DNA of 64,000 bases from Planctomycetia bacterium (lineage in GTDB: Bacteria > Planctomycetota > Phycisphaerae > UBA1845 > UTPLA1), in contig JABTTW010000001.1 of NCBI GenBank assembly GCA_015075745.1, positions 496,001-560,000 of the forward strand. The letters run 5' to 3'. The translations under genes and the position numbers were made by a program. This document shows positions 1-64,000 of the stretch, piece by piece. Within the stretch, counting starts at the first letter, position 1; every line of letters starts with the position of its first letter. The notes beneath the pieces were generated by a model. The model was not told where the DNA came from and did no database searches. It saw only the letters and a list, made by a program, of their open reading frames with translations.

Positions 1-542
1 GCGTCGAACTCCTCGATGCAGGCCAGTTCCAGCGCGCGCAGTCGGCGGGCCTCGAGGGCATAAATGGCGAACATCGGGAAGTGCGAGTAGGCAGCGTACT
101 CCTGCCACTTGGCGCTGTCGGAATCACACAGATCCAGGACGCGACGCCGCGCTCTTGCGCGGCGGGCATAGGGGGCCATGCAGGCGGAGAAGGCGACCAC
201 CGCGTCGAACTCGATGGAGGACGACCAGGCGTCGATCTGTTGATGCATGCGCGGATCATCGTAGGCGGCCTCGGAAAGCGCGCGATCTCCGGCGAGGGCC
301 CTTACCGCGCGAAGCATGCCCCGGTGCGGTCGCCACTCCACGGTGAAGACGCCCTTGCACCAGCGCTGGAGGGCGATGGCGTGAACGCGATCGTCGGGAT
401 GATCGATGAAGCATGCGCAGTAGACGTCGTGATCGACGGCGAGGTGATCGAGCTGATGAAACGTGCGAATCTTGTCCCCCTTGTCGGGAGGAAAAGGCAC
501 ACGGTGGGTGAGAAAGAGGATTTTGCGGCGACGGCTGGTCAT
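1..542 (-). CDS. XrtA/PEP-CTERM-associated glycosyltransferase (5' part, cut by window edge)
   Basis: The start codon and about 180 codons are visible; the 3' end lies outside the window. The N-terminus reads LTHRVPFPPDKGDKIRTFH, followed by a histidine- and aspartate-rich stretch and a WCKGVFTVEWRP segment. This matches my knowledge of the glycosyltransferases (TIGR03087-like, GT4 fold) that accompany exosortase A loci. It is expected to add a sugar to the exopolysaccharide repeat unit at the cytoplasmic face. It starts 26 bp after the FemAB-like gene on the same strand, so it is probably co-transcribed with the export genes. The sugar specificity cannot be read from the sequence. Confidence 0.75.
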   Translation of the reverse strand, partial: MTSRRRKILFLTHRVPFPPDKGDKIRTFHQLDHLAVDHDVYCACFIDHPDDRVHAIALQRWCKGVFTVEWRPHRGMLRAVRALAGDRALSEAAYDDPRMHQQIDAWSSSIEFDAVVAFSACMAPYARRARARRRVLDLCDSDSAKWQEYAAYSHFPMFAIYALEARRLRALELACIEEFD

Positions 543-567
543 GGTTTCCACCCATTTCCATCGGCTC

Positions 568-1728
568 TTAGCCGGGAATGGATTTGGCCAGCCATCCACC
601 GAGCGGACCGGTCGCCCAAATCGGCAGTTTTCGCCACAACCGGCGAGCAAGTGCCCATCGAGACGATGCCGGGGACAAGTCGGGCGCGTGGCCGCCTTCG
701 GGGATGTATCGCTGATAGGAGAGGAGCCGCGGCTCGAAGCCGCACAGGCGTTTGAACTCGAAGGGGCCTGTGTTGTCGATGCGACTGCGGCCGAAGTCGA
801 AGGTGTCGAAACCGTTGGCGACGCCCCAGCGCATGGACTCGCGGTAGAGATAGTGCGAGAGGCCGTAAATCTCCACGCGCTCATCGAGACCGACAAAATA
901 GGGCATGACGGTTCGTCGGTGCAGGAAACTAACCAGGCTTGCAACCGGCCTGCCCTTGCAGCGAACGACCTGCACCAGGACGCGACCCGGGGCCGCGGAG
1001 GCGATGGCTTCGAAGAAACGCAGCGGATAATTGGGCGACCCCAGACGGCGCATCGAGCGGGCGTAGAGCCGCCAGACTTCATCCATCGCATGTAGACCGA
1101 ATTCAACGCTTAACTCATTCTGCTCGGCGGCACGGCGGGCGCTGGCACGCGCTTTTCGGGGCAGGTAGGTCTCGATCTCGTCGACCGTTTCGGGCAGGGC
1201 ACGAATAAACGTGGCGTGTGTCGCGTGAACCGGGAGGGACGGGTCGGCGGCCTGCATCGATCGCAGTTCCAGGCAGCGGGCGGACAGACCTGTCGTTAAC
1301 GATTTCGCGTGGCGGAGGAGCGGTTCGCGCGCATCTTCGTCTGCCGACAATACGCCGCCATAGGTTGCGTACGGCATGCTCAGCAAGAGCCGTCCGGCCA
1401 ATATGCTGTTGACTTCAAATAAGGGGAGGACGCCGACGATCGCCGGGCCGCGCATTGCCGCGAGATAGTGCGGGGTGTGTCCGAAAGTCCGGGCGACCGC
1501 GTCGCGCCAGGATAGCTCGTGAAAGAATGTCGCCTCGGGCTGGTCCGCGACGAACGACTCCCAGGCGGGTTCATCCAGACTGCTCAGCTCGGCTACTTGA
1601 ATAGGAGGAGATGAACGAAGACCGCGCAGGCCGGCGGGCGCATCGACTGGGCGTCTTACGTCTCCGGGTATTCCCCGGATCGGTAGGAATAGGTCGCGTC
1701 CTTGAGGCTGCAACCTGTCGCCACGCAC
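568..1728 (-). CDS. FemAB-like / GNAT-fold protein of the exopolysaccharide locus
   Basis: The family joins amino-acyl or acyl groups to cell-envelope precursors; the version found in exosortase loci has no proven substrate. The domain begins near VAELSSLDEPAWESFVADQP and includes TFFHELSWRDAVARTFGH. It ends with FDFGRSRIDNTGPFEFKR, close to the signature of the exosortase-associated FemAB subfamily. No signal peptide is visible, so it is cytoplasmic. The start is uncertain: the frame stays open up to 1830, and every ATG/GTG overlaps the kinase gene. I took the GTG at 1728, a 73-bp overlap. A non-canonical start nearer 1640 is also possible. Confidence 0.75.
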   Translation of the reverse strand: MRGDRLQPQGRDLFLPIRGIPGDVRRPVDAPAGLRGLRSSPPIQVAELSSLDEPAWESFVADQPEATFFHELSWRDAVARTFGHTPHYLAAMRGPAIVGVLPLFEVNSILAGRLLLSMPYATYGGVLSADEDAREPLLRHAKSLTTGLSARCLELRSMQAADPSLPVHATHATFIRALPETVDEIETYLPRKARASARRAAEQNELSVEFGLHAMDEVWRLYARSMRRLGSPNYPLRFFEAIASAAPGRVLVQVVRCKGRPVASLVSFLHRRTVMPYFVGLDERVEIYGLSHYLYRESMRWGVANGFDTFDFGRSRIDNTGPFEFKRLCGFEPRLLSYQRYIPEGGHAPDLSPASSRWALARRLWRKLPIWATGPLGGWLAKSIPG

Positions 1729-2639
1729 CCCATCACGTTGAGATTGTTCGACTGAAGCCATGTGATCGACTGCCGAACCATGTGCGATGCCGTCTTGTGC
1801 ATCCGCACGACCATGACCAGACCCGTGCACAGCGCACCGATCACGCCCACGTCTGAAACGCTCTGTACCGGGGGTGTATCGACGAGTGTGTAGTGAAATC
1901 TGTCGCGGACCTCGTCAAAGATGCGGGCCGCCGCCGCTGAATTCAATAATTCGGCAGGATTGGCGTCCTTGAGACGTCCGGCGGGCAGGATGCAGAGGTT
2001 GGGAATCGGCGTCTGGACGATCGCCTCATCGAGCGTCGCCTCTCCTGACAGGACATCCGTGAAGCCCGGCGAGCGCGACAGCTTGAACAGACCGGCCAGA
2101 GCCCCCTGGCGAAGATCGCAATCCAGGGCCAGCACGCGCATTCGGCGGATCTCCGACATCGCCACGGCGAGATTCGCGACTGTGACGGTCTTGCCCTCGC
2201 CCGGAATGCTGCTGGTGATGCACAAGCACGTTCGGTCCCGAGGCTTCACGCGACACAGGAGCCAGGTTCGGATGGCGCGATACTGCTCGGCGATTGACGA
2301 GCTTCGCTCGCGGAGCGTGACCAGCGGGGCTTCGACGTCCCACTGCACGGGCGGCGCGATGGCGGCCATCGACTCGTCGGAGGCATGGTCGCGCAGGCGG
2401 GTCAAACCGGGTCTTAGAAGATCTGCTAACCGACGAGGGCCTTTGTCCGTGCGATCGCTTTCGACGGCACCGGGCGGACGAGACTCACCCGGCAGTTCGA
2501 TCAACTGCGGAGCAAAGGAATCAACCGGTCGATCCGGGCGCGGCTCGGCAAGCGGCCGGACGTGCGGAGCTTCGCCGAGGCGCAACTGGTCCTCGCGCTC
2601 CTGTCGGGCTCGCTTGAGTGCTTCCGCGATGTGTCCCAT
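1656..2639 (-). CDS. CpsD/CapB-type tyrosine autokinase (BY-kinase)
   Basis: This bacterial tyrosine kinase controls polymerisation and export of exopolysaccharide together with the Wzz-type protein encoded just upstream. The Walker A motif SSIPGEGKT lies at residues 143-151, the Walker A' motif ALDCDLR near 171-177 and Walker B YTLVDTPP at 250-257. The C-terminal tail ends with tyrosines 317, 319 and 324 (DATYSYRSGEYPET), the expected autophosphorylation cluster. The first ~105 residues are charged and probably disordered. At 327 residues it is the separate cytoplasmic kinase rather than a Wzc-type fusion. Its 3' end overlaps the FemAB-like frame. Confidence 0.88.
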   Translation of the reverse strand: MGHIAEALKRARQEREDQLRLGEAPHVRPLAEPRPDRPVDSFAPQLIELPGESRPPGAVESDRTDKGPRRLADLLRPGLTRLRDHASDESMAAIAPPVQWDVEAPLVTLRERSSSIAEQYRAIRTWLLCRVKPRDRTCLCITSSIPGEGKTVTVANLAVAMSEIRRMRVLALDCDLRQGALAGLFKLSRSPGFTDVLSGEATLDEAIVQTPIPNLCILPAGRLKDANPAELLNSAAAARIFDEVRDRFHYTLVDTPPVQSVSDVGVIGALCTGLVMVVRMHKTASHMVRQSITWLQSNNLNVMGCVATGCSLKDATYSYRSGEYPET

Positions 2640-2741
2640 TGTTCTCTCACCGGCGATCAGCCGTCGACCGAAAGGCTGATCCGCTTACTGGCCCGTCAAT
2701 CCGTGCCTTTTACATTTTGGCGCAGCGACCCTTATCTATCG

Positions 2742-4442
2742 TCATCCCAGGCCGACGAGCCGTCGCATCCTCTCGTAGCTTTCAGGGTGCTCCAGGCTCA
2801 GATAGGCCATGGTCCCGACAACGCTCATGGTGAGGCCCATCGCCATCGTCACGGCCGGCAGCATCACAAACCGACGCAAAATCAGCCGACGACGCGCAGG
2901 TTCCGTCAGTATCTCATCAATGCTCTCGATCACCGGAATGCCGAGCGAGGTATTCAACTGCCGGACCGTCTGGAAGGATCGATCGAGGAGCTCCGCCAAC
3001 AGCAGGATCAAGACCCCGACGCCGGCGCCGATGGCCAGGCAAATCGCCATGACGATGATGCCGTTCGGCGAAGTCGGCTTCGGGTTGAGGACGGCATCCT
3101 GAAGCGTCGAGAAGTGAATCCCGCGATTGCTGTTTTCAATGGCGAGGACGTGGCCGATCGGACCCAGGTTGGCGTGCCATCCGTTGAGTTCCTCGCGCAA
3201 CTGGTTGGACTGCTGACAGAGCTTGAGATAGGCCTCGCGATGGTCGGCCGTCTCGATGCGACGGCGATCGATCTCGGCGGTGAGTCGTTTGATCTCCTCC
3301 AGCCGATTGGCATTGGCCATGATCTCCGCGTCCGTGTTTTCCAGCTTGATCGCGGCGCGCTGCACCTCGGTGAGCCCTTCGACGCCCGTCATCCTGGCAT
3401 CGTTGGTTCCGGTCTCCGGAATCATCGACGGCGTCGCCGCCAGTTCCTCTTCGCGAAGCTTGATCGTCTTGACCAGTCGAAGGACGGTCGGATGCTCCTC
3501 GGTCATCAGGCGAACGCTGCGGCTCTCGTGGAGCTCCTGCTGCAATTTCGCCAGCTCGGCCTCAAGCTCGGATATCCGGGGATTTCGAACCGTACCGATC
3601 ATTTCCGACGGCAATGTTCGCGGCCCGACATCGTCGACGCACTGGCCGTCGACCATCGCCTGCAGGCGCAGTCGCCGAGCCGTCAGTTCGTCCTGCTTGC
3701 GGCCGATCTCGATTCGCTCGACGACGAGCGCGGCCTGCCCAGATTGCGACGCATCCGGTTTCGACGGGTCGATCCCCGGGTAGGTCGCCTCCATTTCGAT
3801 GATCTGCTTTTCAAGGCCGCGGAGCTTTGACCGGCAGCGCTCCGACTCGGCGGTGAAGAAACGCTGCACGTCGTTGAGCACCTCCGAGGCGCGCTTGCGC
3901 GTGATCTCCATGTATCGATCGCGACAGGCGGCCAGAATCTTCGCGGCGCGGGTCGGCTCGGACATGGTGAGTCTGATCTCGATGACATCCCGGTTCGGCG
4001 ACGACTCAAGGGTCACGACCTTCAGGCCGGTGGAGACTTCCTTGGTCAGCCGGACGGACCCGGTTTGCAAGGGGGACGGCGCGCCGGCGCGGTCATCCGT
4101 GGCCGCGGCGATCGCGGATGCAGCCGGATTGTCCATGTCCGAGAGCACGTCCGACACAAAGGTGGTGTTCGAGATATCGGCGGCCATTCGCTGGCGGATT
4201 TCGGCGTAGGGCTCGGTCCAGCTCTTACCCATCATGCTGGCCAGGACGGGGTCGTGCTCGCGCTTGATGATCGTCGTCGCCGTGTATTTGCGCGGCGCCC
4301 AGAACGAGGCGATCAGCGCAATCGTCCCGACGGCGAAGAAGGGCAGAACGAAGTGCCATCGACGATTCGTGACGACGCGCCAGACTTCGCCGAGCGTATG
4401 TCGAATGTCCGAGACGGAGAATTCGTCAATGTGATGTTGCAT
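2742..4442 (-). CDS. Wzz/GumC-type chain-length determinant protein
   Basis: This inner-membrane co-polymerase sets polysaccharide chain length and acts with the Wza-type channel and the BY-kinase. There is a transmembrane helix at about residues 30-48. A long periplasmic helical region follows, with several charged coiled-coil segments between about 170 and 430. The proline-containing PKPTSPNG motif then leads into a second membrane helix (about 455-480). A third hydrophobic segment near the C-terminus (MLPAVTMAMGLTMSVVG) is an addition to the usual two-helix layout. Of 566 residues, none form a fused kinase domain; the kinase is encoded 100 bp downstream. Confidence 0.85.
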   Translation of the reverse strand: MQHHIDEFSVSDIRHTLGEVWRVVTNRRWHFVLPFFAVGTIALIASFWAPRKYTATTIIKREHDPVLASMMGKSWTEPYAEIRQRMAADISNTTFVSDVLSDMDNPAASAIAAATDDRAGAPSPLQTGSVRLTKEVSTGLKVVTLESSPNRDVIEIRLTMSEPTRAAKILAACRDRYMEITRKRASEVLNDVQRFFTAESERCRSKLRGLEKQIIEMEATYPGIDPSKPDASQSGQAALVVERIEIGRKQDELTARRLRLQAMVDGQCVDDVGPRTLPSEMIGTVRNPRISELEAELAKLQQELHESRSVRLMTEEHPTVLRLVKTIKLREEELAATPSMIPETGTNDARMTGVEGLTEVQRAAIKLENTDAEIMANANRLEEIKRLTAEIDRRRIETADHREAYLKLCQQSNQLREELNGWHANLGPIGHVLAIENSNRGIHFSTLQDAVLNPKPTSPNGIIVMAICLAIGAGVGVLILLLAELLDRSFQTVRQLNTSLGIPVIESIDEILTEPARRRLILRRFVMLPAVTMAMGLTMSVVGTMAYLSLEHPESYERMRRLVGLG

Positions 4443-4507
4443 GGTTTCGAAACTCCTCGGTCAGGCCTCACCGAACCGCCGCGAAGCGACCCGGAATATT
4501 CTCGCGC

Positions 4508-5296
4508 TCAATTGACGTTGTTGGTGTCGTTGTTGGCGTTCCGATAGGTTTGGTTCGACGAGGCGATACCGGCCGGCGCACTGTAGGTCTGCAACACCGG
4601 CTGAATCGGATACAGGATTTCCTGGAACCTCAGACCGATCCAGCCGAGCACCGTCGGCGGCACGTAGATGATGTCGCCCTCCTGCAGGAGCACATTCTGC
4701 TCCATCCTGCCCTGCTCGAGCATTCGATAGGCGTCGATCGTCAGCACCTGGCGCTTGTCTTCCTCGTGGCTGGGTCGAATGACTTTGATCATCTCTTTTG
4801 CGGCAGTGAAATTCGGATTCGCCAGGGCCAGCGCCCCCAGCAGCGTATCTCGGCCCGTATACTGGAACGCCCCTTCCCGCGCTACCTGCCCAAACACGTA
4901 ATATCGCTTGCTCCCCGCCGAGCTGACGCGCACGCTCACCTGGGGCTCCAGGTAATAGCGGCGCAGGAGCGACTCGACCTTTCGGGCGATTTCCACGGGG
5001 GTCAGTCCGGCGACCTTGACCTCACCCAGTAGGCGCATGGTGATCTTGCCGTCCTGGCGAACCGTTTGAATTTCACCGTCGATTTCCAGCGCATTGGACG
5101 AACTGATTTCCAATGAGTCCGGCGGCTGAACTTCATAGTCGGAAGCCGAGACCGAGGCCTCCCATTCGTGAACGAAGGCCTTGATTTCCTTTTCGCTCGG
5201 CCCACAGGCGCCGCACAAGGTGAGGCCGACGAGTCCGCAGACCGTGCCGAGCATCCGCACTACGTCGATCGTCCGATTGTTGAGTTTGTCAGGCAT
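4508..5296 (-). CDS. Wza/GumB-type polysaccharide export lipoprotein
   Basis: This is the outer-membrane polysaccharide export component. The N-terminal hydrophobic segment (GTVCGLVGLTLCGACG) resembles a lipoprotein signal with the modified cysteine near residue 32, although the lipobox is imperfect. The Poly_export core follows: DYEVQPPDSLEISS, then IQTVRQDGKITMRLLGEVKV and a YYLEPQVSVRV strand. A SLBB-like segment includes RYYVFGQVAREGAF and the LLQEGDIIYVPP strand. The C-terminal 40 residues are Asn-rich and low complexity. It is the first gene of the minus-strand locus, 66 bp before the Wzz-type gene, and so the likely leader of the operon. Confidence 0.85.
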   Translation of the reverse strand: MPDKLNNRTIDVVRMLGTVCGLVGLTLCGACGPSEKEIKAFVHEWEASVSASDYEVQPPDSLEISSSNALEIDGEIQTVRQDGKITMRLLGEVKVAGLTPVEIARKVESLLRRYYLEPQVSVRVSSAGSKRYYVFGQVAREGAFQYTGRDTLLGALALANPNFTAAKEMIKVIRPSHEEDKRQVLTIDAYRMLEQGRMEQNVLLQEGDIIYVPPTVLGWIGLRFQEILYPIQPVLQTYSAPAGIASSNQTYRNANNDTNNVN

Positions 5297-5721
5297 GATT
5301 CGGGTCCTGTTTCGTATCCGGTCGGGCTATCGGGCCTGACCGCGGCGGACTTTTCGCCGGACGGCTTATCGGGTCGGGCGGGGAGCGACTCAATATATGA
5401 CCCTCCCAAACGTCATCACTTAGCGGCCGAATAATCAGAAGGCGGCATCGAGCGGCATTCGCCGGAGATTCTCAGTCACGCAGAGTCTGCGCGTCCGAGT
5501 TCGATTTGCGCGCTCGACGGAGAATCGATGCGGCAGATTTCGGCCGCAAGGTGAGAGGGGCAATTTCTGCCGAAAAGTTATCGCCGCCGCCGCTAAGCGG
5601 ATTCTGCCACGCTTCCGATAACAAATGCACAGGCGCATATCGCCCGACGACGTCCGCACGCCGCGGCCCGCAGCACGGCATCGAACGTCCCGCGCTGTCT
5701 TGCGCCATCGAGGAGCCAGGT
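5297..5721. other. Divergent intergenic region of the exopolysaccharide locus
   Basis: These 425 bp separate the divergent export operon and ATPase gene. Short frames here lack ribosome sites and family features. An AT-rich patch (CAATATATGA near 5391) could serve as a -10 region for the minus-strand operon, but no convincing -35 partner or sigma-54 site was seen. AGGAG at 5711-5715 is the ribosome site for the ATPase gene. Confidence 0.4.
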
Positions 5722-8700
5722 ATGTATTTCGATTTCTTCGGTCTCAACCTCCTGCCGTTCAACAATACGCCGGATCCCCGGTTCTTCTATGAGACCCCGG
5801 ATCACGAAGAGGCGCTGGCCTCGCTGTTGTACGCCGCCCAGGAGCGCAAGGGCTTTGCACTCGTCACCGGGGAAGTCGGCGCGGGAAAGACGCTGCTCAG
5901 TCGGCTGCTTTTAAACCGGCTCGGTCCATCGGCGCGCACCGCCGTCATCACCAACACCCGGCTGGGACCGCGAGACCTGCTCACCGCAGTCTGCCGCGAA
6001 TTTGAAATCGCCATCTCTCCGGACGCGACCATCACTGACATTACCGGGGCGCTGGAGCACTTTCTGCTGGAGCAGTACTCGCGCAATCGCCTGGCCGTGG
6101 TCATTCTCGACGAGGCTCAGAATCTGCCGCTCGAGTCGTTTGAGGAACTTCGGCTACTGGGCAATCTCGAAGCCGACGACGCAAAGCTTCTCCAGGTGCT
6201 CATCCTCGGGCAACCTGAGTTGCAACAGACCTTTCGCGCTCCCGCGATGAAGCAGCTCGAGCAGCGCATGTTCCGCAGCTTTCACCTCACCGCCATGAGT
6301 CGGGACGTTACCGCGGGCTATATCAATCACCGGCTTCGCGTCGCCGGTCTGGATGAGAAGCGGGAAGTGTTCAGCAGCGGGGCCATCGACGCCGTCTACC
6401 GGCATTCAGAGGGTGTTCCCCGACTGATCAATCAGATCTGCGACAACGCGATGCTCGCGGCGTACACCAAGTCCACGCGTGAGGTCAGCGAATCGCTCGT
6501 TGAGGAGATCGTCGAGCAGTTGATTGCCAAAGGCGCGCCTACTGTCGCCCAGGTCCCGCAGGGGGTTTATGCCCGACAGGCGCTCGGAGTTTCCAGCACG
6601 TCCGCCCAGCCGGCTACGACGGCGGCCGACACCATTGCCCGGGCAGAGTTGATTCAACATCAGGAGGCCCTTGAGGAACGCATCCGAACGATGGATCGGA
6701 CGATGCGCAAGATGGCCGAGCGATTGGAGAGTTCGGAATCTCGACTCGCGGAGATCGACGAGGTACGCAAGCTCGCCGAGCAGCGACCTCGACAGGGGGC
6801 CGAAGAGTTGGATGCGGTGCGGCGAATCCGCGCTGAGGCGCTCGTGGTGCTGGAGGAGACACAGAACGCAGCACGTGAGGCGGTGAAGCAGGCCGATGAG
6901 CTTCGCCGCAGGAAGGACATTGAGTCCGACCAGGAGCGCCAGAGAATCGACACAACCCTGGAGAGGACCGAGCGGCAGCACGCCGCGCTCAAGCAGCAGG
7001 TTTCTGAATTACTCGCCGCCGAGAAGGCCGAGTTGGAAGCGGCGCGGCAGATTCGCAGTCAGACGAGTGAGTCGCTGCGCGAGGCGGCCAACGTCCTTCG
7101 CGAAACGAAGTCGGAGTCGGAGACGCTTCGCGCTGAGGCTCGCGAGGCGGCGGAATCGCTCCAGCGGCAACTGACCGAGACGACTGAGAAGACCGAGAAG
7201 CAGAACGTCATCGTGCAGCGTCAGATTCGCCAGGCGCTTCAGGAGCTGCACGCATATACCCACGCGCAGAAGCTCAGCCTGAGCAAACTGGTCACAGAGG
7301 AAAAGGCGGGCATGACCCACGCCCGGCAGATTCGTCAGAAGGCCGCCGGGGTCTTGCAGGAGGCCCTCGCCGCGGCGGAGGAGGCCAAGAAGCGCGCAGA
7401 AGAGGCGCAGGCCGAAGCGCAGGCTGCCAGAGCGCGGGCGCAGGACGTCAAGAAGGAGATCGAGGAAGTCTCCGCTTCGCAGCCGACGCAGGTCGCGCAG
7501 GTTCGCGGCACTCAGTTGGAACTAGCGGAGCTTGCCCGCAAAGCCGACGCCGTCCGTGCCGAACTCGACAACCTTAACCAAGCCACACGCCGGGCCATCG
7601 AAGAATCGCGAAGCTCGACCGGCGAACTATCGCTGAAGGCGGAGGCCATTCGCAACGATCTCGGCGCCTTCGCCAACGACACCAAGAAGTCTCTCGAAGA
7701 GGCCAGAACTGAGGTCGGCTCGCTCATCGCCCAGTCTCGCGAGGAAAACAAGGCCTTCAAGCAGAGTGCGAGCTCGCTCGAACGCGATCTGCGCACACAG
7801 GTGGCGGCAGCACGGCAGCAGTTCGAATCGCGCATCGGCGAGGCCCTTCAGCAGGCCGACCTCATCCGCTCTCAGTCTCGCGCCGTCGCGGCCGATCTGG
7901 CCGAGCGGCTGCAACAGGCCCGCGTCAAGCTCGAAGGCGCCATCAACGAGGCCCATCAGGCCGCCGACGAGGTGCGCGAGCGCGGTCAGGCGAGCCTCTC
8001 CGAAGTGCGCGTCGCCCTGCTACAGATGACCGATCGGGCGTCGTCGCTGCGAGGCGACCTCGTCAAGACGGGCGATGACGTGCAAAGCCAGGTCGAAAAG
8101 GTGGTCAAGGACTTCGACGGGCGGCTGGAAGCGGCCCGGCGCGAGTCCGCTCAGCAGACAGACAAGATCAGCGATCTACTCAATCGCTCGCAGACCATCG
8201 CCGTCAATCTGACGGAGCGCAGCGACAAGACTCTCGCCGAGGCCCGCGCGAATGCACAGGCCATTACCAAGCAGGCGGAGGAAATGCTGCGCAAGGCCGA
8301 TGAAGCCGCTCAGACCATCACCAATGAGGTGCGCGACCTGCGCCTGCGAGCCATGAAGGAAGGCGAGCAGACCCGGGAGCAGGTGCAGATCACTCGTCTC
8401 CAGCTTACCGAAGCGCGCATCGACTCGGCCAAGGTGGTCGATCGACTGACGCGCATCCACGAAGAGACGCAGTCGAAGACCGACGAACTTCTCCAGCGCG
8501 GGCAGCAGGTTGCCAAGCACACGCAGGAACTTCTCGACATGCCGGCCCAACAGATCGAGGAGGCGTGCAAGCGGGCCGCTGCATTGGCGCAGCTCTCGAA
8601 GAGCACGGCGCAGATTGTTCAGCGACTTGAGAAGAGCCGCGGTGAAATCGAAACGTCCATCGACACGGCCAAGGACGTGATCGGCCTCTCCGATGAGAAG

Positions 8701-9183
8701 ATGGAACTGCTCCGCCAGCAGACTTCACGCGTCGGGCAGCTCGTCGGCATCGTCCGGCAGCTTTACGGCTCGCTCGAGGCCAAGGCGAAGATTCAGCAGA
8801 TCCGAAGCCGGCTCGACCAGGCCGACGACCTTTGCAGCAGCGTCCTGCCGCGCGAGATGGAAAACCTCCGCACGGTGCTGACCGAGCAGCTCAACCCCAA
8901 ACAGGTCGTACCCGCCTTGCCATCCAAGGCCCGGGCCGCCGCCACCGCCCCCCGTCCGGCGGCTCAAACGGCCGCCCCGCGACCTGCTCCCGTCGGCCAA
9001 AGGCCCCAGTCGCCTGCCGCTCCGGCGCAGCCGAACAATGTCACCCTCGGTGAGATCGTCTCCAAGAACAAGAAGCTCAACGAGTGGCTTCGGGAGACCC
9101 TCGGTCGGGAGGAGGCTCAGGAGACGCCCCCGGCGCAGACGGCCGATCGCATCGACCAGACCATCCTGACCAAGGCATCCTGA
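5722..9183 (+). CDS. ExeA/XrtA-associated AAA ATPase with giant coiled-coil extension
   Basis: The start at 5722 follows AGGAG and gives the family N-terminus MYFDFFGLNLLPFNNTPDP; the frame is open further upstream. Residues 1 to about 290 form the ATPase: Walker A GEVGAGKT near 50-57, Walker B VVILDEAQ near 126-133, and a helical lid with EGVPRLINQICDNAM. This module accompanies exosortase A-type polysaccharide loci and resembles ExeA/GspA. From about residue 310 to 1060 the protein is almost uninterrupted heptad-like helix rich in Glu, Ala, Gln and Arg. A Pro/Ala-rich linker and a short conserved-looking tail (LGEIVSKNKKLNEWLRETLG) follow. At 1153 residues it is several times longer than the usual family member. 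No membrane helix is evident. Confidence 0.85.
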   Translation: MYFDFFGLNLLPFNNTPDPRFFYETPDHEEALASLLYAAQERKGFALVTGEVGAGKTLLSRLLLNRLGPSARTAVITNTRLGPRDLLTAVCREFEIAISPDATITDITGALEHFLLEQYSRNRLAVVILDEAQNLPLESFEELRLLGNLEADDAKLLQVLILGQPELQQTFRAPAMKQLEQRMFRSFHLTAMSRDVTAGYINHRLRVAGLDEKREVFSSGAIDAVYRHSEGVPRLINQICDNAMLAAYTKSTREVSESLVEEIVEQLIAKGAPTVAQVPQGVYARQALGVSSTSAQPATTAADTIARAELIQHQEALEERIRTMDRTMRKMAERLESSESRLAEIDEVRKLAEQRPRQGAEELDAVRRIRAEALVVLEETQNAAREAVKQADELRRRKDIESDQERQRIDTTLERTERQHAALKQQVSELLAAEKAELEAARQIRSQTSESLREAANVLRETKSESETLRAEAREAAESLQRQLTETTEKTEKQNVIVQRQIRQALQELHAYTHAQKLSLSKLVTEEKAGMTHARQIRQKAAGVLQEALAAAEEAKKRAEEAQAEAQAARARAQDVKKEIEEVSASQPTQVAQVRGTQLELAELARKADAVRAELDNLNQATRRAIEESRSSTGELSLKAEAIRNDLGAFANDTKKSLEEARTEVGSLIAQSREENKAFKQSASSLERDLRTQVAAARQQFESRIGEALQQADLIRSQSRAVAADLAERLQQARVKLEGAINEAHQAADEVRERGQASLSEVRVALLQMTDRASSLRGDLVKTGDDVQSQVEKVVKDFDGRLEAARRESAQQTDKISDLLNRSQTIAVNLTERSDKTLAEARANAQAITKQAEEMLRKADEAAQTITNEVRDLRLRAMKEGEQTREQVQITRLQLTEARIDSAKVVDRLTRIHEETQSKTDELLQRGQQVAKHTQELLDMPAQQIEEACKRAAALAQLSKSTAQIVQRLEKSRGEIETSIDTAKDVIGLSDEKMELLRQQTSRVGQLVGIVRQLYGSLEAKAKIQQIRSRLDQADDLCSSVLPREMENLRTVLTEQLNPKQVVPALPSKARAAATAPRPAAQTAAPRPAPVGQRPQSPAAPAQPNNVTLGEIVSKNKKLNEWLRETLGREEAQETPPAQTADRIDQTILTKAS

Positions 9184-9340
9184 CGACGCAAACCGGACAC
9201 GCGGACACGTTCGCCCTGCGCGGGGGCCCTGCGAAAGTGCGGGCCCTTGCCGATATTGCCCGATTCGACAACACTCATTGCCAGCCAGCTACTCTCCCGG
9301 GGTCGCTCGCCGAGTCACCCGTTTGAAAAAGGATCGCCAC

Positions 9341-11476
9341 ATGCCCATCGCCGCCGCTTTTTCGCTTCGCGCCGTCGCGCGCTACGGCCTTCTCGTCCTG
9401 CTTCCGCTGACGCTCATTGCGGCCCGGACAGGTGCCGATGGTCCGACACCCGTGCCCGATGCCGATGCGCTGCGCGAGGGCATTCGGACGCTGATCGAGT
9501 CGGCCCGTGACAAGGTCTTTCCCGCCCTGGTCAACATCAACGTCGTCACGGTGAATTACTGGGACGGCAAGGAACACAAGGGAACGGCGGTCGGCAGCGG
9601 CACGATCATTTCGCCCGACGGATATGTCATTACCAATCAGCATGTCACGGACAATGGAAAGAAATTTCGCTGCACTTTGGCGGACAAGCAGGAGATTCCC
9701 GCGCGACTCGTCGGCGAGGATCCGCTGACCGATCTTGCGGTGATTCAGCTTGATCTCACGAAATTGAAGACGCCCAAGGACTCTTTGCCCGTCGCGGCGT
9801 TTGGAGACTCTGACGATCTACGTGTCGGGGATCAGGTCATGGCGATGGGGTCGCCGCTGGCCTTGTCGCGCAGCGTCACGCTGGGCATCGTCTCGAACAC
9901 GCAGCGCGTCTTCTCCGGGCACGATCAGAACGACCTTGAGGAGATGGAGCTGGAGAGCGGTCAGAGGACTGGACTCTTTACGCGGTGGATTCAGCATGAC
10001 GCCCTGATTCACCCCGGCAACAGCGGCGGTCCGCTGGTGAATCTGAAGGGGGAGATCGTCGGCATCAACGAACTGGGCGGCAACGCGATCGGCTTTGCCA
10101 TTCCGTCCAATCTGGCCAAGTCGGTCGCCGATCTACTGATCAAGCATGGTGAAGTTGAGCGAAGCTGGCTGGGCATTGCGCTTAAGCCCATCGAGAAGAC
10201 CGGCTTCCAGCACGGCGTGCTGGTTAATTCTGTCGTCGATGATTCGCCCGCGGCGAAGGCCGGCATCAAGGCCGGCGACGTGATCGTCCGGCTCGACGGC
10301 GAAGAGATCACCGTTCGATTCGCCGAAGAGATTCCCATGACGATGAAGCGGCTCGCCGAATATCCGATCGGGGCGACCGTGCGCATCGCGTACGAGCGCG
10401 ACGGTAAGGAGGCCGAGGCCGAGGTTGTCACGACGCGACTGGAGAAGGATCGCGGTGATGAGACGGCGCTTCGCGCGTGGGGACTCACGGTGGAAGAGAT
10501 CACCGATCGCATGGCCCGCGAGCGGCGGCTGGACAGCACGACCGGTGCGATTGTCAGCAGCGTGCGATCCGGCGGACCGGCGCAGCTTGCGGAGCCGCCG
10601 CTGTCTTATGGCGACGTGATTCGCAAGATTGATGACCAGCCGATTGAGAACCTTGCCGCGCTGGTCGAGCGGTACAAGAGCATTATGGCGACGAGCCCAC
10701 TGCCGGAGTATCTGCTGATCGAGTTCGATCGCAGCGGTAAGAATCAAGTGACGCTGCTGAAGCCGAAGCCGGAGGATGACGAGGACCCGCCGCGCGAGGT
10801 GCCGAAGGCGTGGATCGGCATTGCGACTCAACCGGTTATCGACAAGCTGGCCAAGCAGCTGGGGCATCCGGACGATCTGGGGTATCGGGTGACGCGCGTC
10901 TATCCCAACACGCGCGCGGCGCACTCGCAGTTGCAGACGGGCGATATCATCCTTGCGCTGAACGGGCAACCGCTTCGGCCGCGGGGGATGCAGGATGCGG
11001 GGCTTTTCAATCGGCAGCTTCGCAAGCTGGACACCGACAGCGAGGCGAAGCTCACGGTGCTTCGTGGCGATAAGAAGATGGAGATTACCGTCGAACTGGA
11101 GCGGACGCGGATCGCGCCGGCGGAGGCGCGGAAGGATCGCAATCGCGACTTTGAGATGACGGTGCGCGAGATCACCTTCTTCGACCGGGACGACAACCGA
11201 TGGAGCGTTGATACCAAGGGCGTGATCGTCGAGATGGTCGAGGATGCGGGATGGGCGAGCCTCGGCGGGCTGGAGTCGGACGACCTCATTCAGCAGATCA
11301 ACGGTAAGCCCATTAAGGGGCTCAAGAGTTACCGCCGAGAGATGAAGAAGATCAGCGAAGAGCAGCCCAAGCGCGTGGTCTTCGTTGTGCTGCGAGGGGC
11401 TTCGACGCGGTTTCAGTTTGTCGAGCCGGAGTGGAAGCCGCAGCTCGGCGACGAGAAGAAGCCGGATGCGAATTGA
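9341..11476 (+). CDS. HtrA/DegP-type serine protease with four PDZ-like domains
   Basis: This is a periplasmic protease of the trypsin fold. The start at 9341 follows AAGGA and gives a signal peptide (ARYGLLVLLPLTLIAA); the open frame begins upstream at 9278. The catalytic triad is visible: His101 in VITNQHVTDN, Asp131 in PLTDLAVIQLD and Ser228 in HPGNSGGPLVN. Four PDZ-like units follow, recognised by GVLVNSVVDDSPAAKAGIKA, AIVSSVRSGGPAQ, VTRVYPNTRAAHSQLQTGD and VIVEMVEDAGWASLGGL. DegP-type proteins usually have one or two PDZ domains. It lies 81 bp before a related non-catalytic gene and is probably transcribed with it. Confidence 0.9.
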   Translation: MPIAAAFSLRAVARYGLLVLLPLTLIAARTGADGPTPVPDADALREGIRTLIESARDKVFPALVNINVVTVNYWDGKEHKGTAVGSGTIISPDGYVITNQHVTDNGKKFRCTLADKQEIPARLVGEDPLTDLAVIQLDLTKLKTPKDSLPVAAFGDSDDLRVGDQVMAMGSPLALSRSVTLGIVSNTQRVFSGHDQNDLEEMELESGQRTGLFTRWIQHDALIHPGNSGGPLVNLKGEIVGINELGGNAIGFAIPSNLAKSVADLLIKHGEVERSWLGIALKPIEKTGFQHGVLVNSVVDDSPAAKAGIKAGDVIVRLDGEEITVRFAEEIPMTMKRLAEYPIGATVRIAYERDGKEAEAEVVTTRLEKDRGDETALRAWGLTVEEITDRMARERRLDSTTGAIVSSVRSGGPAQLAEPPLSYGDVIRKIDDQPIENLAALVERYKSIMATSPLPEYLLIEFDRSGKNQVTLLKPKPEDDEDPPREVPKAWIGIATQPVIDKLAKQLGHPDDLGYRVTRVYPNTRAAHSQLQTGDIILALNGQPLRPRGMQDAGLFNRQLRKLDTDSEAKLTVLRGDKKMEITVELERTRIAPAEARKDRNRDFEMTVREITFFDRDDNRWSVDTKGVIVEMVEDAGWASLGGLESDDLIQQINGKPIKGLKSYRREMKKISEEQPKRVVFVVLRGASTRFQFVEPEWKPQLGDEKKPDAN

Positions 11477-11557
11477 TCGACCTTACGGAATCGAATGAGC
11501 GGCGGCCGCTGGACCACGAAATCGCCTGGTGAACCGACCGGGCAAGGAGACACGCAC

Positions 11558-12388
11558 GTGATTCGTCAGACATTCCTCTTCCTCCTGTGCATTACTTTCG
11601 CCGTGCCTGCCATCGCGGATGATGAGGCCGACGTGTATCGACGGCTGACCGAGAGCAAATCCTCGGCCCTGGTCACGGTCAAGTTCCTTTTGCGCATGGA
11701 GGGGCAGTTCGGGAAGCGGGAGAGCGAGACGGAGATCACCGGCATCATGATCGATGCGAAGGGGCTGATCCTCTGCGCCAACTCGAAGCTCGGCGCGCCG
11801 CGGCGATTCGGCAGCGCGACGCCGACGGACATCAAGGTGCTGATCGGCGACGACATCGACGGGCTGCCGGCGAAGGTGCTGGCGCGCGATACGGAACTGG
11901 ACCTTGCATGGGTGCAGATCAAGGAGCCGGGCGAGAAGACGTTTGAATTCATGAACCTGGCGGACCCGGGCGAACCGAAGATCGGCGATCGACTGTACGC
12001 GCTGCGGCGGATGGCGAAGTTCTTTGACCGGACGCCGATCATCAGCGACGGTCGACTTGCCGGTCGGGCGAAGAAGCCGCGCGATCTGCTGGTGCCGGCG
12101 GGATTGTCGCTGGACGCGGGGCAGCCTGTGCTGACCGCCGATGGCAAGCTGGTGGGCATCGTCTCGCTGCAACTGCCGGAAGATGAGGAGTTCCAGGCGA
12201 ACCCGATGGCGTTCATGTCGATCGGGCGCGACATCGGCGGCGGGCTGATCCTGCCGACGGCGCAGGTGGCGAAGGCGACGGCGCGGGCGCTGGAAGCGGC
12301 GAAGGACGAGGAAGAGGAGGACGACGCCGACGCGGACGCGGAGACGACGAAGCCGTCGGAGAAGAAGGACGACGGCGAGCGCGAGTAG
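11558..12388 (+). CDS. Trypsin-fold pseudoprotease, partner of the upstream HtrA-like gene
   Basis: The frame is open from 11495, but AAGGAG at 11543-11548 and an immediate signal peptide (RQTFLFLLCITFAVPAIA) point to a GTG start at 11558, giving 276 residues. The pattern ITGIMIDAKGLILCANSKLG matches the HtrA strand GxxIxxDGxIxTNxHV, but the catalytic His is absent. DTELDLAWVQIK keeps the Asp. The Ser loop GNSGGPL is replaced by LDAGQPVL. The protein is therefore probably not a protease; an HtrA-like scaffold or regulator is more likely. The C-terminus is a long acidic tail of Asp, Glu, Ala and Lys. There is no PDZ domain. Confidence 0.7.
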   Translation: MIRQTFLFLLCITFAVPAIADDEADVYRRLTESKSSALVTVKFLLRMEGQFGKRESETEITGIMIDAKGLILCANSKLGAPRRFGSATPTDIKVLIGDDIDGLPAKVLARDTELDLAWVQIKEPGEKTFEFMNLADPGEPKIGDRLYALRRMAKFFDRTPIISDGRLAGRAKKPRDLLVPAGLSLDAGQPVLTADGKLVGIVSLQLPEDEEFQANPMAFMSIGRDIGGGLILPTAQVAKATARALEAAKDEEEEDDADADAETTKPSEKKDDGERE

Positions 12389-12400
12389 GCGCGGGCTGCG

Positions 12401-13033
12401 CTAGTCGGTTTCATTTTGCCGCCGCCTTTCGGAGAGGAATGCCTGCCACTCCTGCGGCGTGTTGCAGTTTTGCCAGCAGGGTTCCAAATCATCGGGAATC
12501 GTCACGGCGACGGCTCCCAGCTTTGACAACACACGACGCAGCGAGCCGCCGCAATCGACGGCGGACGATCTTATTTGTTCCACGATGCCAGCGCGATAGA
12601 CGGCGGGGAATGGCTCGATGTCGTCGGCTGCGCTGCGCCGGGCGACTGTTGCGCGGTGGGCGGGATCGTGGTGATCGAGCAGCCAGGCCATCGCTTTGCT
12701 CGACATCGCCGGCATGTCGCAGGAAAGGACGAGCCAGTTTGCATCCGGGGCCGATGAGAGGGCGCTGAGGATTCCGGCGAGGGGGCCGGCGAAGGCGGGG
12801 TCGTCTTCGAGGGTGGTGATTTTTTTTTGCGAGTTCGCGAGGCGATTTGCCGCGGCGCGGGTGGCGTCATCCATGCGGCCGACGAGGGCGATGCGGCTGG
12901 CCAGCGGGGCGATTTGGTCGACGGCGAGTTCGAGGAGCGGGCGGCCGTCCAGGAGGAGGGCGGGTTTGGGTTCGCCCATTCGGGAGCTTTGGCCGCCGAT
13001 GAGGATTGCGGCGTTGATTGTGCTGCGGTTCAT
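12401..13033 (-). CDS. mobA: MobA-like molybdenum cofactor guanylyltransferase
   Basis: MobA transfers GMP from GTP to molybdopterin to make the bis-MGD cofactor. The nucleotide loop AAILIGGQSSRMGEPKPALL, LVLSCDMPAMSS (the metal-binding Asp strand) and EPFPAVYRA fit the family. The start at 13033 yields 210 residues, the usual length; the frame is open to 13273 but lacks family sequence there. The gene converges with the pseudoprotease gene, and no molybdenum genes are nearby. A related nucleotidyltransferase acting on another cofactor or sugar cannot be excluded. Confidence 0.75.
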   Translation of the reverse strand: MNRSTINAAILIGGQSSRMGEPKPALLLDGRPLLELAVDQIAPLASRIALVGRMDDATRAAANRLANSQKKITTLEDDPAFAGPLAGILSALSSAPDANWLVLSCDMPAMSSKAMAWLLDHHDPAHRATVARRSAADDIEPFPAVYRAGIVEQIRSSAVDCGGSLRRVLSKLGAVAVTIPDDLEPCWQNCNTPQEWQAFLSERRRQNETD

Positions 13034-13628
13034 GGTTTGCCTTTTTGTCGGGTGGGTCATTTTAGCGGGGAGCGGCGCGGGCGTTTTCGATCCAAAGGGG
13101 CTGAGGGGTCCAGGGTGAAGACGGGGGCTTTGATGGCGCGGGCGGCGGGATTGCTGGTGGTCCGTCGCCAAACGGCAAGCCGCTTCGTTGGTCGCGCGCA
13201 AGTGCTGCAAAATGGAAGGTGACATATAGTGACACACGCGATTTTTTTCGTTTGCAACTCTTGTGGCGGGCATGGGTTGGGGCTGTTCGCGGTTTGCGTG
13301 GTTTTTGGTGGAAACGATGTGAGGCGCGAGGGTGTAGGCGATAGGCTTTAGGCTTTAGGCTGTAGGTATGGGGTGTCGGGCTTGGGGTAGAGGTTTTTGG
13401 TAGCGGTGACATCGGACGCTGCCTTCTTCCGGGGTGGTGGAATGGTCTCCAGCTATAGAATCTCATAGCTTGATCCTTGCTCATCGTTCGCGCGGATGAG
13501 GCGCGGCGAGAGAAATCGGAAGGGTAAAAGGTGGAGCGAAAATCAGATTGGCCCGGTGTCACCCCCTCGAAGGGCTTCTTCGCGGCCGATACGGATGAAC
13601 ACTCAAGGATTGGCGAGTATGGCGTGCT
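13034..13628. other. Repeat-bearing spacer without a recognisable gene
   Basis: No frame here has a ribosome site or protein-family features. The spacer holds one REP-like 19-mer (13165-13183) and a small direct repeat around 13335-13360 in which TAGGCTTTAGGCT recurs. It also contains T-rich and G-rich simple stretches. Confidence 0.5.
13165..13183 (+). repeat. REP-like 19-mer, isolated copy
   Basis: TCGCCAAACGGCAAGCCGC matches the copies at 21825, 43196 and 43942 exactly, and the reverse copy at 43283 over 16 bases. It can form a short hairpin, TTGCC with GGCGA across GTTT on the other strand. It lies in a spacer upstream of mobA. Confidence 0.8.
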
Positions 13629-15302
13629 CTAGATTCGATCCGCTGAAGAGCCTCGCCATCGGCGTCTTCGGTATACCAACGACGCGGCAGCGATCAGTAG
13701 CGCACTCGCCGGTTCAGGAACTCGCGTCACGAATACGCCCGAAGTGTTGTCTGCAAATCTCATCTCAATTGCTATGTCGCCAAGCTCATTGACCGACTGG
13801 CCAAAGGCAAAATTAAAGAATGCCACCGTACGAAAGTCACCCGACCCAACCTCAATGACATCGCCCTGCCGAACCAGCTTCAGCAGTTCTCCCATTGGGT
13901 TCTGGACCCAGATTCCATTGCTGTTCTCCGTTGTTACGCCTGTCCCCCGCAGACTCGCCCCAAAAATCAACTGACCACTTGCGAGCATGTCGATTGTGTT
14001 AAAGCGATCGAAGAGTGCGCCGTCGGGAGCGCCAGGGGCTTGATTGCCCGCCCGCGCCACTAAGTCCAGTGTTCCAAATCCTTCAGAATACACTGCACGG
14101 CTGTTTGTGAACAAGTTGACCCCAGGGCCGATGAGACTTGTTTTGAACGCCGTTCGGCCCGACTCACTGATTGGCAATGACTGCAAGTTATTGCTGTACA
14201 TTGCATCGAAGCGAACTCCCGGTAAAGTTCCCGGTGCTTGGTCGCCATCTTGCGCAATAAACCGCAAAGCGTCTTGTGAGCCGGCATAAACCATGAAGCT
14301 ATTCTGTGCCCCATTAGGGTCACCGGCAAATCCTGTGAACGCCGTTTGACCGGAGCTGTTTACGGCAAAAGCACTTGTCAAGATGTTGCCAAGCAATCTC
14401 CCATCTTGAAATCCAGGCGCGGGCATGCCGGTATATGCAACTAAGGACATGGATGAATTCGACTCAACCCAAAGTCCATAGTCAAAGCCACCACCCAAGA
14501 TTCCGCCTTTCATCGAACCATGAAATACCCTCGTAGGCGTTCCGGTCTTCGAAGAACCTATAAAGGTCAGCCCGGACACGGTCGCACTTGGGGAAACTTC
14601 GGGCACCGCGTCTCCCTCCCGAGCCAGGAGCTCAGGAGAACCGCCGCGCTCAGTCCAGACGCTGTCGTGATCAAAATAGGGCACGCCCGCTGCATTACCA
14701 AGCGCGGACCAAAAGCTGACGCCGCCATCGGATGCAACGGAGAATTTCGCCGTTCCGATTGATCGAAATCGCTCGCCCTCGTCAAGCCCGGGCGCGAGCG
14801 TGCCCGTTCTTGCAACTATTCGAACATTATTCGAATTCCAGCCCCACATCCCGATTGCGCCGGTTGAAGGCATGTCAGGGCCCTCCATGGCACCATTGAA
14901 TGCAACAGTACCATCAGATCCCAAGTAGTATACCGGCCCGATCAATCGCAACCTCGTCCCCGACTCTACGAGTGGAGCATCAAATCCTTCACGAACAATA
15001 AGATCAAGCGAGTTCGCTTCGCCGTGCCATAGTCCTTCGTTGTTTGATGAATCAACTCCCGGCCCTGACACATATCCGCGAAATGCAACTCGTCCGGCGC
15101 TGTCAATCAGTGGGAAACCGAAACCATCAAAGGTCAGCCCGCCTGCAATCCCGGCCGCCGTCTCCCCTGAAAGAACGACTTTATTAAAAGTGTAACCTTG
15201 ATCAGCGTGTACTTTGGCGCCGACAAGAAGTGCAAGAGAAGTCGATAGAACCGCGGTCCACAATTGCGAGACGACTCGAACCCTTGCCCTTTGCACATCC
15301 AT
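13629..15302 (-). CDS. PEP-CTERM protein with repeated beta-type units
   Basis: This is an exported protein with a signal peptide (LWTAVLSTSLALLVGAKVHA) and a C-terminal PEP-CTERM sorting signal: VPEPASALLIAAASLV then RRRRW. The body has about seven repeats of the type LVAREGxxAPG...F..I, for example IVARTGTLAPGLDEGERF and FIAQDGDQAPGTLPGVRF, alternating with GxVAFxxxLxG segments. It resembles a repeat family often seen in planctomycete extracellular proteins. I chose the ATG at 15302, just before the signal peptide; the frame is open to 15617. An exosortase would remove the tail and anchor the protein. Base composition is visibly less GC-rich than in the neighbours. Confidence 0.75.
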   Translation of the reverse strand: MDVQRARVRVVSQLWTAVLSTSLALLVGAKVHADQGYTFNKVVLSGETAAGIAGGLTFDGFGFPLIDSAGRVAFRGYVSGPGVDSSNNEGLWHGEANSLDLIVREGFDAPLVESGTRLRLIGPVYYLGSDGTVAFNGAMEGPDMPSTGAIGMWGWNSNNVRIVARTGTLAPGLDEGERFRSIGTAKFSVASDGGVSFWSALGNAAGVPYFDHDSVWTERGGSPELLAREGDAVPEVSPSATVSGLTFIGSSKTGTPTRVFHGSMKGGILGGGFDYGLWVESNSSMSLVAYTGMPAPGFQDGRLLGNILTSAFAVNSSGQTAFTGFAGDPNGAQNSFMVYAGSQDALRFIAQDGDQAPGTLPGVRFDAMYSNNLQSLPISESGRTAFKTSLIGPGVNLFTNSRAVYSEGFGTLDLVARAGNQAPGAPDGALFDRFNTIDMLASGQLIFGASLRGTGVTTENSNGIWVQNPMGELLKLVRQGDVIEVGSGDFRTVAFFNFAFGQSVNELGDIAIEMRFADNTSGVFVTRVPEPASALLIAAASLVYRRRRWRGSSADRI

Positions 15303-15563
15303 ACCCCTGAAAGGTGGATTAGCGACCGTCTGAATATGCAGTTCACTGCGATTAACTTCGATTTGAGTTCCTTTGACCTTCGCAAGTAAACAATTAGGCA
15401 CAGTCGAATCCTCCTTCATCAATCCAGAATTGTGAACGTGAGCCTTGTCCCCAGCCCTATCGATTCCGGCTATTGTACACCTGCAAAGTGCGAACTGCAA
15501 TGGACGCAAACTACCCGGTATGTCAATCGGGAGCCAAGGCAACTCTGCAACTGCTCTCGCCTG

Positions 15564-16079
15564 CGCTTCGGGCTGGTGGGGTGGGGGCGAGGCGAGGTGA
15601 TCGGATGTTGAGCCCACGGATTGGTATCCGTGGGCTTGGGAGCGCGAGAGGGTGCCATAGGTGAGGCACTGGTCGCCCAGGCCTGAAAGACTGGGCTCAC
15701 GGCCCTGCGGGGAAGACCCGTGAACGGGGCTGGGGGGGAATTGGCGATGATTCGGTACGAGGTTGGTTGCGCGGGGGCGTAGGGTGGCTGAGTTTCGCCC
15801 TCGCTTTGCGCTTCGGGCTGGTATGGGAGGGCGCGATGCGAGGTAAACAATGAGAAAACCCGCGGATTGGTATCCGTGGGCTTGGTATCCGTGGGCTTGG
15901 GGGCGCGGGGGAGGGGTGAATCTATTGTCGCGTTATTTCGCCGTCGGTTTCCGCGACTTCCGCGCATGTTTGCGCTACGGCGTCGTGCGCGATTGGGCTT
16001 TGCGGCACCGCTTGCTTACGCGCGCGGCTCGGATCAAGGCATCGCGCCGCGACGCCCTGGCCTCGCGCTTCGGGCTGGT
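15564..16079 (+). repeat. Cluster of short dispersed repeats
   Basis: CGCTTCGGGCTGGT occurs at 15564-15577, 15809-15822 and 16066-16079, always in the same orientation. TATCCGTGGGCTTGG occurs near 15626 and as a direct tandem pair at 15871-15885 and 15886-15900. The copies are exact while the sequence between them differs. That suggests separate small insertions or duplications rather than one old array. Confidence 0.7.
16008..16035 (+). repeat. Diverged solo terminal-repeat copy (valS element family)
   Basis: This 28-base segment ends in GCGGCTCGGATC and matches, with about five differences, the right-hand terminal repeat of the two elements inside valS. No second terminus is seen nearby, so it looks like a solo or decayed copy. 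Confidence 0.5.
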
Positions 16080-16101
16080 ATTGGGGCGCGGGCTTGTCGC
16101 C

Positions 16102-17322
16102 TTAGCGCGCGCCGGGGGCGTCGGGGCCGCCGGATTCTTTGCTTAGCCAGGTGAGGTGGTAGTCCTTGTCTTCCAACTCGTGGGCCACCTTCGTGAGTCG
16201 CAGCAGTTTGTAGGTGTCGCACATGACGGCCAGCTCGCTGGTGCGGTCGTGGCCGACGCTCTTCTCGTAGGTGCCTGGGTGCGGGCCGTGGGGGATGCCG
16301 GCGGGGTGGAGGCTGATGGAGCCGCTGTCGATGCCGCGGCGGCTGGTGAAGTTGCCGGCGACGTAAAACAGAATCTCGTCCATGTGGACGCTGGCGTGGC
16401 CGTAGGGGCAGGGGATGGCTTTGCTCTCGCCGCGATCGAAATAGTCCACCTTGCGCGGGACGAAGCTGCATACGACGAAGTCGTTGCCGGCGAAGGTGAG
16501 GTGGATGGTCGGCGGGAGGTGGATCGTGCTAGTCTTGGGCTGGTAGTCGTGAATGTTGAAGGCGACGGGGTAGACGGTGCCGTCCCAGCCGACGACCTCG
16601 AACGGAAAGTGCTTGTGCAGGTGGACGGTGAGCACGTCGTCGCGCTTGACGACGAGGCGGAAGGTGCCGGTGCCGTGCTGGGCTGCGTCGTACTTGAGCA
16701 GTTCGGTGGGGCCGTGGAAGTCGCGATGGGAGTACGGGGCGTACATGGTGATCTGGCCGTGACGGTTGCGCCACTCCTTGGGGACATCAATGAAGCCGCG
16801 ACCCTCGAAGACGAGGAAGTCGGGATCGGGCCCATCCCAGTGGATGCGGTACGGGGTGGAGCGCGGGATGAGCAGATAGTCGCGGTCCTTGAAGGGCAGG
16901 ACGCCGAAGAGGGTCTCGATGCGGCCCTTGCCGCGGTTGACGAAGTAGAGCTCGTCGCCGTCGCCGTTGGAGAAGAAGCGCGGGCTCATCTCGGTGGGCT
17001 TGACCATGCTGATCTGGACGTCGTTGTTAAAAAGCAGGACGCGGCGGGCATCGAGGAAGTCGCCCTTGAGCTTCATGTCCTGGGTCTTGATGTGGCGACG
17101 GTAAAGCGGCTGCTCGGCGAGGGGCTCGAAGGGGCAGAAGCCGGGGATGGCGAGCTTCTCGACGGCGTTCTCGTCGGTGGGCGGGGTGCGGTAGTAGAGG
17201 ATGGAGAAGGCGCCTTCGAAGCCCTCGCGGGTGTGGCAGTGCTCCATGAGGAGCTTGCCGTCTTCGTAGTGGGTGGTGTGGGGCTTGGGGGGAATCTTGC
17301 CCATTGCGACGTACTGGATCAT
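16102..17322 (-). CDS. Homogentisate 1,2-dioxygenase-like cupin enzyme
   Basis: HmgA-type enzymes open the homogentisate ring with O2 and Fe(II) in tyrosine breakdown. The protein has 406 residues, near the family length. The metal-site region is recognisable: a His/Glu pair in HASVHMDEILFYVAGNF and the later HPAGIPHGPHPGTYEKS segment. Other typical stretches are ISMVKPTEMSPRFFSNGDGDEL and LLIPRSTPYRI. The usual neighbours of tyrosine catabolism (hppD, fahA, maiA) are absent. It could therefore belong to the broad bacterial subgroup of HGD-like proteins with an unproven substrate. No signal peptide; cytoplasmic. Confidence 0.75.
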   Translation of the reverse strand: MIQYVAMGKIPPKPHTTHYEDGKLLMEHCHTREGFEGAFSILYYRTPPTDENAVEKLAIPGFCPFEPLAEQPLYRRHIKTQDMKLKGDFLDARRVLLFNNDVQISMVKPTEMSPRFFSNGDGDELYFVNRGKGRIETLFGVLPFKDRDYLLIPRSTPYRIHWDGPDPDFLVFEGRGFIDVPKEWRNRHGQITMYAPYSHRDFHGPTELLKYDAAQHGTGTFRLVVKRDDVLTVHLHKHFPFEVVGWDGTVYPVAFNIHDYQPKTSTIHLPPTIHLTFAGNDFVVCSFVPRKVDYFDRGESKAIPCPYGHASVHMDEILFYVAGNFTSRRGIDSGSISLHPAGIPHGPHPGTYEKSVGHDRTSELAVMCDTYKLLRLTKVAHELEDKDYHLTWLSKESGGPDAPGAR

Positions 17323-17433
17323 GAGGTGGCTCCCGCGGAAGTTTTTTTATTTGTGCTTCTGCGGAAGGGATTATATCGCAATCCTGGCGACGTCGATGCG
17401 GCTCAGGTTGCGCGGGCAATGAGGGTGAGTGAT

Positions 17434-18525
17434 TCAGCGGCGCGAGGCGACGGCCTCGACGATGGCGGCCTTCAGTTGATTGGCATTGGGCTGGGGTGCG
17501 GGGCGCGGCGGGGTCGGCGCGGGGCGGACAGCGCGCGGGGCATAGACGGGTAGGAGGAAGCTGGAGTTGAGATTGACGCCGGGGGTTTCGGCGGAGATTT
17601 CGAGGTGCCAGTAGGTCGGGGGCGCTTCGATGAGGCAGGTCGGCGGCGCGTCGGCGGGGACGTCGAAGGCCAGGGCGATGGATCGGTCGTAGGAAGAGGC
17701 CGCAACGTCGCCGGCGATGTCGAGCGTCTGCTCGTAGAGGGCGGAAGAGACGATGGTCGTCGTGGTGTCGTTGCCGGACTGGGTCGTGATGTAGGCCTCG
17801 CGGATGCAGCGGAGGGTGCAGGTGAGCCTGGTGACGTTGGAGAGTTTGCGGGCGGGGACGTAGTCGAGCTCGAGTTTTTCGCCGAGGTAGTAGGGACATT
17901 TGCGGAAGCGGACCTGGCCGGTGCCGTACTTCATCCAGCGGGCGAGGCGGTAGAAGAAGGCGATGGTGTAGACGGCGACGAAGAGATTGACGCAACCGAA
18001 GACCATGCCGACTGCCGATCCCTCTTTGAGACCTGCGTAGAGAACGAGATTAAACGGGGCGGCGAAGAGGATCATGAAGAGCATGCCGAAGAGCATCTGG
18101 CGGACGCCGCGGGCCTGCATGTCTCGGGCGCAGTGCTCGTTCCACTTGTGGTCGGAGCGCCAGAGCTCGTCGCCGTAGCGGAGCTTCATCTTGCGCGACC
18201 AGCGCTGGCGCAGGACGCCGCCGAGGCCGTGCAGCACGACCCACAGACCGGCGATGGCGAAGATGGAGCCGGCGATGACGCCGACCCAGGGCGGCGCGTC
18301 GGCGCTTTTCGTTTTTGACGGAATGACGCCGGTGACCATGAGGCAGATGAAGACGCCCATGGCGACGAAGAGGGAGCCGAAGATGACGGCGGGCTTGCCG
18401 TGGATGGTCGTGGCGCTGACGGGGTTGTGCTGGGGCAGGACGCGGCCGTCGAGCTTGACGCCGGACTCGGCGAGCTTTCGCTCGATGAGCGAGACGCGGT
18501 TTCTTTCTTTTCGGCGTTGAGCCAT
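17434..18525 (-). CDS. Membrane protein with C-terminal beta-type domain, unknown function
   Basis: I do not recognise a named family. The N-terminal 45 residues are charged. Two membrane helices follow (AVIFGSLFVAMGVFICLMV and VGVIAGSIFAIAGLWVVL), then a hydrophilic segment with KLRYGDELWRSDHKWNEHC, and two further helices (LFGMLFMILFAAPFNLVLYA and VFGCVNLFVAVYTIAFFY). The last 150 residues look like beta sandwich (LELDYVPARKLSNVTRLT, IALAFDVPADAPPTCLIEAP), somewhat arrestin-like as in DUF3592-type proteins, and end in a Pro-rich linker. It stands alone, upstream of the HGD-like gene on the same strand. Confidence 0.6.
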   Translation of the reverse strand: MAQRRKERNRVSLIERKLAESGVKLDGRVLPQHNPVSATTIHGKPAVIFGSLFVAMGVFICLMVTGVIPSKTKSADAPPWVGVIAGSIFAIAGLWVVLHGLGGVLRQRWSRKMKLRYGDELWRSDHKWNEHCARDMQARGVRQMLFGMLFMILFAAPFNLVLYAGLKEGSAVGMVFGCVNLFVAVYTIAFFYRLARWMKYGTGQVRFRKCPYYLGEKLELDYVPARKLSNVTRLTCTLRCIREAYITTQSGNDTTTTIVSSALYEQTLDIAGDVAASSYDRSIALAFDVPADAPPTCLIEAPPTYWHLEISAETPGVNLNSSFLLPVYAPRAVRPAPTPPRPAPQPNANQLKAAIVEAVASRR

Positions 18526-18731
18526 GTCGGATTATCGTCCCGGGGGGCGGGCGACTTTGGGGTTGGGTGCGGGGGCGGGGAAATCGGGCGGCGGCTCCGA
18601 GAATCGGGGCCGGGGGAGACGCGGGGGCGGGCGGGTCACGTTCGGGGGCGCGAGGTTGAATGGGGGGAACGGCATCTGGTAGGCTGGCGACGGTTCGGGA
18701 TATCGGTTGATTGCCGGGATGGGAGATGAGC

Positions 18732-19133
18732 ATGGGCGCGAGGTTGTTTCGGATGGTTTTGCCGGTGACGTCGATTGAGAAGGCGGCGGCGTTTTACAAG
18801 ACGGTGCTGGGGGAGGCCGACGTGCGGGTGCCGCCTGGGTGGCACTACTTTGACTGCGGCGGGGTGATACTGGCGTGCTTCGACCCGAAGGCGGACGGCG
18901 ACGGGTATGAGGCGGTTCCACTTTCGGAGTGCTTGTACTTCTGCGTCGATGACATTGAAGTGACGTATGCGGCGTGCCGAGAGGCGGGGGCGACGTTTGA
19001 ACCGGGCGACGTGCACGGTGAAGCGGCCGGGGAAATCGCGAAGCGGCCGTGGGGGGAGCGGTCGTTTTATGTGCGCGATCCGTTCGGGAACAAGCTGTGC
19101 TTCGTGGACGAGGTGACGGTTTTCGAGGGATAG
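18732..19133 (+). CDS. VOC (glyoxalase/bleomycin-resistance fold) family protein
   Basis: A single VOC domain of 133 residues: RMVLPVTSIEKAAAFYKTVL at the start, CLYFCVDDIEVTYAACREAG in the middle, and SFYVRDPFGNKLCFVDE at the end with the usual metal-site Glu. GGGAG at 18721-18725 sits six bases before the ATG at 18732, so I prefer this start over the in-frame ATGs at 18711 and 18726. Members include dioxygenases, isomerases and resistance proteins; the substrate cannot be told. It converges with the AraC-type regulator gene. Confidence 0.75.
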   Translation: MGARLFRMVLPVTSIEKAAAFYKTVLGEADVRVPPGWHYFDCGGVILACFDPKADGDGYEAVPLSECLYFCVDDIEVTYAACREAGATFEPGDVHGEAAGEIAKRPWGERSFYVRDPFGNKLCFVDEVTVFEG

Positions 19134-19170
19134 TTTTCTTGCACTCCACGGCCGGCAGTGGCGCCGGCCG

Positions 19171-20112
19171 CTACGGGCGGCAGTCGGTTGGGGTGGTGGC
19201 GGCGTCGGGGCGGAGGGCGGCGCGGAACTGGCGCGGGGACAGGCCCATCTTGCGACGGAAGAGCCAACTGAAAGAGCCGAGGCTTTCGAAGCCGACCTCG
19301 GTGCAGATGGTGGTGATCGGCTGCTCGGTCCTCGCCAACAGGACGCGGGCGACGTCGAGGCGGCGCTGCTGGAGATAGCTCATCGGGGTCTGCTGGAAGG
19401 CCATCTTGAACATTCGATGGAAATGGAACGGCGAGAGGCAGGCGACCTTCGCCGCATCCTGGACTGTCAGCGGCTCGGCATAAGACGCGTAAAGAAAATC
19501 GCGGGCGTGATGCAGCCGGCGATAAAGCTCTTCCCTTGTCGCGGCGCGCTGGACCGGCAGCGCGTCCACCTCTCGCTTGGTCTGGGCGTGAAGGTCTAAC
19601 AAACCGTGAGCCAGGTCGTAGAAGCGATCCTCCAGCCAGGACGGATCGGCGTGCAGGTGGCGGATGTCTGCGCGGATGGCGCGGAGGACACCGGCGACCT
19701 TTCCCTCCTTGGCGTAGAGGCGCTCGAAGAAGCCGTGCTCCTTGAGGGCGTGATCGTCGCTGCCGCTATCCGGTTCGCCGTCGGTCGAGCGGTGATGCGA
19801 CTGGGCGGCGCCTTCCATGAAGCCGGGCTGGAAGAAGAAGGTCATCGCGTCGGTGTGGTCTTCGGGGAGGATGTCGGTGTCGTACTCCTGGCCGGGGTTG
19901 AAGATGAGGAACTTGGAGTCGTCGACGAGGTAGCGCGACTGGCGGGTGCGGTAGCGGATGCAGCCGGCGGCGACGGACTTGAGGGTGAGGGTGGTCTTGT
20001 AGCCTCGGATGTGAAAGCGGCCGGGCCGGGTGTAGAGAATCGTGTTGCTGGTGGGGATCTCGGCGAAGTGGGGATTCACCAGGAAGCGGAATCGCGCGGC
20101 AGTCTGAACCAT
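19171..20112 (-). CDS. AraC-family transcriptional regulator
   Basis: Two helix-turn-helix motifs lie in the C-terminal ~100 residues: LTVQDAAKVACLSPFHFHRM and then ITTICTEVGFESLGSFSWLF ending in KMGLSPRQFR, the typical AraC signature. The N-terminal half looks like a cupin-type sensor (YLVDDSKFLIFNPGQEYD). The ATG at 20112 has AAGG upstream and is a better start than the TTG at 20145. Targets are unknown; nearby candidates are the VOC gene and the divergent region. Confidence 0.88.
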   Translation of the reverse strand: MVQTAARFRFLVNPHFAEIPTSNTILYTRPGRFHIRGYKTTLTLKSVAAGCIRYRTRQSRYLVDDSKFLIFNPGQEYDTDILPEDHTDAMTFFFQPGFMEGAAQSHHRSTDGEPDSGSDDHALKEHGFFERLYAKEGKVAGVLRAIRADIRHLHADPSWLEDRFYDLAHGLLDLHAQTKREVDALPVQRAATREELYRRLHHARDFLYASYAEPLTVQDAAKVACLSPFHFHRMFKMAFQQTPMSYLQQRRLDVARVLLARTEQPITTICTEVGFESLGSFSWLFRRKMGLSPRQFRAALRPDAATTPTDCRP

Positions 20113-20224
20113 GGGATTGGCCTTCGGGGGTTGTGAGCGGCTCAATCACAGGAACGGAGAAATGGGGAGGGGCTAACCCGGGAGTTTTGCGGAATTGTGG
20201 GGATAGGTGAGGGGAGGGAGGGAA

Positions 20225-21871
20225 TCAGGGGTGGCGCGGGCCCCATTCGTCGATGACGACGTGCTCTTTGCCCTCGGGGAGGTATTTGAGCGGCGGCGGG
20301 AGGGAGATGCGGCTCAGTTCTTTGAGGGCGCGGAGTTTATCGGGCGGGTCGAGCCTTGGTCGAGCGCGGCTGCGCGCGCCGGAGACGAAGTCGTCGGCGC
20401 ACTCGTCGCGGCAGACGTTAACCGGGCCCTTCTGGGAGACGCCGGAGCCGGCTTTGTTTTCGATGCCTTCGAGCTTTGTTGTGGTCTGGTTGTCGATGAG
20501 GCCGGACTCGATGGCGTTGTCGAAGAAGCGGGTGACGGTGGTTTCGCCGGTGAGGCGGATAGGGATTTCGCAGTTTGAAAAACGATTCTGCTCCAGGGTG
20601 ACATCCTTACTGGTCGTGGCGAGCACGGCGACTTTGCAGGCGTCGAACAGGTTCCTGCGGATTGACTCGCGGGCGGAGTCGTGGCCCTGTTTTTGGCCGT
20701 AGGCGCTCGCGATCAGGTCCTTGTCGTCATCCCACCAGAGCCACACCCCCCTACCGCAGCGTGCGAAGTCGTTGGCGTCGATCTGATTGCCGCGGCCGTG
20801 CTCGATGGAGACGCCGTTGTCGCAATCGGCGATGTCGTTGCCCTTGATGACGCTGTTTGAGGAGTAACCGGCCCAGACGCCGTGGACGCAGTGGTGGAGT
20901 TTGTTTTCCTGGAAGATGTTGCCGTCGGAGAAGGTGGCCTCGATACCGTTGGCGACGGCGTGGGAGAAGTCGTTGCGGTAGACGATGTTGCGATTGCAGC
21001 CGCCTTCGCCGGTGCGCTGGGTGGTTTCGTGGCCGGCGTAGAGGAAGAAGCCGTCGCCGCCGTGGGTGGCGCGGTTGTAGGCGAAGATGTTGTCGGAGCA
21101 CTGTTCGTAAACAAGGATGCCGGTGGAGTCCTGGCCGCGGGCGTAGACGCCGTGGGAGTAGCCGCGGATGCAGTAGTCGAAGCGGTTGCCGAGGACTTTG
21201 CAGTGGTTCGACCGCCACATGGCGAGGCCCCAGCCGGACATGAAGGACATGTCGTTGTCGATGATGGTGGCGTTGTCGCAGTTGACGAGACAGATGCCGT
21301 TCTGGCCGTCGCGGGCACGGCAGTTTTTGATGGTGACGTTGTCGCAGTTGCTCAGGTAGATGCCTGCGCCGTACCAAACCCATTGGGAGTGATCATTTTC
21401 GTGGCCCCATAGCCAGTCGTCGGTGTGTTCGTTTTCGGGGGTGCTTTTTAGATGCTGGCGGAAGTTGTTGGAGACGTCGCAGTTTTCGATGGTGAGGCCG
21501 GAGGCGTATTGAGCGCTAATCGCGATTCTAAAGCCTCGGATACTGGCATTTCTGATCGTAACGTTTTTCGCATTTATCACGCTTATCGCGACCAACGAAT
21601 ACTTGTTGGGCGGCGTATCGGCAGTGGAGCCCATGATCTCAGAATCCGCGAAGTCCACCGTCACCCCATCGGTGCGAATCTGGAACGACCCAGTGCTCCA
21701 CGGCTTTTCAACCTTTACGCGCGAACGAACGAAAGTCTCGCTGGTCTTGATCTCGCGCTGGTCGGACATGGAGATTTCGAGGGGCGCAGGAGCGCATCCC
21801 GCAATGAGAACCAGCATGACAGCCTCGCCAAACGGCAAGCCGCGTCGAATGGGTACTCTGATGCAAGGCAT
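20225..21871 (-). CDS. Right-handed beta-helix (PbH1/NosD-like) lipoprotein
   Basis: The start at 21871 follows CGGAG. A short lipoprotein signal ends in the lipobox LIAGC (residues 22-26), so the protein is membrane-anchored on the outside. The body is a series of parallel beta-helix rungs, with repeats such as GLTIENCDVSNN, NVTIKNCRARDGQNGICL, NATIIDNDMSFMSGWGLAM and SVIKGNDIADCDNGVSIEHG. This fold is used by pectate lyases, other polysaccharide lyases and NosD-like proteins; no catalytic set could be identified. Residues 9-14 (RGLPFG) of the signal peptide are encoded by a REP-like copy. Confidence 0.75.
   Translation of the reverse strand: MPCIRVPIRRGLPFGEAVMLVLIAGCAPAPLEISMSDQREIKTSETFVRSRVKVEKPWSTGSFQIRTDGVTVDFADSEIMGSTADTPPNKYSLVAISVINAKNVTIRNASIRGFRIAISAQYASGLTIENCDVSNNFRQHLKSTPENEHTDDWLWGHENDHSQWVWYGAGIYLSNCDNVTIKNCRARDGQNGICLVNCDNATIIDNDMSFMSGWGLAMWRSNHCKVLGNRFDYCIRGYSHGVYARGQDSTGILVYEQCSDNIFAYNRATHGGDGFFLYAGHETTQRTGEGGCNRNIVYRNDFSHAVANGIEATFSDGNIFQENKLHHCVHGVWAGYSSNSVIKGNDIADCDNGVSIEHGRGNQIDANDFARCGRGVWLWWDDDKDLIASAYGQKQGHDSARESIRRNLFDACKVAVLATTSKDVTLEQNRFSNCEIPIRLTGETTVTRFFDNAIESGLIDNQTTTKLEGIENKAGSGVSQKGPVNVCRDECADDFVSGARSRARPRLDPPDKLRALKELSRISLPPPLKYLPEGKEHVVIDEWGPRHP
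21825..21843 (+). repeat. REP-like 19-mer inside a signal-peptide coding region
   Basis: TCGCCAAACGGCAAGCCGC, identical to the copies around the RAYT gene. It lies within the first 16 codons of the beta-helix lipoprotein gene and is read there as RGLPFGE without breaking the frame. Confidence 0.85.
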
Positions 21872-21898
21872 GATCTGCTCCGGGCGAGGGCTGCGCGG

Positions 21899-22249
21899 TT
21901 ACTTTGCTTCGGCGTTCAGTTCGTCGAGCAGGGCGACGGCGCGGCGGAGGTGCGGGATGACGATGCTGCCGCCGACGATGAGGCCGACGTTGAAGATTTC
22001 CATGAGTTGCTCGTCGGTGGCGCCGCATTCCTTGCAGCGGATGACGTGGTAGGCGATGCAGTCGTCACAGCGCAGGACCATCGACGCGGAGAGGCCGGCG
22101 AACTCCTTGGTGAGCTCGTCGCAGGCGCCGGTCTTGTAGGCCGCGCCGTCGAGGGTGAAGAAGCGGTTGATGTTGAGATTCTGCGCGGCGAGGATGCGTT
22201 CGTTCATCTTCTCGCGGAACTGCCGGAATTGCCTTAGTCGTTCGCTCAT
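21899..22249 (-). CDS. AhpD/carboxymuconolactone decarboxylase-like protein
   Basis: A 116-residue single-domain protein of the AhpD-like fold. The redox CxxC followed by a downstream His is visible in LRCDDCIAYHVIRCKECGA. Next comes the typical helix TDEQLMEIFNVGLIVGGSIV. AhpD-type members use the CxxC as a peroxidase adaptor or disulfide reductase. No peroxiredoxin partner lies next to it. The gene is 27 bp upstream of the beta-helix lipoprotein gene on the same strand and may share its transcript. Confidence 0.82.
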   Translation of the reverse strand: MSERLRQFRQFREKMNERILAAQNLNINRFFTLDGAAYKTGACDELTKEFAGLSASMVLRCDDCIAYHVIRCKECGATDEQLMEIFNVGLIVGGSIVIPHLRRAVALLDELNAEAK

Positions 22250-22300
22250 TTGCGTTTTCCCTTTACGGAGTGCTGACTCGACATACTCGGCTCTTGTTCA

Positions 22301-22328
22301 CCGCTTCCTCACGGGCGCGGCTCGGATC
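22301..22328 (+). repeat. Solo terminal-repeat copy of the valS element family
   Basis: These 28 bases end in GCGGCTCGGATC and differ at about two or three positions from the right-hand terminal inverted repeat of the valS elements. A shorter fragment (GCGACTCGGATCA) follows at 22339. No complete element is present, and the 47-bp tandem array begins directly after it. Confidence 0.6.
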
Positions 22329-22351
22329 AAAAGCGCCGCGACTCGGATCAC

Positions 22352-22624
22352 GTCGCCACCCACAAGGGGTGGCGCTACAGTGACCCAATCCGATTCTCGT
22401 CACCGCCCGCGAGGGGTGGCGCTACGGTGACCCAATCCGATTCTCGTCACCGCCCGCGAGGGGTGGCGCTACGGTGATCCAAATCGAACCTCGTCGCCAC
22501 CCACAAGGGGTGGCGCTACGGTGATCCAAATCGAATCTCTTCGCCACCCCCGAGGGGTGGCGCTACAGTGACCCAATCCGAATCTCGTCGCCGCCCGCGA
22601 GGGGTGGCGCTACCGTGATGCGCC
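22352..22624. repeat. 47-bp tandem repeat array with a hairpin in every unit (about 5.8 copies)
   Basis: Units start at 22352, 22399, 22446, 22493, 22540 and 22587 (last one partial), a strict 47-bp period. Each unit has a palindrome core such as CCACCCACAAGGGGTGG or CCGCCCGCGAGGGGTGG, then CGCTAC and a linker like GGTGATCCAAATCGA. Variants of core and linker are mixed between units, which suggests recombination or gene conversion. It ends about 50 bp before the epimerase start. The spacers repeat too, so it is not a CRISPR. Confidence 0.95.
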
Positions 22625-22658
22625 TGCGCGATGATTAGGCACACTGACGAACGCGGAT

Positions 22659-22664
22659 TATACT
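22659..22664 (+). promoter_or_regulatory. Possible -10 element (TATACT) of the epimerase gene
   Basis: TATACT lies only nine bases before the ATG at 22673, so any transcript would be nearly leaderless. No good -35 box is seen at the right distance; the tandem array ends upstream of it. Confidence 0.3.
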
Positions 22665-22672
22665 CAGCCGCG

Positions 22673-23806
22673 ATGAGCAGCACGAAGCCGAAAGTGATGA
22701 TGGTGGTCGGCACGCGGCCGGAGGCGGTGAAGGTCGCGCCGGTGGTGCACGAATTCATCCGGCAGGGCTGGGCCGACGTGCATGTATTGGCGACGGCGCA
22801 GCACCGGCAACTGCTCGATCAGATCCTCGATTTCTTCAAGATCACGGCGGATATCGACCTCGACCTGATGCGCCCGGATCAGTCGCTGGCCGATCTGACG
22901 GGGCGGATGATTCCGGCGCTAGACGAGGTGTTCGCACGTGAGAAGCCGGCGATGGTGCTGGCGCAGGGCGACACGACGACGGTGATGGTGGCGGCGCTAT
23001 GCTGCTACTACCGGCGCATTCCCTTCGGGCACATCGAGGCGGGGTTGCGGACGCATCAGAAGTATTCGCCCTTCCCGGAGGAGATGAACCGCGTGATTGC
23101 CGGGCATCTCGGCGAGCTGCACTTTGCGCCGACGGAGCAGGCGAAGGAGAATCTACTGCGCGAGGGAATCGGCGCGGAGCACGTGCACGTGACCGGCAAC
23201 ACGGTCATTGACGCGTTGCTGTGGGCGGTGGAGCAGGACCTGCCGAGCGTGCACGAGCCGGTGAACGGGAACCGGCTGGTGCTGGTGACGGCGCATCGGC
23301 GGGAGAACTTCGGCGCGCCGCTGGAGGAAATCTGCGGGGCGATTCGCGACCTGGTGGAGTCGCACAAGATTGAAGTGCTTTACCCGGTGCATCCGAACCC
23401 GAACGTCGTGGCGACGACGAATCGGCTGCTTGCCGGGCATCCGCGGATCAAGCTGACGGCACCACTGGACTATCCGGAGTTTGTTTCGGCGATGAAGTCG
23501 GCGCATCTGATACTCACTGACTCGGGCGGGGTGCAGGAGGAGGCGCCGACATTGGGCAAGCCGGTGCTTGTGCTGCGCGATCAGACGGAGCGGCCCGAGG
23601 GGGTGACGGCGGGGACGGCGTGCATTGTGGGCCCCCACCGCGGGCGGATCGTGTCGAAGGCGACGGAACTATTGGACGACGCCGCGGCTTATGACGCGAT
23701 GGCGCAAGCGTGCAACCCGTATGGCGACGGCAAGGCGTCGGAGCGGATTGCGCGGGCCGTTCAGGCTTATCTCTCGCGGGAGCCTTCGGCGTGCCGCGCA
23801 TCTTAA
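22673..23806 (+). CDS. wecB: UDP-N-acetylglucosamine 2-epimerase (non-hydrolysing)
   Basis: It interconverts UDP-GlcNAc and UDP-ManNAc for surface polysaccharide synthesis in the cytoplasm. Family segments are clear: KVMMVVGTRPEAVKVAPVV at the start, GDTTTVMVAALCCYYRRIPF, HIEAGLRTHQKYSPFPEEMN, VTAHRRENFG and LTDSGGVQEEAPTLGKPVLV with the substrate-binding residues. The start at 22673 gives 377 residues, as usual. The next gene (GT4) overlaps its 3' end, so the two are translationally coupled. It is preceded by the 47-bp tandem array rather than an ordinary promoter region. Confidence 0.93.
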   Translation: MSSTKPKVMMVVGTRPEAVKVAPVVHEFIRQGWADVHVLATAQHRQLLDQILDFFKITADIDLDLMRPDQSLADLTGRMIPALDEVFAREKPAMVLAQGDTTTVMVAALCCYYRRIPFGHIEAGLRTHQKYSPFPEEMNRVIAGHLGELHFAPTEQAKENLLREGIGAEHVHVTGNTVIDALLWAVEQDLPSVHEPVNGNRLVLVTAHRRENFGAPLEEICGAIRDLVESHKIEVLYPVHPNPNVVATTNRLLAGHPRIKLTAPLDYPEFVSAMKSAHLILTDSGGVQEEAPTLGKPVLVLRDQTERPEGVTAGTACIVGPHRGRIVSKATELLDDAAAYDAMAQACNPYGDGKASERIARAVQAYLSREPSACRAS

Positions 23807-24852
23807 TGCAGAACCGGCCGGACACGCCGACCCACCCCGGCGGCGATACGGTGCAGATGGAGGAGACGGCGAAGTTTCTCCGAAGTCTCGGGCACGAAGT
23901 GGCGCTGGATTACACGCTGAGACCGGATCTCTCCAACGTTGACATCGTACACTTGTTCAATCTGACGCGGCCGTTTGAGACGCTGGCGCAGGCGCGCAAC
24001 GCGATCGCGCGGGGTAAGCCGTTTGTGCTGTCGAGCGTCTATTGGGATCTGGAGTCGGCGGTACCGGCGGATGCGTATGAGTTTCCGCGCAATATCCTCA
24101 GAAAGTGCCTGTCGGACGGCACTCGAGCGCGGCTGCGGGGCTTGCTGGGGCGCGGGTATGGACAGGGCGCGGCGGCTGCACGGGATGCGCAGGCGGAGAT
24201 ACTTAGACACGCGAGGATGATCCTGCCGAATTCCGTTGCCGAGATGGAACATATTATCGAGAAATTTCCCGGCCTACCGCGAGAGCGGTTTCGCGTGGTT
24301 ATGAACGGGATCAACAGGCCCGAGACGCAACCGCAGGGCGCGGAGCGGAAGATGTTCGTCTGCGCCGGGGCCATCGGTCCGCGCAAGAACCAGCTCCATC
24401 TTGTCAAAGCGTTTCGCGAACTGCCGGGCGAGACGTTGCTGGTGATCGGGCAGCCATCGCAGGGCAGCGAGCGATATGCGGCGGCGATGCGAGGCGCGGC
24501 GGGCGGCAATGTGCGGTTTCGCGAGCGCGTCGATCATGCCGAGATGTCGGCCATCTGGCGCGGGGCGAAGGCCTGCGTGCAGCCTTCGTACATCGAGACG
24601 CCGGGGCTTTCGGCGATGGAGGCGCTGGCCGCGGGGACGCCGATCGTGGTGGCGGACGTGCCGCCGGTGCGGGAGTACTTCGGCGATCTGGCGCATTACT
24701 GCGAACCGGGCTCGCCGGGGAGCATCGCCGCGGCATGCCGTGCGGCGATGGCGGGACCTTGTCCTGATGGACGGGCATTCGCTGACCGATACGAATGGAC
24801 GAAGGCACTGGCCCCGCTGGCCGATGCATACAATGAATTGACCCGTAGTTGA
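23791..24852 (+). CDS. GT4-family glycosyltransferase
   Basis: This transferase probably uses a nucleotide sugar to build a surface glycan. The N-terminus PRILMQNRPDTPTHPGGDTV fits the first strand and glycine loop of a GT-B fold. The C-terminal domain has VCAGAIGPRKNQLHLVKAF and the E-x7-E motif in YIETPGLSAMEALAAGTPI. The GTG at 23791 has GGGAG at 23779-23783 upstream and keeps the first beta strand; the ATG at 23806, overlapping the wecB stop, is the alternative. Acceptor and donor are unknown, but linkage to wecB suggests a ManNAc- or GlcNAc-containing glycan. Confidence 0.82.
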   Translation: MPRILMQNRPDTPTHPGGDTVQMEETAKFLRSLGHEVALDYTLRPDLSNVDIVHLFNLTRPFETLAQARNAIARGKPFVLSSVYWDLESAVPADAYEFPRNILRKCLSDGTRARLRGLLGRGYGQGAAAARDAQAEILRHARMILPNSVAEMEHIIEKFPGLPRERFRVVMNGINRPETQPQGAERKMFVCAGAIGPRKNQLHLVKAFRELPGETLLVIGQPSQGSERYAAAMRGAAGGNVRFRERVDHAEMSAIWRGAKACVQPSYIETPGLSAMEALAAGTPIVVADVPPVREYFGDLAHYCEPGSPGSIAAACRAAMAGPCPDGRAFADRYEWTKALAPLADAYNELTRS

Positions 24853-24874
24853 GTGAGAGCGAGCGATACGAACC

Positions 24875-25711
24875 ATGTCTCACGACCACAAATACGCACT
24901 CGGCGTTGTCGGCAGCGGCCACATCGCGGGGATCATCGTGAACCGGCTGATTGCCAGCGGCTATCTGAGCGCCGAGCGCATCGCCATCTCTTACAGCAAG
25001 AAGCTCGATGCGCATCCGATCGCCGGGGTGAGCGTTTGCGATAATGCCGAGGTGGTGAAGGACTCGCGGCTGGTGATGATCGCGGTGACGCCGCAGCGCT
25101 TCGCCGAGGCGGCGCGCACGATCCTGCCGGCGGTGACAGCCGATCATGTCATCGTCAGCGTGATGGCGGGCGTCTCGACACGGCGCGTGGCGGAGGAACT
25201 GGGCGGCGGATTGGTGCGCGTCGTGCGGGCGATGCCAAATCTGCCGTTTGGCCTGGGCTGCGGCGTGACGGGGCTGTTTCGCGGTGAGCACGCGTCGGCG
25301 GACGACATGGAAGAGTCGCGGCATCTCTTTAACGCGGGCGGCGTGACCGTGGAGGTGGAGCGAGAGGAATTGATGGACGCGGTGACGGCGGTCGCGGGGT
25401 CGGGCCCGGCGTATTTTTATTATTTCGTGGAGATGATGATGGCGGGCGGGGTGGCTGCCGGGCTGCGGCCGGAGGATGCGCAGGTGCTGGCGGCGCATGC
25501 GTGCGTCGGCGCGGGCGGGATGCTGCTGGAGAAAGGCGCATCACCGTCGGAATTGCGCGCCGCGGTCACGAGCCCGGGCGGGACGACGCAGGCGGCGATG
25601 AAAAAACTGGAGGCGTCCGGCGTCGCGGAGCATGTGCGCGAGGCGGTGCTGGCGGCATTTCGGCGGGGCCGGGAGTTGGGGCAACTTCTCGCCAACAGCG
25701 GGAACAGCTAA
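24875..25711 (+). CDS. proC: Pyrroline-5-carboxylate reductase
   Basis: It catalyses the last step of proline synthesis, reducing pyrroline-5-carboxylate with NAD(P)H. The Rossmann loop GVVGSGHIAGIIVNRL is at the N-terminus. VMIAVTPQ and MAGVSTRRVAEEL are typical middle strands. The substrate-site helix AVAGSGPAYFYYFVEMM and the ending SPGGTTQAAMKKLE are diagnostic. Length 278 is normal. It follows the glycosyltransferase by 22 bp and is likely co-transcribed, although functionally unrelated. Confidence 0.92.
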   Translation: MSHDHKYALGVVGSGHIAGIIVNRLIASGYLSAERIAISYSKKLDAHPIAGVSVCDNAEVVKDSRLVMIAVTPQRFAEAARTILPAVTADHVIVSVMAGVSTRRVAEELGGGLVRVVRAMPNLPFGLGCGVTGLFRGEHASADDMEESRHLFNAGGVTVEVEREELMDAVTAVAGSGPAYFYYFVEMMMAGGVAAGLRPEDAQVLAAHACVGAGGMLLEKGASPSELRAAVTSPGGTTQAAMKKLEASGVAEHVREAVLAAFRRGRELGQLLANSGNS

Positions 25712-25745
25712 AAGCGCAAATCGATCGGGCGCGGCTGAGGCCTCT

Positions 25746-26465
25746 CTAGCCGTGATGGAACGGGCACTTGCCCGACGGCTTGGCGGCCGGCGCGGCGGAT
25801 TCGGCCGGACGGGCCGGGGCGGGGCCGACGCCTTCGTACAACTCACGGTGCAACTGCATGGTCAGGTCGAAGGCGCCGCAGGCCGCATGGATCAGGGCGG
25901 TGGACTCCTCGTGCGAGAAGGATGACGCGTTCATGTCGTCCTTGAATGCCTGCCAGTAGTCGCGCTGATTCTCACCGTATGGATCGAGGTAGGTCGTGCC
26001 GCGACCCTCGGGCAGGGTGTAGGCGCGACGGACGGCGCGGGAGATGAACTTGGCGCCGTTGTTGCTGCCCTCGAAAACATACTGCATGCCGAGAAGACCG
26101 ACGGGGCAATGCTCGACGAGGCGGCTGATCGCGAAGAGAAACTTCTCGGTGGCCGGAAGGGGCTTGATCGAATCTTCCTTGCGCTCAAAGTAGGCGAGAT
26201 CGTCGCGGAGATACGGCTCCTGGAACTGGTAGTCGCGGAGGACGCGGGCAAAGGCGGGATGCTTTGACTTGTTGTCGCGCAGGGCCGATTCCAGGGCGCG
26301 GTGGATCAGGAAGAGCTGGGCGATTGACTCGACGTAGCGATCGAGCGGCAGACGTCCCTTGACGAGCTCCTGATTGAAGGCTCCATCTTCGGTGGCGTCG
26401 TGCCGGGCCTGAGTCTCGGTCTTGAGTTTCAACATGATGGGTGTGTCAGTTTCCTGCGCGAGCAT
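25746..26465 (-). CDS. Heme oxygenase (biliverdin-producing type) with C-terminal CPF motif
   Basis: It is predicted to cleave heme to biliverdin, CO and iron. The fold is all-helical; the proximal heme ligand is probably His22 in LKTETQARHDATE. The distal helix GLLGMQYVFEGSNNGAKFI has the Gly-rich kink typical of heme oxygenases. The tail KCPFHHG carries a Cys-Pro (heme-regulatory-type) motif not found in the standard bacterial enzymes I know. AGGAG upstream supports the start at 26465. It is the second gene behind the Fur-box-like promoter at 26807-26857, fitting iron recovery from heme. Confidence 0.8.
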   Translation of the reverse strand: MLAQETDTPIMLKLKTETQARHDATEDGAFNQELVKGRLPLDRYVESIAQLFLIHRALESALRDNKSKHPAFARVLRDYQFQEPYLRDDLAYFERKEDSIKPLPATEKFLFAISRLVEHCPVGLLGMQYVFEGSNNGAKFISRAVRRAYTLPEGRGTTYLDPYGENQRDYWQAFKDDMNASSFSHEESTALIHAACGAFDLTMQLHRELYEGVGPAPARPAESAAPAAKPSGKCPFHHG

Positions 26466-26509
26466 CGTTCTCGTCTCCTATTGAAAAACCCTGTGGGTAA
26501 TCGATTGAA

Positions 26510-26728
26510 TCAGTCGGCGAGGCGATTGGCCAGAATGGCGGGAATCGCGAGCCAGAGCAACCCCTTCAACAAAAAGAACATGAAACCAAAGAACCCCAGT
26601 TTCTTGAGCCAGGAAAAGGCGGGCTTGCGGGCGGGTGATGCTGGCGAATCCGTTGAGTCGCCCTTTTCGGCGGCGAACCGACCTGCTTCTGCGTGACCGG
26701 CGAGTTGATTCATCCTGAACGACTCCAT
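26510..26728 (-). CDS. Small membrane protein of the heme oxygenase operon
   Basis: A 72-residue protein of unknown function. The first 45 residues are polar, and a single hydrophobic segment (LGFFGFMFFLLKGLLWLAI) lies near the C-terminus. The ATG at 26728 has a short AGG upstream and lies about 95 bp after the predicted promoter and operator. The gene ends 44 bp before heme oxygenase. Position suggests a role in heme uptake or membrane tethering, but that is inference only. The frame is open further upstream, across the promoter, and is not coding there. Confidence 0.55.
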   Translation of the reverse strand: MESFRMNQLAGHAEAGRFAAEKGDSTDSPASPARKPAFSWLKKLGFFGFMFFLLKGLLWLAIPAILANRLAD

Positions 26729-26806
26729 ATCTAGGCCTGATGGGTAGCGGGCAGTCAAGTTGTTTGAGCGGAACGCTCCGCCGGACTGTCGCCACGCGAA
26801 CCCTAC

Positions 26807-26823
26807 TTGAGACTGAGTCTCAA
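26807..26823. promoter_or_regulatory. Perfect 17-bp palindrome, Fur-box-like operator
   Basis: TTGAGACTGAGTCTCAA is a perfect 8-1-8 inverted repeat, close to the 7-1-7 symmetry of Fur-family sites. It starts seven bases downstream of the predicted -10 of the heme oxygenase promoter, so a bound repressor would cover the transcription start. The match to the classical E. coli Fur consensus is only partial; another Fur-family regulator is possible. Confidence 0.6.
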
Positions 26824-26829
26824 AATCGC

Positions 26830-26857
26830 ATTGTATAAAGCTCCTCCCCTTCGTCAA
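26830..26857 (-). promoter_or_regulatory. Sigma-70-type promoter of the heme oxygenase operon
   Basis: Read on the minus strand, TTGACG (26852-26857) is followed after 16 bases by TACAAT (26830-26835). Start of transcription is expected near 26823, inside the palindromic operator. The two downstream genes are the small membrane protein and heme oxygenase. Confidence 0.65.
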
Positions 26858-27046
26858 GGCCTTCAAACCGGGCCTGCTGGTCTGCTTGGAACACCCCGGA
26901 GGACGGGTATGGCGAGTCACCGGACGATAGGCGCCATTAGACCGTGGTCTAACAGCAGAGCGTTTGTTATGTCGGGGAAACAACCAATCTGACTTGAAGT
27001 GAGGGAGCGTTTCAGCCTGGAATCGAGAACGGGGGTGAAATCGCGC

Positions 27047-28324
27047 TCAGGGCGCCTGGCTGCCCTTTTCCGGGTCGGCCTCGGGCTCCTTGTCGGACTT
27101 GGTATCCGTCGGAGGAGTGGCGGCGGGTTCGCCCGGCTTGTCTTTGGCGGGGGCAGCAGGCGTCTTTGCCGGGGCGGGCGACGGCGTGCCGGCCTTCTTG
27201 TCGTTCGTTTCCTTGATGTCGAACTGGCCGGCGAGCATCTTGTACCAGGCCTCGAGCTGGCGAATCTTCTCGGCGTCGGCGCTTTGGAGCTGCTTTTGAT
27301 CGGGGAGGGTACGCAGACGCTGATCGAGCGTGGTGAACAGGTCGCCGATGGGCCGCTCGAGCTTCTTGCGGCGGCGCTCGATTTCCTGCTTGTCCCACTT
27401 GGGCTTGGCGGACAGCGTCTCGGCATCCAGCGCCGCAAACTCGCTTCGCTTCTGATCGCGGTAGCGAGTGGCCTGATCGCGGATGTCCTTGTAAATCTTG
27501 TCGCGCGCCGAGATGGCCTGCTTGTCGTCGAGCTGGTAGGTGTCGATGAACCGGTTGACGTAAGCCAGCCAGCTATCTTCGACCTGCCGCTGAATCACGG
27601 GCTGCTGGGGGTCGGAGACGCGGCCCTGCTGAGCGGGCGTCGCGCCGCCGCCGGAAAGGCCGGTCTGCTGGGCGTTCTGAGCCTGCTGGGCGTTGGCGAG
27701 CATGGGCGGTGCGTTGCCGGCCCGCCACGTGTCGAGCATGCGCGAGACCTGCTCGAAGTTGGCATGCATCGCGGCGAGATCGGCGTCGTGGGTCACCTTC
27801 TGCGTTTCGTCGAGGATCTCGCGCCATTCGGCGTTGCCCTCGAGAATCGCATTCTGTGCGGCGAGATAGATCGGCGCGGCCCGCTCGGCCCATTTCTGAT
27901 AGGCCTGCGGGGAACCGAGTGACTTGCCCAATCTCAGGTCGATTGATTCGCGAAGCAGCTCGCGGATGTCCTTCTCATGAATGTCGAGGAACGCGCGAAC
28001 CCGGCCGGTCAGGAGCAGACGGGTGTACTCGGATTGAGCGTCGTTGAGGTTGTATCGTCGCGAAATCTGGACGACGGCGTCGTCCATCATCTGTTCGGTG
28101 TTCCACAACTCGGGATTATTCGGGTGGGTCTGGGCGGTGACTTTCTGCTCACCGGCGGGCTGGGTCGCGGAGACCGGCGTGTCGGTAGACATCTGCGGCG
28201 CCGGTTCCTGTGCCGACGTGACGGCGGTCGTCAGCGCGAGGGCGATTGCGGCCAGAAAAGTCGATCTGACAAAGGCCCGAACTCGATTCGTGGAGTGGAT
28301 TGAATGGATCGCACACATGAGCAT
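27047..28324 (-). CDS. Secreted helical protein of unknown function
   Basis: I recognise no family. A signal peptide is present (FLAAIALALTTAVTSAQ). The rest is largely helical and charged, with repeated Lys/Arg/Asp/Glu segments such as SARDKIYKDIRDQATRYRDQ and KWDKQEIERRRKKLERPIG. A Gln/Ala-rich low-complexity insert (ANAQQAQNAQQTGLSG) lies in the middle, and the tail is Pro/Ala/Lys-rich. It is probably a periplasmic or extracellular structural protein. The nearest genes face away or are unrelated. Confidence 0.55.
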   Translation of the reverse strand: MLMCAIHSIHSTNRVRAFVRSTFLAAIALALTTAVTSAQEPAPQMSTDTPVSATQPAGEQKVTAQTHPNNPELWNTEQMMDDAVVQISRRYNLNDAQSEYTRLLLTGRVRAFLDIHEKDIRELLRESIDLRLGKSLGSPQAYQKWAERAAPIYLAAQNAILEGNAEWREILDETQKVTHDADLAAMHANFEQVSRMLDTWRAGNAPPMLANAQQAQNAQQTGLSGGGATPAQQGRVSDPQQPVIQRQVEDSWLAYVNRFIDTYQLDDKQAISARDKIYKDIRDQATRYRDQKRSEFAALDAETLSAKPKWDKQEIERRRKKLERPIGDLFTTLDQRLRTLPDQKQLQSADAEKIRQLEAWYKMLAGQFDIKETNDKKAGTPSPAPAKTPAAPAKDKPGEPAATPPTDTKSDKEPEADPEKGSQAP

Positions 28325-28945
28325 CTATTGTACCTGTAGTTGGTTATGGCTGCCACGCGAGGCGTTATACAGTATTCCTACCGATTGTATGTCGGACGGC
28401 GGGCCCGGTTGCAAGAACAGGAATTGCGGTGCCGTAGTCCGTAAAAGGTGAATCCGGCCGTCTGGACGCTGGAAACGCCGGTCACGAGGTGGCCGAAGTG
28501 GTCCGAAGCCCCCTGGGAAGCGGGCTCGGCCGGGAAACCTGTCGTGCGAAATCGTCCTCGAGGTCGACTCACGAGGGTCGTTCGGGGTCGTCACGGGGAT
28601 GCATACCTTGCGATGATTGAACAGCGGGACCGCGAAGCAAAGGAACCTCCGGGATAACGAGCTGAATCGACGATGGGTCGACTTTCTAACGGGCGAATTG
28701 GGCGCGTGTCTGTCTCGATGCGTCGGCGGTCGACGGCAATTCTGCGGCATCCGCCCCGGTTGGGCAGGCGGCGCGAGCGAGCGCCACAGGCGCGACGGTT
28801 TGGAGCGCCGAAGGGCGAAAAGTTTTGACCGCAGTTGGATATGGGAATAAAACATGTACATTCAGCCGCGTGCATTCTGAGGGGGTGGGCTGCGCGCGGC
28901 GACAAGTAACCCAATCCGGCGATTCCGGGAGTTAATAATTTCCTG
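28325..28945. other. Intergenic region of about 620 bp, no gene recognised
   Basis: Several frames are open but overlap one another, lack ribosome sites and have arginine-rich, non-protein-like composition. It separates the divergent secreted protein and HEAT-repeat genes and should hold both promoters. No tRNA, SRP or RNase P core was recognised. Confidence 0.4.
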
Positions 28946-31435
28946 ATGTATGCTTTGTCCAACTTCGCAGCCTGCCTGTTCATCTCGGTGGGCGCATTAT
29001 TGCCGAGCGGCGCGCAGCCGACGGAGGCACCGCCCGCGACGGTGACTCCGTCGACTGCGCCGGCGGTCAGCGCGGAGCTGGACCAGAGCTTCAACCTTCT
29101 CACCGCGAACAACACGCCGGACGCTCGCAAGCTGGGCGCTCGGCTGCTATTGGAGTCGGGGGATGAGGCGGCGATCACCAAGCTGGTCGGCGTGCTCTCG
29201 GCCAATCCGCCGGATCTGGCGGCACAGTTGGCCGTCTGCGCGGCGATTGCGGAAGTCGAGAAGCCCTCACCTCAGATTGTGGAGCCGCTGATCTCGCTGC
29301 TTGGAAACCCGAGGCCCGACACACTCGAGGGGGTGACGCGGGCGATTCGAAAGTTCGACAGCCGCATCGTGGTGGCCAAGCTTCGACCGATTGCGATTGA
29401 GCCCGCCAACCCGCGCCCCAAGCGCATCGGCGCGATACGAGCGTTGGGCGCGCTGGGCGAAGATGTCCAGGCGCTGGGCGTGCTGGCTGCGCTATTGGAG
29501 GACCCGAACCCTGCCGTTCGCCACGCCGCCCTGATGGCTTTCGGCGAGGCAACCGGCGTAAGCGCGACGGATGCGGCGGAGGCACTGGCATGGTGGCGAC
29601 GGACGTCTTCGAAGACGGGCGAGGGCTGGTATCGGGCGATCATCGAGTCGCGAGCGCAGCAGGTCTCGCGGTTGATCCGCGAAAGAACTGATCTGGTACG
29701 TCGACTGGTCAGCGCATACCGCGACGCTTACCTCGCGACGTCGGAGGCCGATCGCCCGCGACTGATTCAGAGTCTTCTGGGCGACGAACTGGCATCGGTT
29801 CGCATATTGGGCCTGGACCTGATCAACGATCTTATCACGGATCGAAAGGAAGTCTCTCCGGAAGCGCGGGCGCGCATCGCCGAACTGACGATTGACGCCG
29901 ACGCGCGCCTTCGATTGAAGGCGACGCGGATCGTCGGGGATCTGCGACTTTCCTCGGCGAGCACGCAGTTGATCGAGGCGATGCAGCGCGAGATCGACGA
30001 TGAGGTCCGCGCCGCACAGGCGACGGCGCTGGGCCGTCTGGACGATCTGGCGGCGCAGGCGCCACTCATGGATCGGCTCGATGACGACTCTCCGGTCGTT
30101 GTGGGCGAGGCGGCTGGGGCCCTGGGCGTGCTGCTGCGGCGCGGCGGTAACCGGGACCCGCTGACCACGCAGGCGGCCATCGACAAGTTGCAGGCCCGCT
30201 ACGGGAAACTGGGACCGCAGGACGACGAGCTGCGCGAGCGATTCATCCAGGCGATGGCGAACATCGGCGCGGCCTCGTTCCGGAAGGTGCTGGAATCGGA
30301 AATCGCCGACAATCGTTCCGTTCGCGTGCGCAGCGCCGCCATTTCCAGTTTGGCTACCTGCGAGGATGCCGGCGCGGCCGATGCGATCCGTCCGCTGACG
30401 CAGTCATCGTCGCCCGACATCCGCATGGCGGCGGTCTCGGCGCTGGGGATATGCGGCTCGGACGAGCGGGACCTGGAGGCGCTTCGCGGCAGGCTGGACA
30501 ACGATCGCGAATCGGATGCGGCGATCCGCATGGAGGCTTGGGAGAGCTATCTGCTGATCGCGCGAAGGCTCCCGGCCGAGACGCAGATTCGCATTTCCGA
30601 CCGGATGGATCTTCCCGATGACCCTTCGTCCCAGCGACACCGGCTCGATCTGCTCAAGGCGCTTCGCACGGACGAGGCCCAGTTCGAGGCGCTGGCTCAG
30701 AATCTGAAGATCGACGTCCTCGAGCGCATGGCGGACGCGCAGGTCGAGCTCAAGGAGTTCACCTCCGCCTCGGCCAGTCTCGAACAGGCGATGAGACTGC
30801 TCGGCGGCAAGCAGAAGGATCGCTTCGCCGCTTTGGCGCTGCGATCTTTGTCGGCGCTCTTCCAGGGCCGCGAGGATGCGGCGGCGGTCGCCCGACTCGG
30901 AGAGCTTTTCGACGGGCAACAGATCAACGGCGAACTGGAAGACACGCGCGGAGCCGCCGATGCGATCATCGCCGAGTTGAAGGCACGGCTGACGTCGGCG
31001 TCGGACGGCGCTTCCTACGAGGCGGCGCTCGGTTTGATCAACCTGCTCGGCGGATTCGCCCATAAGGCGGGCGACACATTTGCGCGCGAGCTTCAGAGTA
31101 TTCGCGACGCGCTTTGGGCGAAGCGCGATCGCAGCGTTGATGAACTTCTGGCGGTCATCGCCCGTGATCCCGAGGCCGAGGCCAAGCTGTTTCACCTGGG
31201 CAAACAAGCCGTGCTGCCGCGGATTTACGATCGCCTTGTCAGTGCGAATCCGGACGACGAGGCGGCGACCGACGTGGAAGTTCGCCTGGTTCAACTGGCG
31301 AAGCGCTTTGTGCCCTCATGGCCCGGCGTTGAGAACGGCGGCACCGCGAGCGATCGCGCGCAGGCCCTTAATCGCCTGAAAGAAGCGATCGAGAGTCAGA
31401 ACGCGACCCCGCGACCGATTGAGAACCCGTCGTAA
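28946..31435 (+). CDS. Secreted HEAT-repeat protein
   Basis: The N-terminus (LSNFAACLFISVGALLPSGA) is a signal peptide. Most of the 829 residues are HEAT/PBS-lyase-type repeats, for example RIGAIRALGALGEDVQALGV, NPAVRHAALMAFGEATGV, DDEVRAAQATALGRLDDLAA and SVRVRSAAISSLATCEDAGA. Further helices follow to the end. The protein probably acts as a scaffold in the periplasm or outside the cell. No enzyme domain is evident. Large exported HEAT proteins are common in planctomycetes; the partner is unknown. Confidence 0.75.
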   Translation: MYALSNFAACLFISVGALLPSGAQPTEAPPATVTPSTAPAVSAELDQSFNLLTANNTPDARKLGARLLLESGDEAAITKLVGVLSANPPDLAAQLAVCAAIAEVEKPSPQIVEPLISLLGNPRPDTLEGVTRAIRKFDSRIVVAKLRPIAIEPANPRPKRIGAIRALGALGEDVQALGVLAALLEDPNPAVRHAALMAFGEATGVSATDAAEALAWWRRTSSKTGEGWYRAIIESRAQQVSRLIRERTDLVRRLVSAYRDAYLATSEADRPRLIQSLLGDELASVRILGLDLINDLITDRKEVSPEARARIAELTIDADARLRLKATRIVGDLRLSSASTQLIEAMQREIDDEVRAAQATALGRLDDLAAQAPLMDRLDDDSPVVVGEAAGALGVLLRRGGNRDPLTTQAAIDKLQARYGKLGPQDDELRERFIQAMANIGAASFRKVLESEIADNRSVRVRSAAISSLATCEDAGAADAIRPLTQSSSPDIRMAAVSALGICGSDERDLEALRGRLDNDRESDAAIRMEAWESYLLIARRLPAETQIRISDRMDLPDDPSSQRHRLDLLKALRTDEAQFEALAQNLKIDVLERMADAQVELKEFTSASASLEQAMRLLGGKQKDRFAALALRSLSALFQGREDAAAVARLGELFDGQQINGELEDTRGAADAIIAELKARLTSASDGASYEAALGLINLLGGFAHKAGDTFARELQSIRDALWAKRDRSVDELLAVIARDPEAEAKLFHLGKQAVLPRIYDRLVSANPDDEAATDVEVRLVQLAKRFVPSWPGVENGGTASDRAQALNRLKEAIESQNATPRPIENPS

Positions 31436-31661
31436 TGAGTTGATTTTCGATTGAATTCTCGACGCGATGTTAACGCTTCGCGGGTATCAAGGTCCGAAAC
31501 GAAAAATCGCTCGAAAGAAATTGCATTCCACTTGTTCGTGTGCTATCTATCTATTGACGAGCGCTTCGAGCGATGTAAGCGCTAAGTGGACTTGGCCGGG
31601 GGTCGAGTTCGCAACCCGACTGACGAGCGCCCATGTGCGCAGTCGCGGCAAGCTCCGCGGC

Positions 31662-31686
31662 AAAAAAACGGTAGGGTTTCCGCCGA
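31662..31686 (-). terminator. Possible aroA terminator
   Basis: On the minus strand an imperfect hairpin, CGGCGG AAACC CTACCG, is followed by seven T residues, about 60 bases after the aroA stop codon. The stem is short and has mismatches. Confidence 0.4.
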
Positions 31687-31745
31687 TTCGCTCGAGGTGC
31701 TGTTTTTTTCCCCACCTAAGCAGATTCTCGCCTTGACATTCCTCT

Positions 31746-33047
31746 TTAGGTCTTCCTGCCGAGTTGATTCCACGTCGCAAAGAAATCGGGAAAGGTCTTC
31801 GAGACGCACCCGGGGTCTTCGATCACCACGCCATCGACGCGCAATCCCGCCAGCGCGAAGCTCATCGCCATGCGATGATCGTCGTAGGTCCTTACTTGCG
31901 CGGCAACGGGCGACCGTACGGGTCGAATGACGATGCTATCGTCCGTCACTTCGGTCTCGACACTGAGGCGGCCAAGCTCGGCGGAGAGGGCGAACAGGCG
32001 ATCGGTCTCTTTGACGCGCAGGTTTGAGACGTTGCGAATGCAGGTCGGGCCGTCGGCGAAGGCGGCGATGACGGCCAGGGTCTGGGCCACGTCCGGCATC
32101 TCGTTGAGGTCCACGTCCACACCGCGCAGCCGGCGGTCGGCGGGGCCGGTGACGGTGGTGCTGCGCGGCGAGGCGTCGACGCGGCAACCCATCTGTTCGA
32201 GTATCTTCACGAAACCGATGTCGCCCTGGGTGCTGTCCGAACCGAGCCCCTCGACGGTGACTCTTCCACCGGTCAGCGCGGCAGCGCCGAAAAAGTACGA
32301 CGCGGCGGAGGCGTCGGGCTCCACGCTGTAGCTCGTCGCCTGGTAGGACTGCGGCGCGGGGACGATGAAGCGCTGCAGGCCATCGGCGATCACTTCGACG
32401 CCGAAGGCCTCCATCACCGAGAGCGTCATGCTGACATAGGGGCGACTGGGTAGGCCGCGCGAGACGTCGATCATGACGTCGCCGGATGCGAGCGGCGCGG
32501 CCATGAGCAGGGCCGAGACGAACTGACTCGACACCGGCTTATCGAAGACAACCGAGCCTGCGCGCAGGCGACCGGCGTGAACGGTCAGCGGACAATAGCC
32601 CTCGGCGCCGGCGTATGCGATCTGTGCGCCGAGGTCGCGCAGGGCATTGACCAACTGGCCGATGGGACGCTCGCGCATGCGCGGATCGCCGTCGAGCTCG
32701 TACTCGCCCTGGCCGGCGCTGCATGCGGCGAGGAGGAAACGCATGACGGTGCCGGCGTTGCCGCAATGAAGCTTGACCTGGCCGTCGGGAAAGAAACCGC
32801 CGCTGCTGTCGACGCGAACGCGGCAGGAGATGTCATCGACGTGGAGCCCTACGCCGAGGCTCTCGAGCGCGTCGAGCATGCGTCGCGTGTCGTCGGAGAA
32901 GAGGACGCCGGACAACTGCGACGTGCCGCGCGCCAACGCCGAGACGAGCAGTGCCCGATTGGTCAGGCTCTTGCTGCCGGGGAGGTGTACGGTGCAGTCG
33001 ATCGGCCCGGGAGGCGGGCTGAGGGTGATGGCGTCGGGGCGGTTCAT
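31746..33047 (-). CDS. aroA: 3-phosphoshikimate 1-carboxyvinyltransferase (EPSP synthase)
   Basis: It joins phosphoenolpyruvate to shikimate-3-phosphate in chorismate synthesis. Family motifs: LPGSKSLTNRALLVSALARG, CGNAGTVMRFLLAACS, DGDPRMRERPIGQLVNAL, EPDASAASYFFGAAALTGG, RVKETDRLFALSAELGRL and the C-terminal TYDDHRMAMSFALAGL. The length of 433 residues is normal. It is monocistronic: the upstream gene begins after a gap of more than 130 bp and the downstream spacer carries a possible terminator. Confidence 0.94.
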   Translation of the reverse strand: MNRPDAITLSPPPGPIDCTVHLPGSKSLTNRALLVSALARGTSQLSGVLFSDDTRRMLDALESLGVGLHVDDISCRVRVDSSGGFFPDGQVKLHCGNAGTVMRFLLAACSAGQGEYELDGDPRMRERPIGQLVNALRDLGAQIAYAGAEGYCPLTVHAGRLRAGSVVFDKPVSSQFVSALLMAAPLASGDVMIDVSRGLPSRPYVSMTLSVMEAFGVEVIADGLQRFIVPAPQSYQATSYSVEPDASAASYFFGAAALTGGRVTVEGLGSDSTQGDIGFVKILEQMGCRVDASPRSTTVTGPADRRLRGVDVDLNEMPDVAQTLAVIAAFADGPTCIRNVSNLRVKETDRLFALSAELGRLSVETEVTDDSIVIRPVRSPVAAQVRTYDDHRMAMSFALAGLRVDGVVIEDPGCVSKTFPDFFATWNQLGRKT

Positions 33048-33184
33048 CGCCCCATGCTACCGGACGATCCACGGTAGGGCACGGAGTGGACTTCGCTCGT
33101 GGAGACTTGAGCGGGGTCAAAGTCGTCGAGCTTAACCCGAGTCACGTTTGTCGCGGAAGTAGATGCTTGATGATTCGACGGAAA

Positions 33185-33667
33185 TCACCCGCCGCCGCCG
33201 TCTCCCGGCGTCGGATCGAGACCGCCGTCGGGCGATCCGCCGCTGCAAGAACCCCCGGCAGCAACGCTACCATTGGCAATAACCGTTTGTTGTTGGCCAT
33301 CGTTCGTGACGACGCATTGACCATTGTCATTACATGCGCGAGTGATGCGTTGCTTGTAACACGGAAAGACGCCACAGCTACTTAGCCCGCTGACTTGATT
33401 ACCCTTGCAATTCAAGATTTGACCAAAAACAATCTCGTCAGTATTGCACGTCACAGGCGACGGACCACTCGTACACGTACCGTGGCTCAGGACCAAGTTT
33501 GTTCCACACGGTGGCCCGCTTTCTGTAACATTGCATGTATTATGTTGGTTTGGCGGTCCGGGTGGTGGAAACCCCATCACTAACGAAGTGAGCTCAAAGA
33601 GGGCCGGCGGAAAAGCAAACAAGAAGAACCCAGAAAGAATAACAATACGTATTACATTCGATTTCAT
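33185..33667 (-). CDS. Small Cys-rich secreted protein, unknown
   Basis: A hydrophobic N-terminal segment (VIRIVILSGFFLFAFPPALF) acts as signal peptide or anchor. The mature part has about ten Cys residues (NTCNVTESGPPCGTN, GVFPCYKQRITRACND and others) and ends in Gly/Asp-rich repeats (GGSPDGGLDPTPGDGGGG). It is likely disulfide-bonded outside the cytoplasm. The gene and its upstream neighbour are less GC-rich than their surroundings, so the pair may have been acquired together. Confidence 0.5.
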   Translation of the reverse strand: MKSNVIRIVILSGFFLFAFPPALFELTSLVMGFPPPGPPNQHNTCNVTESGPPCGTNLVLSHGTCTSGPSPVTCNTDEIVFGQILNCKGNQVSGLSSCGVFPCYKQRITRACNDNGQCVVTNDGQQQTVIANGSVAAGGSCSGGSPDGGLDPTPGDGGGG

Positions 33668-33752
33668 CGGTGATCCCCGTTAATAAGTCGAACTAAAGAC
33701 ATAGTGACCCAAATAGAGAGCGACTGCGAGACGCGGAAAACGCTGAGTCCAC

Positions 33753-34730
33753 TTACGGCAATGGGGAAAATGCTTTTGTACCTTCTCGCGTATATTCAAT
33801 TCTCGCCTGCAAAGCATGAGTTGCTGTCGAGGTTTCCTCGACATGTGGGATATTGACGCGTTCGCGCAAATCGGATTCGTCTGAGATTATCTCAGCCTGA
33901 ATACCCTTGTACAAAATCGTCTCTCCGCCGTTTGTCGATTCCTCCGACCGGTAGTGAATCCATCCCGGTACAAGCATATCTCCGATCGGCTGATAATCGC
34001 CGAGCGAGAAAAACAGAGTAGCATGGGGCGTGCGCTTTACGATTGACGAAACGACCCAGTTGCGTCCAAACCGATCAAATGCCACATCAAGCAAGCGATC
34101 ATCGCGATGAACCACCGACGAAGCGCCACTCGTCGATGGAGTGACATTCGAAAACTTGGAGTCATCTGGGGCCGCGCGAAGGCTCTCGGTATCAAGAATA
34201 TTCCGCAACTCCTGCCGAGCTTGCTGAACATACCCCTCTGCAATACGCAGGTAGGGGCCATACTCTCGCTCAGGCATATTGCCTTTTACTTCCTTATTCA
34301 CGACAGTGAGGGTTCCCAATGAAGCGGTCCAAAAAGCTCCGGGTGTCTCCCCGAACATGCGTGTGTAGCCCACGACCTCACCTTGGAGCCATGTGACCTC
34401 ACCCCTGAGGAATCGTCCGCCGTCCTCCGCGACGATTCGCCAACTCTGCACGACATCCACCTGGTCGCGTCCGCTTTCGGGCTTGGCAGGCAAATGCATC
34501 TCCAGTTCGAATCGCACCTCGCCGTTAAACGACGGCAGGGGATCGACCTCCAGCGCCGACCTTATTTCCGCAGCGAGTCGCCCATTGCTGTCTTCTTCAG
34601 ATGGACCACCGGCGACGTGCTTTGCTTGACTGAGGGCCTGACTCTCACTCGCACAGGCAAGCAGGAAAAGCCCGGGCGCATAAGCCGCGCAGACCGCAGA
34701 ACACCAAGCCGCGATTCGGACCTTAGCCAT
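33753..34730 (-). CDS. Putative exported lipoprotein, unknown function
   Basis: A signal peptide ends with AYAPGLFLLACASES, a plausible lipobox (LLAC). The 325-residue body looks mixed alpha/beta, with strands such as EVRFELEMHLPA, SWRIVAEDGGRFLRGEVTW and LLDVAFDRFGRNWVV. No family was recognised. It precedes the Cys-rich gene by 85 bp on the same strand, suggesting a two-gene unit. An 11-C homopolymer lies about 85 bp upstream of its start. Composition is less GC-rich than in the flanks. Confidence 0.5.
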   Translation of the reverse strand: MAKVRIAAWCSAVCAAYAPGLFLLACASESQALSQAKHVAGGPSEEDSNGRLAAEIRSALEVDPLPSFNGEVRFELEMHLPAKPESGRDQVDVVQSWRIVAEDGGRFLRGEVTWLQGEVVGYTRMFGETPGAFWTASLGTLTVVNKEVKGNMPEREYGPYLRIAEGYVQQARQELRNILDTESLRAAPDDSKFSNVTPSTSGASSVVHRDDRLLDVAFDRFGRNWVVSSIVKRTPHATLFFSLGDYQPIGDMLVPGWIHYRSEESTNGGETILYKGIQAEIISDESDLRERVNIPHVEETSTATHALQARIEYTREGTKAFSPLP

Positions 34731-34813
34731 AAATGTCCTCCTATCAGGAATTGTGACCCAAATGAACCGCTCCGACCCAGAACAACGAGACCACCGGCTC
34801 GTCCTATATCATA

Positions 34814-34824
34814 CCCCCCCCCCC
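34814..34824. repeat. Homopolymeric tract of 11 cytosines
   Basis: Eleven C in a row, in the spacer between the lipoprotein gene (minus) and the TPR-type gene (plus). Such tracts slip during replication and can vary promoter spacing. Confidence 0.9.
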
Positions 34825-35055
34825 TCGGCATGGTGTCAACAATAATCACGCCCTTTTATCTTCAGCCGCATGCCCAGCAGGGAAAAATCATGCTCAACAC
34901 AAGATTTCTCAAACAGACAAACCGTTGAACGATGTCAGAACTGTGCCGGCACTCCTTCTGGGTTGATCGACCCCGGTCGGCGGATAGGATGTTAGAAGGG
35001 CTGTTGCGGCCCCGCCGATCCACCCTGCCGGTAGGCTTTCGAAATCTGAATCGCC

Positions 35056-36264
35056 ATGACTGACAAGGCCATGCAAACCGAGGTGCCCGCCCAGCGCGAA
35101 CCGTCCGCGGACCGGATGCTGCGCATTTTGGCGATCGTCGCGCTGATTCTGTGCGTGGTCGGCGGGGTGCTTCGACTAATCGCCAATTGGCGAGACCCGA
35201 CGGAGGGATTGTCGATCGGCCTGAGCATGCTCGGGTTATACACGGCGCTGGGCGTCGCCATCTTCGGCATGCTCATGGGGCTCTCGGTCCTGGTTCGCTA
35301 TTCGAGCCACCTGGAAGCGGCGCTGATCCGCATGGAGAAGTATCAATACGAAGTGGGCGCGGCGGCCGGCGCGAAGCAAGCAGATGCATTGGACGTCCCG
35401 GTCGGCGAGGGCACGCTTTCCATGTTCGACCCGACGACGGGTACGACGGACGCGCCCGCAGCGAGCCCCCCGCCGTGGCAGGAACTGGTGTCGCTGCTGC
35501 AGCAGATGCGGGACAACTCGCTGCTGACCGACGAGGAGCGGGTCATCAAGCGCGAGCAATCCGAAAACGCCGAATTCGAGCAGGCCACGGAGCTGCTCAA
35601 GAGCCTGACGCGCGAGGGCGACTTCGTCCGCGCCCGGCAGGTAGTGGAGACTTTCAAGGCCCGCTATCCGGCTTCGCAGCGCGCCGATCAGCTCATTCGG
35701 GAGACCGAGGTTCATCGGGAGCGATACGAGTCGCAGGATGTGAAGACGATCACGCGGCAGGTCGAGGACCTGATGAGCATTTCGGCCTGGCCGCGGGCCC
35801 GGCAGGTCGTGCAGCAACTGGTGGAGCGGCATCGCGACTCGGCGGAGGCGCGGCAATTGCTGCTGCGCGTCGAGAAGGATCACGCGACGTTTCAGGCCGA
35901 GCAGCGGCGGCGGATGTACGCCGAAGTGCAGCGATTCGTGACCAACCGGCAGTGGGAAGAGGCGGTGGTGGCGGCGAAGACATTCGTGGAGCGATTCCCC
36001 GGATGCTCGGAGTCCGAAGCGCTGCTGATGCAGATCCCCACGCTGACGAGCAACGCCGAAATCGAGGTGCGCCAGGAACTCGAGGCGAGAATCATGGACT
36101 ACGCGCGGCACGGTCGATATATAGAGGCCGTCGAGCTCGGCCGGCGACTCATGGAGAAGTTTCCGGGATCGCCTCAGGCCGAGGCGCTTCGCGTTCAACT
36201 GCCGAGGCTCGAAGAGCTGGCGAACAACCCCGATGCGCGGCCGGCGCGAATCAGGGTGGAATGA
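35056..36264 (+). CDS. Membrane protein with TPR-like helical repeats
   Basis: Two N-terminal membrane helices (ILAIVALILCVVGGVLRLIA and LGLYTALGVAIFGMLMGLSV) anchor a cytoplasmic or periplasmic helical domain. The latter repeats a pattern of about 65 residues: GDFVRARQVVETFKARYP, SAWPRARQVVQQLVERHRD, QWEEAVVAAKTFVERFPG and GRYIEAVELGRRLMEKFPG, which resembles TPR or Sel1-type repeats. Function unknown; a scaffold for an envelope complex is likely. The NeuC-type epimerase gene follows after 24 bp on the same strand. Confidence 0.65.
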   Translation: MTDKAMQTEVPAQREPSADRMLRILAIVALILCVVGGVLRLIANWRDPTEGLSIGLSMLGLYTALGVAIFGMLMGLSVLVRYSSHLEAALIRMEKYQYEVGAAAGAKQADALDVPVGEGTLSMFDPTTGTTDAPAASPPPWQELVSLLQQMRDNSLLTDEERVIKREQSENAEFEQATELLKSLTREGDFVRARQVVETFKARYPASQRADQLIRETEVHRERYESQDVKTITRQVEDLMSISAWPRARQVVQQLVERHRDSAEARQLLLRVEKDHATFQAEQRRRMYAEVQRFVTNRQWEEAVVAAKTFVERFPGCSESEALLMQIPTLTSNAEIEVRQELEARIMDYARHGRYIEAVELGRRLMEKFPGSPQAEALRVQLPRLEELANNPDARPARIRVE

Positions 36265-36288
36265 CCACGGCCGGCGACATGGCCGGTC

Positions 36289-37536
36289 ATGAACTCACTT
36301 TCCACGAACCATCAACCACCAGCCGCCCCGGCTCCTGCAACCTCCGTGCGCGTGGCGCCGGGCGGGCACTGGGTCAGGCACATCGCATGCGTCAGCACGA
36401 CGCGCGCCGACTCGGGGATTTACGCGCCGCTGCTGGCCGCGCTTTCGCGAGCCGGGGATTTTGAAATCTCCATGCTCGCGGGCGGGACTCATCACAGCGA
36501 GACATTCGGGCAAACGGCCCGGCTGATGACTGAAATGCCGCGTCTTACCATCGAGCCGGTCGAGCACTTCGTCGAGGGCGACAAGCCGGCGCAGGTCTGC
36601 GAGACGGCGGGCCGAGCGATCACGGCGTTTTCTGGGGCATTGTCTCGGCAACCCGTCGACCTGGTCTTTGCACTCGGAGATCGCACGGAAATGCTTGCCG
36701 CGTGTCTGGCGGCGACGATTCACCGGGCACCCATCGCCCACCTTCACGGCGGCGACGTGACACAGGGGGCTTACGACGATTCATGCCGCCATGCGATCGC
36801 CAAACTTTCGCATGTTCACTTTCCCGCGCTACAGGCACACGCGAATCGCATCCGGCAAATGGGCGAGGAGTCGTGGCGCATTCATACGGTGGGCTCACTC
36901 GCCCTCGATGAATTGGCCGGCTTCACACCGCAGCCGATTGAGTCGCTGAGCCGCGAGGTCGGGCTGGACTTCAGCGCCCCCACCGCCGTCGTCGTCTTTC
37001 ACCCGGAGACGCTTTGCGAAATGCCGCCGGATCGGCAGATCCGTGAGCTGCTGGACGCGCTGAGTCGACTCTCGATGAATCTGCTGTTTGTCGGGCCGAA
37101 TGCCGACGTGGGGCGAGATGCCGTCGATGCGGCGATTCGCGGATTCGTTTCATCGAGGTCCAACGCGGTCATCGCGCATTCGCTTGGCCAATCGCAGTTC
37201 TGGAGCTGCATGGCGCATGCGCGCGTGCAGGTGGGGAACTCCAGCTCGGGAATCATCGAGGCGGCGTCGCTGCGGCTGCCCGTCGTGAATGTCGGCGATC
37301 GGCAGACCGGGCGCCTTGCTCCGCCGAACGTGGTGCATACGCCGATTGAGGCGGAAGCGATTCATCGCGCCCTATCGCAGGCCACGAGCCCCGGCTTTGT
37401 AAAATCGCTTGCCAATCTGAAGAATCCGTACGGTGATGGGAATGCCGCCGAGCGCATTATCGCCGCTGTCAGGGGACTACCGCCTCGCCAGCAACTCTTA
37501 ACCAAGAAATGGGCCGACAACGCGGACTCGCGCTGA
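36289..37536 (+). CDS. Hydrolysing UDP-N-acetylglucosamine 2-epimerase (NeuC-like)
   Basis: This branch of the epimerase family releases ManNAc (or a di-N-acetylated analogue) plus UDP and feeds nonulosonic acid synthesis. RHIACVSTTRADSGIYAPLL, HLHGGDVTQGAYDDSCRHAI, KLSHVHFPALQAHANRIRQM and VGNSSSGIIEAASLRLPVVN match NeuC/LegG-type proteins. The N-terminal 25 residues are a Pro-rich extension. No sialic or legionaminic acid synthase genes lie in the window, so the final product is unclear. It differs clearly from the WecB-type enzyme at 22673. Confidence 0.85.
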   Translation: MNSLSTNHQPPAAPAPATSVRVAPGGHWVRHIACVSTTRADSGIYAPLLAALSRAGDFEISMLAGGTHHSETFGQTARLMTEMPRLTIEPVEHFVEGDKPAQVCETAGRAITAFSGALSRQPVDLVFALGDRTEMLAACLAATIHRAPIAHLHGGDVTQGAYDDSCRHAIAKLSHVHFPALQAHANRIRQMGEESWRIHTVGSLALDELAGFTPQPIESLSREVGLDFSAPTAVVVFHPETLCEMPPDRQIRELLDALSRLSMNLLFVGPNADVGRDAVDAAIRGFVSSRSNAVIAHSLGQSQFWSCMAHARVQVGNSSSGIIEAASLRLPVVNVGDRQTGRLAPPNVVHTPIEAEAIHRALSQATSPGFVKSLANLKNPYGDGNAAERIIAAVRGLPPRQQLLTKKWADNADSR

Positions 37537-37545
37537 ACCTAAGAA

Positions 37546-38985
37546 TCAGACGCCCGCGGCTGCGCCGAGCGCGTCGACCACCTTGGGTGCGGCGGCCGGC
37601 TCTTTGCGCGCGTGGGTCGCCGTGAAGACGGCCACGGACTTGCCCGTCTCGGCCTCGGTCTCCAGGACGGCTGCACGCAAGGCCGCAGAGGCACGATCGT
37701 CGTTACGCATGAGGACGACCAACTCGCCGCCGTTTCCGCCGCCGGTGACCTTTGCGCCGTAGAGGCCTTCGGGGGCGCCGCGGCGTCGAATCGCGCCGAC
37801 GAGCTTGTCAGCCTCGACGCCGCCGATTCCGCAGCGCTGACTGTGGCTCCAATGGCTCGCGTACATCAACTCGCCGGCATGGACGAGGGCCTCGACCGCG
37901 CCCAGTCTGCGGGCCCGGGCGATGTTCGTGGCGAAGTCGTGAACGCGGCGGTTCTCGTAGATGTGGTGCTCAGCGCGGGAGCGCACTTTGAAGACGCTCT
38001 TGCCGTCGGCCTGACCGTTCAGGCCGCGTATGTCGCCGAAGCGGCTGACGAATGCCTTGGCGGTGATCTTGGAGGGCAGCCGGTCTCGGTAGCGATCGAC
38101 ATAGTCGGAAGGAGAAATCGCGGCGAGGTGAATGCCCTTGGCATCGAGCGCGGGGGCATCCTGCCTGCGAAGGTCGAGGATCATGCGAGCGCCCATTTCG
38201 GCGCAGGTGCGCGTCTCGACGATGCGTTCGAGTGTCGTGGGGCGACCCAGGACGGTGCGGACGGCGGCGATGGTGATGCCGTCGGGGAGCGGCAGCGGAT
38301 CGCATGAGAACTGCGGGACGAATCGAAGCTGAAGGAAAGAGCCGGTGGCGGCGCCGCTGAGGGCCGTCACCGCAATGCGCAAGCGCTCGACACCGGTCAA
38401 AGGCGATGCGGCGGCGGTTGCGAGGGCGGCCTTCTTGGGCAGATCGAACTCAAGGCCGTGGACCTGGGTGACGGCCTCGATCACGGCGGCGGCGGTCGTG
38501 CAGGGTGAGCCGAGATCGGAGTCGTCGGGGAAGTCGGACTGAAGGAGGACCAGCAAGCCATCCGACGCCGGGGGCAAATGGCCTTCGGCGATTAACCGCC
38601 CCACTGCCAGGCAGGCCGGCGTCGCCCAGTGAGCCCCCGACTTTTCAAACCAGGCCGAGGCGTCGCCATTGGAGGCGGCGACGGCGGGCAACTGATCGAA
38701 GGAAATCGTAAACTCCCGCGCGGGTGCGTCCTTGGCCGGGCCATGGAGACGGATGACGAGGTCTTTGCCGGCGATCCGCCAGCAGGCAGCCCGGACGCAG
38801 GCGTCGAGGGGCGCGGTGACGAGGATGGAACCGCCGTCTTCGCAGATGCCGCCCATGACGTCGACGACGCCGGGCGCCATCGCGGCGGCGATGGTCTCAC
38901 CGATGCGCGGATGAGCGGCTTCGGCGGATTGAACATATGCGCGAAACGAAGGCACTGCGAAACAAAGGTCAGCTTTTTGACTCAT
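37546..38985 (-). CDS. GHMP-family sugar kinase (galactokinase-like)
   Basis: All three GHMP regions are present: an N-terminal APGVVDVMGGICEDGGS that replaces the usual APGRVNxxGEH, a central phosphate loop PDDSDLGSPCTTAAAVIEA, and the C-terminal GLYGAKVTGGGNGGELVVL. Such kinases phosphorylate sugars at C1 (galactose, arabinose, fucose) or related substrates. The first motif differs from true galactokinases, so the substrate is open. It converges with the epimerase gene, with only nine bases between the stop codons. Confidence 0.78.
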   Translation of the reverse strand: MSQKADLCFAVPSFRAYVQSAEAAHPRIGETIAAAMAPGVVDVMGGICEDGGSILVTAPLDACVRAACWRIAGKDLVIRLHGPAKDAPAREFTISFDQLPAVAASNGDASAWFEKSGAHWATPACLAVGRLIAEGHLPPASDGLLVLLQSDFPDDSDLGSPCTTAAAVIEAVTQVHGLEFDLPKKAALATAAASPLTGVERLRIAVTALSGAATGSFLQLRFVPQFSCDPLPLPDGITIAAVRTVLGRPTTLERIVETRTCAEMGARMILDLRRQDAPALDAKGIHLAAISPSDYVDRYRDRLPSKITAKAFVSRFGDIRGLNGQADGKSVFKVRSRAEHHIYENRRVHDFATNIARARRLGAVEALVHAGELMYASHWSHSQRCGIGGVEADKLVGAIRRRGAPEGLYGAKVTGGGNGGELVVLMRNDDRASAALRAAVLETEAETGKSVAVFTATHARKEPAAAPKVVDALGAAAGV

Positions 38986-39038
38986 GATCTCTTGATTACG
39001 GCTAATGATCTATTCGGGCTCGCGGAAGACGGCCGGCG

Positions 39039-39437
39039 CTAGGCTCGGCATACCTCACGCAGAACTTGTTCGCTTACAAAAATCGGCGTCTCACTTGCCA
39101 CGCCCAAGGCGATGGCATCCGACGGACGAGAGTCGACCTCAACGATCTCACCGTCGCGACGAATGACAAGTTTCGCGTAGAACGTATGGTTCTTCAAGTC
39201 GCTGATGATGATTTTTTCCAGTTCGCCGCGAAGGACTTCGATCAGATCGGCCATGAGGTCGTGCGTCATGGGTCGCGCACGCTTGTAACCCTTGAGCCGG
39301 CGGTCGATGGCGCAGGCCTCCGAGTCGCCGATGACGATGGGGAACTCCCTTGAGCCGCCGCGCTCCCGCAGAAAGATAATCTGCTGATCGCTCGTGTCCT
39401 GGATGACAATGCGAGACAAATCCATCCGCACATCCAT
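39039..39437 (-). CDS. Bifunctional nuclease (BFN/DUF151) family protein
   Basis: A small cytoplasmic protein of 132 residues, the usual size of this family. Recognised by DTSDQQIIFLRERGGSREFP, IVIGDSEACAIDRRLKG, RPMTHDLMADLIEVLRGE and EVDSRPSDAIALGVASETPI. Plant and bacterial members have nuclease activity in vitro, but the role in bacteria is not settled. GGAG upstream supports the start at 39437; the frame stays open to 39533. It lies 53 bp upstream of a GHMP kinase gene that is on the same strand. Confidence 0.85.
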   Translation of the reverse strand: MDVRMDLSRIVIQDTSDQQIIFLRERGGSREFPIVIGDSEACAIDRRLKGYKRARPMTHDLMADLIEVLRGELEKIIISDLKNHTFYAKLVIRRDGEIVEVDSRPSDAIALGVASETPIFVSEQVLREVCRA

Positions 39438-39646
39438 GAGTAAATTTCTCCAACCGGCCCAGTAACCCCGTCGTGCAGAGCGACAAGGCAGTATCATCTC
39501 ATGGCGCGACGAGCCTTCGCAAACTCCCTCCATGGGTCGAGTGGCACAATCCCTTTAACGGCGCTCGCTTCCGCGAGCACGTCTCAAAGCCTAATCCTCT
39601 GCCCGATCGAATGCAACCCTCCGCGCCTCACCGCGAATTGCGGCGG

Positions 39647-42600
39647 TTATTCAAGGTCGGCAAGGTGCCGTTCGAGCATTTCTATCTGACTTGACAAATC
39701 CGCGGCGCGTGCTTTCGCGGCCTCGACCACCGACGGATCGGCCCGGGCGACGAAGTCCGCATTGCCCAATCGGGCGGACTCGCGGGACAGAACGCCGCGC
39801 AGCTCGGTCAGCTTCGCCTCTTCGGTCTTCTTCACCTCTGCTAAATCGACGAGGCCCGCGACCGGGGCATACACCTGCACCATGCCGCAGACGCGGCTCA
39901 TTGAACCGTCGGGCTTGGAAGCGCCTGCGCCGATGTCCATCGCGTCGCAGCCGGCGAGCGGGATGATGAAATCGCGAAAGCCGGTGAGCATCGACGAGAC
40001 CGACGCATCGCACTGCACCACAATCTTCGGAAGCGTGCGCAGCGACGGCTCTTTGGCCTTGCCGCGATAGTCGTTGACCACGGCGCGCATGTCGCGCACG
40101 GCGCGAATGACCTCCTGCACCGCCTCCATCTTTGCCTCGACGGCCTTGTCGCGCAGGTCGCCGTTCGCATCGGGCCACTTGGCCACGATGAGCGTCGCCT
40201 CGGCCTTGCCCACTGAGCGCAGGCCGCGGTCGGGGGCGGCAGCGCTGAGCTGCTCCCAGATGGCCTCGCTGACGAACGGGACAACGGGCTGAAGAAGTCG
40301 CAGGAGCTGGTCGAGGACGAAGACCATGACTTGCTGGGCGGCGGCGCGCTCGGACCCGGCGAGGCGTGGCTTGGTCATCTCGATGTACCAACTGCAATAC
40401 TCGTCCCACATGAAGCGATAGACCGCCCCCATCGCCTCGCTGAAGCGATAACGATCGAGCGATTCGTTCACCTGCTCCACGCAGGCCGACAGGCGCGAGA
40501 GAATCCAGCGATCGACGAAGCCGAGATTGGCCGGGTCCAGCTCTTGCGGCGTGTAGCCGTCGAGATTTGGAATGACGAAGCCGGTCGAGGCCTGCCAGAG
40601 CTTGTTGCAGAAGTTGCGGCCCTTCTCGAACTTTTCGCTGACGTTGATCGAGCGGCCGTCGGGCAGCTTCTTCGGCTTGACCGGCAGGCGGATGTCCTGC
40701 GTCTCGGTGGCGAGCTCCGCGAGGGTGTAGCGCAGGGCGTCGGCGCCGTACTCCTCGATGATGTCCACGGGATCGACGCCGTTGCCGAGGGTCTTGGACA
40801 TCTTGCGCCCCTGGCCGTCCTGAATGACCGGATGGATGACGACGTCGGCGAAAGGAACTTCGCCCATGTTGTAGAGGCCGGTGATGACCATGCGGGCGAC
40901 CCAGAGGGTGATGATTTCGCGCGCGGTGGAGAGCACGGACGTGGGATAATAATAGTTGAGCAGATTCTGATCCGAGCCGTGCGCGTGATCCGAGGGCGTT
41001 GCTTGATCCGAGGGCGTTGCTTGATCCGAGCCGCGACCGTGAGGGAGCGGGCCAGCCACGTCGGTATTCCTCGCATCCGCTCCAAAACCAGCATCGGGTG
41101 TTCCTGGACTTCCATCGATCATCGCGGCATCAGGCTCGCTGGTACCGCTCCCTAACGGTCGCGGCTCGGATCGGTGCGCGTCGGGCCAGCCGAGGGTTGA
41201 GTGCGGCCAGAGGGCGGAGGAGAACCAGGTGTCGAGGACGTCGGGGTCTTGCGTGAAGCCCTCGGCCAGCAATTTGTCCTCTATTTCTGGAAACCCCGGT
41301 GCAACACACATCAAGAGGATTGTGGTCTTCGCTTCAACGCTTGGCCAAAGATGTAGGTGAACCCCAGCTTTTTGATCCTTGCTAAGCTCAAGGTCGTCAA
41401 ATCCCTTTAAGTGGAGACCAGCCCAATTCCATGAATCGGCATCCTTGTGCGGAAACCAAGTTAAAGAATCTGAGCCATCCGCGATACTAACGAACTGTTT
41501 GGTCCAAATCGGTATTCGATGTCCCCACCAGAGTTGGCGGCTGATGCACCAGTCGCGCTTTTCGCTGAGCCAGTCGATGTAGGTTTTTGCGTACCGCTCG
41601 GGGTGGAACTTCACCTTGCCGCTTTTCACCGCGTCGATCGCCATCTGGGCGAGGCCCGGCAGTAGCGCGCCTTGATCCGAGCCGCGACCGTGAGGGAGCG
41701 GGCCAACCACGCCGGTATTCCTCGCATCCGCTCCAAAACCAGCATCGGGTGTTCCTGGTCTTCCATCGATCATCGCGGCATCAGGCAAACCGGTACCGCT
41801 CCCTAACGGTCGCGGCTCGGATTTTGCGTGCTCGATATACTCCTTCAAATATGGCGTCTGGATGCGGGCAAACTCCTCCTCCGTTAGATCGCCCATCTTG
41901 ACGAACCACTGATCGGAGAGGTACGGCTCGATCGGCGAATTGCTGCGGTCGGAGTGGGCCAATTCAATCTGCCGATCCTCGATCTTTTCCACCAGGGCCA
42001 GCGCTTCAAGGTCGGCGACGACCTTCTTTCTCGCATCGGCGAGCTTCATGTCCTTGTACGGCCCGCCGTGCTCGTTCACCTTGCCATCCGGTGTTATCAC
42101 ATTGATCACCGGCAGGTCATGCCGCTGGCCCACTTCGTAGTCGTTGAAATCGTGGCCGGGGGTGATCTTCACGCAGCCGGTGCCGAGGCTGGGGTCTGCC
42201 CACTCGTCGCAGACCAGGGGAATCTCGCGGTCCACCAGCGGCAGCAGAACCATCCGCCCCGCCTTGGCCATGTCGCGGAGCTTCATCAACGTCGGCAGCA
42301 GGTTCGTCTTGCGATCGGCGATGTCTTCGAGCTGCGCATGAATCGCCGGCTTTTCCTTTTCGCTCGCCTCGCGGAGCTTTATCTGAAGCTGCGTCTCGGC
42401 GACCTCCAGCGCCGCGTTCGGCTCGGGGTGAACGGCCACCGCCGTATCGGCCAGCATCGTCTCCGGGCGGGTCGTGGCGATGTGCACGTGCGTCGGCTCG
42501 CCGCTCTTGGCGTCCTTAATCGGATACTTGAAGTGGTAGAAGTGCCCCTTGACCTGCTCGTGGTAGACCTCGTCGTCGGCCACGGCGGTCTGAAGCTGCG

Positions 42601-43147
42601 TGTCCCAGTTCACCAGGCGCTTGCCGCGATAGATGAGACCGTCGCGGAACATCTTGAAGAACGTCTCGCGCACGGCCTTGGCGCAGCCTTCGTCGAGGGT
42701 GAAGCGCTCGCGCTCGTAGTCGCAGGAGCAGCCCATGAGTTTGAGCTGCTCGACGATGCGGCCGCCGAACTTCTCTTTCCATTGCCAGATGCGCTTGACG
42801 AGTTCCTCGCGGCCCAGGTCGTGGCGGCTCAGCCCCTCTTCCTTGCGGATGGTCTTTTCGACGGTCGCCTGGGTGGCGATGCCGGCGTGGTCGGTACCTA
42901 CGAGCCAGAAAGTGTTGGCCCCCTGCATGCGCTTGCGGCGGACGAGGATGTCCTGAAGCGTATTATTTAGAGCGTGGCCGAGGTGCAAGGCCCCTGTCAC
43001 ATTCGGCGGCGGGATGACCATGCTGAATCGCTGGTCGGGTCCGCGATCGTCGGGAGAGGGATGGAAGTGCCCCGCCTTGATCCATGCGTCGAAAATGCGC
43101 TGTTCATGCTCGGCGGGAGCGTACGATTTGGATTCACCTTTAGCCAT
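39647..43147 (-). CDS. valS: Valyl-tRNA synthetase with two in-frame repeat-element insertions
   Basis: ValS charges tRNA-Val. Signatures: PPPNVTGALHLGHALNNT (HIGH-type HLGH near 55-58), WWGHRIPIW, DVLDTWFSSALWPHSTLGW, and GRKMSKTLGNGVDP near residue 780; an anticodon-binding helical domain and a C-terminal coiled coil (AKARAADLSSQIEMLERH) follow. At 1166 residues it is about 200 longer than usual. The excess includes two near-identical element insertions (residues about 443-492 and 659-709), a six-residue tandem repeat up to about 727, and an unusual stretch at about 540-620. The start at 43147 is the first Met before family sequence; upstream the frame crosses REP copies. Confidence 0.93.
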   Translation of the reverse strand: MAKGESKSYAPAEHEQRIFDAWIKAGHFHPSPDDRGPDQRFSMVIPPPNVTGALHLGHALNNTLQDILVRRKRMQGANTFWLVGTDHAGIATQATVEKTIRKEEGLSRHDLGREELVKRIWQWKEKFGGRIVEQLKLMGCSCDYERERFTLDEGCAKAVRETFFKMFRDGLIYRGKRLVNWDTQLQTAVADDEVYHEQVKGHFYHFKYPIKDAKSGEPTHVHIATTRPETMLADTAVAVHPEPNAALEVAETQLQIKLREASEKEKPAIHAQLEDIADRKTNLLPTLMKLRDMAKAGRMVLLPLVDREIPLVCDEWADPSLGTGCVKITPGHDFNDYEVGQRHDLPVINVITPDGKVNEHGGPYKDMKLADARKKVVADLEALALVEKIEDRQIELAHSDRSNSPIEPYLSDQWFVKMGDLTEEEFARIQTPYLKEYIEHAKSEPRPLGSGTGLPDAAMIDGRPGTPDAGFGADARNTGVVGPLPHGRGSDQGALLPGLAQMAIDAVKSGKVKFHPERYAKTYIDWLSEKRDWCISRQLWWGHRIPIWTKQFVSIADGSDSLTWFPHKDADSWNWAGLHLKGFDDLELSKDQKAGVHLHLWPSVEAKTTILLMCVAPGFPEIEDKLLAEGFTQDPDVLDTWFSSALWPHSTLGWPDAHRSEPRPLGSGTSEPDAAMIDGSPGTPDAGFGADARNTDVAGPLPHGRGSDQATPSDQATPSDHAHGSDQNLLNYYYPTSVLSTAREIITLWVARMVITGLYNMGEVPFADVVIHPVIQDGQGRKMSKTLGNGVDPVDIIEEYGADALRYTLAELATETQDIRLPVKPKKLPDGRSINVSEKFEKGRNFCNKLWQASTGFVIPNLDGYTPQELDPANLGFVDRWILSRLSACVEQVNESLDRYRFSEAMGAVYRFMWDEYCSWYIEMTKPRLAGSERAAAQQVMVFVLDQLLRLLQPVVPFVSEAIWEQLSAAAPDRGLRSVGKAEATLIVAKWPDANGDLRDKAVEAKMEAVQEVIRAVRDMRAVVNDYRGKAKEPSLRTLPKIVVQCDASVSSMLTGFRDFIIPLAGCDAMDIGAGASKPDGSMSRVCGMVQVYAPVAGLVDLAEVKKTEEAKLTELRGVLSRESARLGNADFVARADPSVVEAAKARAADLSSQIEMLERHLADLE
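40969..41030 (+). repeat. 18-bp tandem repeat at the edge of a valS element
   Basis: GATCCGAG recurs at 40969, 40987, 41005 and 41023, exactly 18 bases apart; the two middle units are identical (GATCCGAGGGCGTTGCTT). On the valS strand each unit is six codons, giving repeats like SDQATP. The last copy is the terminus of the 150-bp element. Confidence 0.9.
41023..41172. mobile_element. Palindrome-ended element in valS, copy A (150 bp)
   Basis: It begins with GATCCGAGCCGCGACCGT and ends with its reverse complement; the terminal repeats are about 28 bases with one mismatch. The interior is almost identical to copy B. It is read in frame within valS: SEPRPLGSGTSEPDAAMIDG at the start and PLPHGRGSDQ at the end. 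It encodes no protein of its own, so it resembles a non-autonomous (MITE-like or palindromic) element. Confidence 0.85.
41674..41821. mobile_element. Palindrome-ended element in valS, copy B (~148 bp)
   Basis: Same structure and orientation as copy A, with only a few differences in the interior. It is read in valS as SEPRPLGSGTGLPDAAMIDG through PLPHGRGSDQ. The right-hand end lacks the last two bases of the terminal repeat. It lies between LKEYIEHAK and LPGLAQMAIDAVKSGKVKF of the enzyme. Confidence 0.85.
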
Positions 43148-43195
43148 GCGGCGATTATCGAGGAGCGGCGCGGGAGGTTCAAGCGGGGGGAGGAA

Positions 43196-43214
43196 TCGCC
43201 AAACGGCAAGCCGC
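43196..43214 (+). repeat. REP-like 19-mer, left of the RAYT gene (forward)
   Basis: TCGCCAAACGGCAAGCCGC. It forms an inverted pair with the copy at 43283 and lies between the valS start and the RAYT stop codon. Confidence 0.85.
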
Positions 43215-43282
43215 GAAGCCGGCTGCCGAGAGTCGGCGCTTTTCGCGAGACATTCGGCCGCTTGCCTGTTATTACCGAAGTG

Positions 43283-43298
43283 GCTTGCCGTTTGGCGA
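43283..43298 (-). repeat. REP-like copy, left of the RAYT gene (reverse)
   Basis: GCTTGCCGTTTGGCGA, the reverse complement of 16 bases of the 19-mer. It is 32 bp from the 3' end of the RAYT gene, facing the copy at 43196. Together they make a BIME-like inverted pair. Confidence 0.8.
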
Positions 43299-43330
43299 TG
43301 GATAACCAACCAGATAAAATCGTGAGAAAA

Positions 43331-43942
43331 TCATCGCCGTTCGCTCCACTCACCACGGTAAGGCTTCACAAAGGTGTATTCTTGTCTCGGGAGTCCCGAC
43401 TTCCCGGGATTGTCCTCTACATACTTGATAACGCCACAAACCTCATCCGCGCTGCTGAGGAATCGCTTATATTTGTCCTGGCTCCAAACTGGGTGATTCT
43501 GAAAACTCCCCGCCACGTTTCTCACGCTCACGGCAGATGCTTCAATCAAGGCTGTCATCATGACTTCCGCGCGATCCTGATGTCGCCTCATGACCAGGTG
43601 AGCGTGATTGGAGAGTATTGCACAGGCAAGACACGTGTACTCGCGAGACGCGACGACGTCCGTGAACGCCGTCGCAATCGCCTGCCGCTCGGCGAGATCG
43701 AACCACAGCACTTTATGCTTTAGATAAGACCGGGCATCGATTTGATGTCGCCTCAACTCACTTAGCGCGGGTTGGGTTGCCTTTCGGCCGAAGTGTATGT
43801 CGCCGGCCTGCCGCAACTGGGGTACTCGGATTTGCCGGGAAAGGCTTCCGCGAGGATCGTTCGGCAGCCAGTGACCGTAGCCTGTCAAAATGATGTGATG
43901 GGCGATGACCACGAGCGGGATCGTAGCATTTCTATATGCCAT
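43331..43942 (-). CDS. REP-associated tyrosine transposase (RAYT, IS200/TnpA-REP type)
   Basis: A Y1/HUH transposase of 203 residues. The family hallmark AHHIILTGYGHWLPNDPRGS is near the N-terminus; the HUH metal site is NHAHLVM (His113, His115) and a candidate catalytic Tyr is in VIKYVEDNP (Tyr174). RAYTs process single-stranded REP hairpins and are usually single-copy, domesticated genes. Here REP-like copies lie on both sides: at 43283 (reverse), at 43196, and at 43942-43960, which overlaps the ATG. A GTG 12 codons downstream is an alternative start. The gene appears intact. Confidence 0.87.
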   Translation of the reverse strand: MAYRNATIPLVVIAHHIILTGYGHWLPNDPRGSLSRQIRVPQLRQAGDIHFGRKATQPALSELRRHQIDARSYLKHKVLWFDLAERQAIATAFTDVVASREYTCLACAILSNHAHLVMRRHQDRAEVMMTALIEASAVSVRNVAGSFQNHPVWSQDKYKRFLSSADEVCGVIKYVEDNPGKSGLPRQEYTFVKPYRGEWSERR

Positions 43943-43960
43943 CGCCAAACGGCAAGCCGC
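43942..43960 (+). repeat. REP-like 19-mer overlapping the RAYT start
   Basis: TCGCCAAACGGCAAGCCGC, exact match to the other copies. Its first base is the third-strand partner of the ATG of the RAYT gene, so REP and start codon adjoin. A hairpin here would sit over the ribosome site. Confidence 0.85.
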
Positions 43961-43987
43961 TTCCAGGCCCGCGGGCGAGGAGCGTAT

Positions 43988-44584
43988 TTACGGTTTGCCC
44001 GACGTGGTCACGCGCTGCTTCCATTTCGGCAATTGATCCAGTTGCACCTCGGCCCAAAGCCCCGACTTTGCGCGCTGGGCGGCTTGCTCGCGTTGGGAGA
44101 ATTGTAGCGTAAATACGTGGTCTCTACGGCCGTCGGCGTAGGCGCAGCCGGCCTCGATCAATCGCTCGTTAACGGAAATCAACTCGCCTTCGAGATGCAC
44201 ATACGCCAGCAGCCGATCAAACCTGTCTCTTGCCGGGCGATTCGGATCGAGGCGAAGCGTGATGCGGCGGCCCTCTACCTGCTTCCGTAAGAAGTCCGCC
44301 GCCTGCGGGCCGTAGAATGCATCCGACTCATCCGGGCCTTGAGCGATGTCCGGCGCATCGATGCCGCGAAGGCGAACCTGCGTGGTCGGGCGATTTCCAT
44401 CGGGTAGATCGACATCCAAAGTGTCGCCATCGACGACGCGCGTGGCCGTGCAGCTTGCGCCGTCGTAGCGCAGGCGATCATCGCCGCGATAGCCGAAGGC
44501 GCCGGCGTGATCGAGTATCGAGAGTGCCACAGCCGCGGCAATGACCCCGCACGTCACGACACGTTTTCGACCTGCGTGCGTCAT
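43988..44584 (-). CDS. Thermonuclease-like (SNase family) protein with N-terminal hydrophobic segment
   Basis: A staphylococcal-nuclease-fold protein of 198 residues. The OB-fold segments CTATRVVDGDTLDVDLPDG, VRLRGIDAPDIAQGPDE and RDRFDRLLAYVHLEGELIS match the family, including the Asp/Arg residues around the active site. The N-terminal hydrophobic stretch (VVTCGVIAAAVALSILDHAG) suggests export or anchoring. The start at 44584 lies 11 bases after the lysC stop codon; the frame extends upstream into lysC, but that part has no family sequence. Possibly a nuclease active outside the cytoplasm. Confidence 0.82.
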   Translation of the reverse strand: MTHAGRKRVVTCGVIAAAVALSILDHAGAFGYRGDDRLRYDGASCTATRVVDGDTLDVDLPDGNRPTTQVRLRGIDAPDIAQGPDESDAFYGPQAADFLRKQVEGRRITLRLDPNRPARDRFDRLLAYVHLEGELISVNERLIEAGCAYADGRRDHVFTLQFSQREQAAQRAKSGLWAEVQLDQLPKWKQRVTTSGKP

Positions 44585-44594
44585 GTGCAGCCCG

Positions 44595-45842
44595 CTACTG
44601 GCCGTTGGCGGATGGGGACGGAGACTGTTCGAGGGCGAAGGCCGCGTGGACGGCGCGAAGGGCCTTTTCACCGTCGTCCTGGTTGATGACGCAGCTAATG
44701 ACGATCTCGCTGGTGCTGATGTTCTCGATATTTACGGCGGCCTGGTGCAGTGCATCGAACATGCGGCTGGCGACGCCGGTGTGGGTGCGCATGCCGACGC
44801 CGACGACCGACACCTTGGCCATCTTGTCGCGCACCTGAACCTTCATCTGCGGCATCTCGGCGGCGAGCTCCTGGGCGATCTCGCGGGCGGCATCGATCTC
44901 CGACGCCTCGATGGTAAAGCTGATGTCGGCGGTCGTGCCGCCCTCGTGGATGACCTGAATGATGTCGTCGACGATGACTTCCTTCTCGGCCACGCGGCGA
45001 AAGATCTCACTGGCGATGCCGGGCTTGTTGGGCACGCGGCCGAGTTCCACGCGTGCGAGGTTCTTCTTGAGGGCGGCCCCGCGGACGATGACCTGCTGAA
45101 GATCGGATGAGGCGTTCACAATGTCGGTCCCCTTGGCGTCGGTGTAGCTGCTGCGAACGTGGATTCGCACGTTGTAGTTTTTGGCCAGCTCGATGCTGCG
45201 CGAGTGCATGACCTGTGAGCCGAGCGAGGCCAGCTCGAGCATCTCGTCGGTGAAGATGTGCTCGAGCTTGCGCGCTTCGGGCACGATGCGCGGATCGGCG
45301 GAGTAAATCCCGTCCACGTCGGTGTATATTTCGCAGACCTCGGCCCCCAGCGCCGCGGCAAGTGCGACGGCCGTCGTGTCCGAGCCGCCCCGGCCGAGCG
45401 TTGTGGTGTTCAGGTGTTCGTCGACGCCCTGAAAGCCCGCGACGATGACCACGCTGCCGTCCTTGAGCAGCGACATGATGCGGCCGCGTTCGGTGATCTC
45501 GCGGATGCGGGCTCTGCCGTAGGAGCGGTCGGTCTTGAGGCCGATCTGACCACCGGTGAAGCTGATGGCGTCGTGGCCGGCATGGTGAATGGCCATGGCC
45601 ATCAGGGCGATGGAGACCTGCTCGCCGGTCGCGAGAAGCTGATCCATCTCCCGACGACTGGGACGATCGGTGATCTGGTAGGCGAGGTCGACGAGGACGT
45701 CGGTGGACTGATCCATGGCCGAGACGACGACGATGACCTGATTGTTATCGAGCTTGGCGCGAATCGCCCTGCGAGCGGCTCGGTGAATTTTCTCCGCGTT
45801 TGCCAGGCTGGTGCCGCCGAACTTCTGAACGATCAGGCCCAT
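44595..45842 (-). CDS. lysC: Aspartate kinase
   Basis: The first enzyme of the aspartate pathway to lysine, threonine and methionine. The N-terminus IVQKFGGTSLANAEKI, the Gly-rich TTLGRGGSDTTAVALAAALG, EVCEIYTDVDGIYSADPRIV and the two C-terminal ACT domains (VSVVGVGMRTHTGVASRMFD) are clear. The start at 45842 (MGLIVQKFGG) is supported by family length (415 residues); the frame is open to 45893. It is followed closely by the SNase-like gene. Feedback control through the ACT domains is expected for the family. Confidence 0.94.
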   Translation of the reverse strand: MGLIVQKFGGTSLANAEKIHRAARRAIRAKLDNNQVIVVVSAMDQSTDVLVDLAYQITDRPSRREMDQLLATGEQVSIALMAMAIHHAGHDAISFTGGQIGLKTDRSYGRARIREITERGRIMSLLKDGSVVIVAGFQGVDEHLNTTTLGRGGSDTTAVALAAALGAEVCEIYTDVDGIYSADPRIVPEARKLEHIFTDEMLELASLGSQVMHSRSIELAKNYNVRIHVRSSYTDAKGTDIVNASSDLQQVIVRGAALKKNLARVELGRVPNKPGIASEIFRRVAEKEVIVDDIIQVIHEGGTTADISFTIEASEIDAAREIAQELAAEMPQMKVQVRDKMAKVSVVGVGMRTHTGVASRMFDALHQAAVNIENISTSEIVISCVINQDDGEKALRAVHAAFALEQSPSPSANGQ

Positions 45843-45944
45843 GGTCTCGATTCGTTGCGCGCTGAAAATGGGTTTCGCCCCCGGGCCGCGCATCCGTACG
45901 CGACCTGACGATGGCTGGATTATGCTCGCAGCGCGCGGTCAGCG

Positions 45945-47021
45945 TCAACGCCAGATGAGTCGCCCCGAGCCTGCGCGGATCGTTCCGATGCGATAGACCG
46001 ACTCGCCCTGCTTCTTAAGGATGGCCATGACGCTGTCGGCGAAGGTCGGCCGTACGATGAGGACAAAGCCGATGCCCATGTTGAAGACGCGGTACATCTC
46101 CGCCTCGGCCACGCCGGCCTTGCGGACGAGCTGAATGATCGGGGGAATCGGCCAACTGCCTCGCTTGAGAACGACGTTGCATTTCTTGGAGATGACGCGC
46201 GGGATGTTGCCCTCGAGCCCGCCGCCGGTGATGTGGGCCATGGCCCGTACGACGCGCTTGCGGCGATACGAGCGCAGGAGGGAGAGGACCGACTGGACGT
46301 AAATGCGCGTCGGCCGCAGCGCCGCATCCTCCAGCGGCTCGCCGAGGTCCACCGGCAGCTTTCCCTTGGGCAGGCTTGCCAGGGCCTTGCGGGCGAGGGC
46401 GTAGCCGTTCGAATGCAGGCCGCTGGACGCGAGGCCCAGCACCACATCGCCAGGCTTTGTGAGGGCCGGGCCGTCGATGATGCGCGGATGATCGACGACG
46501 CCGACGCAGAAGCCGGCCAGGTCGAAGTGCCCCTTCTTGTAGAGCTCCGGCAATTCGGCCGTTTCGCCGCCAAGAAGCGCACAGCGTGCCTGGGTGCAGC
46601 CGTCGGAGATGCCTTCGACAATGACGGCGATCTCTTCGGGATTGAGCTTGTGACAAGCGATGTAATCGAGGAAGAAGAGCGGCTCGGCGCCGGTGGTGAG
46701 GACGTCGTTGACGTTCATGGCCACGAGGTCGATTCCAAGGTCCCTGACGCGGCCGCATTCAAGCCCCATCAGGAGCTTGGAGCCGACGCCGTCCGCCCCG
46801 GCGACAAGAATCGGCTCGCGATAGTTCTTGCGAAGCAGGGCCTCGCTGTAGTCGATGCGCATGAGACCGGCGAAGGCGTTGTGCCGGGACAAGACGCGCG
46901 GGTCATAGGTTCGCTTCAGGCTTCGCCGGATCTTCTCGACCATGCGGTCGTTTGCGGACACGTCGACGCCCGCTGACTGGTAGGTGAGAGCGCTTCCATT
47001 CTTGCTCGATCTCTCGGCCAT
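45945..47021 (-). CDS. purM: Phosphoribosylformylglycinamidine cyclo-ligase (AIR synthetase)
   Basis: PurM closes the imidazole ring in purine synthesis with ATP. Family segments: YQSAGVDVSANDRMVEKI, PILVAGADGVGSKLLMGLEC, DLVAMNVNDVLTTGAEPLFF, ALLGGETAELPELYKKGHFD and HITGGGLEGNIPRVI. Length 358 is normal. A TATATATA stretch about 90 bp upstream (47111-47118) could be a -10 region. It is upstream of lysC on the same strand with a 102-bp gap. Confidence 0.94.
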   Translation of the reverse strand: MAERSSKNGSALTYQSAGVDVSANDRMVEKIRRSLKRTYDPRVLSRHNAFAGLMRIDYSEALLRKNYREPILVAGADGVGSKLLMGLECGRVRDLGIDLVAMNVNDVLTTGAEPLFFLDYIACHKLNPEEIAVIVEGISDGCTQARCALLGGETAELPELYKKGHFDLAGFCVGVVDHPRIIDGPALTKPGDVVLGLASSGLHSNGYALARKALASLPKGKLPVDLGEPLEDAALRPTRIYVQSVLSLLRSYRRKRVVRAMAHITGGGLEGNIPRVISKKCNVVLKRGSWPIPPIIQLVRKAGVAEAEMYRVFNMGIGFVLIVRPTFADSVMAILKKQGESVYRIGTIRAGSGRLIWR

Positions 47022-47110
47022 GTCGCTCCTTCGATGCTCCGCGTGCGGAGCGCCAGCGAGTCAAGAGTTTCGTGGAGACGGCCCGACAATGCGAGCTTGG
47101 AGGGTAAGTG

Positions 47111-47120
47111 TATATATACC
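47111..47120 (-). promoter_or_regulatory. AT-rich TATATATA stretch, possible -10 region of purM
   Basis: A short alternating TA run in an otherwise GC-rich spacer, about 90 bases before the purM ATG. No convincing -35 box was found, so this is a weak call. Confidence 0.25.
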
Positions 47121-47165
47121 AGAGAGTTATGATGATTGCCGGATTGAGCCGGACACCGCGAGAAT

Positions 47166-49559
47166 CTATTTCCGCAAAGCAGACTCCAGCTTCGCCAGGT
47201 CGCGCTCGATTTTGGAGGCGAGTCGCGTCCGACCCGCTTTTTGGGCTGCCTCAAGCGCTGTCCTTGCGGTGTCTATCGCCTCGGTCGGGCGTCCCTGTCG
47301 AACGTAGGCTTCGGCGAGGGTGTAGAGATAGCGAGGATCGACTTCCTTCATCTCGGAACAGACGCGTTCCATTCGCGCAACCGCCTCACCGACGCGCGAA
47401 GCATCGCCGTGAGCCGGATCGATGAGAATCTGAACCAGGGCATTGGTCAGATCGGGATGATCGGGGTTCGCGACGAGGCCTGCTTCCAGAAGCGAGAGCG
47501 CCTCGGGCAGCTTTCCGTCCTTCGCAAGCAGACCGGCCAGTGCCGCGCGGACGGCGATCAACTCCGGCCGTTCATCGAGCTTCTGTCGCATCAGAACCGT
47601 CGCCTCAAGACCGTGGCCGACGCGCTGCATGGCCTCTACCAGCGGCTCGACCGTTTCAATGTCCGCGGGCATCAGCTCAAAGGCGGCGCGGAGTTCTCGA
47701 ATGGCCTCTTCGGTTCTTCCACTGACCAGCAACAGTCGGCCGAGCTCGGCGATGATGGCCGCCTTTGACGACGTGGACTCTATGGCCCGACGATAGACCG
47801 CGACGGCCTGCTCGGTATCCTTCATGTTCATGTGACATCGGGCAAGCGTGACGAGATTCATCGTCACGTCGGGGTGAATCGCCAGGGCCCGCTCCAGCGA
47901 GGACTGGGCCAGGAAATACTGTCCTTCGCGGTAATAGAGGTCCGCCAGTTTGTGATGTGCGGCGTAGAAGTCGGGATGTTCGGCGGCGAGCGCCTCCAGC
48001 CTGGCAATGGCGATCGGCCGGTCCTCGATCGACTTGATGTCCATGGCTACTTCGAGTTCGTTAATGAGCGGCATGATGTCTTTGGGATTGGGCATCGGAC
48101 CGGAGCCGGACGACGAGGTCAGTCCGGAGCCCACGTAACCGAGCGCTGCAAGTTTTTCGGCATCTTCCCCGGCAAGCTGGACCGTGCCCTGCACGCTTGA
48201 GGCCTTGTCCAGGTCGACGCCGAAGTACGCCTGAAGCTGGGCGTGCAGTTTCGCGGCAGCCTGCGGATCGGTCTGTGCGATGTCATTGGCTTCGTCCTCG
48301 TCCGAGCGCAGGTCGTATAGCTCCGGGATCGGCGCGTAGACGTACTTCTTCCCGTCGACGCGCACCGAGAGCAGCGGCGCGAGTCCATATTGATTGAACC
48401 CCTCGGCAGTCTCTCCATAGATGGGCCGGCCGGCGTCCCAGTTCGAGCAAAGATTCACGCCCTCTACGGCAGCAGGCGCAGGGACCCCCAGCATGAAGGC
48501 CAGCGTCGGCAGGACATCCACGATGCACACTTCACGACCGACATGGAGCTTCGGCGGTATCTTTCCCGGGCAATTCATCAGCATCGGGACGTGCATGGTC
48601 GGCTCGTAAAGCAGCAGACCGTGGGTCCATTCGCGGTGCTGGCCGCGGCCCTCGCCGTGATCGCCGACGACGACGATGAGCGTCTTTTCCTGTAACGCCG
48701 ACGCCTTCAAATGGTCCGTCAAGCGGCGAACCTGCGAGTCGATGAAGGCAATCTCGCCGTGATACGGATTGTCGACGTATTTCTCTTCGAAGCCGGGCTT
48801 CAATTCATAAGGCGCATGGGCGTCGTAATAGTGAACCCAGAGAAAGAACTTGCCCGACTGATGCGCCTTGAGCCAGCCAAGGGCCAGGTCAGTCGTGATA
48901 TCGCCGCGCCGTTCCGCCTCGCGATGTATGGGTGCGTCATCAAACCTCTCGGTCTCATCGTCGTAGGTGGTAAACCCCTGGGCAACGCCGAACCCCTTGG
49001 CCAGAACAAAGGCAGATACGTAGGCCGCGGTCTGGTAGCCATGGGCCCCGAGAATCTCGGCCATCGTTTCGTGTTCAGGAGAAAGGCGAGTCTGCCCGTT
49101 CATGCGCGCCCCGTGATGAAACGGATACAGGCCTGTCAGAATGGATGAATGCGAAGGCAGCGTGGTCGGTGACGTGGTGATGGCCCGCGAGAAAATCACA
49201 CCGCCGGTGGCCAGTTCGTCGAGCGCGGGCGTCTTGACGGCTGAATTACCGTAGTATCCGAGGCGGTCGCCCCGTGTCGTGTCCATCGTGATGAGGAGGA
49301 CATTGAGGTCCTTCAGCGCAGCCGCGCTCACAGGAACGGTATCCACGGTCTGTGTGCCGGCCGGGAGACGCAGCGGGACGGTCTCCTCCGCGGACATGGC
49401 GAGCATCCATTCGGGGTGGTTCTTCTCGACCCAACGGATGGCGTAGGAGCCTGCCGCCGCGAGGATGAAGCCGATGCCGATGACCCATTGCCACCATGCG
49501 CGGCCGCCACGGCGGGGCCTGGGTGAGTCCTGGTCTTGTACGGGTGGAACATCAGACAC
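47166..49559 (-). CDS. Membrane-anchored sulfatase-fold + TPR protein, paralogue 1
   Basis: The GTG at 49559 with GGAGG upstream is preferred over the frame start at 49604. One N-terminal membrane helix (WWQWVIGIGFILAAAGSYAI) is followed by an alkaline-phosphatase/sulfatase-fold domain: LLITMDTTRGDRLGYYG (metal site), SPTTLPSHSSILTGLYP, VVVGDHGEGRGQHREWTHG. TPR repeats form the C-terminal third (YFLAQSSLERALAIHPD and others). The sulfatase CxPSR motif is TLPSH, with Thr in place of the formylglycine Cys/Ser. The active site faces outward. It is the last of three tandem paralogues. Confidence 0.82.
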   Translation of the reverse strand: MSDVPPVQDQDSPRPRRGGRAWWQWVIGIGFILAAAGSYAIRWVEKNHPEWMLAMSAEETVPLRLPAGTQTVDTVPVSAAALKDLNVLLITMDTTRGDRLGYYGNSAVKTPALDELATGGVIFSRAITTSPTTLPSHSSILTGLYPFHHGARMNGQTRLSPEHETMAEILGAHGYQTAAYVSAFVLAKGFGVAQGFTTYDDETERFDDAPIHREAERRGDITTDLALGWLKAHQSGKFFLWVHYYDAHAPYELKPGFEEKYVDNPYHGEIAFIDSQVRRLTDHLKASALQEKTLIVVVGDHGEGRGQHREWTHGLLLYEPTMHVPMLMNCPGKIPPKLHVGREVCIVDVLPTLAFMLGVPAPAAVEGVNLCSNWDAGRPIYGETAEGFNQYGLAPLLSVRVDGKKYVYAPIPELYDLRSDEDEANDIAQTDPQAAAKLHAQLQAYFGVDLDKASSVQGTVQLAGEDAEKLAALGYVGSGLTSSSGSGPMPNPKDIMPLINELEVAMDIKSIEDRPIAIARLEALAAEHPDFYAAHHKLADLYYREGQYFLAQSSLERALAIHPDVTMNLVTLARCHMNMKDTEQAVAVYRRAIESTSSKAAIIAELGRLLLVSGRTEEAIRELRAAFELMPADIETVEPLVEAMQRVGHGLEATVLMRQKLDERPELIAVRAALAGLLAKDGKLPEALSLLEAGLVANPDHPDLTNALVQILIDPAHGDASRVGEAVARMERVCSEMKEVDPRYLYTLAEAYVRQGRPTEAIDTARTALEAAQKAGRTRLASKIERDLAKLESALRK

Positions 49560-49631
49560 GGACGAAAACCCTCCGCGACAAGCCGAAGCTGCCGAACGTC
49601 GCAATCAGATTAGCGGATGAACCTGAGGGCG

Positions 49632-52529
49632 TCACTCTCGAACCGGCTGCTCCTTGCGATAGAGCTCGATGTGGGCGGTGGTTTCCGCGTCCACGTTGCT
49701 GATGCCGTGCTCGGATGCCATCTGCTGGGCGCGCTGGGCCGTGTCGATTGCCTTGTCGAAGTCTCCGATCTCGGCGTAGGCGGCGCTGAGCGTGTCCAGG
49801 AAGATCGGGTTGTCATCCTCGGCAATGACGCTGGCCTTCCGGGCGAGCTCGACCGCCTTTGAGCCGTCGCGAAGTTGTGACTGTTTCGACGTCGCCAATC
49901 GCCAGGCCAGGTCATTGAGCACATGGGGATCGTGATCGCAAGTGGCGAGGGCCTTCTGAAGAATCTCGATCGCCTTCTGCTCGTCTTTGAGTCGAGCGGC
50001 CAGGCTTGACGCCGCGCGGAAGGCTTCGCACTGATCCGGCCACTTGGTGATGGTTTCCAGCCTTACCTTGAGCGATTCCTCAAGCTGACCGTCCGCCTCC
50101 AACGCATCCGCGAGTCTCAGAAATGCCCGATGGTCATCGGGGCCCAGTTTGACGCCCTCGCGCAGCTCAACGATGGCCTCCTTGCGTTTGCCCTGCGCCA
50201 ATAGGCCGCCGGCAAGAACAATTCTCGCGTCTGAACTGTTCGGATTGAGCTCGACAATCTTCTCGTGGAGCTTGCCGGCCCCTCTCAGGTCCCCTTTCGC
50301 GATCAGACAGACAGCCTTCTGAAAATACAGGATCGGCTCATTCGGCAGTTTCTCCAGGGCTTCGTCGAGATATCGAATTGCGACGTCGACACCCTTTTTG
50401 TCACGCAGGGCGATCGCGATTGCGGCGTGCGCCCGGATCATCTTCGGCTCGATCGAGAGCGCCTTCTTGAAGGCGGCGATGGCCTGGTCGGTCTCGCCCT
50501 TCTGAACCAGTACCGCACCCTGCTGAAAATAGACGGGAGCATCCTCGGGGTTGAGACGCGCCGCCTTGTCCAACTCAGCCAGAGACTCGTCGTATCTCTG
50601 TAGGATGCCCAGCGCTACACCGAGCTGGAACGCAATCGCGGCGTCGTCGGGCTTGAGTTCCGCCGCGGATCGAAACACCTTCTCGGCCTCGCCATACTTG
50701 CGAAGCTGAAACAAGACGAGTCCGAGCTTTCGCAGTTCGTCCGGCGCTTCGGGCTCCAGCCTGACACATTCCCGGAATGCCGTCTCCGCCTCCGTCCATT
50801 TTTTTTGCCAGACGAAGGCGTTGCCCAGAGAGGAAATGGCCAGGCAGTTCTCCGGATTGTCGAGGATAAACCGCTTCAACTCCCGTTCCGCGTCCTCATA
50901 GCGCCCAAAACGCAGCGCCCCCAGGCCCGACGATAACAACTCAATCGACTCGATGTGATCGTGAGGGTTCTCGCCGGACGGCTCGAAATTATCCAGTTCG
51001 TTGCCGTCCGCGAAGCCGGCCAGGTCGGTCACCGATGCAACGTAACCCAATGCCCGCAGTTGCTCGAGGTCCTGAGGGTTCGTCGTGATGACACCCGCGC
51101 CCGTTCCGCCGGGCGGCGACGGAGAGCCGGCGATCAAATCCCACATCTCCTGCCGAAGCGCCATGGCTCGATCGCTGTCAGCCTTGTTGCGATTGAAAAC
51201 TTCGAGCGGATCTTCGCGGACGTAGTAAAGCTCCGACTTGGGCGCCAGGATGTACTTCCAATCGCCGGTGCGGATCGCCCGAAGCGGCGAATAGTTGTAC
51301 ATCGTCTTGGGAGAGATGGTGTCGGCATAGCAGGTCAAATCGCACTTGAGCCCCGGATCCGCCACGAAAGGCAGGAGGCTGCTGCCTTGCATCTGCGCCG
51401 ATCGATGGGCTTTTAGGCCCACAAACTCCAGGATCGTATCCGCGAGGTCGACCAGGCGCACCTGTGATTCCACGACCAATCCTGCTGGAATGGTGCCGGG
51501 GCAGCGCATCACCAACGGTACATGCAGCGTGCTGTCATAAAGGAAAACCGAGTGCGTGTACTCGCCGTGCTGTCCCCGACCTTCGCCGTGGTCCGAGGTG
51601 AAGATCACCAATGTATCTTCGCCCATCCCGAGTTCGTCCAGCTCGGAGATTAACCGGCCGAATTGGTCATCGAAGTAGGCGATCTCCGCGAAGTACGGAT
51701 CGGTGTACTGCTTCGCAAACTCCAACGGGGCCTCTTGCGGCCAATGCGGATCGTAGTAATGAAGCCACATGAAAAAGGGCTTGTCGCTGCCTTTGAACGC
51801 TCTTAATTGCGCAATGCCGTGATCCGTGATGTCGCCGGCCTTTCGGTCCAGCTCGGCCAGGGCCGGCGCGACCGGCAGGTCCTTTTGCAGGTCCTTCGAA
51901 TCATCGAGCCGCAGGTCCTCGGCGCCGAGCATCCTGCCCTTGGGGACTTCTTCTTCCACGTGTCCGTAGTGATCGAATCCCTGATTCAATCCATACTTGG
52001 GATTGAGAATGACCGTGGCGACTTCGGCCGCCGTCTGGTATCCCGCCTCCTTGAAGATTTCCGCGAGCGTGACGTTCGGCTCGGCCAGCGAAAACATTCC
52101 GTTGTCACGGGCGCCGTGCACATACTGGTATGAGCCGGTCATCATGGTCGAGTGCGAAACCAAAGTCAGCGGCGCGGAGGATATGCAGGTCTTGAAGAGA
52201 ATGCCCTGGGCCGCGAATCGATCGATATGCGGCGTCTTAACCACCGGATGACCATAACACCCCAGGTGGTCCGCCCGGGTTGTATCCGCGTCGACAAAGA
52301 GAACGTTCATCCCCTTGCGGCCCGTGACTCGCCTCAGATCGGGATCGTCCAATCTCGATCCGATCTGTTTTTGCGTCGTCGCCGGTGGAGCTTCGGGCTC
52401 CGACGCGCGCTTGCAGCCGGGGACCGTCGCCGAATAGACCAACAATGCACTCACGATCGCCGCACGGACTTTGGTCTCGACCGCATGGGTCATTCGCTTC
52501 GGAATGTACTGATTGGACAGGTTCGTCAT
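49632..52529 (-). CDS. Sulfatase-fold + TPR lipoprotein, paralogue 2
   Basis: The longest of the three (965 residues). The N-terminus (VSALLVYSATVPGC) looks like a lipoprotein signal rather than a membrane helix. Catalytic region: VLFVDADTTRADHLGCYGHP, SSAPLTLVSHSTMMTGSYQY (Thr-Leu-Val-Ser-His instead of Cys-x-Pro-Ser-Arg) and IFTSDHGEGRGQHGEYTH. About ten TPR units follow, such as AETAFRECVRLEPEAPDELR, AIAAFKKALSIEPKMIRAHA and GAGKLHEKIVELNPNSSDAR. Same order and spacing as the two neighbours (53 and 72 bp), consistent with one operon. Confidence 0.82.
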   Translation of the reverse strand: MTNLSNQYIPKRMTHAVETKVRAAIVSALLVYSATVPGCKRASEPEAPPATTQKQIGSRLDDPDLRRVTGRKGMNVLFVDADTTRADHLGCYGHPVVKTPHIDRFAAQGILFKTCISSAPLTLVSHSTMMTGSYQYVHGARDNGMFSLAEPNVTLAEIFKEAGYQTAAEVATVILNPKYGLNQGFDHYGHVEEEVPKGRMLGAEDLRLDDSKDLQKDLPVAPALAELDRKAGDITDHGIAQLRAFKGSDKPFFMWLHYYDPHWPQEAPLEFAKQYTDPYFAEIAYFDDQFGRLISELDELGMGEDTLVIFTSDHGEGRGQHGEYTHSVFLYDSTLHVPLVMRCPGTIPAGLVVESQVRLVDLADTILEFVGLKAHRSAQMQGSSLLPFVADPGLKCDLTCYADTISPKTMYNYSPLRAIRTGDWKYILAPKSELYYVREDPLEVFNRNKADSDRAMALRQEMWDLIAGSPSPPGGTGAGVITTNPQDLEQLRALGYVASVTDLAGFADGNELDNFEPSGENPHDHIESIELLSSGLGALRFGRYEDAERELKRFILDNPENCLAISSLGNAFVWQKKWTEAETAFRECVRLEPEAPDELRKLGLVLFQLRKYGEAEKVFRSAAELKPDDAAIAFQLGVALGILQRYDESLAELDKAARLNPEDAPVYFQQGAVLVQKGETDQAIAAFKKALSIEPKMIRAHAAIAIALRDKKGVDVAIRYLDEALEKLPNEPILYFQKAVCLIAKGDLRGAGKLHEKIVELNPNSSDARIVLAGGLLAQGKRKEAIVELREGVKLGPDDHRAFLRLADALEADGQLEESLKVRLETITKWPDQCEAFRAASSLAARLKDEQKAIEILQKALATCDHDPHVLNDLAWRLATSKQSQLRDGSKAVELARKASVIAEDDNPIFLDTLSAAYAEIGDFDKAIDTAQRAQQMASEHGISNVDAETTAHIELYRKEQPVRE

Positions 52530-52582
52530 GAAAAAATCCGGTTATTGTTCATGTCCTTGCGGAGATTCGCGCCCCCACTACG

Positions 52583-55054
52583 CTAATTCTCCGATGAAGG
52601 TGCGGATTCGGTCGGCGCGGACGTCGGTAGATTCGACGGGTAGGGACTCATCGGAGTTAGGCCGAGGGCAAGGTCGCTTCGATACTTTACCAGTTCGTCC
52701 TCCAACTGCTGAATCAGGCGCGTCGCCTTCTTCTCTTTGGCAAGCTCCAACGCCCGTTCGGCGACCTGAACCGCCTCCTGCGGGCGACGCATGCTCGCAT
52801 AGACCATCGCGAGGGTGCGCATGTAGGCCGGCTGCGTATAGTTCGATTCCTGGCATCGCTGCTCCATCAGCAGGCTCGCTTCGGTCATCAGCAGCGGCGA
52901 CTCGCCGGCGCAACGCACCAGGGCAAAGGCGAGATTGTTCACCAACTCCGGAATCTCAGGATGGCGCTGAATGCCTTCTCGAATCAGGGCGACCGACCTT
53001 TCACACTCCCCCTTTTCCAGTAACACCCCGGCCAGGGCATTTCGCACTGCGACGGCGCTGGGATTCTTCTTGATTCGGTCTTCCAGAAAACGGATCGCGT
53101 CGTCGAGGCGATCCGCCCGTTTCATCGCGTTGGCCAATAGATCGACGACCGGCTGATCGGTCGGTCGAACAATGCAGGCCTTCAGGAGAAGGTCCGCGGC
53201 CTTGCGAGGCTGATTGTGCGTGAGGTACAGGTGACCAAGACCTGCCAGCGCATCAAAATAATCCGGGCATTTCTTGATCGTCCGCTCATAGTAATCGATA
53301 GCCTCCTCCACCCGATTCTGTTTCGCGGCCAGCCATGCAAGCGTGACGAGCGTCTCAGGAATTTCCGGATGTAATTCCAGGGCGATTTTCAACTCGGCCT
53401 CCGCCCCCGCGAAGTTGTCGGCCTCAAGATATGACACCGCCAGCCACCGATGGGCCATGAAAAAGTCAGGCGCCTCCGCGATCACCTTCTGGAGTCGATC
53501 GATCACGTCCTGAGCCGTTTCGTCCTCACCGCGAATGATCGCGGTCTCCACTTTGGTCACGAGACCCAGCATATCCTTGGGGTTCGGCAGAACTGCGAGA
53601 TCCGGCGCAGAGGTGACGCCGCTTACGGAGTATCCCAGGCTTCGGAGCATCTCAAGATCGCCCGGGCTTAACTGCTCCGATGGGCGCTCCTGTGCAGCCG
53701 ATGCGAGGTCGTCGCCGTAAACCCGCTGAAGTAACTCCCTCATCCGTTCCGCCTCTTCCGGCATGGACGCGAAGAGATCGTTGGCCTCGTAGGGATCGTT
53801 CTTCAAGTTATAAAGCTCGGGCTGCGGCCCGTAGATGTATTTGAGATCGCCCTCTCGAATGGCGATCAATGGTGCGAATGCCTGCTGAATAAGGCCCTCC
53901 AGCGTGTCCATCATCGTGACGCGGGGCGCATCCGGCGCCTTCTGCGTCAGATCCAGTCCGTCGCATCTCTTAATGGCCGGCATGCCCAGGAGCGACAGCA
54001 CGGTCGGCGCGAGATCGACCAGGCTGACGGTACGATCGACATGTACGCCTCCGCCAAGACGTTTCCCGCAACTCATGATCAACGGCACGTGCAGTGTGCC
54101 GTCGTACAACAAGAAGCCGTGCGTCAATTCTCCGTGCTGGCCAAGTCCCTGGCCGTGATCTCCCACCACGACGACGAGCGTGTTGTCGCGAACTTCCGAC
54201 TCCTCAAGAAAATCCAAAAGCCTGCCCAATTCAGAATCGACGTAGGCAATTTCGCCGTCGTACGGCAATGACTCGTATTCCTGAGCATAGGGCTCAGGCG
54301 GCCGATAGGGCTGGTGAGGGTCGAAGTAGTGCACCCAGTAGAAAAAGGGCTTTCCCTTGCGAAGCTTGATCCAATCAATCGCGGCGTTCGTCGCGTTCTT
54401 TGCGATCCGCTCGGACTCGAACAACTCATGCGTCCCCGCGGCCGGCGGAAGGTCGTCGTTGTAGGTGTCAAACCCCCGAGCCAGACCGAATCGCGAATCG
54501 AGCACAAATGCCGAGATCACCGCTCCGGTTGCGTAGCCCGAATCGGACATGATCTGCGCAAGTGTCGGGTGCTTTTCGCTCAGGCGGTACACGCTGTTGG
54601 CGCGAGCGCCGTGGTGAATCGGATAGAGCCCGGTCATCATGGTCGAGTGCGACGGCAACGTGGTGGGACCGGCACTGTAGGCCTTGGTAAACAAGACGCC
54701 GTCTCGCGCCAGTCCGTCTATCACGGGCGTCTTGATATTGGGGTTTCCGTAACAGCCCAGCCGATCGGCGCGGGTTGTGTCGAGCGTGACCAGCAAGACG
54801 TTGGCGCCGGCCAATTCGCCTTTCGCGCTGGGGATCGTTTCGGCGGGCTTCAGCTCCTTGGGCAACTGAAGCGGAATCGGTTGCACCGGCTCATACAACA
54901 GTGCAAAGGTCGCGGGAGAATACCAGGCAACTACGCGTATCACCAAGAGTACGGCGGCCGTCCCAAGTAGTCCGAGGCTTATGACCCATTGCCACCAGGC
55001 ACGGGGGCGACGCTGCACCACCGCTGACGAATTTGTCGACGGAGACTCTGCCAT
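52583..55054 (-). CDS. Membrane-anchored sulfatase-fold + TPR protein, paralogue 3
   Basis: The first gene of the trio (823 residues) with AGAGGT upstream of the ATG. Its N-terminal RRPRAWWQWVISLGLLGTAA is very similar to that of paralogue 1, so the two share a recent origin. The fold is shown by LLVTLDTTRADRLGCYGNP, AGPTTLPSHSTMMTGLYPIH and VVVGDHGQGLGQHGELTHG. TPRs follow (AEAELKIALELHPEIPETLV and others). The active-site nucleophile position is Thr, as in the siblings. Function unknown; the Thr points to phosphotransfer or phosphodiester chemistry. Confidence 0.82.
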   Translation of the reverse strand: MAESPSTNSSAVVQRRPRAWWQWVISLGLLGTAAVLLVIRVVAWYSPATFALLYEPVQPIPLQLPKELKPAETIPSAKGELAGANVLLVTLDTTRADRLGCYGNPNIKTPVIDGLARDGVLFTKAYSAGPTTLPSHSTMMTGLYPIHHGARANSVYRLSEKHPTLAQIMSDSGYATGAVISAFVLDSRFGLARGFDTYNDDLPPAAGTHELFESERIAKNATNAAIDWIKLRKGKPFFYWVHYFDPHQPYRPPEPYAQEYESLPYDGEIAYVDSELGRLLDFLEESEVRDNTLVVVVGDHGQGLGQHGELTHGFLLYDGTLHVPLIMSCGKRLGGGVHVDRTVSLVDLAPTVLSLLGMPAIKRCDGLDLTQKAPDAPRVTMMDTLEGLIQQAFAPLIAIREGDLKYIYGPQPELYNLKNDPYEANDLFASMPEEAERMRELLQRVYGDDLASAAQERPSEQLSPGDLEMLRSLGYSVSGVTSAPDLAVLPNPKDMLGLVTKVETAIIRGEDETAQDVIDRLQKVIAEAPDFFMAHRWLAVSYLEADNFAGAEAELKIALELHPEIPETLVTLAWLAAKQNRVEEAIDYYERTIKKCPDYFDALAGLGHLYLTHNQPRKAADLLLKACIVRPTDQPVVDLLANAMKRADRLDDAIRFLEDRIKKNPSAVAVRNALAGVLLEKGECERSVALIREGIQRHPEIPELVNNLAFALVRCAGESPLLMTEASLLMEQRCQESNYTQPAYMRTLAMVYASMRRPQEAVQVAERALELAKEKKATRLIQQLEDELVKYRSDLALGLTPMSPYPSNLPTSAPTESAPSSEN

Positions 55055-55320
55055 TTCAACTACCTCTTATTGCTATCAGGTCCCCGCTCTCATCGAATTA
55101 TCGGCTATTTTGCAACAGACGATGGACGAAGACCAACCTGGGCAAATCGAAGACTCAAACCCTCTCGGTCGGATTCGCCCCCCCGCATCTTGAGTAGATC
55201 TGTGATCCGTGTCACCTATGGCCTCGAGCAACATCAAACCCGAGGCCGCCAAATCGGCATGCGCCGAAACTCATCCCATGTGAAAATTAACCGCTTTCAC
55301 GGTCCGTAGCAAATCCTGAA

Positions 55321-55361
55321 GGAACCTGGGAACCTGGGAGCATGGGAACCTGAGAGCCTGG
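55321..55361 (+). repeat. Short GGGAACCTG-type direct repeats
   Basis: About four imperfect units of the type GGGAACCTG (GGGAACCTG, GGGAGCATG, GGGAACCTG, AGAGCCTGG) in a row. Confidence 0.6.
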
Positions 55362-55446
55362 CAAGCCGACCGGTGGTCGGCAGACTTGGTAGGTAAGCAG
55401 GGACGGAATGCGTTCAGTTCTCCCTAAAAAGGTCACCAAAAAAGAA

Positions 55447-55482
55447 ACCCCGCTTCTCGCCTGAATCAGCGAAAAGCGGGGT
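55447..55482 (-). terminator. Strong rho-independent terminator of the PEP-CTERM gene
   Basis: A 14-base-pair stem with one mismatch (ACCCCGCTTTTCGC with GCGAGAAGCGGGGT, loop TGATTCAG) is followed on the minus strand by TTTCTTTTTT. It lies about 80 bp after the stop codon at 55562. Confidence 0.85.
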
Positions 55483-55561
55483 CTGAAAGTCTCTTAACCA
55501 CCTTCAGTACGAATCGATCAAAGCTTCACGATCCGCGAACTGAGACGGTATTGAACTTCAA

Positions 55562-56383
55562 TTAGGCCTTGCGGCGTCGCAGAGCGAGGAGACCACCGAT
55601 GGCCAGAATGCCGATCGTGGCCGGCTCAGGCACGCCCTGCAGGGTGAAGTTCATGTGACCGGAAGCGATCGGGGTCGAAATCGGGCTGCCGGGGGTGAAC
55701 CCGAACTGACCGAAAGTCTGGGCCGAACCGCGGAAGCGAGCGTTCTGAGCCACGCCACCCGTGGAGGTCGGGGCATCGCCGTTCATCTGGCCGCCGGGGC
55801 CGCCGAACATCTGCGTGGCTGCACCACCACCGCCACCGAAGGCAACGGCCATCCAGAAATTGCCGCTCGCGGGAACAGCAATCTGCGGGAAACCGAAGCC
55901 ACCGATGTAGAAGCCGACGCCAACGGTCGGATAGGCAAAGGCCGCGATCGTTGCGCCGATCGAGGTCCAGTTGCCGCCCGGGTTGGTGAAGAACGCAATA
56001 GTCACCGGCTGGTCGGTCTGAGTCGCATTAGGGGTGTTGTACCACAGGAGCTGGGCACCGGAAATCGCCGTGTAGTTAGGGGCGAGCGTGACATCGTTCA
56101 GGAGGAACGCGCCAGGCGCCATGTAAGGGGACGCGCCAGGAAGATAGCTGGCCGGACCGTCAAGGCCGAACTGTCCCAGCATGTGGTCAAAGGCATTCGC
56201 CGGGCTGTTCTGCAGGTAGCCGAGCAGCGTGCCGCGAGGAACCACTGGGTTGACCTTCGAATTCATGTTGGCCTGCTGGACAAAGCTGCTGTCCAGGACC
56301 GTCGGGTTCAGCGGTGAGATTCCCGCGAACGCCGGTGCGGCAACCATGCCGACCAAAGCTACCACCATCAATACCTTCTTCAT
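55562..56383 (-). CDS. PEP-CTERM exported protein
   Basis: A signal peptide (KKVLMVVALVGMVAAPAFA) and the C-terminal sorting signal VPEPATIGILAIGGLLALRRRKA, quoted here in part as VPEPATIGILAIGG and ending RRRKA, are clear. The body of about 220 residues is Gly/Pro-rich beta type with no recognised family (YTAISGAQLLWYNTPNATQT). GGAGG eight bases before the ATG supports the start at 56383. It is expected to be processed by an exosortase and anchored; it may be a structural surface protein. It is monocistronic, ending in a strong terminator. Confidence 0.85.
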   Translation of the reverse strand: MKKVLMVVALVGMVAAPAFAGISPLNPTVLDSSFVQQANMNSKVNPVVPRGTLLGYLQNSPANAFDHMLGQFGLDGPASYLPGASPYMAPGAFLLNDVTLAPNYTAISGAQLLWYNTPNATQTDQPVTIAFFTNPGGNWTSIGATIAAFAYPTVGVGFYIGGFGFPQIAVPASGNFWMAVAFGGGGGAATQMFGGPGGQMNGDAPTSTGGVAQNARFRGSAQTFGQFGFTPGSPISTPIASGHMNFTLQGVPEPATIGILAIGGLLALRRRKA

Positions 56384-57196
56384 AACTCGTTCCTCCCGTT
56401 CCTTTCTCGCATTTTGGAACAACTCTCGACCTTCACCCTCCCAGGCCATCCGGCGGCCGATACTGGAGACGATCGAATTTGACTGTCCTTAAATGCTGTT
56501 TAAAACTCCTGTTCCCATTCACTACAAAATCTTATTCTGATTTGCTGAGTCGATTCGAGGCAAATTTGAATCAGACGGGCTGTATGCCGGATTCGCTGGC
56601 GCCTGCTTCTTCCTCGGTTTCCCTCGCTCCGCAATCAAAAACTGCTTCGGGCACCCGGCTCAGACTGAGCCTTTAGGATGTGCCCTCCTACGTACCCCAT
56701 CTGTTCTACCAGAATTGGCTCATCGAAGTCAAGCTATGCAGGGCACAACATTAATATTCTTTGAACATTCTCTGTCCTAAAATCATCTGTGATATCGGAC
56801 CCAACCTGCCGAACATCACTGGGCACTCTACGAAAACGCCTGCCGTAAACATCTTCGTTGCATGCCTTTATGTGAGGCGGTCTGAATCCGATACGCCTCC
56901 GAAACCGCAGTCCCGATTGGACCCGCAGTTGACGCAATTCCTGCGGCCGGAAAGAAATCTTTAGGAGGCGATGCTCGGTCGATCCCTGATGGCTCTCGGA
57001 CTCAACAGGACGGGTGAGGTATGAGCCGGATCCGGGATGGTGGACGGTGCTTTATCAGAATTGATAATGCAAATAGGCACCAACTATTGAGCCACATGGC
57101 AACATGTCAGAAACAGGGATTCCTCGCTCGCTCAGACATGCCCCGATCGACTCATCGGATTCCCCCCGGACGTGCTAAGATCACCCGCTAATAAGA
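56384..57196. other. Intergenic region of about 810 bp, no gene recognised
   Basis: The longest empty stretch. It is less GC-rich than the flanks. A possible minus-strand promoter (TTGACT, 18 bases, TAGAAC) lies near 56705-56735. The upstream region of uvrB is at its right end. No RNA gene was recognised. Confidence 0.4.
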
Positions 57197-59284
<2,088 letters not shown>

Positions 59285-59393
59285 AGGCGGCAAGGTGTCG
59301 CATCCACCATGTCGCCGCCCGACATGCGGCCAAAGGCGGCCCACATTCAGCGCAAGTCACGAAGAGGCATACAGTTGAGTCGGTCGCAATTCC

Positions 59394-59422
59394 TTGACAC
59401 GCCCGAGGTTCCCGTCTAGATT
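59394..59422 (+). promoter_or_regulatory. Promoter of the rpmF-fab operon
   Basis: TTGACA (59394-59399), 17-base spacer, TAGATT (59417-59422): a near-consensus sigma-70 promoter. Transcription is expected to start near 59429, leaving a leader of about 120 bases before rpmF. Confidence 0.8.
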
Positions 59423-59467
59423 GTTCGGCTCGGCTTTTGTGCATGTTTTGAGGAAATGCTTGAAAGT

Positions 59468-59541
59468 CGGGTTTGACCCGCGCCCAGGTCGTTGCGGCGA
59501 GAAATCGCCACTGCCTTAGGCGCCTTGTTCATCCAAGGCAG
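59468..59541 (+). promoter_or_regulatory. Structured leader of rpmF: three consecutive hairpins
   Basis: Hairpin 1: CGGGT-TTG-ACCCG (59468-59480). Hairpin 2: GGCGA-GAAA-TCGCC with a GNRA loop (59496-59509). Hairpin 3: CTGCCTT with AAGGCAG around a 17-base loop (59511-59541); its 3' arm holds the likely ribosome site just before the rpmF ATG. This suggests translation control, perhaps by ribosomal protein L32 itself, but that is inference. Confidence 0.5.
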
Positions 59542-59549
59542 GTGTAGTC

Positions 59550-59735
59550 ATGCTTCCGGCCAGACGTTCCAGTAAATCCATGAAAAGGTCCCGCAGGTCG
59601 CATCATGCCCTGCGCGCCGTGAATACGACTGCCTGCCCCAAGTGCGGCACGTCAAAACTCCCGCACCGCGCCTGCGCGAATTGCGGATATCACACCGCGA
59701 AAATCTCCCTCAAGATCGAGACTGAGGAGTCGTAA
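59550..59735 (+). CDS. rpmF: Ribosomal protein bL32
   Basis: The 61-residue protein has the basic N-terminus (RRSSKSMKRSRRSHHAL) and zinc ribbon (CPKCGTSKLPHRACANCG) of bL32, a component of the 50S subunit. As in many bacteria it opens the fatty-acid synthesis operon, although the DUF177 (yceD) gene that commonly precedes it is missing. plsX follows after 7 bp. Confidence 0.93.
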   Translation: MLPARRSSKSMKRSRRSHHALRAVNTTACPKCGTSKLPHRACANCGYHTAKISLKIETEES

Positions 59736-59742
59736 CACCGCC

Positions 59743-60747
59743 ATGCGGATCGCGATCGACGCCATGGGAGGTGACTACGCGCCCGCGCAAATCGTTCGCG
59801 GCGCCGTGGAGGGCTTGCAGTTTCTCACCGATGAGGACGAGATCGTCCTTATCGGGCGCGAGGACGCCATCCAGGCTCATCTGCCCCCCGAGGGGAAATC
59901 CAACCCGCGCATCAAGATTCATCACTGCTCCGAAGTCATCGAGATGGACGACTCGCCGGTCGAGGCGCTTCGCCAGAAGAAAAACTCCTCCATCATGATC
60001 ATGGCCAAGCTGGCCGCCGAGCGCCAGGTCGATGCGGTCATCAGCGCCGGAAACACCGGGGCCTGCGCCGCCGCCTGTCAGCTCAAGATGAGAACGCTCG
60101 GCGGTGTTCAGCGGCCGGGCATCGCCGTCGTCCTGCCTTCGTTCCACGGGCCGCTGACCGTCTGCGACGTCGGCGCCAATGTCGCTCCGAAGGCCCATCA
60201 TCTCCTTCAATACGCCCAAATGGCCTCCGCCTATGCGGAGAAGATTCTCAACATCGAGCGCCCCCGCGTCGCCTTGCTCTCCATTGGCAGTGAGGAAGTC
60301 AAAGGCAGCCCGCTCGTCAAGCAGACTCACGAACTGCTCAAGCGCGACCCCTCCGTCAATTTCGTGGGCAACGTCGAGGGCCGCGACCTCTTCTCCGGCG
60401 CCTGCGAGGTGGCGGTGAGTGACGGCTTCGTCGGAAATGTCGTCCTCAAGCTCACCGAGGGCCTTTCCGAAGGCATCTTCAAGACCATCGCGCGCGAAAT
60501 CGCCGACGAAAGCCCCGAACTGGCCAAGCGTTTCGAGCCCCTTGTCAAGGCCATCTGGGCCCGGCATGATTACAGCGAATTCGGCGGGGCCCCGCTGCTT
60601 GGCGTCGACGGCATTTGCATCATCTGCCATGGCAGCAGCGACGCACGCGCCATCAAGAACGCGGTCCGCGTCGCCACGCAATACCACAAGAGCAACCTCA
60701 ACGAAGTCATCCTCAGCCGATTGACGGAGGAAGCCCCTGATGCCTGA
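59743..60747 (+). CDS. plsX: Phosphate acyltransferase
   Basis: PlsX makes acyl-phosphate from acyl-ACP for phospholipid synthesis. The N-terminus RIAIDAMGGDYAPAQIVRG, the loop VISAGNTGACAAACQLKM, and GVQRPGIAVVLPSF are typical. FVGNVEGRDLFSGACEVAVS and FVGNVVLKLTEGLSEGIFKT complete the signature. Length 334 is normal. The gene overlaps fabH by eight bases. Confidence 0.94.
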   Translation: MRIAIDAMGGDYAPAQIVRGAVEGLQFLTDEDEIVLIGREDAIQAHLPPEGKSNPRIKIHHCSEVIEMDDSPVEALRQKKNSSIMIMAKLAAERQVDAVISAGNTGACAAACQLKMRTLGGVQRPGIAVVLPSFHGPLTVCDVGANVAPKAHHLLQYAQMASAYAEKILNIERPRVALLSIGSEEVKGSPLVKQTHELLKRDPSVNFVGNVEGRDLFSGACEVAVSDGFVGNVVLKLTEGLSEGIFKTIAREIADESPELAKRFEPLVKAIWARHDYSEFGGAPLLGVDGICIICHGSSDARAIKNAVRVATQYHKSNLNEVILSRLTEEAPDA

Positions 60748-61738
60748 ACCTCTCGGATTGCGAATTTCCGGTTCAGGCCGCTCTCTGCCCAGCCGAGTTC
60801 TCACCAACCAGTTTTTTGTCGATCGACTTGATACGACCGACGCGTGGATCCGCGAGCGCACGGGAATCGCCGAGCGCCGCGTTGTCTCTGAAGAAGAGTC
60901 CACGGCCACCCTTGCCACGGACGCCGCCCGCAAGGCCCTCAAGAACGCCAAGCTGACCCCGGCCGACATCGATCTCATCATCGTCGCCACGATCACGCCG
61001 GAGTGCCCCTTTCCGTCGACCGCCTGCTTTGTTCAACAGGCACTCGGCGGTCCGCCCGTACCGGCTTTCGATCTGGCCGCCGCGTGCAGCGGGTTCATTT
61101 ATGGCTTCGTCATGGCGAGTCACCTTCTGCGAGCCGGCAGCCCCTATAAGAACATTTTGCTGATCGGTGCGGAGACCATGTCCCGCATCACCGACTACGA
61201 AGACCGAAGCACCTGCATCCTCTTCGGCGATGGCGCGGCCGCGCTGATCCTTTCGGCGACCGACGAGCCCGAGAAGCACACCCTGCTGCATCACCGAATC
61301 GAGGCCGAAGGCACCGGCCTTTCCATGCTTGCCGTCCCCGCCGGCGGCTCGAAGCTGCCCGCTTCCAGGATGACCGTCGATGAAAAACTCCACTACGTCA
61401 AAATGCAGGGCCGCGAAGTTTACAAGCTCGCCGTCAAACGCAATCTGGAATTGATCGATTCCACCCTTGCCGAGGCCGGCGTGAAGGCCGACGACATCGC
61501 CCTGGTCATTCCCCACCAGTCGAATCTGCGAATCATCGAATCGGCCCGGCTGCGACTCGGCCTCCCTCAGGACAGGATATTCACAAATATCCAGAAATAC
61601 GGTAATACTTCGGCGGCCTCGATCCCGATCGGCATCGACGAGTGCCGCGAGACCGGGCGAATCAAGGAGGGCGACCTGGTTTTGCTGGTCGCCTTCGGCG
61701 CCGGCCTCACCTGGGGATCGGCGCTCCTGCGAATCTGA
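60740..61738 (+). CDS. fabH: Beta-ketoacyl-ACP synthase III
   Basis: FabH starts fatty-acid synthesis by condensing acetyl-CoA with malonyl-ACP. The Cys-His-Asn triad is visible: Cys in FDLAAACSGFIYGFVMASHL, His in VIPHQSNLRIIES and Asn in KYGNTSAASIPIGIDE. ERTGIAERRVV near the N-terminus is family-typical. Length 332. The ATG overlaps the plsX 3' end, indicating coupled translation. Confidence 0.95.
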   Translation: MPEPLGLRISGSGRSLPSRVLTNQFFVDRLDTTDAWIRERTGIAERRVVSEEESTATLATDAARKALKNAKLTPADIDLIIVATITPECPFPSTACFVQQALGGPPVPAFDLAAACSGFIYGFVMASHLLRAGSPYKNILLIGAETMSRITDYEDRSTCILFGDGAAALILSATDEPEKHTLLHHRIEAEGTGLSMLAVPAGGSKLPASRMTVDEKLHYVKMQGREVYKLAVKRNLELIDSTLAEAGVKADDIALVIPHQSNLRIIESARLRLGLPQDRIFTNIQKYGNTSAASIPIGIDECRETGRIKEGDLVLLVAFGAGLTWGSALLRI

Positions 61739-61776
61739 GTCGGGTCGGGTTTCATCAACATATTTAGGGTTGAGCA

Positions 61777-62709
61777 GTGGGAAAGACAGCGATCATTTTT
61801 CCGGGCCAGGGCGCACAGCAAGTCGGCATGTGCAAGGACGTCTACGACGCCTCGGCGGAGGCGCGCGGTGTCTTTGATGAGGCCAACAGCATCCTCGGCC
61901 TCGACCTGACCAAGTTGTGCCATGAAGGCCCGGCCGATCGACTCGACGCGACGGATATGTCGCAGCCTGCCATCTTTGTGACTTCGGTCGCGGTTTGGCG
62001 TGCCCTGGAGGCGCAGGGGGTTGCGGCCGAGCTTCAGCCCTCGGCGATGGCCGGCCTGAGTCTCGGCGAATACTCCGCATTGCACGTCGCCGGTTGGCTG
62101 ACGTTCCAGGACGCCCTCACCCTCGTAGCTCGGCGCGGCAAGCTGATGCAGGCGGCCGCTGAGACTTCCTCCGGCGGCATGGTCTCCATCATGGGGCTCG
62201 ACAACGAGCAGACCCTCCGGCTTTGTGAGGAGGCAGCCGGTGGTGAGGTCCTGACCCCTGCCAATTACAACTGCCCCGGGCAAATCGTGATTTCCGGTAC
62301 CAAGGCGGCCTGCGAAAGAGCCGTCAATATGGCTGAAGAGCATGGCGGTCGGGCCGTGGCCCTGAATGTGGCCGGGGCCTTCCATTCAGCACTTATGGGA
62401 CCGGCGGTCGATGGCCTCACCGAGGCCCTACAATCCGCGAAAATAACCCCTGGACGAATTCCTGTGGTCGCAAACGTCTCTGCTGGCTATCATGGCGACC
62501 CTGACAGTGTCCGGGCTTCCCTTCGGGAGCAGGTGGCAAAACCCATCCGGTGGCAGGCCTCGATTGAGAGGCTGATCGCCGAGGGCTTCGACCGCTTCGC
62601 CGAAGTCGGTCCGGGCAGAGTCCTGACCGGCTTGATGAGAAAGATCAACCGGACCGTAAAGGCCGTGAATTATTCGACGGCGGCAGCGCTCACCGGAGCG
62701 ACGGTTTAG
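61777..62709 (+). CDS. fabD: Malonyl-CoA:ACP transacylase
   Basis: FabD loads malonyl units onto [22 protein letters not shown] at the start, the nucleophile elbow [16 protein letters not shown] (GLSLG), and [14 protein letters not shown] with the catalytic His are present. The gene begins with GTG ([12 protein letters not shown]). Length 310 is normal. It follows fabH by about 40 bp. Confidence 0.94.
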
Positions 62710-62752
62710 AGAAAACTCCAGGATCACCATCCGGCCTCCGAAGGGGCGCTCG

Positions 62753-63526
62753 ATGGCGGAAGGATGCAGCGACTGTATGGCGGAACTGGTTGACCGAGTT
62801 GCAATAGTAACGGGCGGTTCTCGCGGGATCGGCCGTGCCACGAGCCTGGCCCTGGCGCGCCAGGGGGCAACCGTCATTGCCTGCGCTCGAAACCCCGAAA
62901 AGCTGGGCACCCTCTCAGCCGAGGCGGCCGATCAACGGTGCCTGGGCAAGATCGTGACGCGCCCGTTCGACGTGACCGAGAGCGCCAAGACCGAGAAGTG
63001 GGTCGACGATCTGGCGACCGAGTTTGGGCGTATCGATATTCTCGTCAACAATGCCGGCATCACGCGCGACGGCCTCATCATGAACATGTCCGACGAACAG
63101 TTCGATGACGTCATCGCCACGAATTTGCGCAGCGTCTTTCAGTTGACGCGCGCCGTCGCTAAACATATGGTCCGTGCCAGGTGGGGACGCATCGTCAATC
63201 TGACGAGCATCTCCGGCATCATGGGTAATCCCGGCCAGTCGAATTACGCGGCCAGCAAGGCCGGCGTCATCGGCCTGACCAAGTCCGTCGCCAAGGAGCT
63301 TTCCCGCCGGGGCGTGACCTGTAACGCCGTCGCGCCCGGCTTCATCAAGACCGACATGACAAACGTCCTTTCGGAGAAGGTACGAGAGCAGGTCCGGCCG
63401 CTGATCCCGCTGCAACGGTTCGGCGAGCCCGAGGAAGTCGCCGCGGCGATTGCTTTCCTTGCCTCCTCCGCCTCAGGCTACATCACCGGCCAGGTTCTGG
63501 TGGTCGATGGCGGCCTGCATATGTGA
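62753..63526 (+). CDS. fabG: 3-oxoacyl-ACP reductase
   Basis: An NADPH-dependent short-chain dehydrogenase of the elongation cycle. [15 protein letters not shown] (cofactor loop), [16 protein letters not shown] (NNAG), [17 protein letters not shown] with the catalytic Ser, and [11 protein letters not shown] (Tyr and Lys) are seen. AAGGGG six bases before 62753 supports this ATG; an in-frame ATG at 62777 would remove eight N-terminal residues and is also plausible. Confidence 0.93.
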
Positions 63527-63642
63527 CCCTTTTCGTCGGTCGGTGTCCCCGCTATTCTCGGGGCCGATTTCGACCTTGCAAGTGTGTGAGAATGGATCAG
63601 CCGCGGCAAACAGTTGCCGGGCATGTAAGACAGGAGAATCAT

Positions 63643-63906
63643 GTGGTGGCGGCAACCAGCGAAGAGATCAAAGAAAAGGTCATTAAGATCGTTAGTGAGC
63701 AGATGGGCGTGGAAAAGTCCGAGATCACGATGGATACGTCCTTCGTAAACGATCTGAATGCCGATTCGCTCGACACCGTGGAACTCGTCATGGAATTCGA
63801 AGATGAATTCGAGCTTTCCATCCCGGATGAGGAGGCCGAAAAGATTCAGACCGTCGGCCATGCGGTCGAGTACATCGGCAAGGCCCAGGGTCAGAAGAAG
63901 GAGTAG
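63643..63906 (+). CDS. acpP: Acyl carrier protein
   Basis: An 87-residue acidic protein. The phosphopantetheine attachment Ser is in [20 protein letters not shown], and [20 protein letters not shown] completes the fold. AGGAG at 63632-63636 sits six bases before a GTG at 63643; the ATG at 63641 is out of frame, and the in-frame upstream part (from 63523) is not ACP-like. It carries the growing acyl chain for FabD, FabG, FabH and FabF. Confidence 0.94.
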
Positions 63907-63958
63907 CTCCCCCACCGCCGCGGCTGTCGATCGGCCCGGCATTTCGAGGACTCTTTGA

Positions 63959-64000
63959 ATGTCTCGACGTCGCATCGTCATTACGGGAATGGGGGTGGTT
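63959..64000 (+). CDS. fabF: Beta-ketoacyl-ACP synthase II, 5' fragment cut by window edge
   Basis: Only 14 codons are visible: MSRRRIVITGMGVV, a good match to the FabF N-terminus (RRVVITGMGxV). GAGGA lies about eight bases upstream. It is the expected gene after acpP in this operon type. Confidence 0.85.
   Translation, partial: MSRRRIVITGMGVV

Follow-up and report, generated by a model that had tools for sequence, protein, structure and literature searches.

The valyl-tRNA synthetase gene (valS) of the genome analyzed here (G000; 5.0 Mb, 4 contigs) contains two copies, A and B, of a palindrome-ended element. We consider it highly likely that both are non-autonomous inverted pairs of the palindrome REP1 (a name given here), that they belong to a class-3 TnpA-Y1 (HUH) REP/RAYT family housed in essential genes, and that one of the two copies derives from the other. 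With less confidence, although we favor it, we propose that HUH transposases with REP ends have adopted an intein-like life-style without splicing, i.e., they would reside in frame in single-copy essential enzymes (AlaRS, ValRS, PurH, LeuRS), be translated as an extra domain, retain catalytic competence while under purifying selection, and seed non-autonomous REP pairs like those in valS into other permissive loops.

valS lies on the minus strand of the window, i.e., the 64,000-nucleotide stretch of DNA that was analyzed, at positions 39647–43147, with its ATG at 43147 and its end at 39647. The 1166-aa product was the single ValRS found in G000 and is complete (NCBIfam PRK05729, 995 bits, cutoff 704). 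Copy A (41023–41172, minus strand, 150 bp) consists of two REP1 arms of 28 nt in inverted orientation, at 41023–41050 and 41145–41172, around a 94-bp spacer, and is inserted in frame at a loop that we call site A. Copy B (41674–41822, minus strand, 149 bp) is the same unit again, in frame at site B, with inverted arms of 27–28 nt at 41674–41701 and 41795–41822. A sequence-only reading had reported two near-identical copies with inverted-repeat ends. Both were recovered, 95% identical, in identical orientation and 651 bp apart, with terminal inverted repeats (28 nt in A, 27–28 nt in B) that are 96% complementary; copy B ends at 41822 rather than 41821, one base further than reported. The same reading was right that both copies keep the valS frame open and encode nearly the same peptide: they lie within one unbroken frame and read SEPRPLGSG...PLPHGRGSDQ in the same phase. 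Five codons differ, all of them nonsynonymous and all in the spacer, and the arms are identical. Copy A is free of stops in two of its six frames, one of which is the valS frame.

AlphaFold gave pLDDT values around 30 for the peptides of copies A and B and 80–95 for most of the ValRS core, and both peptides are modelled as disordered. Folded as RNA, copy A was more stable than its shuffles (z −5.95, with 0 of 200 shuffles as good); a single 36-nt arm folded as DNA was no better than shuffles (z about 0). Three 18-bp tandem units stand beside copy A (40968–41021, minus strand). Each begins with the REP head TGATCCGAG, and their in-frame reading is part of SDQATPSDQATPSDHAHGSDQ. Another variable part of the protein, about 100 residues between WWGHRIP and DTWFSS (window positions 41280–41530), is very divergent among relatives and looks AT-richer than the remaining gene.

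The REP1 arm is the REP-like palindrome CCGCTCCCTNACGGTCGCGGCTCGGATC. At up to two mismatches we found 48 sites in G000 compared with 6 for the reversed pattern; a further copy in the window, outside valS, is at 22301–22328 (C1:518301–518328). A search of 61 related genomes gave matches in 39 of them, with copy numbers between one and more than 100; many have dozens. REP1 thus has one of the features by which REPs are recognized, i.e., an imperfect palindrome of 20–40 bp in many copies, and copies A and B, with two REPs in inverted orientation and a spacer between them, are built like a REPIN or BIME. The 150-bp unit, which the sequence-only reading took to be spreading, had no copies in the genome other than the two in valS; dispersal is seen instead for the REP arm of ~28 nt. 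The idea of a coding-compatible mobile repeat that spreads into genes is therefore retained in part: palindromic ends, permissive loops, sites that are empty in relatives and insertions made independently in other places agree with it, but the 150-bp unit itself is not what spreads.

Sampled REP sites were genic as well as apparently intergenic. Among the REPs of G019 and G044 sampled with Pfam, some lay within real genes (an Eco57I-type methylase and, with two REPs, a frame for a molybdopterin oxidoreductase), and others not clearly so. We found no target-site signature. G000 also has an imperfect repeat family of ~250 bp with about 28 sites of about 75–84% identity (e.g., L046:1400–1640 and the window at about 16018), which contains GGTACCGCTTGCTGACGCGCGCGGCTCGGATC and is followed by GAAGGTGACATAAG.

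One of the two copies most likely gave rise to the other, judged from the sequence, since G000 has the 94-bp spacer in no further place. Short-range re-insertion or conversion may have produced the second copy. One can also assume that a REP pair inserted only once into valS, that intragenic recombination or gene conversion, and not another transposition, produced the second copy, and that transposition has no current role in G000; this account agrees with our best explanation as to the first copy, and we put its chances at about even. The confinement of the spacer to the two copies, their shared orientation and phase, the identity of the arms next to a differing spacer, and the 18-bp tandem units as a sign of local duplication all speak for it. 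However, the copies stand 651 bp apart in precisely those loops in which REP and RAYT units arrived independently in other genera.

We compared these loops in an alignment of ValRS proteins from the order and from other Planctomycetota; all genomes are assemblies, mostly MAGs. Site A (STLGWP^YYPTS) corresponds to about residues 472–476 and site B (DQWFVKMG^LAQMAIDAV) to about residues 363–377 of Thermus thermophilus ValRS (1gax), and both are recurrent insertion points. The baseline loop length is 21–22 residues at site A and 21 or 38–39 at site B; the window ValRS has 90 and 99 residues, respectively. As the earlier reading had suggested checking, the loops are empty in many relatives, and unrelated palindromes fill them in others. 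We also looked for the same peptide in distant ValRS proteins, which that reading had named as evidence against a mobile repeat, and did not find it. Within the genus, site A has three different fillings: REP1 in G000, another palindrome in G001, where site B is short, and a third palindrome family in G002, which has degenerate palindromic sequence at site B. Single REP1 arms are found in the site-B loop of G005 and G015, REP1 pairs with other spacers at site A of G008 and G009 (in G008 in a different frame), and a REP2 pair at site B of G003. From the differences among these genomes, the comparison indicates that the loops have been filled and refilled. Part of the history of site B is, by the same kind of comparison, older than the genus.

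Simple peptide repeats (HTHNQP, SAASGSP, NDERPTT) and a further repeat peptide (SERSEESL) occupy ValRS loops of relatives (L222, L202, L219, L243). Near site A, the valS of G003 (L199) seems to break into two frames of 917 and 605 aa, through either a real frameshift or an assembly error.

In other relatives, the loops house more than palindromes. A complete HUH transposase domain with REP peptides on either side is found in frame in the ValRS of G017, G058 and G086 (site B) and G019 (site A). The three domains tested passed the Pfam Y1_Tnp cutoff. The RAYT fold was assigned from profile matches to IS200/IS605 TnpA chains (2f4f, 2xm3, 2a6m), and the motifs NHVH, W[TA] and YV..(E)Q fit class 3 of PMC6006769. 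A search of 114 genomes of the order with the ValRS-embedded RAYT domain gave 94 matches, many in very long frames. Hosts were identified for 27 of these, i.e., AlaRS (13 copies in 12 genomes, two of them in G029), PurH (7), ValRS (4), LeuRS (one, in G017), the amino-terminal region of MutS (one, in G110, start uncertain) and an Eco57I-type enzyme (one, in G055). Wider searches in a phylum sample of 392 and a class sample of 397 genomes added ten ValRS hosts, all at site B (G481, G311, G485, G693, G744, G634, G756, G738, G546, G602), three DUF1156-type hosts (G530, Pfam-checked, G538 and G520) and a PglX-like methylase (G404). The 41 embedded RAYT copies identified are thus in AlaRS (13), ValRS (14), PurH (7), LeuRS (1) and others (6), with complete REP-RAYT-REP units in the site-B loop of 13 related ValRS genes. 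The first four enzymes account for 35 of the 41 hosts, well above their genome share. Outside the order, most RAYTs of this group in the phylum are free-standing.

The class-3 RAYTs in frame in DUF1156 proteins, the PglX-like methylase and the Eco57I-type enzyme (L433:2348–6883; L432; L435; L363; L351) suggest that DNA-methylating systems form a second group of hosts. In the AlaRS of G029 (L352:3780–8837), a single open frame of 1686 aa holds two RAYT domains, which differ from each other and lie at separate sites. At the MutS locus (L356:1064–5287), the RAYT lies upstream in the same open frame with a long SPGIHAGSSA... array between, and the MutS start is unclear.

Y1_Tnp exceeds its cutoff inside hosts that pass their own family cutoffs, and hosts score as full equivalogs (alaS 839, cutoff 457; leuS 1027, cutoff 548). 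We checked 14 genomes for further copies of the RAYT-bearing AlaRS, PurH or LeuRS and found none apart from a second PurH fragment in G070 (contamination estimate 8%) and a short additional LeuRS-like match in G102 that does not host a RAYT. ValRS is single-copy throughout the order. G001 and G002 are congeners of G000; the site filled in the AlaRS of the former and the one filled in the PurH of the latter are both empty in G000. The predicted model of an AlaRS-RAYT protein was poor overall (pTM 0.34), and its fold search returned AlaRS-type matches alone among the matches listed. As the majority of genomes are MAGs, one might suspect assembly artefacts or chimeras. We regard this as extremely improbable: the same architecture is present in the single-contig assemblies G003, G014, G481 and G404, and dozens of independent genomes show it with different RAYTs.

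Most embedded RAYTs have an upstream REP in one orientation and a downstream REP that is inverted. REP1 pairs with a YLITFHTYG subfamily (in AlaRS, at ValRS site A and in several cases at ValRS site B), REP2 with an LLTWTTYG subfamily (in PurH, LeuRS and the other ValRS site-B copies). The relatives hence have RAYT genes flanked by their own REPs, and the embedded copies possess HUH and Tyr motifs and a Y1_Tnp domain, as characteristic of REP/RAYT systems. Next to some embedded RAYTs (e.g., in G083, G110, G055, G002), our flank scan detected neither REP1 nor REP2; some of these carry other repeats.

These flanks also bear on the comparison with Rickettsia palindromic elements (RPEs) made by the sequence-only reading. 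REP/RAYT of class-3 TnpA-Y1 type fits better, given that the ValRS loops that house copies A and B contain entire REP-RAYT-REP units in relatives. A family of RPE type, unrelated to RAYTs and spreading into genes by its own mechanism, would share the life-style of the valS copies, i.e., palindromic, in frame and in exposed loops, as RPEs are described in PMC3733652. Yet class-3 RAYT genes embedded in the AlaRS and ValRS of relatives have this very palindrome, REP1, as inverted flanks, which leaves such an origin improbable.

Host labels change repeatedly along the RAYT tree, which leaves out seven later-found ValRS copies (G693, G744, G634, G756, G738, G546, G602): 4–6 times for ValRS, 6–7 for AlaRS and 1–2 for PurH. 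Strongly supported branches alone force two changes for ValRS, two for AlaRS and one for PurH. Because the tree needs several separate origins, the same loops were entered repeatedly. PurH occupancy looks largely inherited.

For the PurH of G014 and G003, we compared the RAYT (dS 0.68, dN 0.087, ratio 0.13) with the downstream host part (dS 0.60, dN 0.065, ratio 0.11); this is one pair, and in other pairs the synonymous sites are close to saturated. Since dS and dN/dS of the RAYT are like those of the host part, this one pair indicates a RAYT that has been resident since the species split and is under purifying selection. We examined 31 embedded copies: every one keeps the Tyr, and 30 keep HxH, the exception being the PurH copy of G074 with DRVH. 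Selection comparable to that on the host and conserved catalytic residues could also be expected if the embedded transposases had been co-opted for the host enzyme, e.g., for tRNA or DNA binding, with REP peptides as useful linkers. We think this unlikely, although less so than an RPE-type origin, given that one genus mixes occupied and empty species, that the same loop holds different RAYT subfamilies and that the window peptides show no constraint. That the inserts are removed at the protein or RNA level like inteins or introns, leaving a mature enzyme without them, is suggested by their intein-like location in single-copy essential genes. But no intein or splicing domain was among the Pfam and NCBIfam hits of the window ValRS and of the embedded hosts tested, an intein needs more than the roughly 50 residues of a REP pair, and the insert boundaries vary; we hold removal to be very improbable.

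The window contains a RAYT-like HUH transposase gene upstream of valS (43331–43948, minus strand; NF047646, 36 bits, below the cutoff of 80) with a YVEDNP motif, which is class-2-like. We rejected it as the mobiliser of REP1, since its REP_Tyr_transpos score is below cutoff and its motif class differs. Between this gene and valS is a perfect 18-nt inverted repeat ATCGCCAAACGGCAAGCC (43195–43212 and 43282–43299), which could be a terminator or the own end of this RAYT. The RAYT-like genes of G000 comprise one class-3 RAYT at C3:175273 and two others. The class-3 gene has no REP1 flanks within 1.5 kb and was therefore discarded as the cognate of REP1 in G000. Copies A and B may now be immobile, because no REP1-flanked RAYT was found in G000, where the flanks of this class-3 gene were scanned.

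We propose that the REP/RAYT family survives by inserting, in frame, where housekeeping enzymes have permissive loops at their surface. As some frames of REP DNA are free of stops and would yield short disordered linkers, the host enzyme would still work. The REP-RAYT-REP unit that sits as an inserted domain in ValRS loops, AlaRS, PurH and LeuRS of relatives would be the autonomous form; the RAYT-host fusion is probably translated whole, and the RAYT would move REP1, which in G000 presumably entered both ValRS loops. The host's need for an open frame would guard the embedded transposase against frameshifts and stops.

How REP/RAYT systems persist in the long term is an open question. A refuge in essential genes would answer it, if true, since the transposase is spared frameshift and truncation where the frame of its host is selected. 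ValRS, AlaRS and PurH of these bacteria would then be natural maps of insertion-tolerant loops. For annotation, synthetases in this group may exceed the expected length by hundreds of residues and risk being discarded as errors.

REPs owe their name to their extragenic position. In-frame intragenic REPs are nevertheless already known: PMC3733652 describes GTAG/CGTC-tagged palindromes, which form short dimers in frame within genes of Opitutus, Rickettsia, Thauera and others, sometimes two per gene and including tRNA synthetases. In the text consulted, REPs alone are reported inside genes, without a transposase, whereas here relatives house the whole RAYT too; the palindrome families also differ, and the hosts here are uncultured Planctomycetota. 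Class-3 RAYTs are likewise known as genes, from PMC6006769, with the three motifs named above, an occurrence in Planctomycetes and CnGA-footed flanking structures; REP1 has a matching CCGA ahead of its palindrome. In that study unusually long proteins were discarded as fusions or annotation errors, and the RAYTs described are genes, not domains within essential enzymes. Whole RAYTs housed in essential or housekeeping enzymes appear to be new, in that we found no prior description of them in the open-licence literature. Like REPINs and BIMEs, copies A and B are non-autonomous, with two opposite REPs around a spacer, but they lie in frame in an essential gene and their spacer exists in two copies only. 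With RPEs they share a palindromic, coding-compatible nature and a place in functional proteins, a likeness of life-style; for REP1 the RAYT association is visible. By analogy to inteins and homing endonucleases, an enzyme of a mobile element resides in frame in single-copy essential genes and would be shielded by the open frame of its host. In contrast to inteins, there is no splicing domain, the inserted domain probably remains in the protein, and an HUH transposase takes the place of the endonuclease.

Follow-up and report, generated by a model that had tools for sequence, protein, structure and literature searches.

The closest described counterparts of the locus studied here are the REPtrons of RAYT/TnpA_REP transposases, which, as outlined in two studies (Nunvar, 2010, PMC2817692; Bertels and Rainey, 2011, PMC3116915), combine a single-copy gene for an HUH/Y1 enzyme, whose open reading frame is placed between inverted repeats, with a multicopy repeat that is specific to the enzyme lineage. 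These features recur in the window analysed here, a stretch of 64,000 nucleotides from the genome of a Planctomycetia bacterium. Unlike in the REPtrons of these accounts, the protein scores below the cut-offs of the RAYT and Y1_Tnp models, the repeat is a single unit without a GT[AG]G foot and without a long stem, and its dispersed copies are solitary instead of being arranged as REPINs. The TIRYTs and their TIRtrons (TIR motif GGGGWSAS), as presented in PMC3733652, likewise comprise RAYT-like genes with inverted non-GTAG repeats that are sometimes multicopy; here, by contrast, the repeat is short, shows a conserved skeleton and in many relatives is found inside the gene as well. In-gene REPs have been described for subclass 2.4 of TnpA_REP as insertions that are generally located between HuH and Y (Quentin, 2018, PMC6006769). 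Both cases share in-frame REPs within the transposase gene, with one of our two sites (site 2) residing between HuH and Y, but whereas the insertions of subclass 2.4 are described in this work as part of a variable extension, we find no change in length, a second site that falls within a conserved motif ahead of HuH, and a sequence that follows the flanking repeat. Finally, the Class 3 TnpA_Y1 proteins of the same study (PMC6006769) share the occurrence in Planctomycetes and atypical flanking repeats, but are described with a Y----Q (EQ) motif where the lineage of the window protein has YxxxNP.

The center of the locus is formed by an open reading frame on the minus strand that is surrounded by copies of the 19-mer TCGCCAAACGGCAAGCCGC (Table 1). 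An earlier note on this DNA had listed forward copies at 13165, 21825, 43196 and 43942, which we all recover as exact matches, and a reverse copy at 43283, which does exist on the minus strand but with one mismatch and a start three nucleotides before the position given. Its claim that the gene is bracketed by inverted REP-like copies is borne out by arms of 25 nt (43277-43301 and 43939-43963) that are 96% complementary. A second inverted repeat is perfect over 18 nt (43195-43212 and 43282-43299) with a spacer of 69 nt. Together with a match at 24730 containing three mismatches, we count six matches in the window compared to a mean of 0.07 in dinucleotide shuffles. The first ATG of the reading frame shares the last base of the upstream REP copy.

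Table 1. Features of the locus and dispersed repeat copies in the window.
Feature	Coordinates	Strand	Remarks
RAYT-like HUH/Y1 transposase ORF	43331..43948	-	205 aa; TTG start 43948, first ATG 43942-43940
RAYT codons AERQA (site 1)	43679..43693	-	Site where many relatives hold the REP in the gene; decayed here
REP copy, 5' side of RAYT	43942..43960	+	Exact 19-mer; overlaps RAYT start
REP copy, 3' side of RAYT	43280..43298	-	One mismatch
REP copy, inverted partner of 43280-43298	43196..43214	+	Exact; ~50 bp upstream of valS
REPIN-like inverted pair	43196..43298	.	One strand predicted as single long hairpin, -34.6 kcal/mol (DNA parameters)
Solitary REP copy	13165..13183	+	Exact; followed by element B
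Solitary REP copy	21825..21843	+	Exact; no adjoining element B flank observed

The reading frame is open and its product contains the motifs HWLPNDPRGS and NHAHLVM, in agreement with the intact RAYT proposed in the earlier note. On its own, the protein gives weak matches to Pfam Y1_Tnp (PF01797) and NCBIfam REP_Tyr_transpos (NF047646), both below their curated cut-offs (14.2 against 23 bits; 36.3 against 80 bits), whereas in a family alignment (A1) all 13 members match NF047646, with a best E-value of 1.1e-12, and five of the 13 match Pfam. A profile built from 45 relatives finds the solved TnpArep structure 4er8 with an E-value of 9.9e-5. The AF2 model (pLDDT 92.5) displays an order of strands and helices that fits the HUH/Y1 (TnpA_Y1) superfamily, and Foldseek searches with this model retrieve the transposases of ISDra2, 4er8 and IS608 (best E-values 1.6e-5 and 1.7e-5) at modest TM-scores, so that profile, model and structure search all place the protein in the TnpA_IS200/TnpA_REP fold. 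The HUH motif, the one tyrosine and the downstream asparagine of the superfamily are all present: in an alignment of 45 rows, His 115 and Tyr 176 are invariant and His 117 and Asn 180 are conserved in at least 90%. The gene occurs as single copy in its own genome, where the next match has an E-value of 4e-5 at 28% identity and where 12 PF01797 genes are all distinct from it, while the repeat is multicopy and flanks the ORF in inverted orientation, as in REPtrons. Searches with PADLOC and PHROGs returned nothing, and no relatives were found in the viral contigs searched. With its scores below cut-off and its repeats devoid of a GT[AG]G foot, the protein is a divergent RAYT-like enzyme and not a canonical RAYT; of the IS200-type RAYT identity assigned previously, the RAYT-type HUH/Y1 enzyme stands.

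For a view of the family, we assembled 81 non-redundant loci, consisting of the best 80 of 97 found and of 13 from the own and other genomes, less 12 duplicates (of 93). A skeleton 14-mer, GCSAARMSGCAAGC, is found with at most one mismatch within 300 bp in 65 of the 81 loci of this set; a 250-bp scan locates it upstream in 54 and downstream in 48 of them, and 16 loci contain no such sequence in their flanks. Because the skeleton was derived from the same loci, the test resides in the control and not in the raw count: a stretch of 500 bp located 1.0-1.5 kb upstream contains the 14-mer in none of 65 cases. By eye, the 14-mer shows no canonical long stem, and a GT[AG]G foot is seen within 10 nt in 7 and 3 of 135 flank repeats, which does not rise above the background of 3.7% per 10-nt window. 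The type of repeat clusters on the RAYT tree, with 28 changes compared to a mean of 46.5 in shuffles (80 rows, with near relatives inflating the difference). Phylogeny and repeat sequence, whose comparison had been suggested in the earlier note, thus co-vary across the family. Instead of falling into a single clade, the A-type rows require five changes for six rows, a number that is as low in 65 of 500 shuffles. In a sister lineage, termed type II (FWLPNDPRGSWS; L047-L068, L106-L112), genes are often flanked by hairpins starting with GTTTAGCG or similar, unlike the type I repeat.

In its own genome of 5.01 Mb, the 19-mer is present in 34 copies, 31 of which are exact and three contain one mismatch, with none at exactly two mismatches. 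As the copies are near-identical, a recent spread appears plausible from their sequence. The 19-mer is invariant and its flanks differ, although many copies share flanks; as the 19-mer itself served to select the copies, diverged ones may have escaped the search. A control with the reversed pattern gave 15 matches at up to two mismatches, and none at one mismatch in the own genome; because the repeat is quasi-symmetric, we judge from the compared letters that these 15 are the same repeats, one base out of register. The same-genus genomes G318 and G330 are devoid of copies at up to one mismatch. At the same threshold, nine of the 101 genomes of an order sample, its own included, contain any copy, with G342 being the sole other genome with many (14), and any copy is found in 4 of 294 genomes of a phylum sample. 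The genome-wide count called for previously thus reveals a repeat that is abundant here and rare elsewhere. At L136 (near 1500) and L014 (~1600), with similar upstream flanks, the 19-mer was observed in a longer version (TCGCCAA, ~25 nt and AAGCC).

With a looser core, 114 genomes yield 184 copies in G342, 32 in the own genome (G000), 14 in G302, eight in G353 and at most four in any other. In G342, an invariant 16-mer core is embedded in at least three families of flanks (L283-L302 contigs). Among 13 hand-chosen type I carriers, five contain at least 20 copies of a skeleton 15-mer (G342 189, G309 66, G000 33, G220 27, G266 27) and the other eight have up to seven, compared to none with 20 copies among 13 equally hand-chosen non-carriers (largest 8). 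Three genomes with A-type RAYTs, G356, G401 and G353, hold only 2, 1 and 8 copies. Conversely, G302 and G307, fragmented MAGs that are 94% and 80% complete, contain 14 A-type and 14 B-type cores, respectively, and the RAYTs found in them are of type II only. The repeat in relatives lacking any RAYT, which the earlier note had named as evidence against its reading, is therefore encountered in part, since the cores of G302 are accompanied by a distant type II RAYT alone. The enrichment in inverted pairs that had been predicted did not materialize: an opposite-strand core with up to two mismatches within 150 nt is found for two of 34 copies in the own genome, which together form its sole inverted pair, the one beside the RAYT, and for two of the 50 copies examined in G342, again at the RAYT only (four at up to three mismatches). 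In neither genome are most copies arranged as inverted pairs, as would be the case in a REPIN population.

The surroundings of the gene can be compared with relatives. The RAYT is located between valS (Pfam tRNA-synt_1) and a gene encoding an SNase domain, which is followed by an aspartokinase-like gene. A matching valS was identified in 16 of 17 genomes of the same family, with the compared loci extending only 1.5 kb, and within this reach a RAYT is found only in the own genome and in G342, where it is also situated upstream of valS but in opposite orientation. Simply inverting the RAYT in one of the two genomes seems not to account for the order of repeats. Five of the 16 loci (G330, G318, G359, G353, G338), including that of G330 from the same genus, hold the aspartokinase and SNase-like genes beside valS without a RAYT. 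Within valS itself, two in-frame repeats of 147 nt (41675-41821 and 41024-41170, SEPRPLGSG...PLPHGRGSD) are 95% identical; beyond them, the 1.25 Mb of genome sampled contain only short partial matches.

The most surprising part of the analysis is the presence of the repeat inside the transposase reading frame of relatives. We searched for exact matches of at least 12 nt between gene bodies and their 400-bp flanks, independently of the skeleton, and found them mainly at codons 73-79 (site 1, AKRQA, forward) and 126-134 (site 2, mostly reverse), with few at 57-64 (numbering of the L096 protein). The 14-mer is contained in frame in 32 of the 81 genes, with 17 at each site and two at both, and is absent from the remaining 49. 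L221 and L280 carry one type at site 2 and in the flank and another at site 1, which argues for a turnover of internal sites. In G309, whose locus is devoid of a flank 14-mer, the copy inside the RAYT (C31:2337) reads GCGAAGCGGCAAGCC, by far the commonest among the variants listed in this genome. We rejected the idea that the sites are insertions, as no change in length accompanies them: the WLP[NG]D motif and HUH are 87 residues apart in 12 of 15 loci that carry site 1 and in 49 of 51 that lack it, and 33 residues separate HUH from the W motif in 12 of 15 loci with site 2 and in 36 of 51 without it, each distance being measurable in 66 of 81 loci and some W distances being clear mis-hits of the pattern. 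The type II RAYTs were rejected as equal cases, with gene-to-flank matches of at least 14 nt in only two of 17, namely L048, where the match is located at the end of the gene, and L050, where it spans 25 nt. In the window RAYT, site 1 reads GCCGAGCGGCAGGC, and the longest match between gene and flank is 10 nt, the same as in shuffles; this gene has lost its internal repeat.

Since site 1 encodes a near-invariant protein motif, its letters are constrained, and the repeat itself encodes AKRQA in one frame, so that the REP-like stretches might be regarded as chance products of this conserved motif and of GC-rich codon use. Such an origin is hardly credible in view of the numbers: gene-to-flank matches of at least 15 nt occur in 28 of 81 loci compared to a mean of 0.62 in shuffles of synonymous codons (largest 2, 60 shuffles), matches of at least 17 nt in 21 loci compared to 0.37, and pairing of genes with the flanks of other loci gives 3.5 and 1.6 for the two lengths. 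Internal and flanking 14-mers are identical in 21 of the 29 loci with both, comprising eight different sequences (with near relatives not being independent), against a mean of 3.9 and a largest value of 11 in 10000 permutations, and site 2, mostly in opposite orientation, resides in a more variable stretch of the protein. We tentatively propose that in this lineage the recognition sequence of the enzyme might also form part of its own coding frame, fixed at codons 73-79 and ~126-134 and mostly inverted around the codons of HUH, and be kept identical to the repeats outside. If so, the gene could hold a REPIN-like pair in its coding sequence, which might serve self-regulation, if the enzyme or a hairpin were to act on the gene or its mRNA, or seed new types of REPs. 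In the RAYT and REP literature covered by our search, we found no report of fixed, length-neutral internal sites that track the flanking REP.

Other explanations concern the dispersed copies. The genome contains a second repeat of ~240 nt, element B, which gave 53 matches in a search of the own genome, several of them beside PF01797 transposase genes, and which is inverted around L330, L332 and L335 and thus represents a second RAYT-like system, itself multicopy. Element B starts at most 80 nt downstream of 11 of the 34 REP copies on the same strand, and therefore not every 19-mer need be moved by the window RAYT; together with the flanks common to many copies, this could make most dispersed 19-mers passengers, as part or neighbours of element B spread by the PF01797 system. 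We regard this as unlikely, since 23 of the 34 copies are not beside B, 76 of the 91 B elements sampled are without a REP in the adjoining 250 nt, the 19-mer stays invariant amid differing flanks (in copies picked by the 19-mer) and the same core occurs in G342 in the other flank families described above. The invariant core within divergent flanks would also suit a polar host signal, such as the site of a chromosome-organising protein, that is kept by selection, with the RAYT being incidental or domesticated. In favor of such a signal, the orientation of the REPs tracks regional GC skew in 29 of 34 copies of the own genome (27 of 34 after repeat masking) and in 37 of 47 copies of G342 with the RAYT-carrying piece left out (33 of 33 where |skew| exceeds 0.05); counted by piece, the agreement is 15 of 18 (p 0.0075, with the C27 contigs taken as two pieces and one tie set aside). 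Gene direction was dismissed as determinant of orientation for the own genome (17 of 34), and in G342 29 of 51 copies agree with the major coding strand, both based on codon-model gene prediction. Genes on either strand share the skew (r 0.71 and 0.90), the pattern expected from a replication strand bias, though its sign flips often along the own genome. A host signal nevertheless appears quite improbable: the 19-mer is absent from G318 and G330 of the same genus, repeat identity tracks the RAYT, and B elements without a REP follow the skew as well (50 of 76), so that in this genome polarity extends beyond the 19-mer. Moreover, HUH enzymes inserting into the lagging strand predict the same polarity, which fits an insertion that would target a single-stranded lagging-strand template, by analogy to what is described for IS608 and ISDra2 (PMC6006769).

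Taken together, the locus is real, REPtron-like and part of a divergent lineage; the earlier reading holds in its core, but not with regard to inverted pairs. We consider it likely that the locus constitutes a REPtron, present as a single copy, from a planctomycete-centred lineage of RAYT-like HUH/Y1 enzymes, whose member here recognises, cuts and joins its repeat. The enzyme would most likely bind the 14-19-nt repeat in single-stranded DNA and employ its histidine pair and one tyrosine; the cut would be placed at the repeat, and strand transfer would join the repeat elsewhere. Non-autonomous copies would thereby spread, perhaps at present, and the gene itself would stay single. Against this stand the unpaired dispersed copies, the type II-only genomes G302 and G307, the low-copy A-type carriers, the lack of a GT[AG]G foot and, by eye, of a long stem, and the 11 copies abutting element B. 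That gene and repeat evolve together is shown by the many relatives that carry the same repeat beside the gene and inside its reading frame. The origin of REPs, the switch of a RAYT from one REP to another and the persistence of a transposase that does not move are open questions of the field. With dozens of genomes in which the type of repeat is evident from flank and gene body alike, this lineage makes the co-evolution of enzyme and repeat directly testable outside Proteobacteria, and it points to the coding DNA of the gene itself as a possible target or source of REPs.
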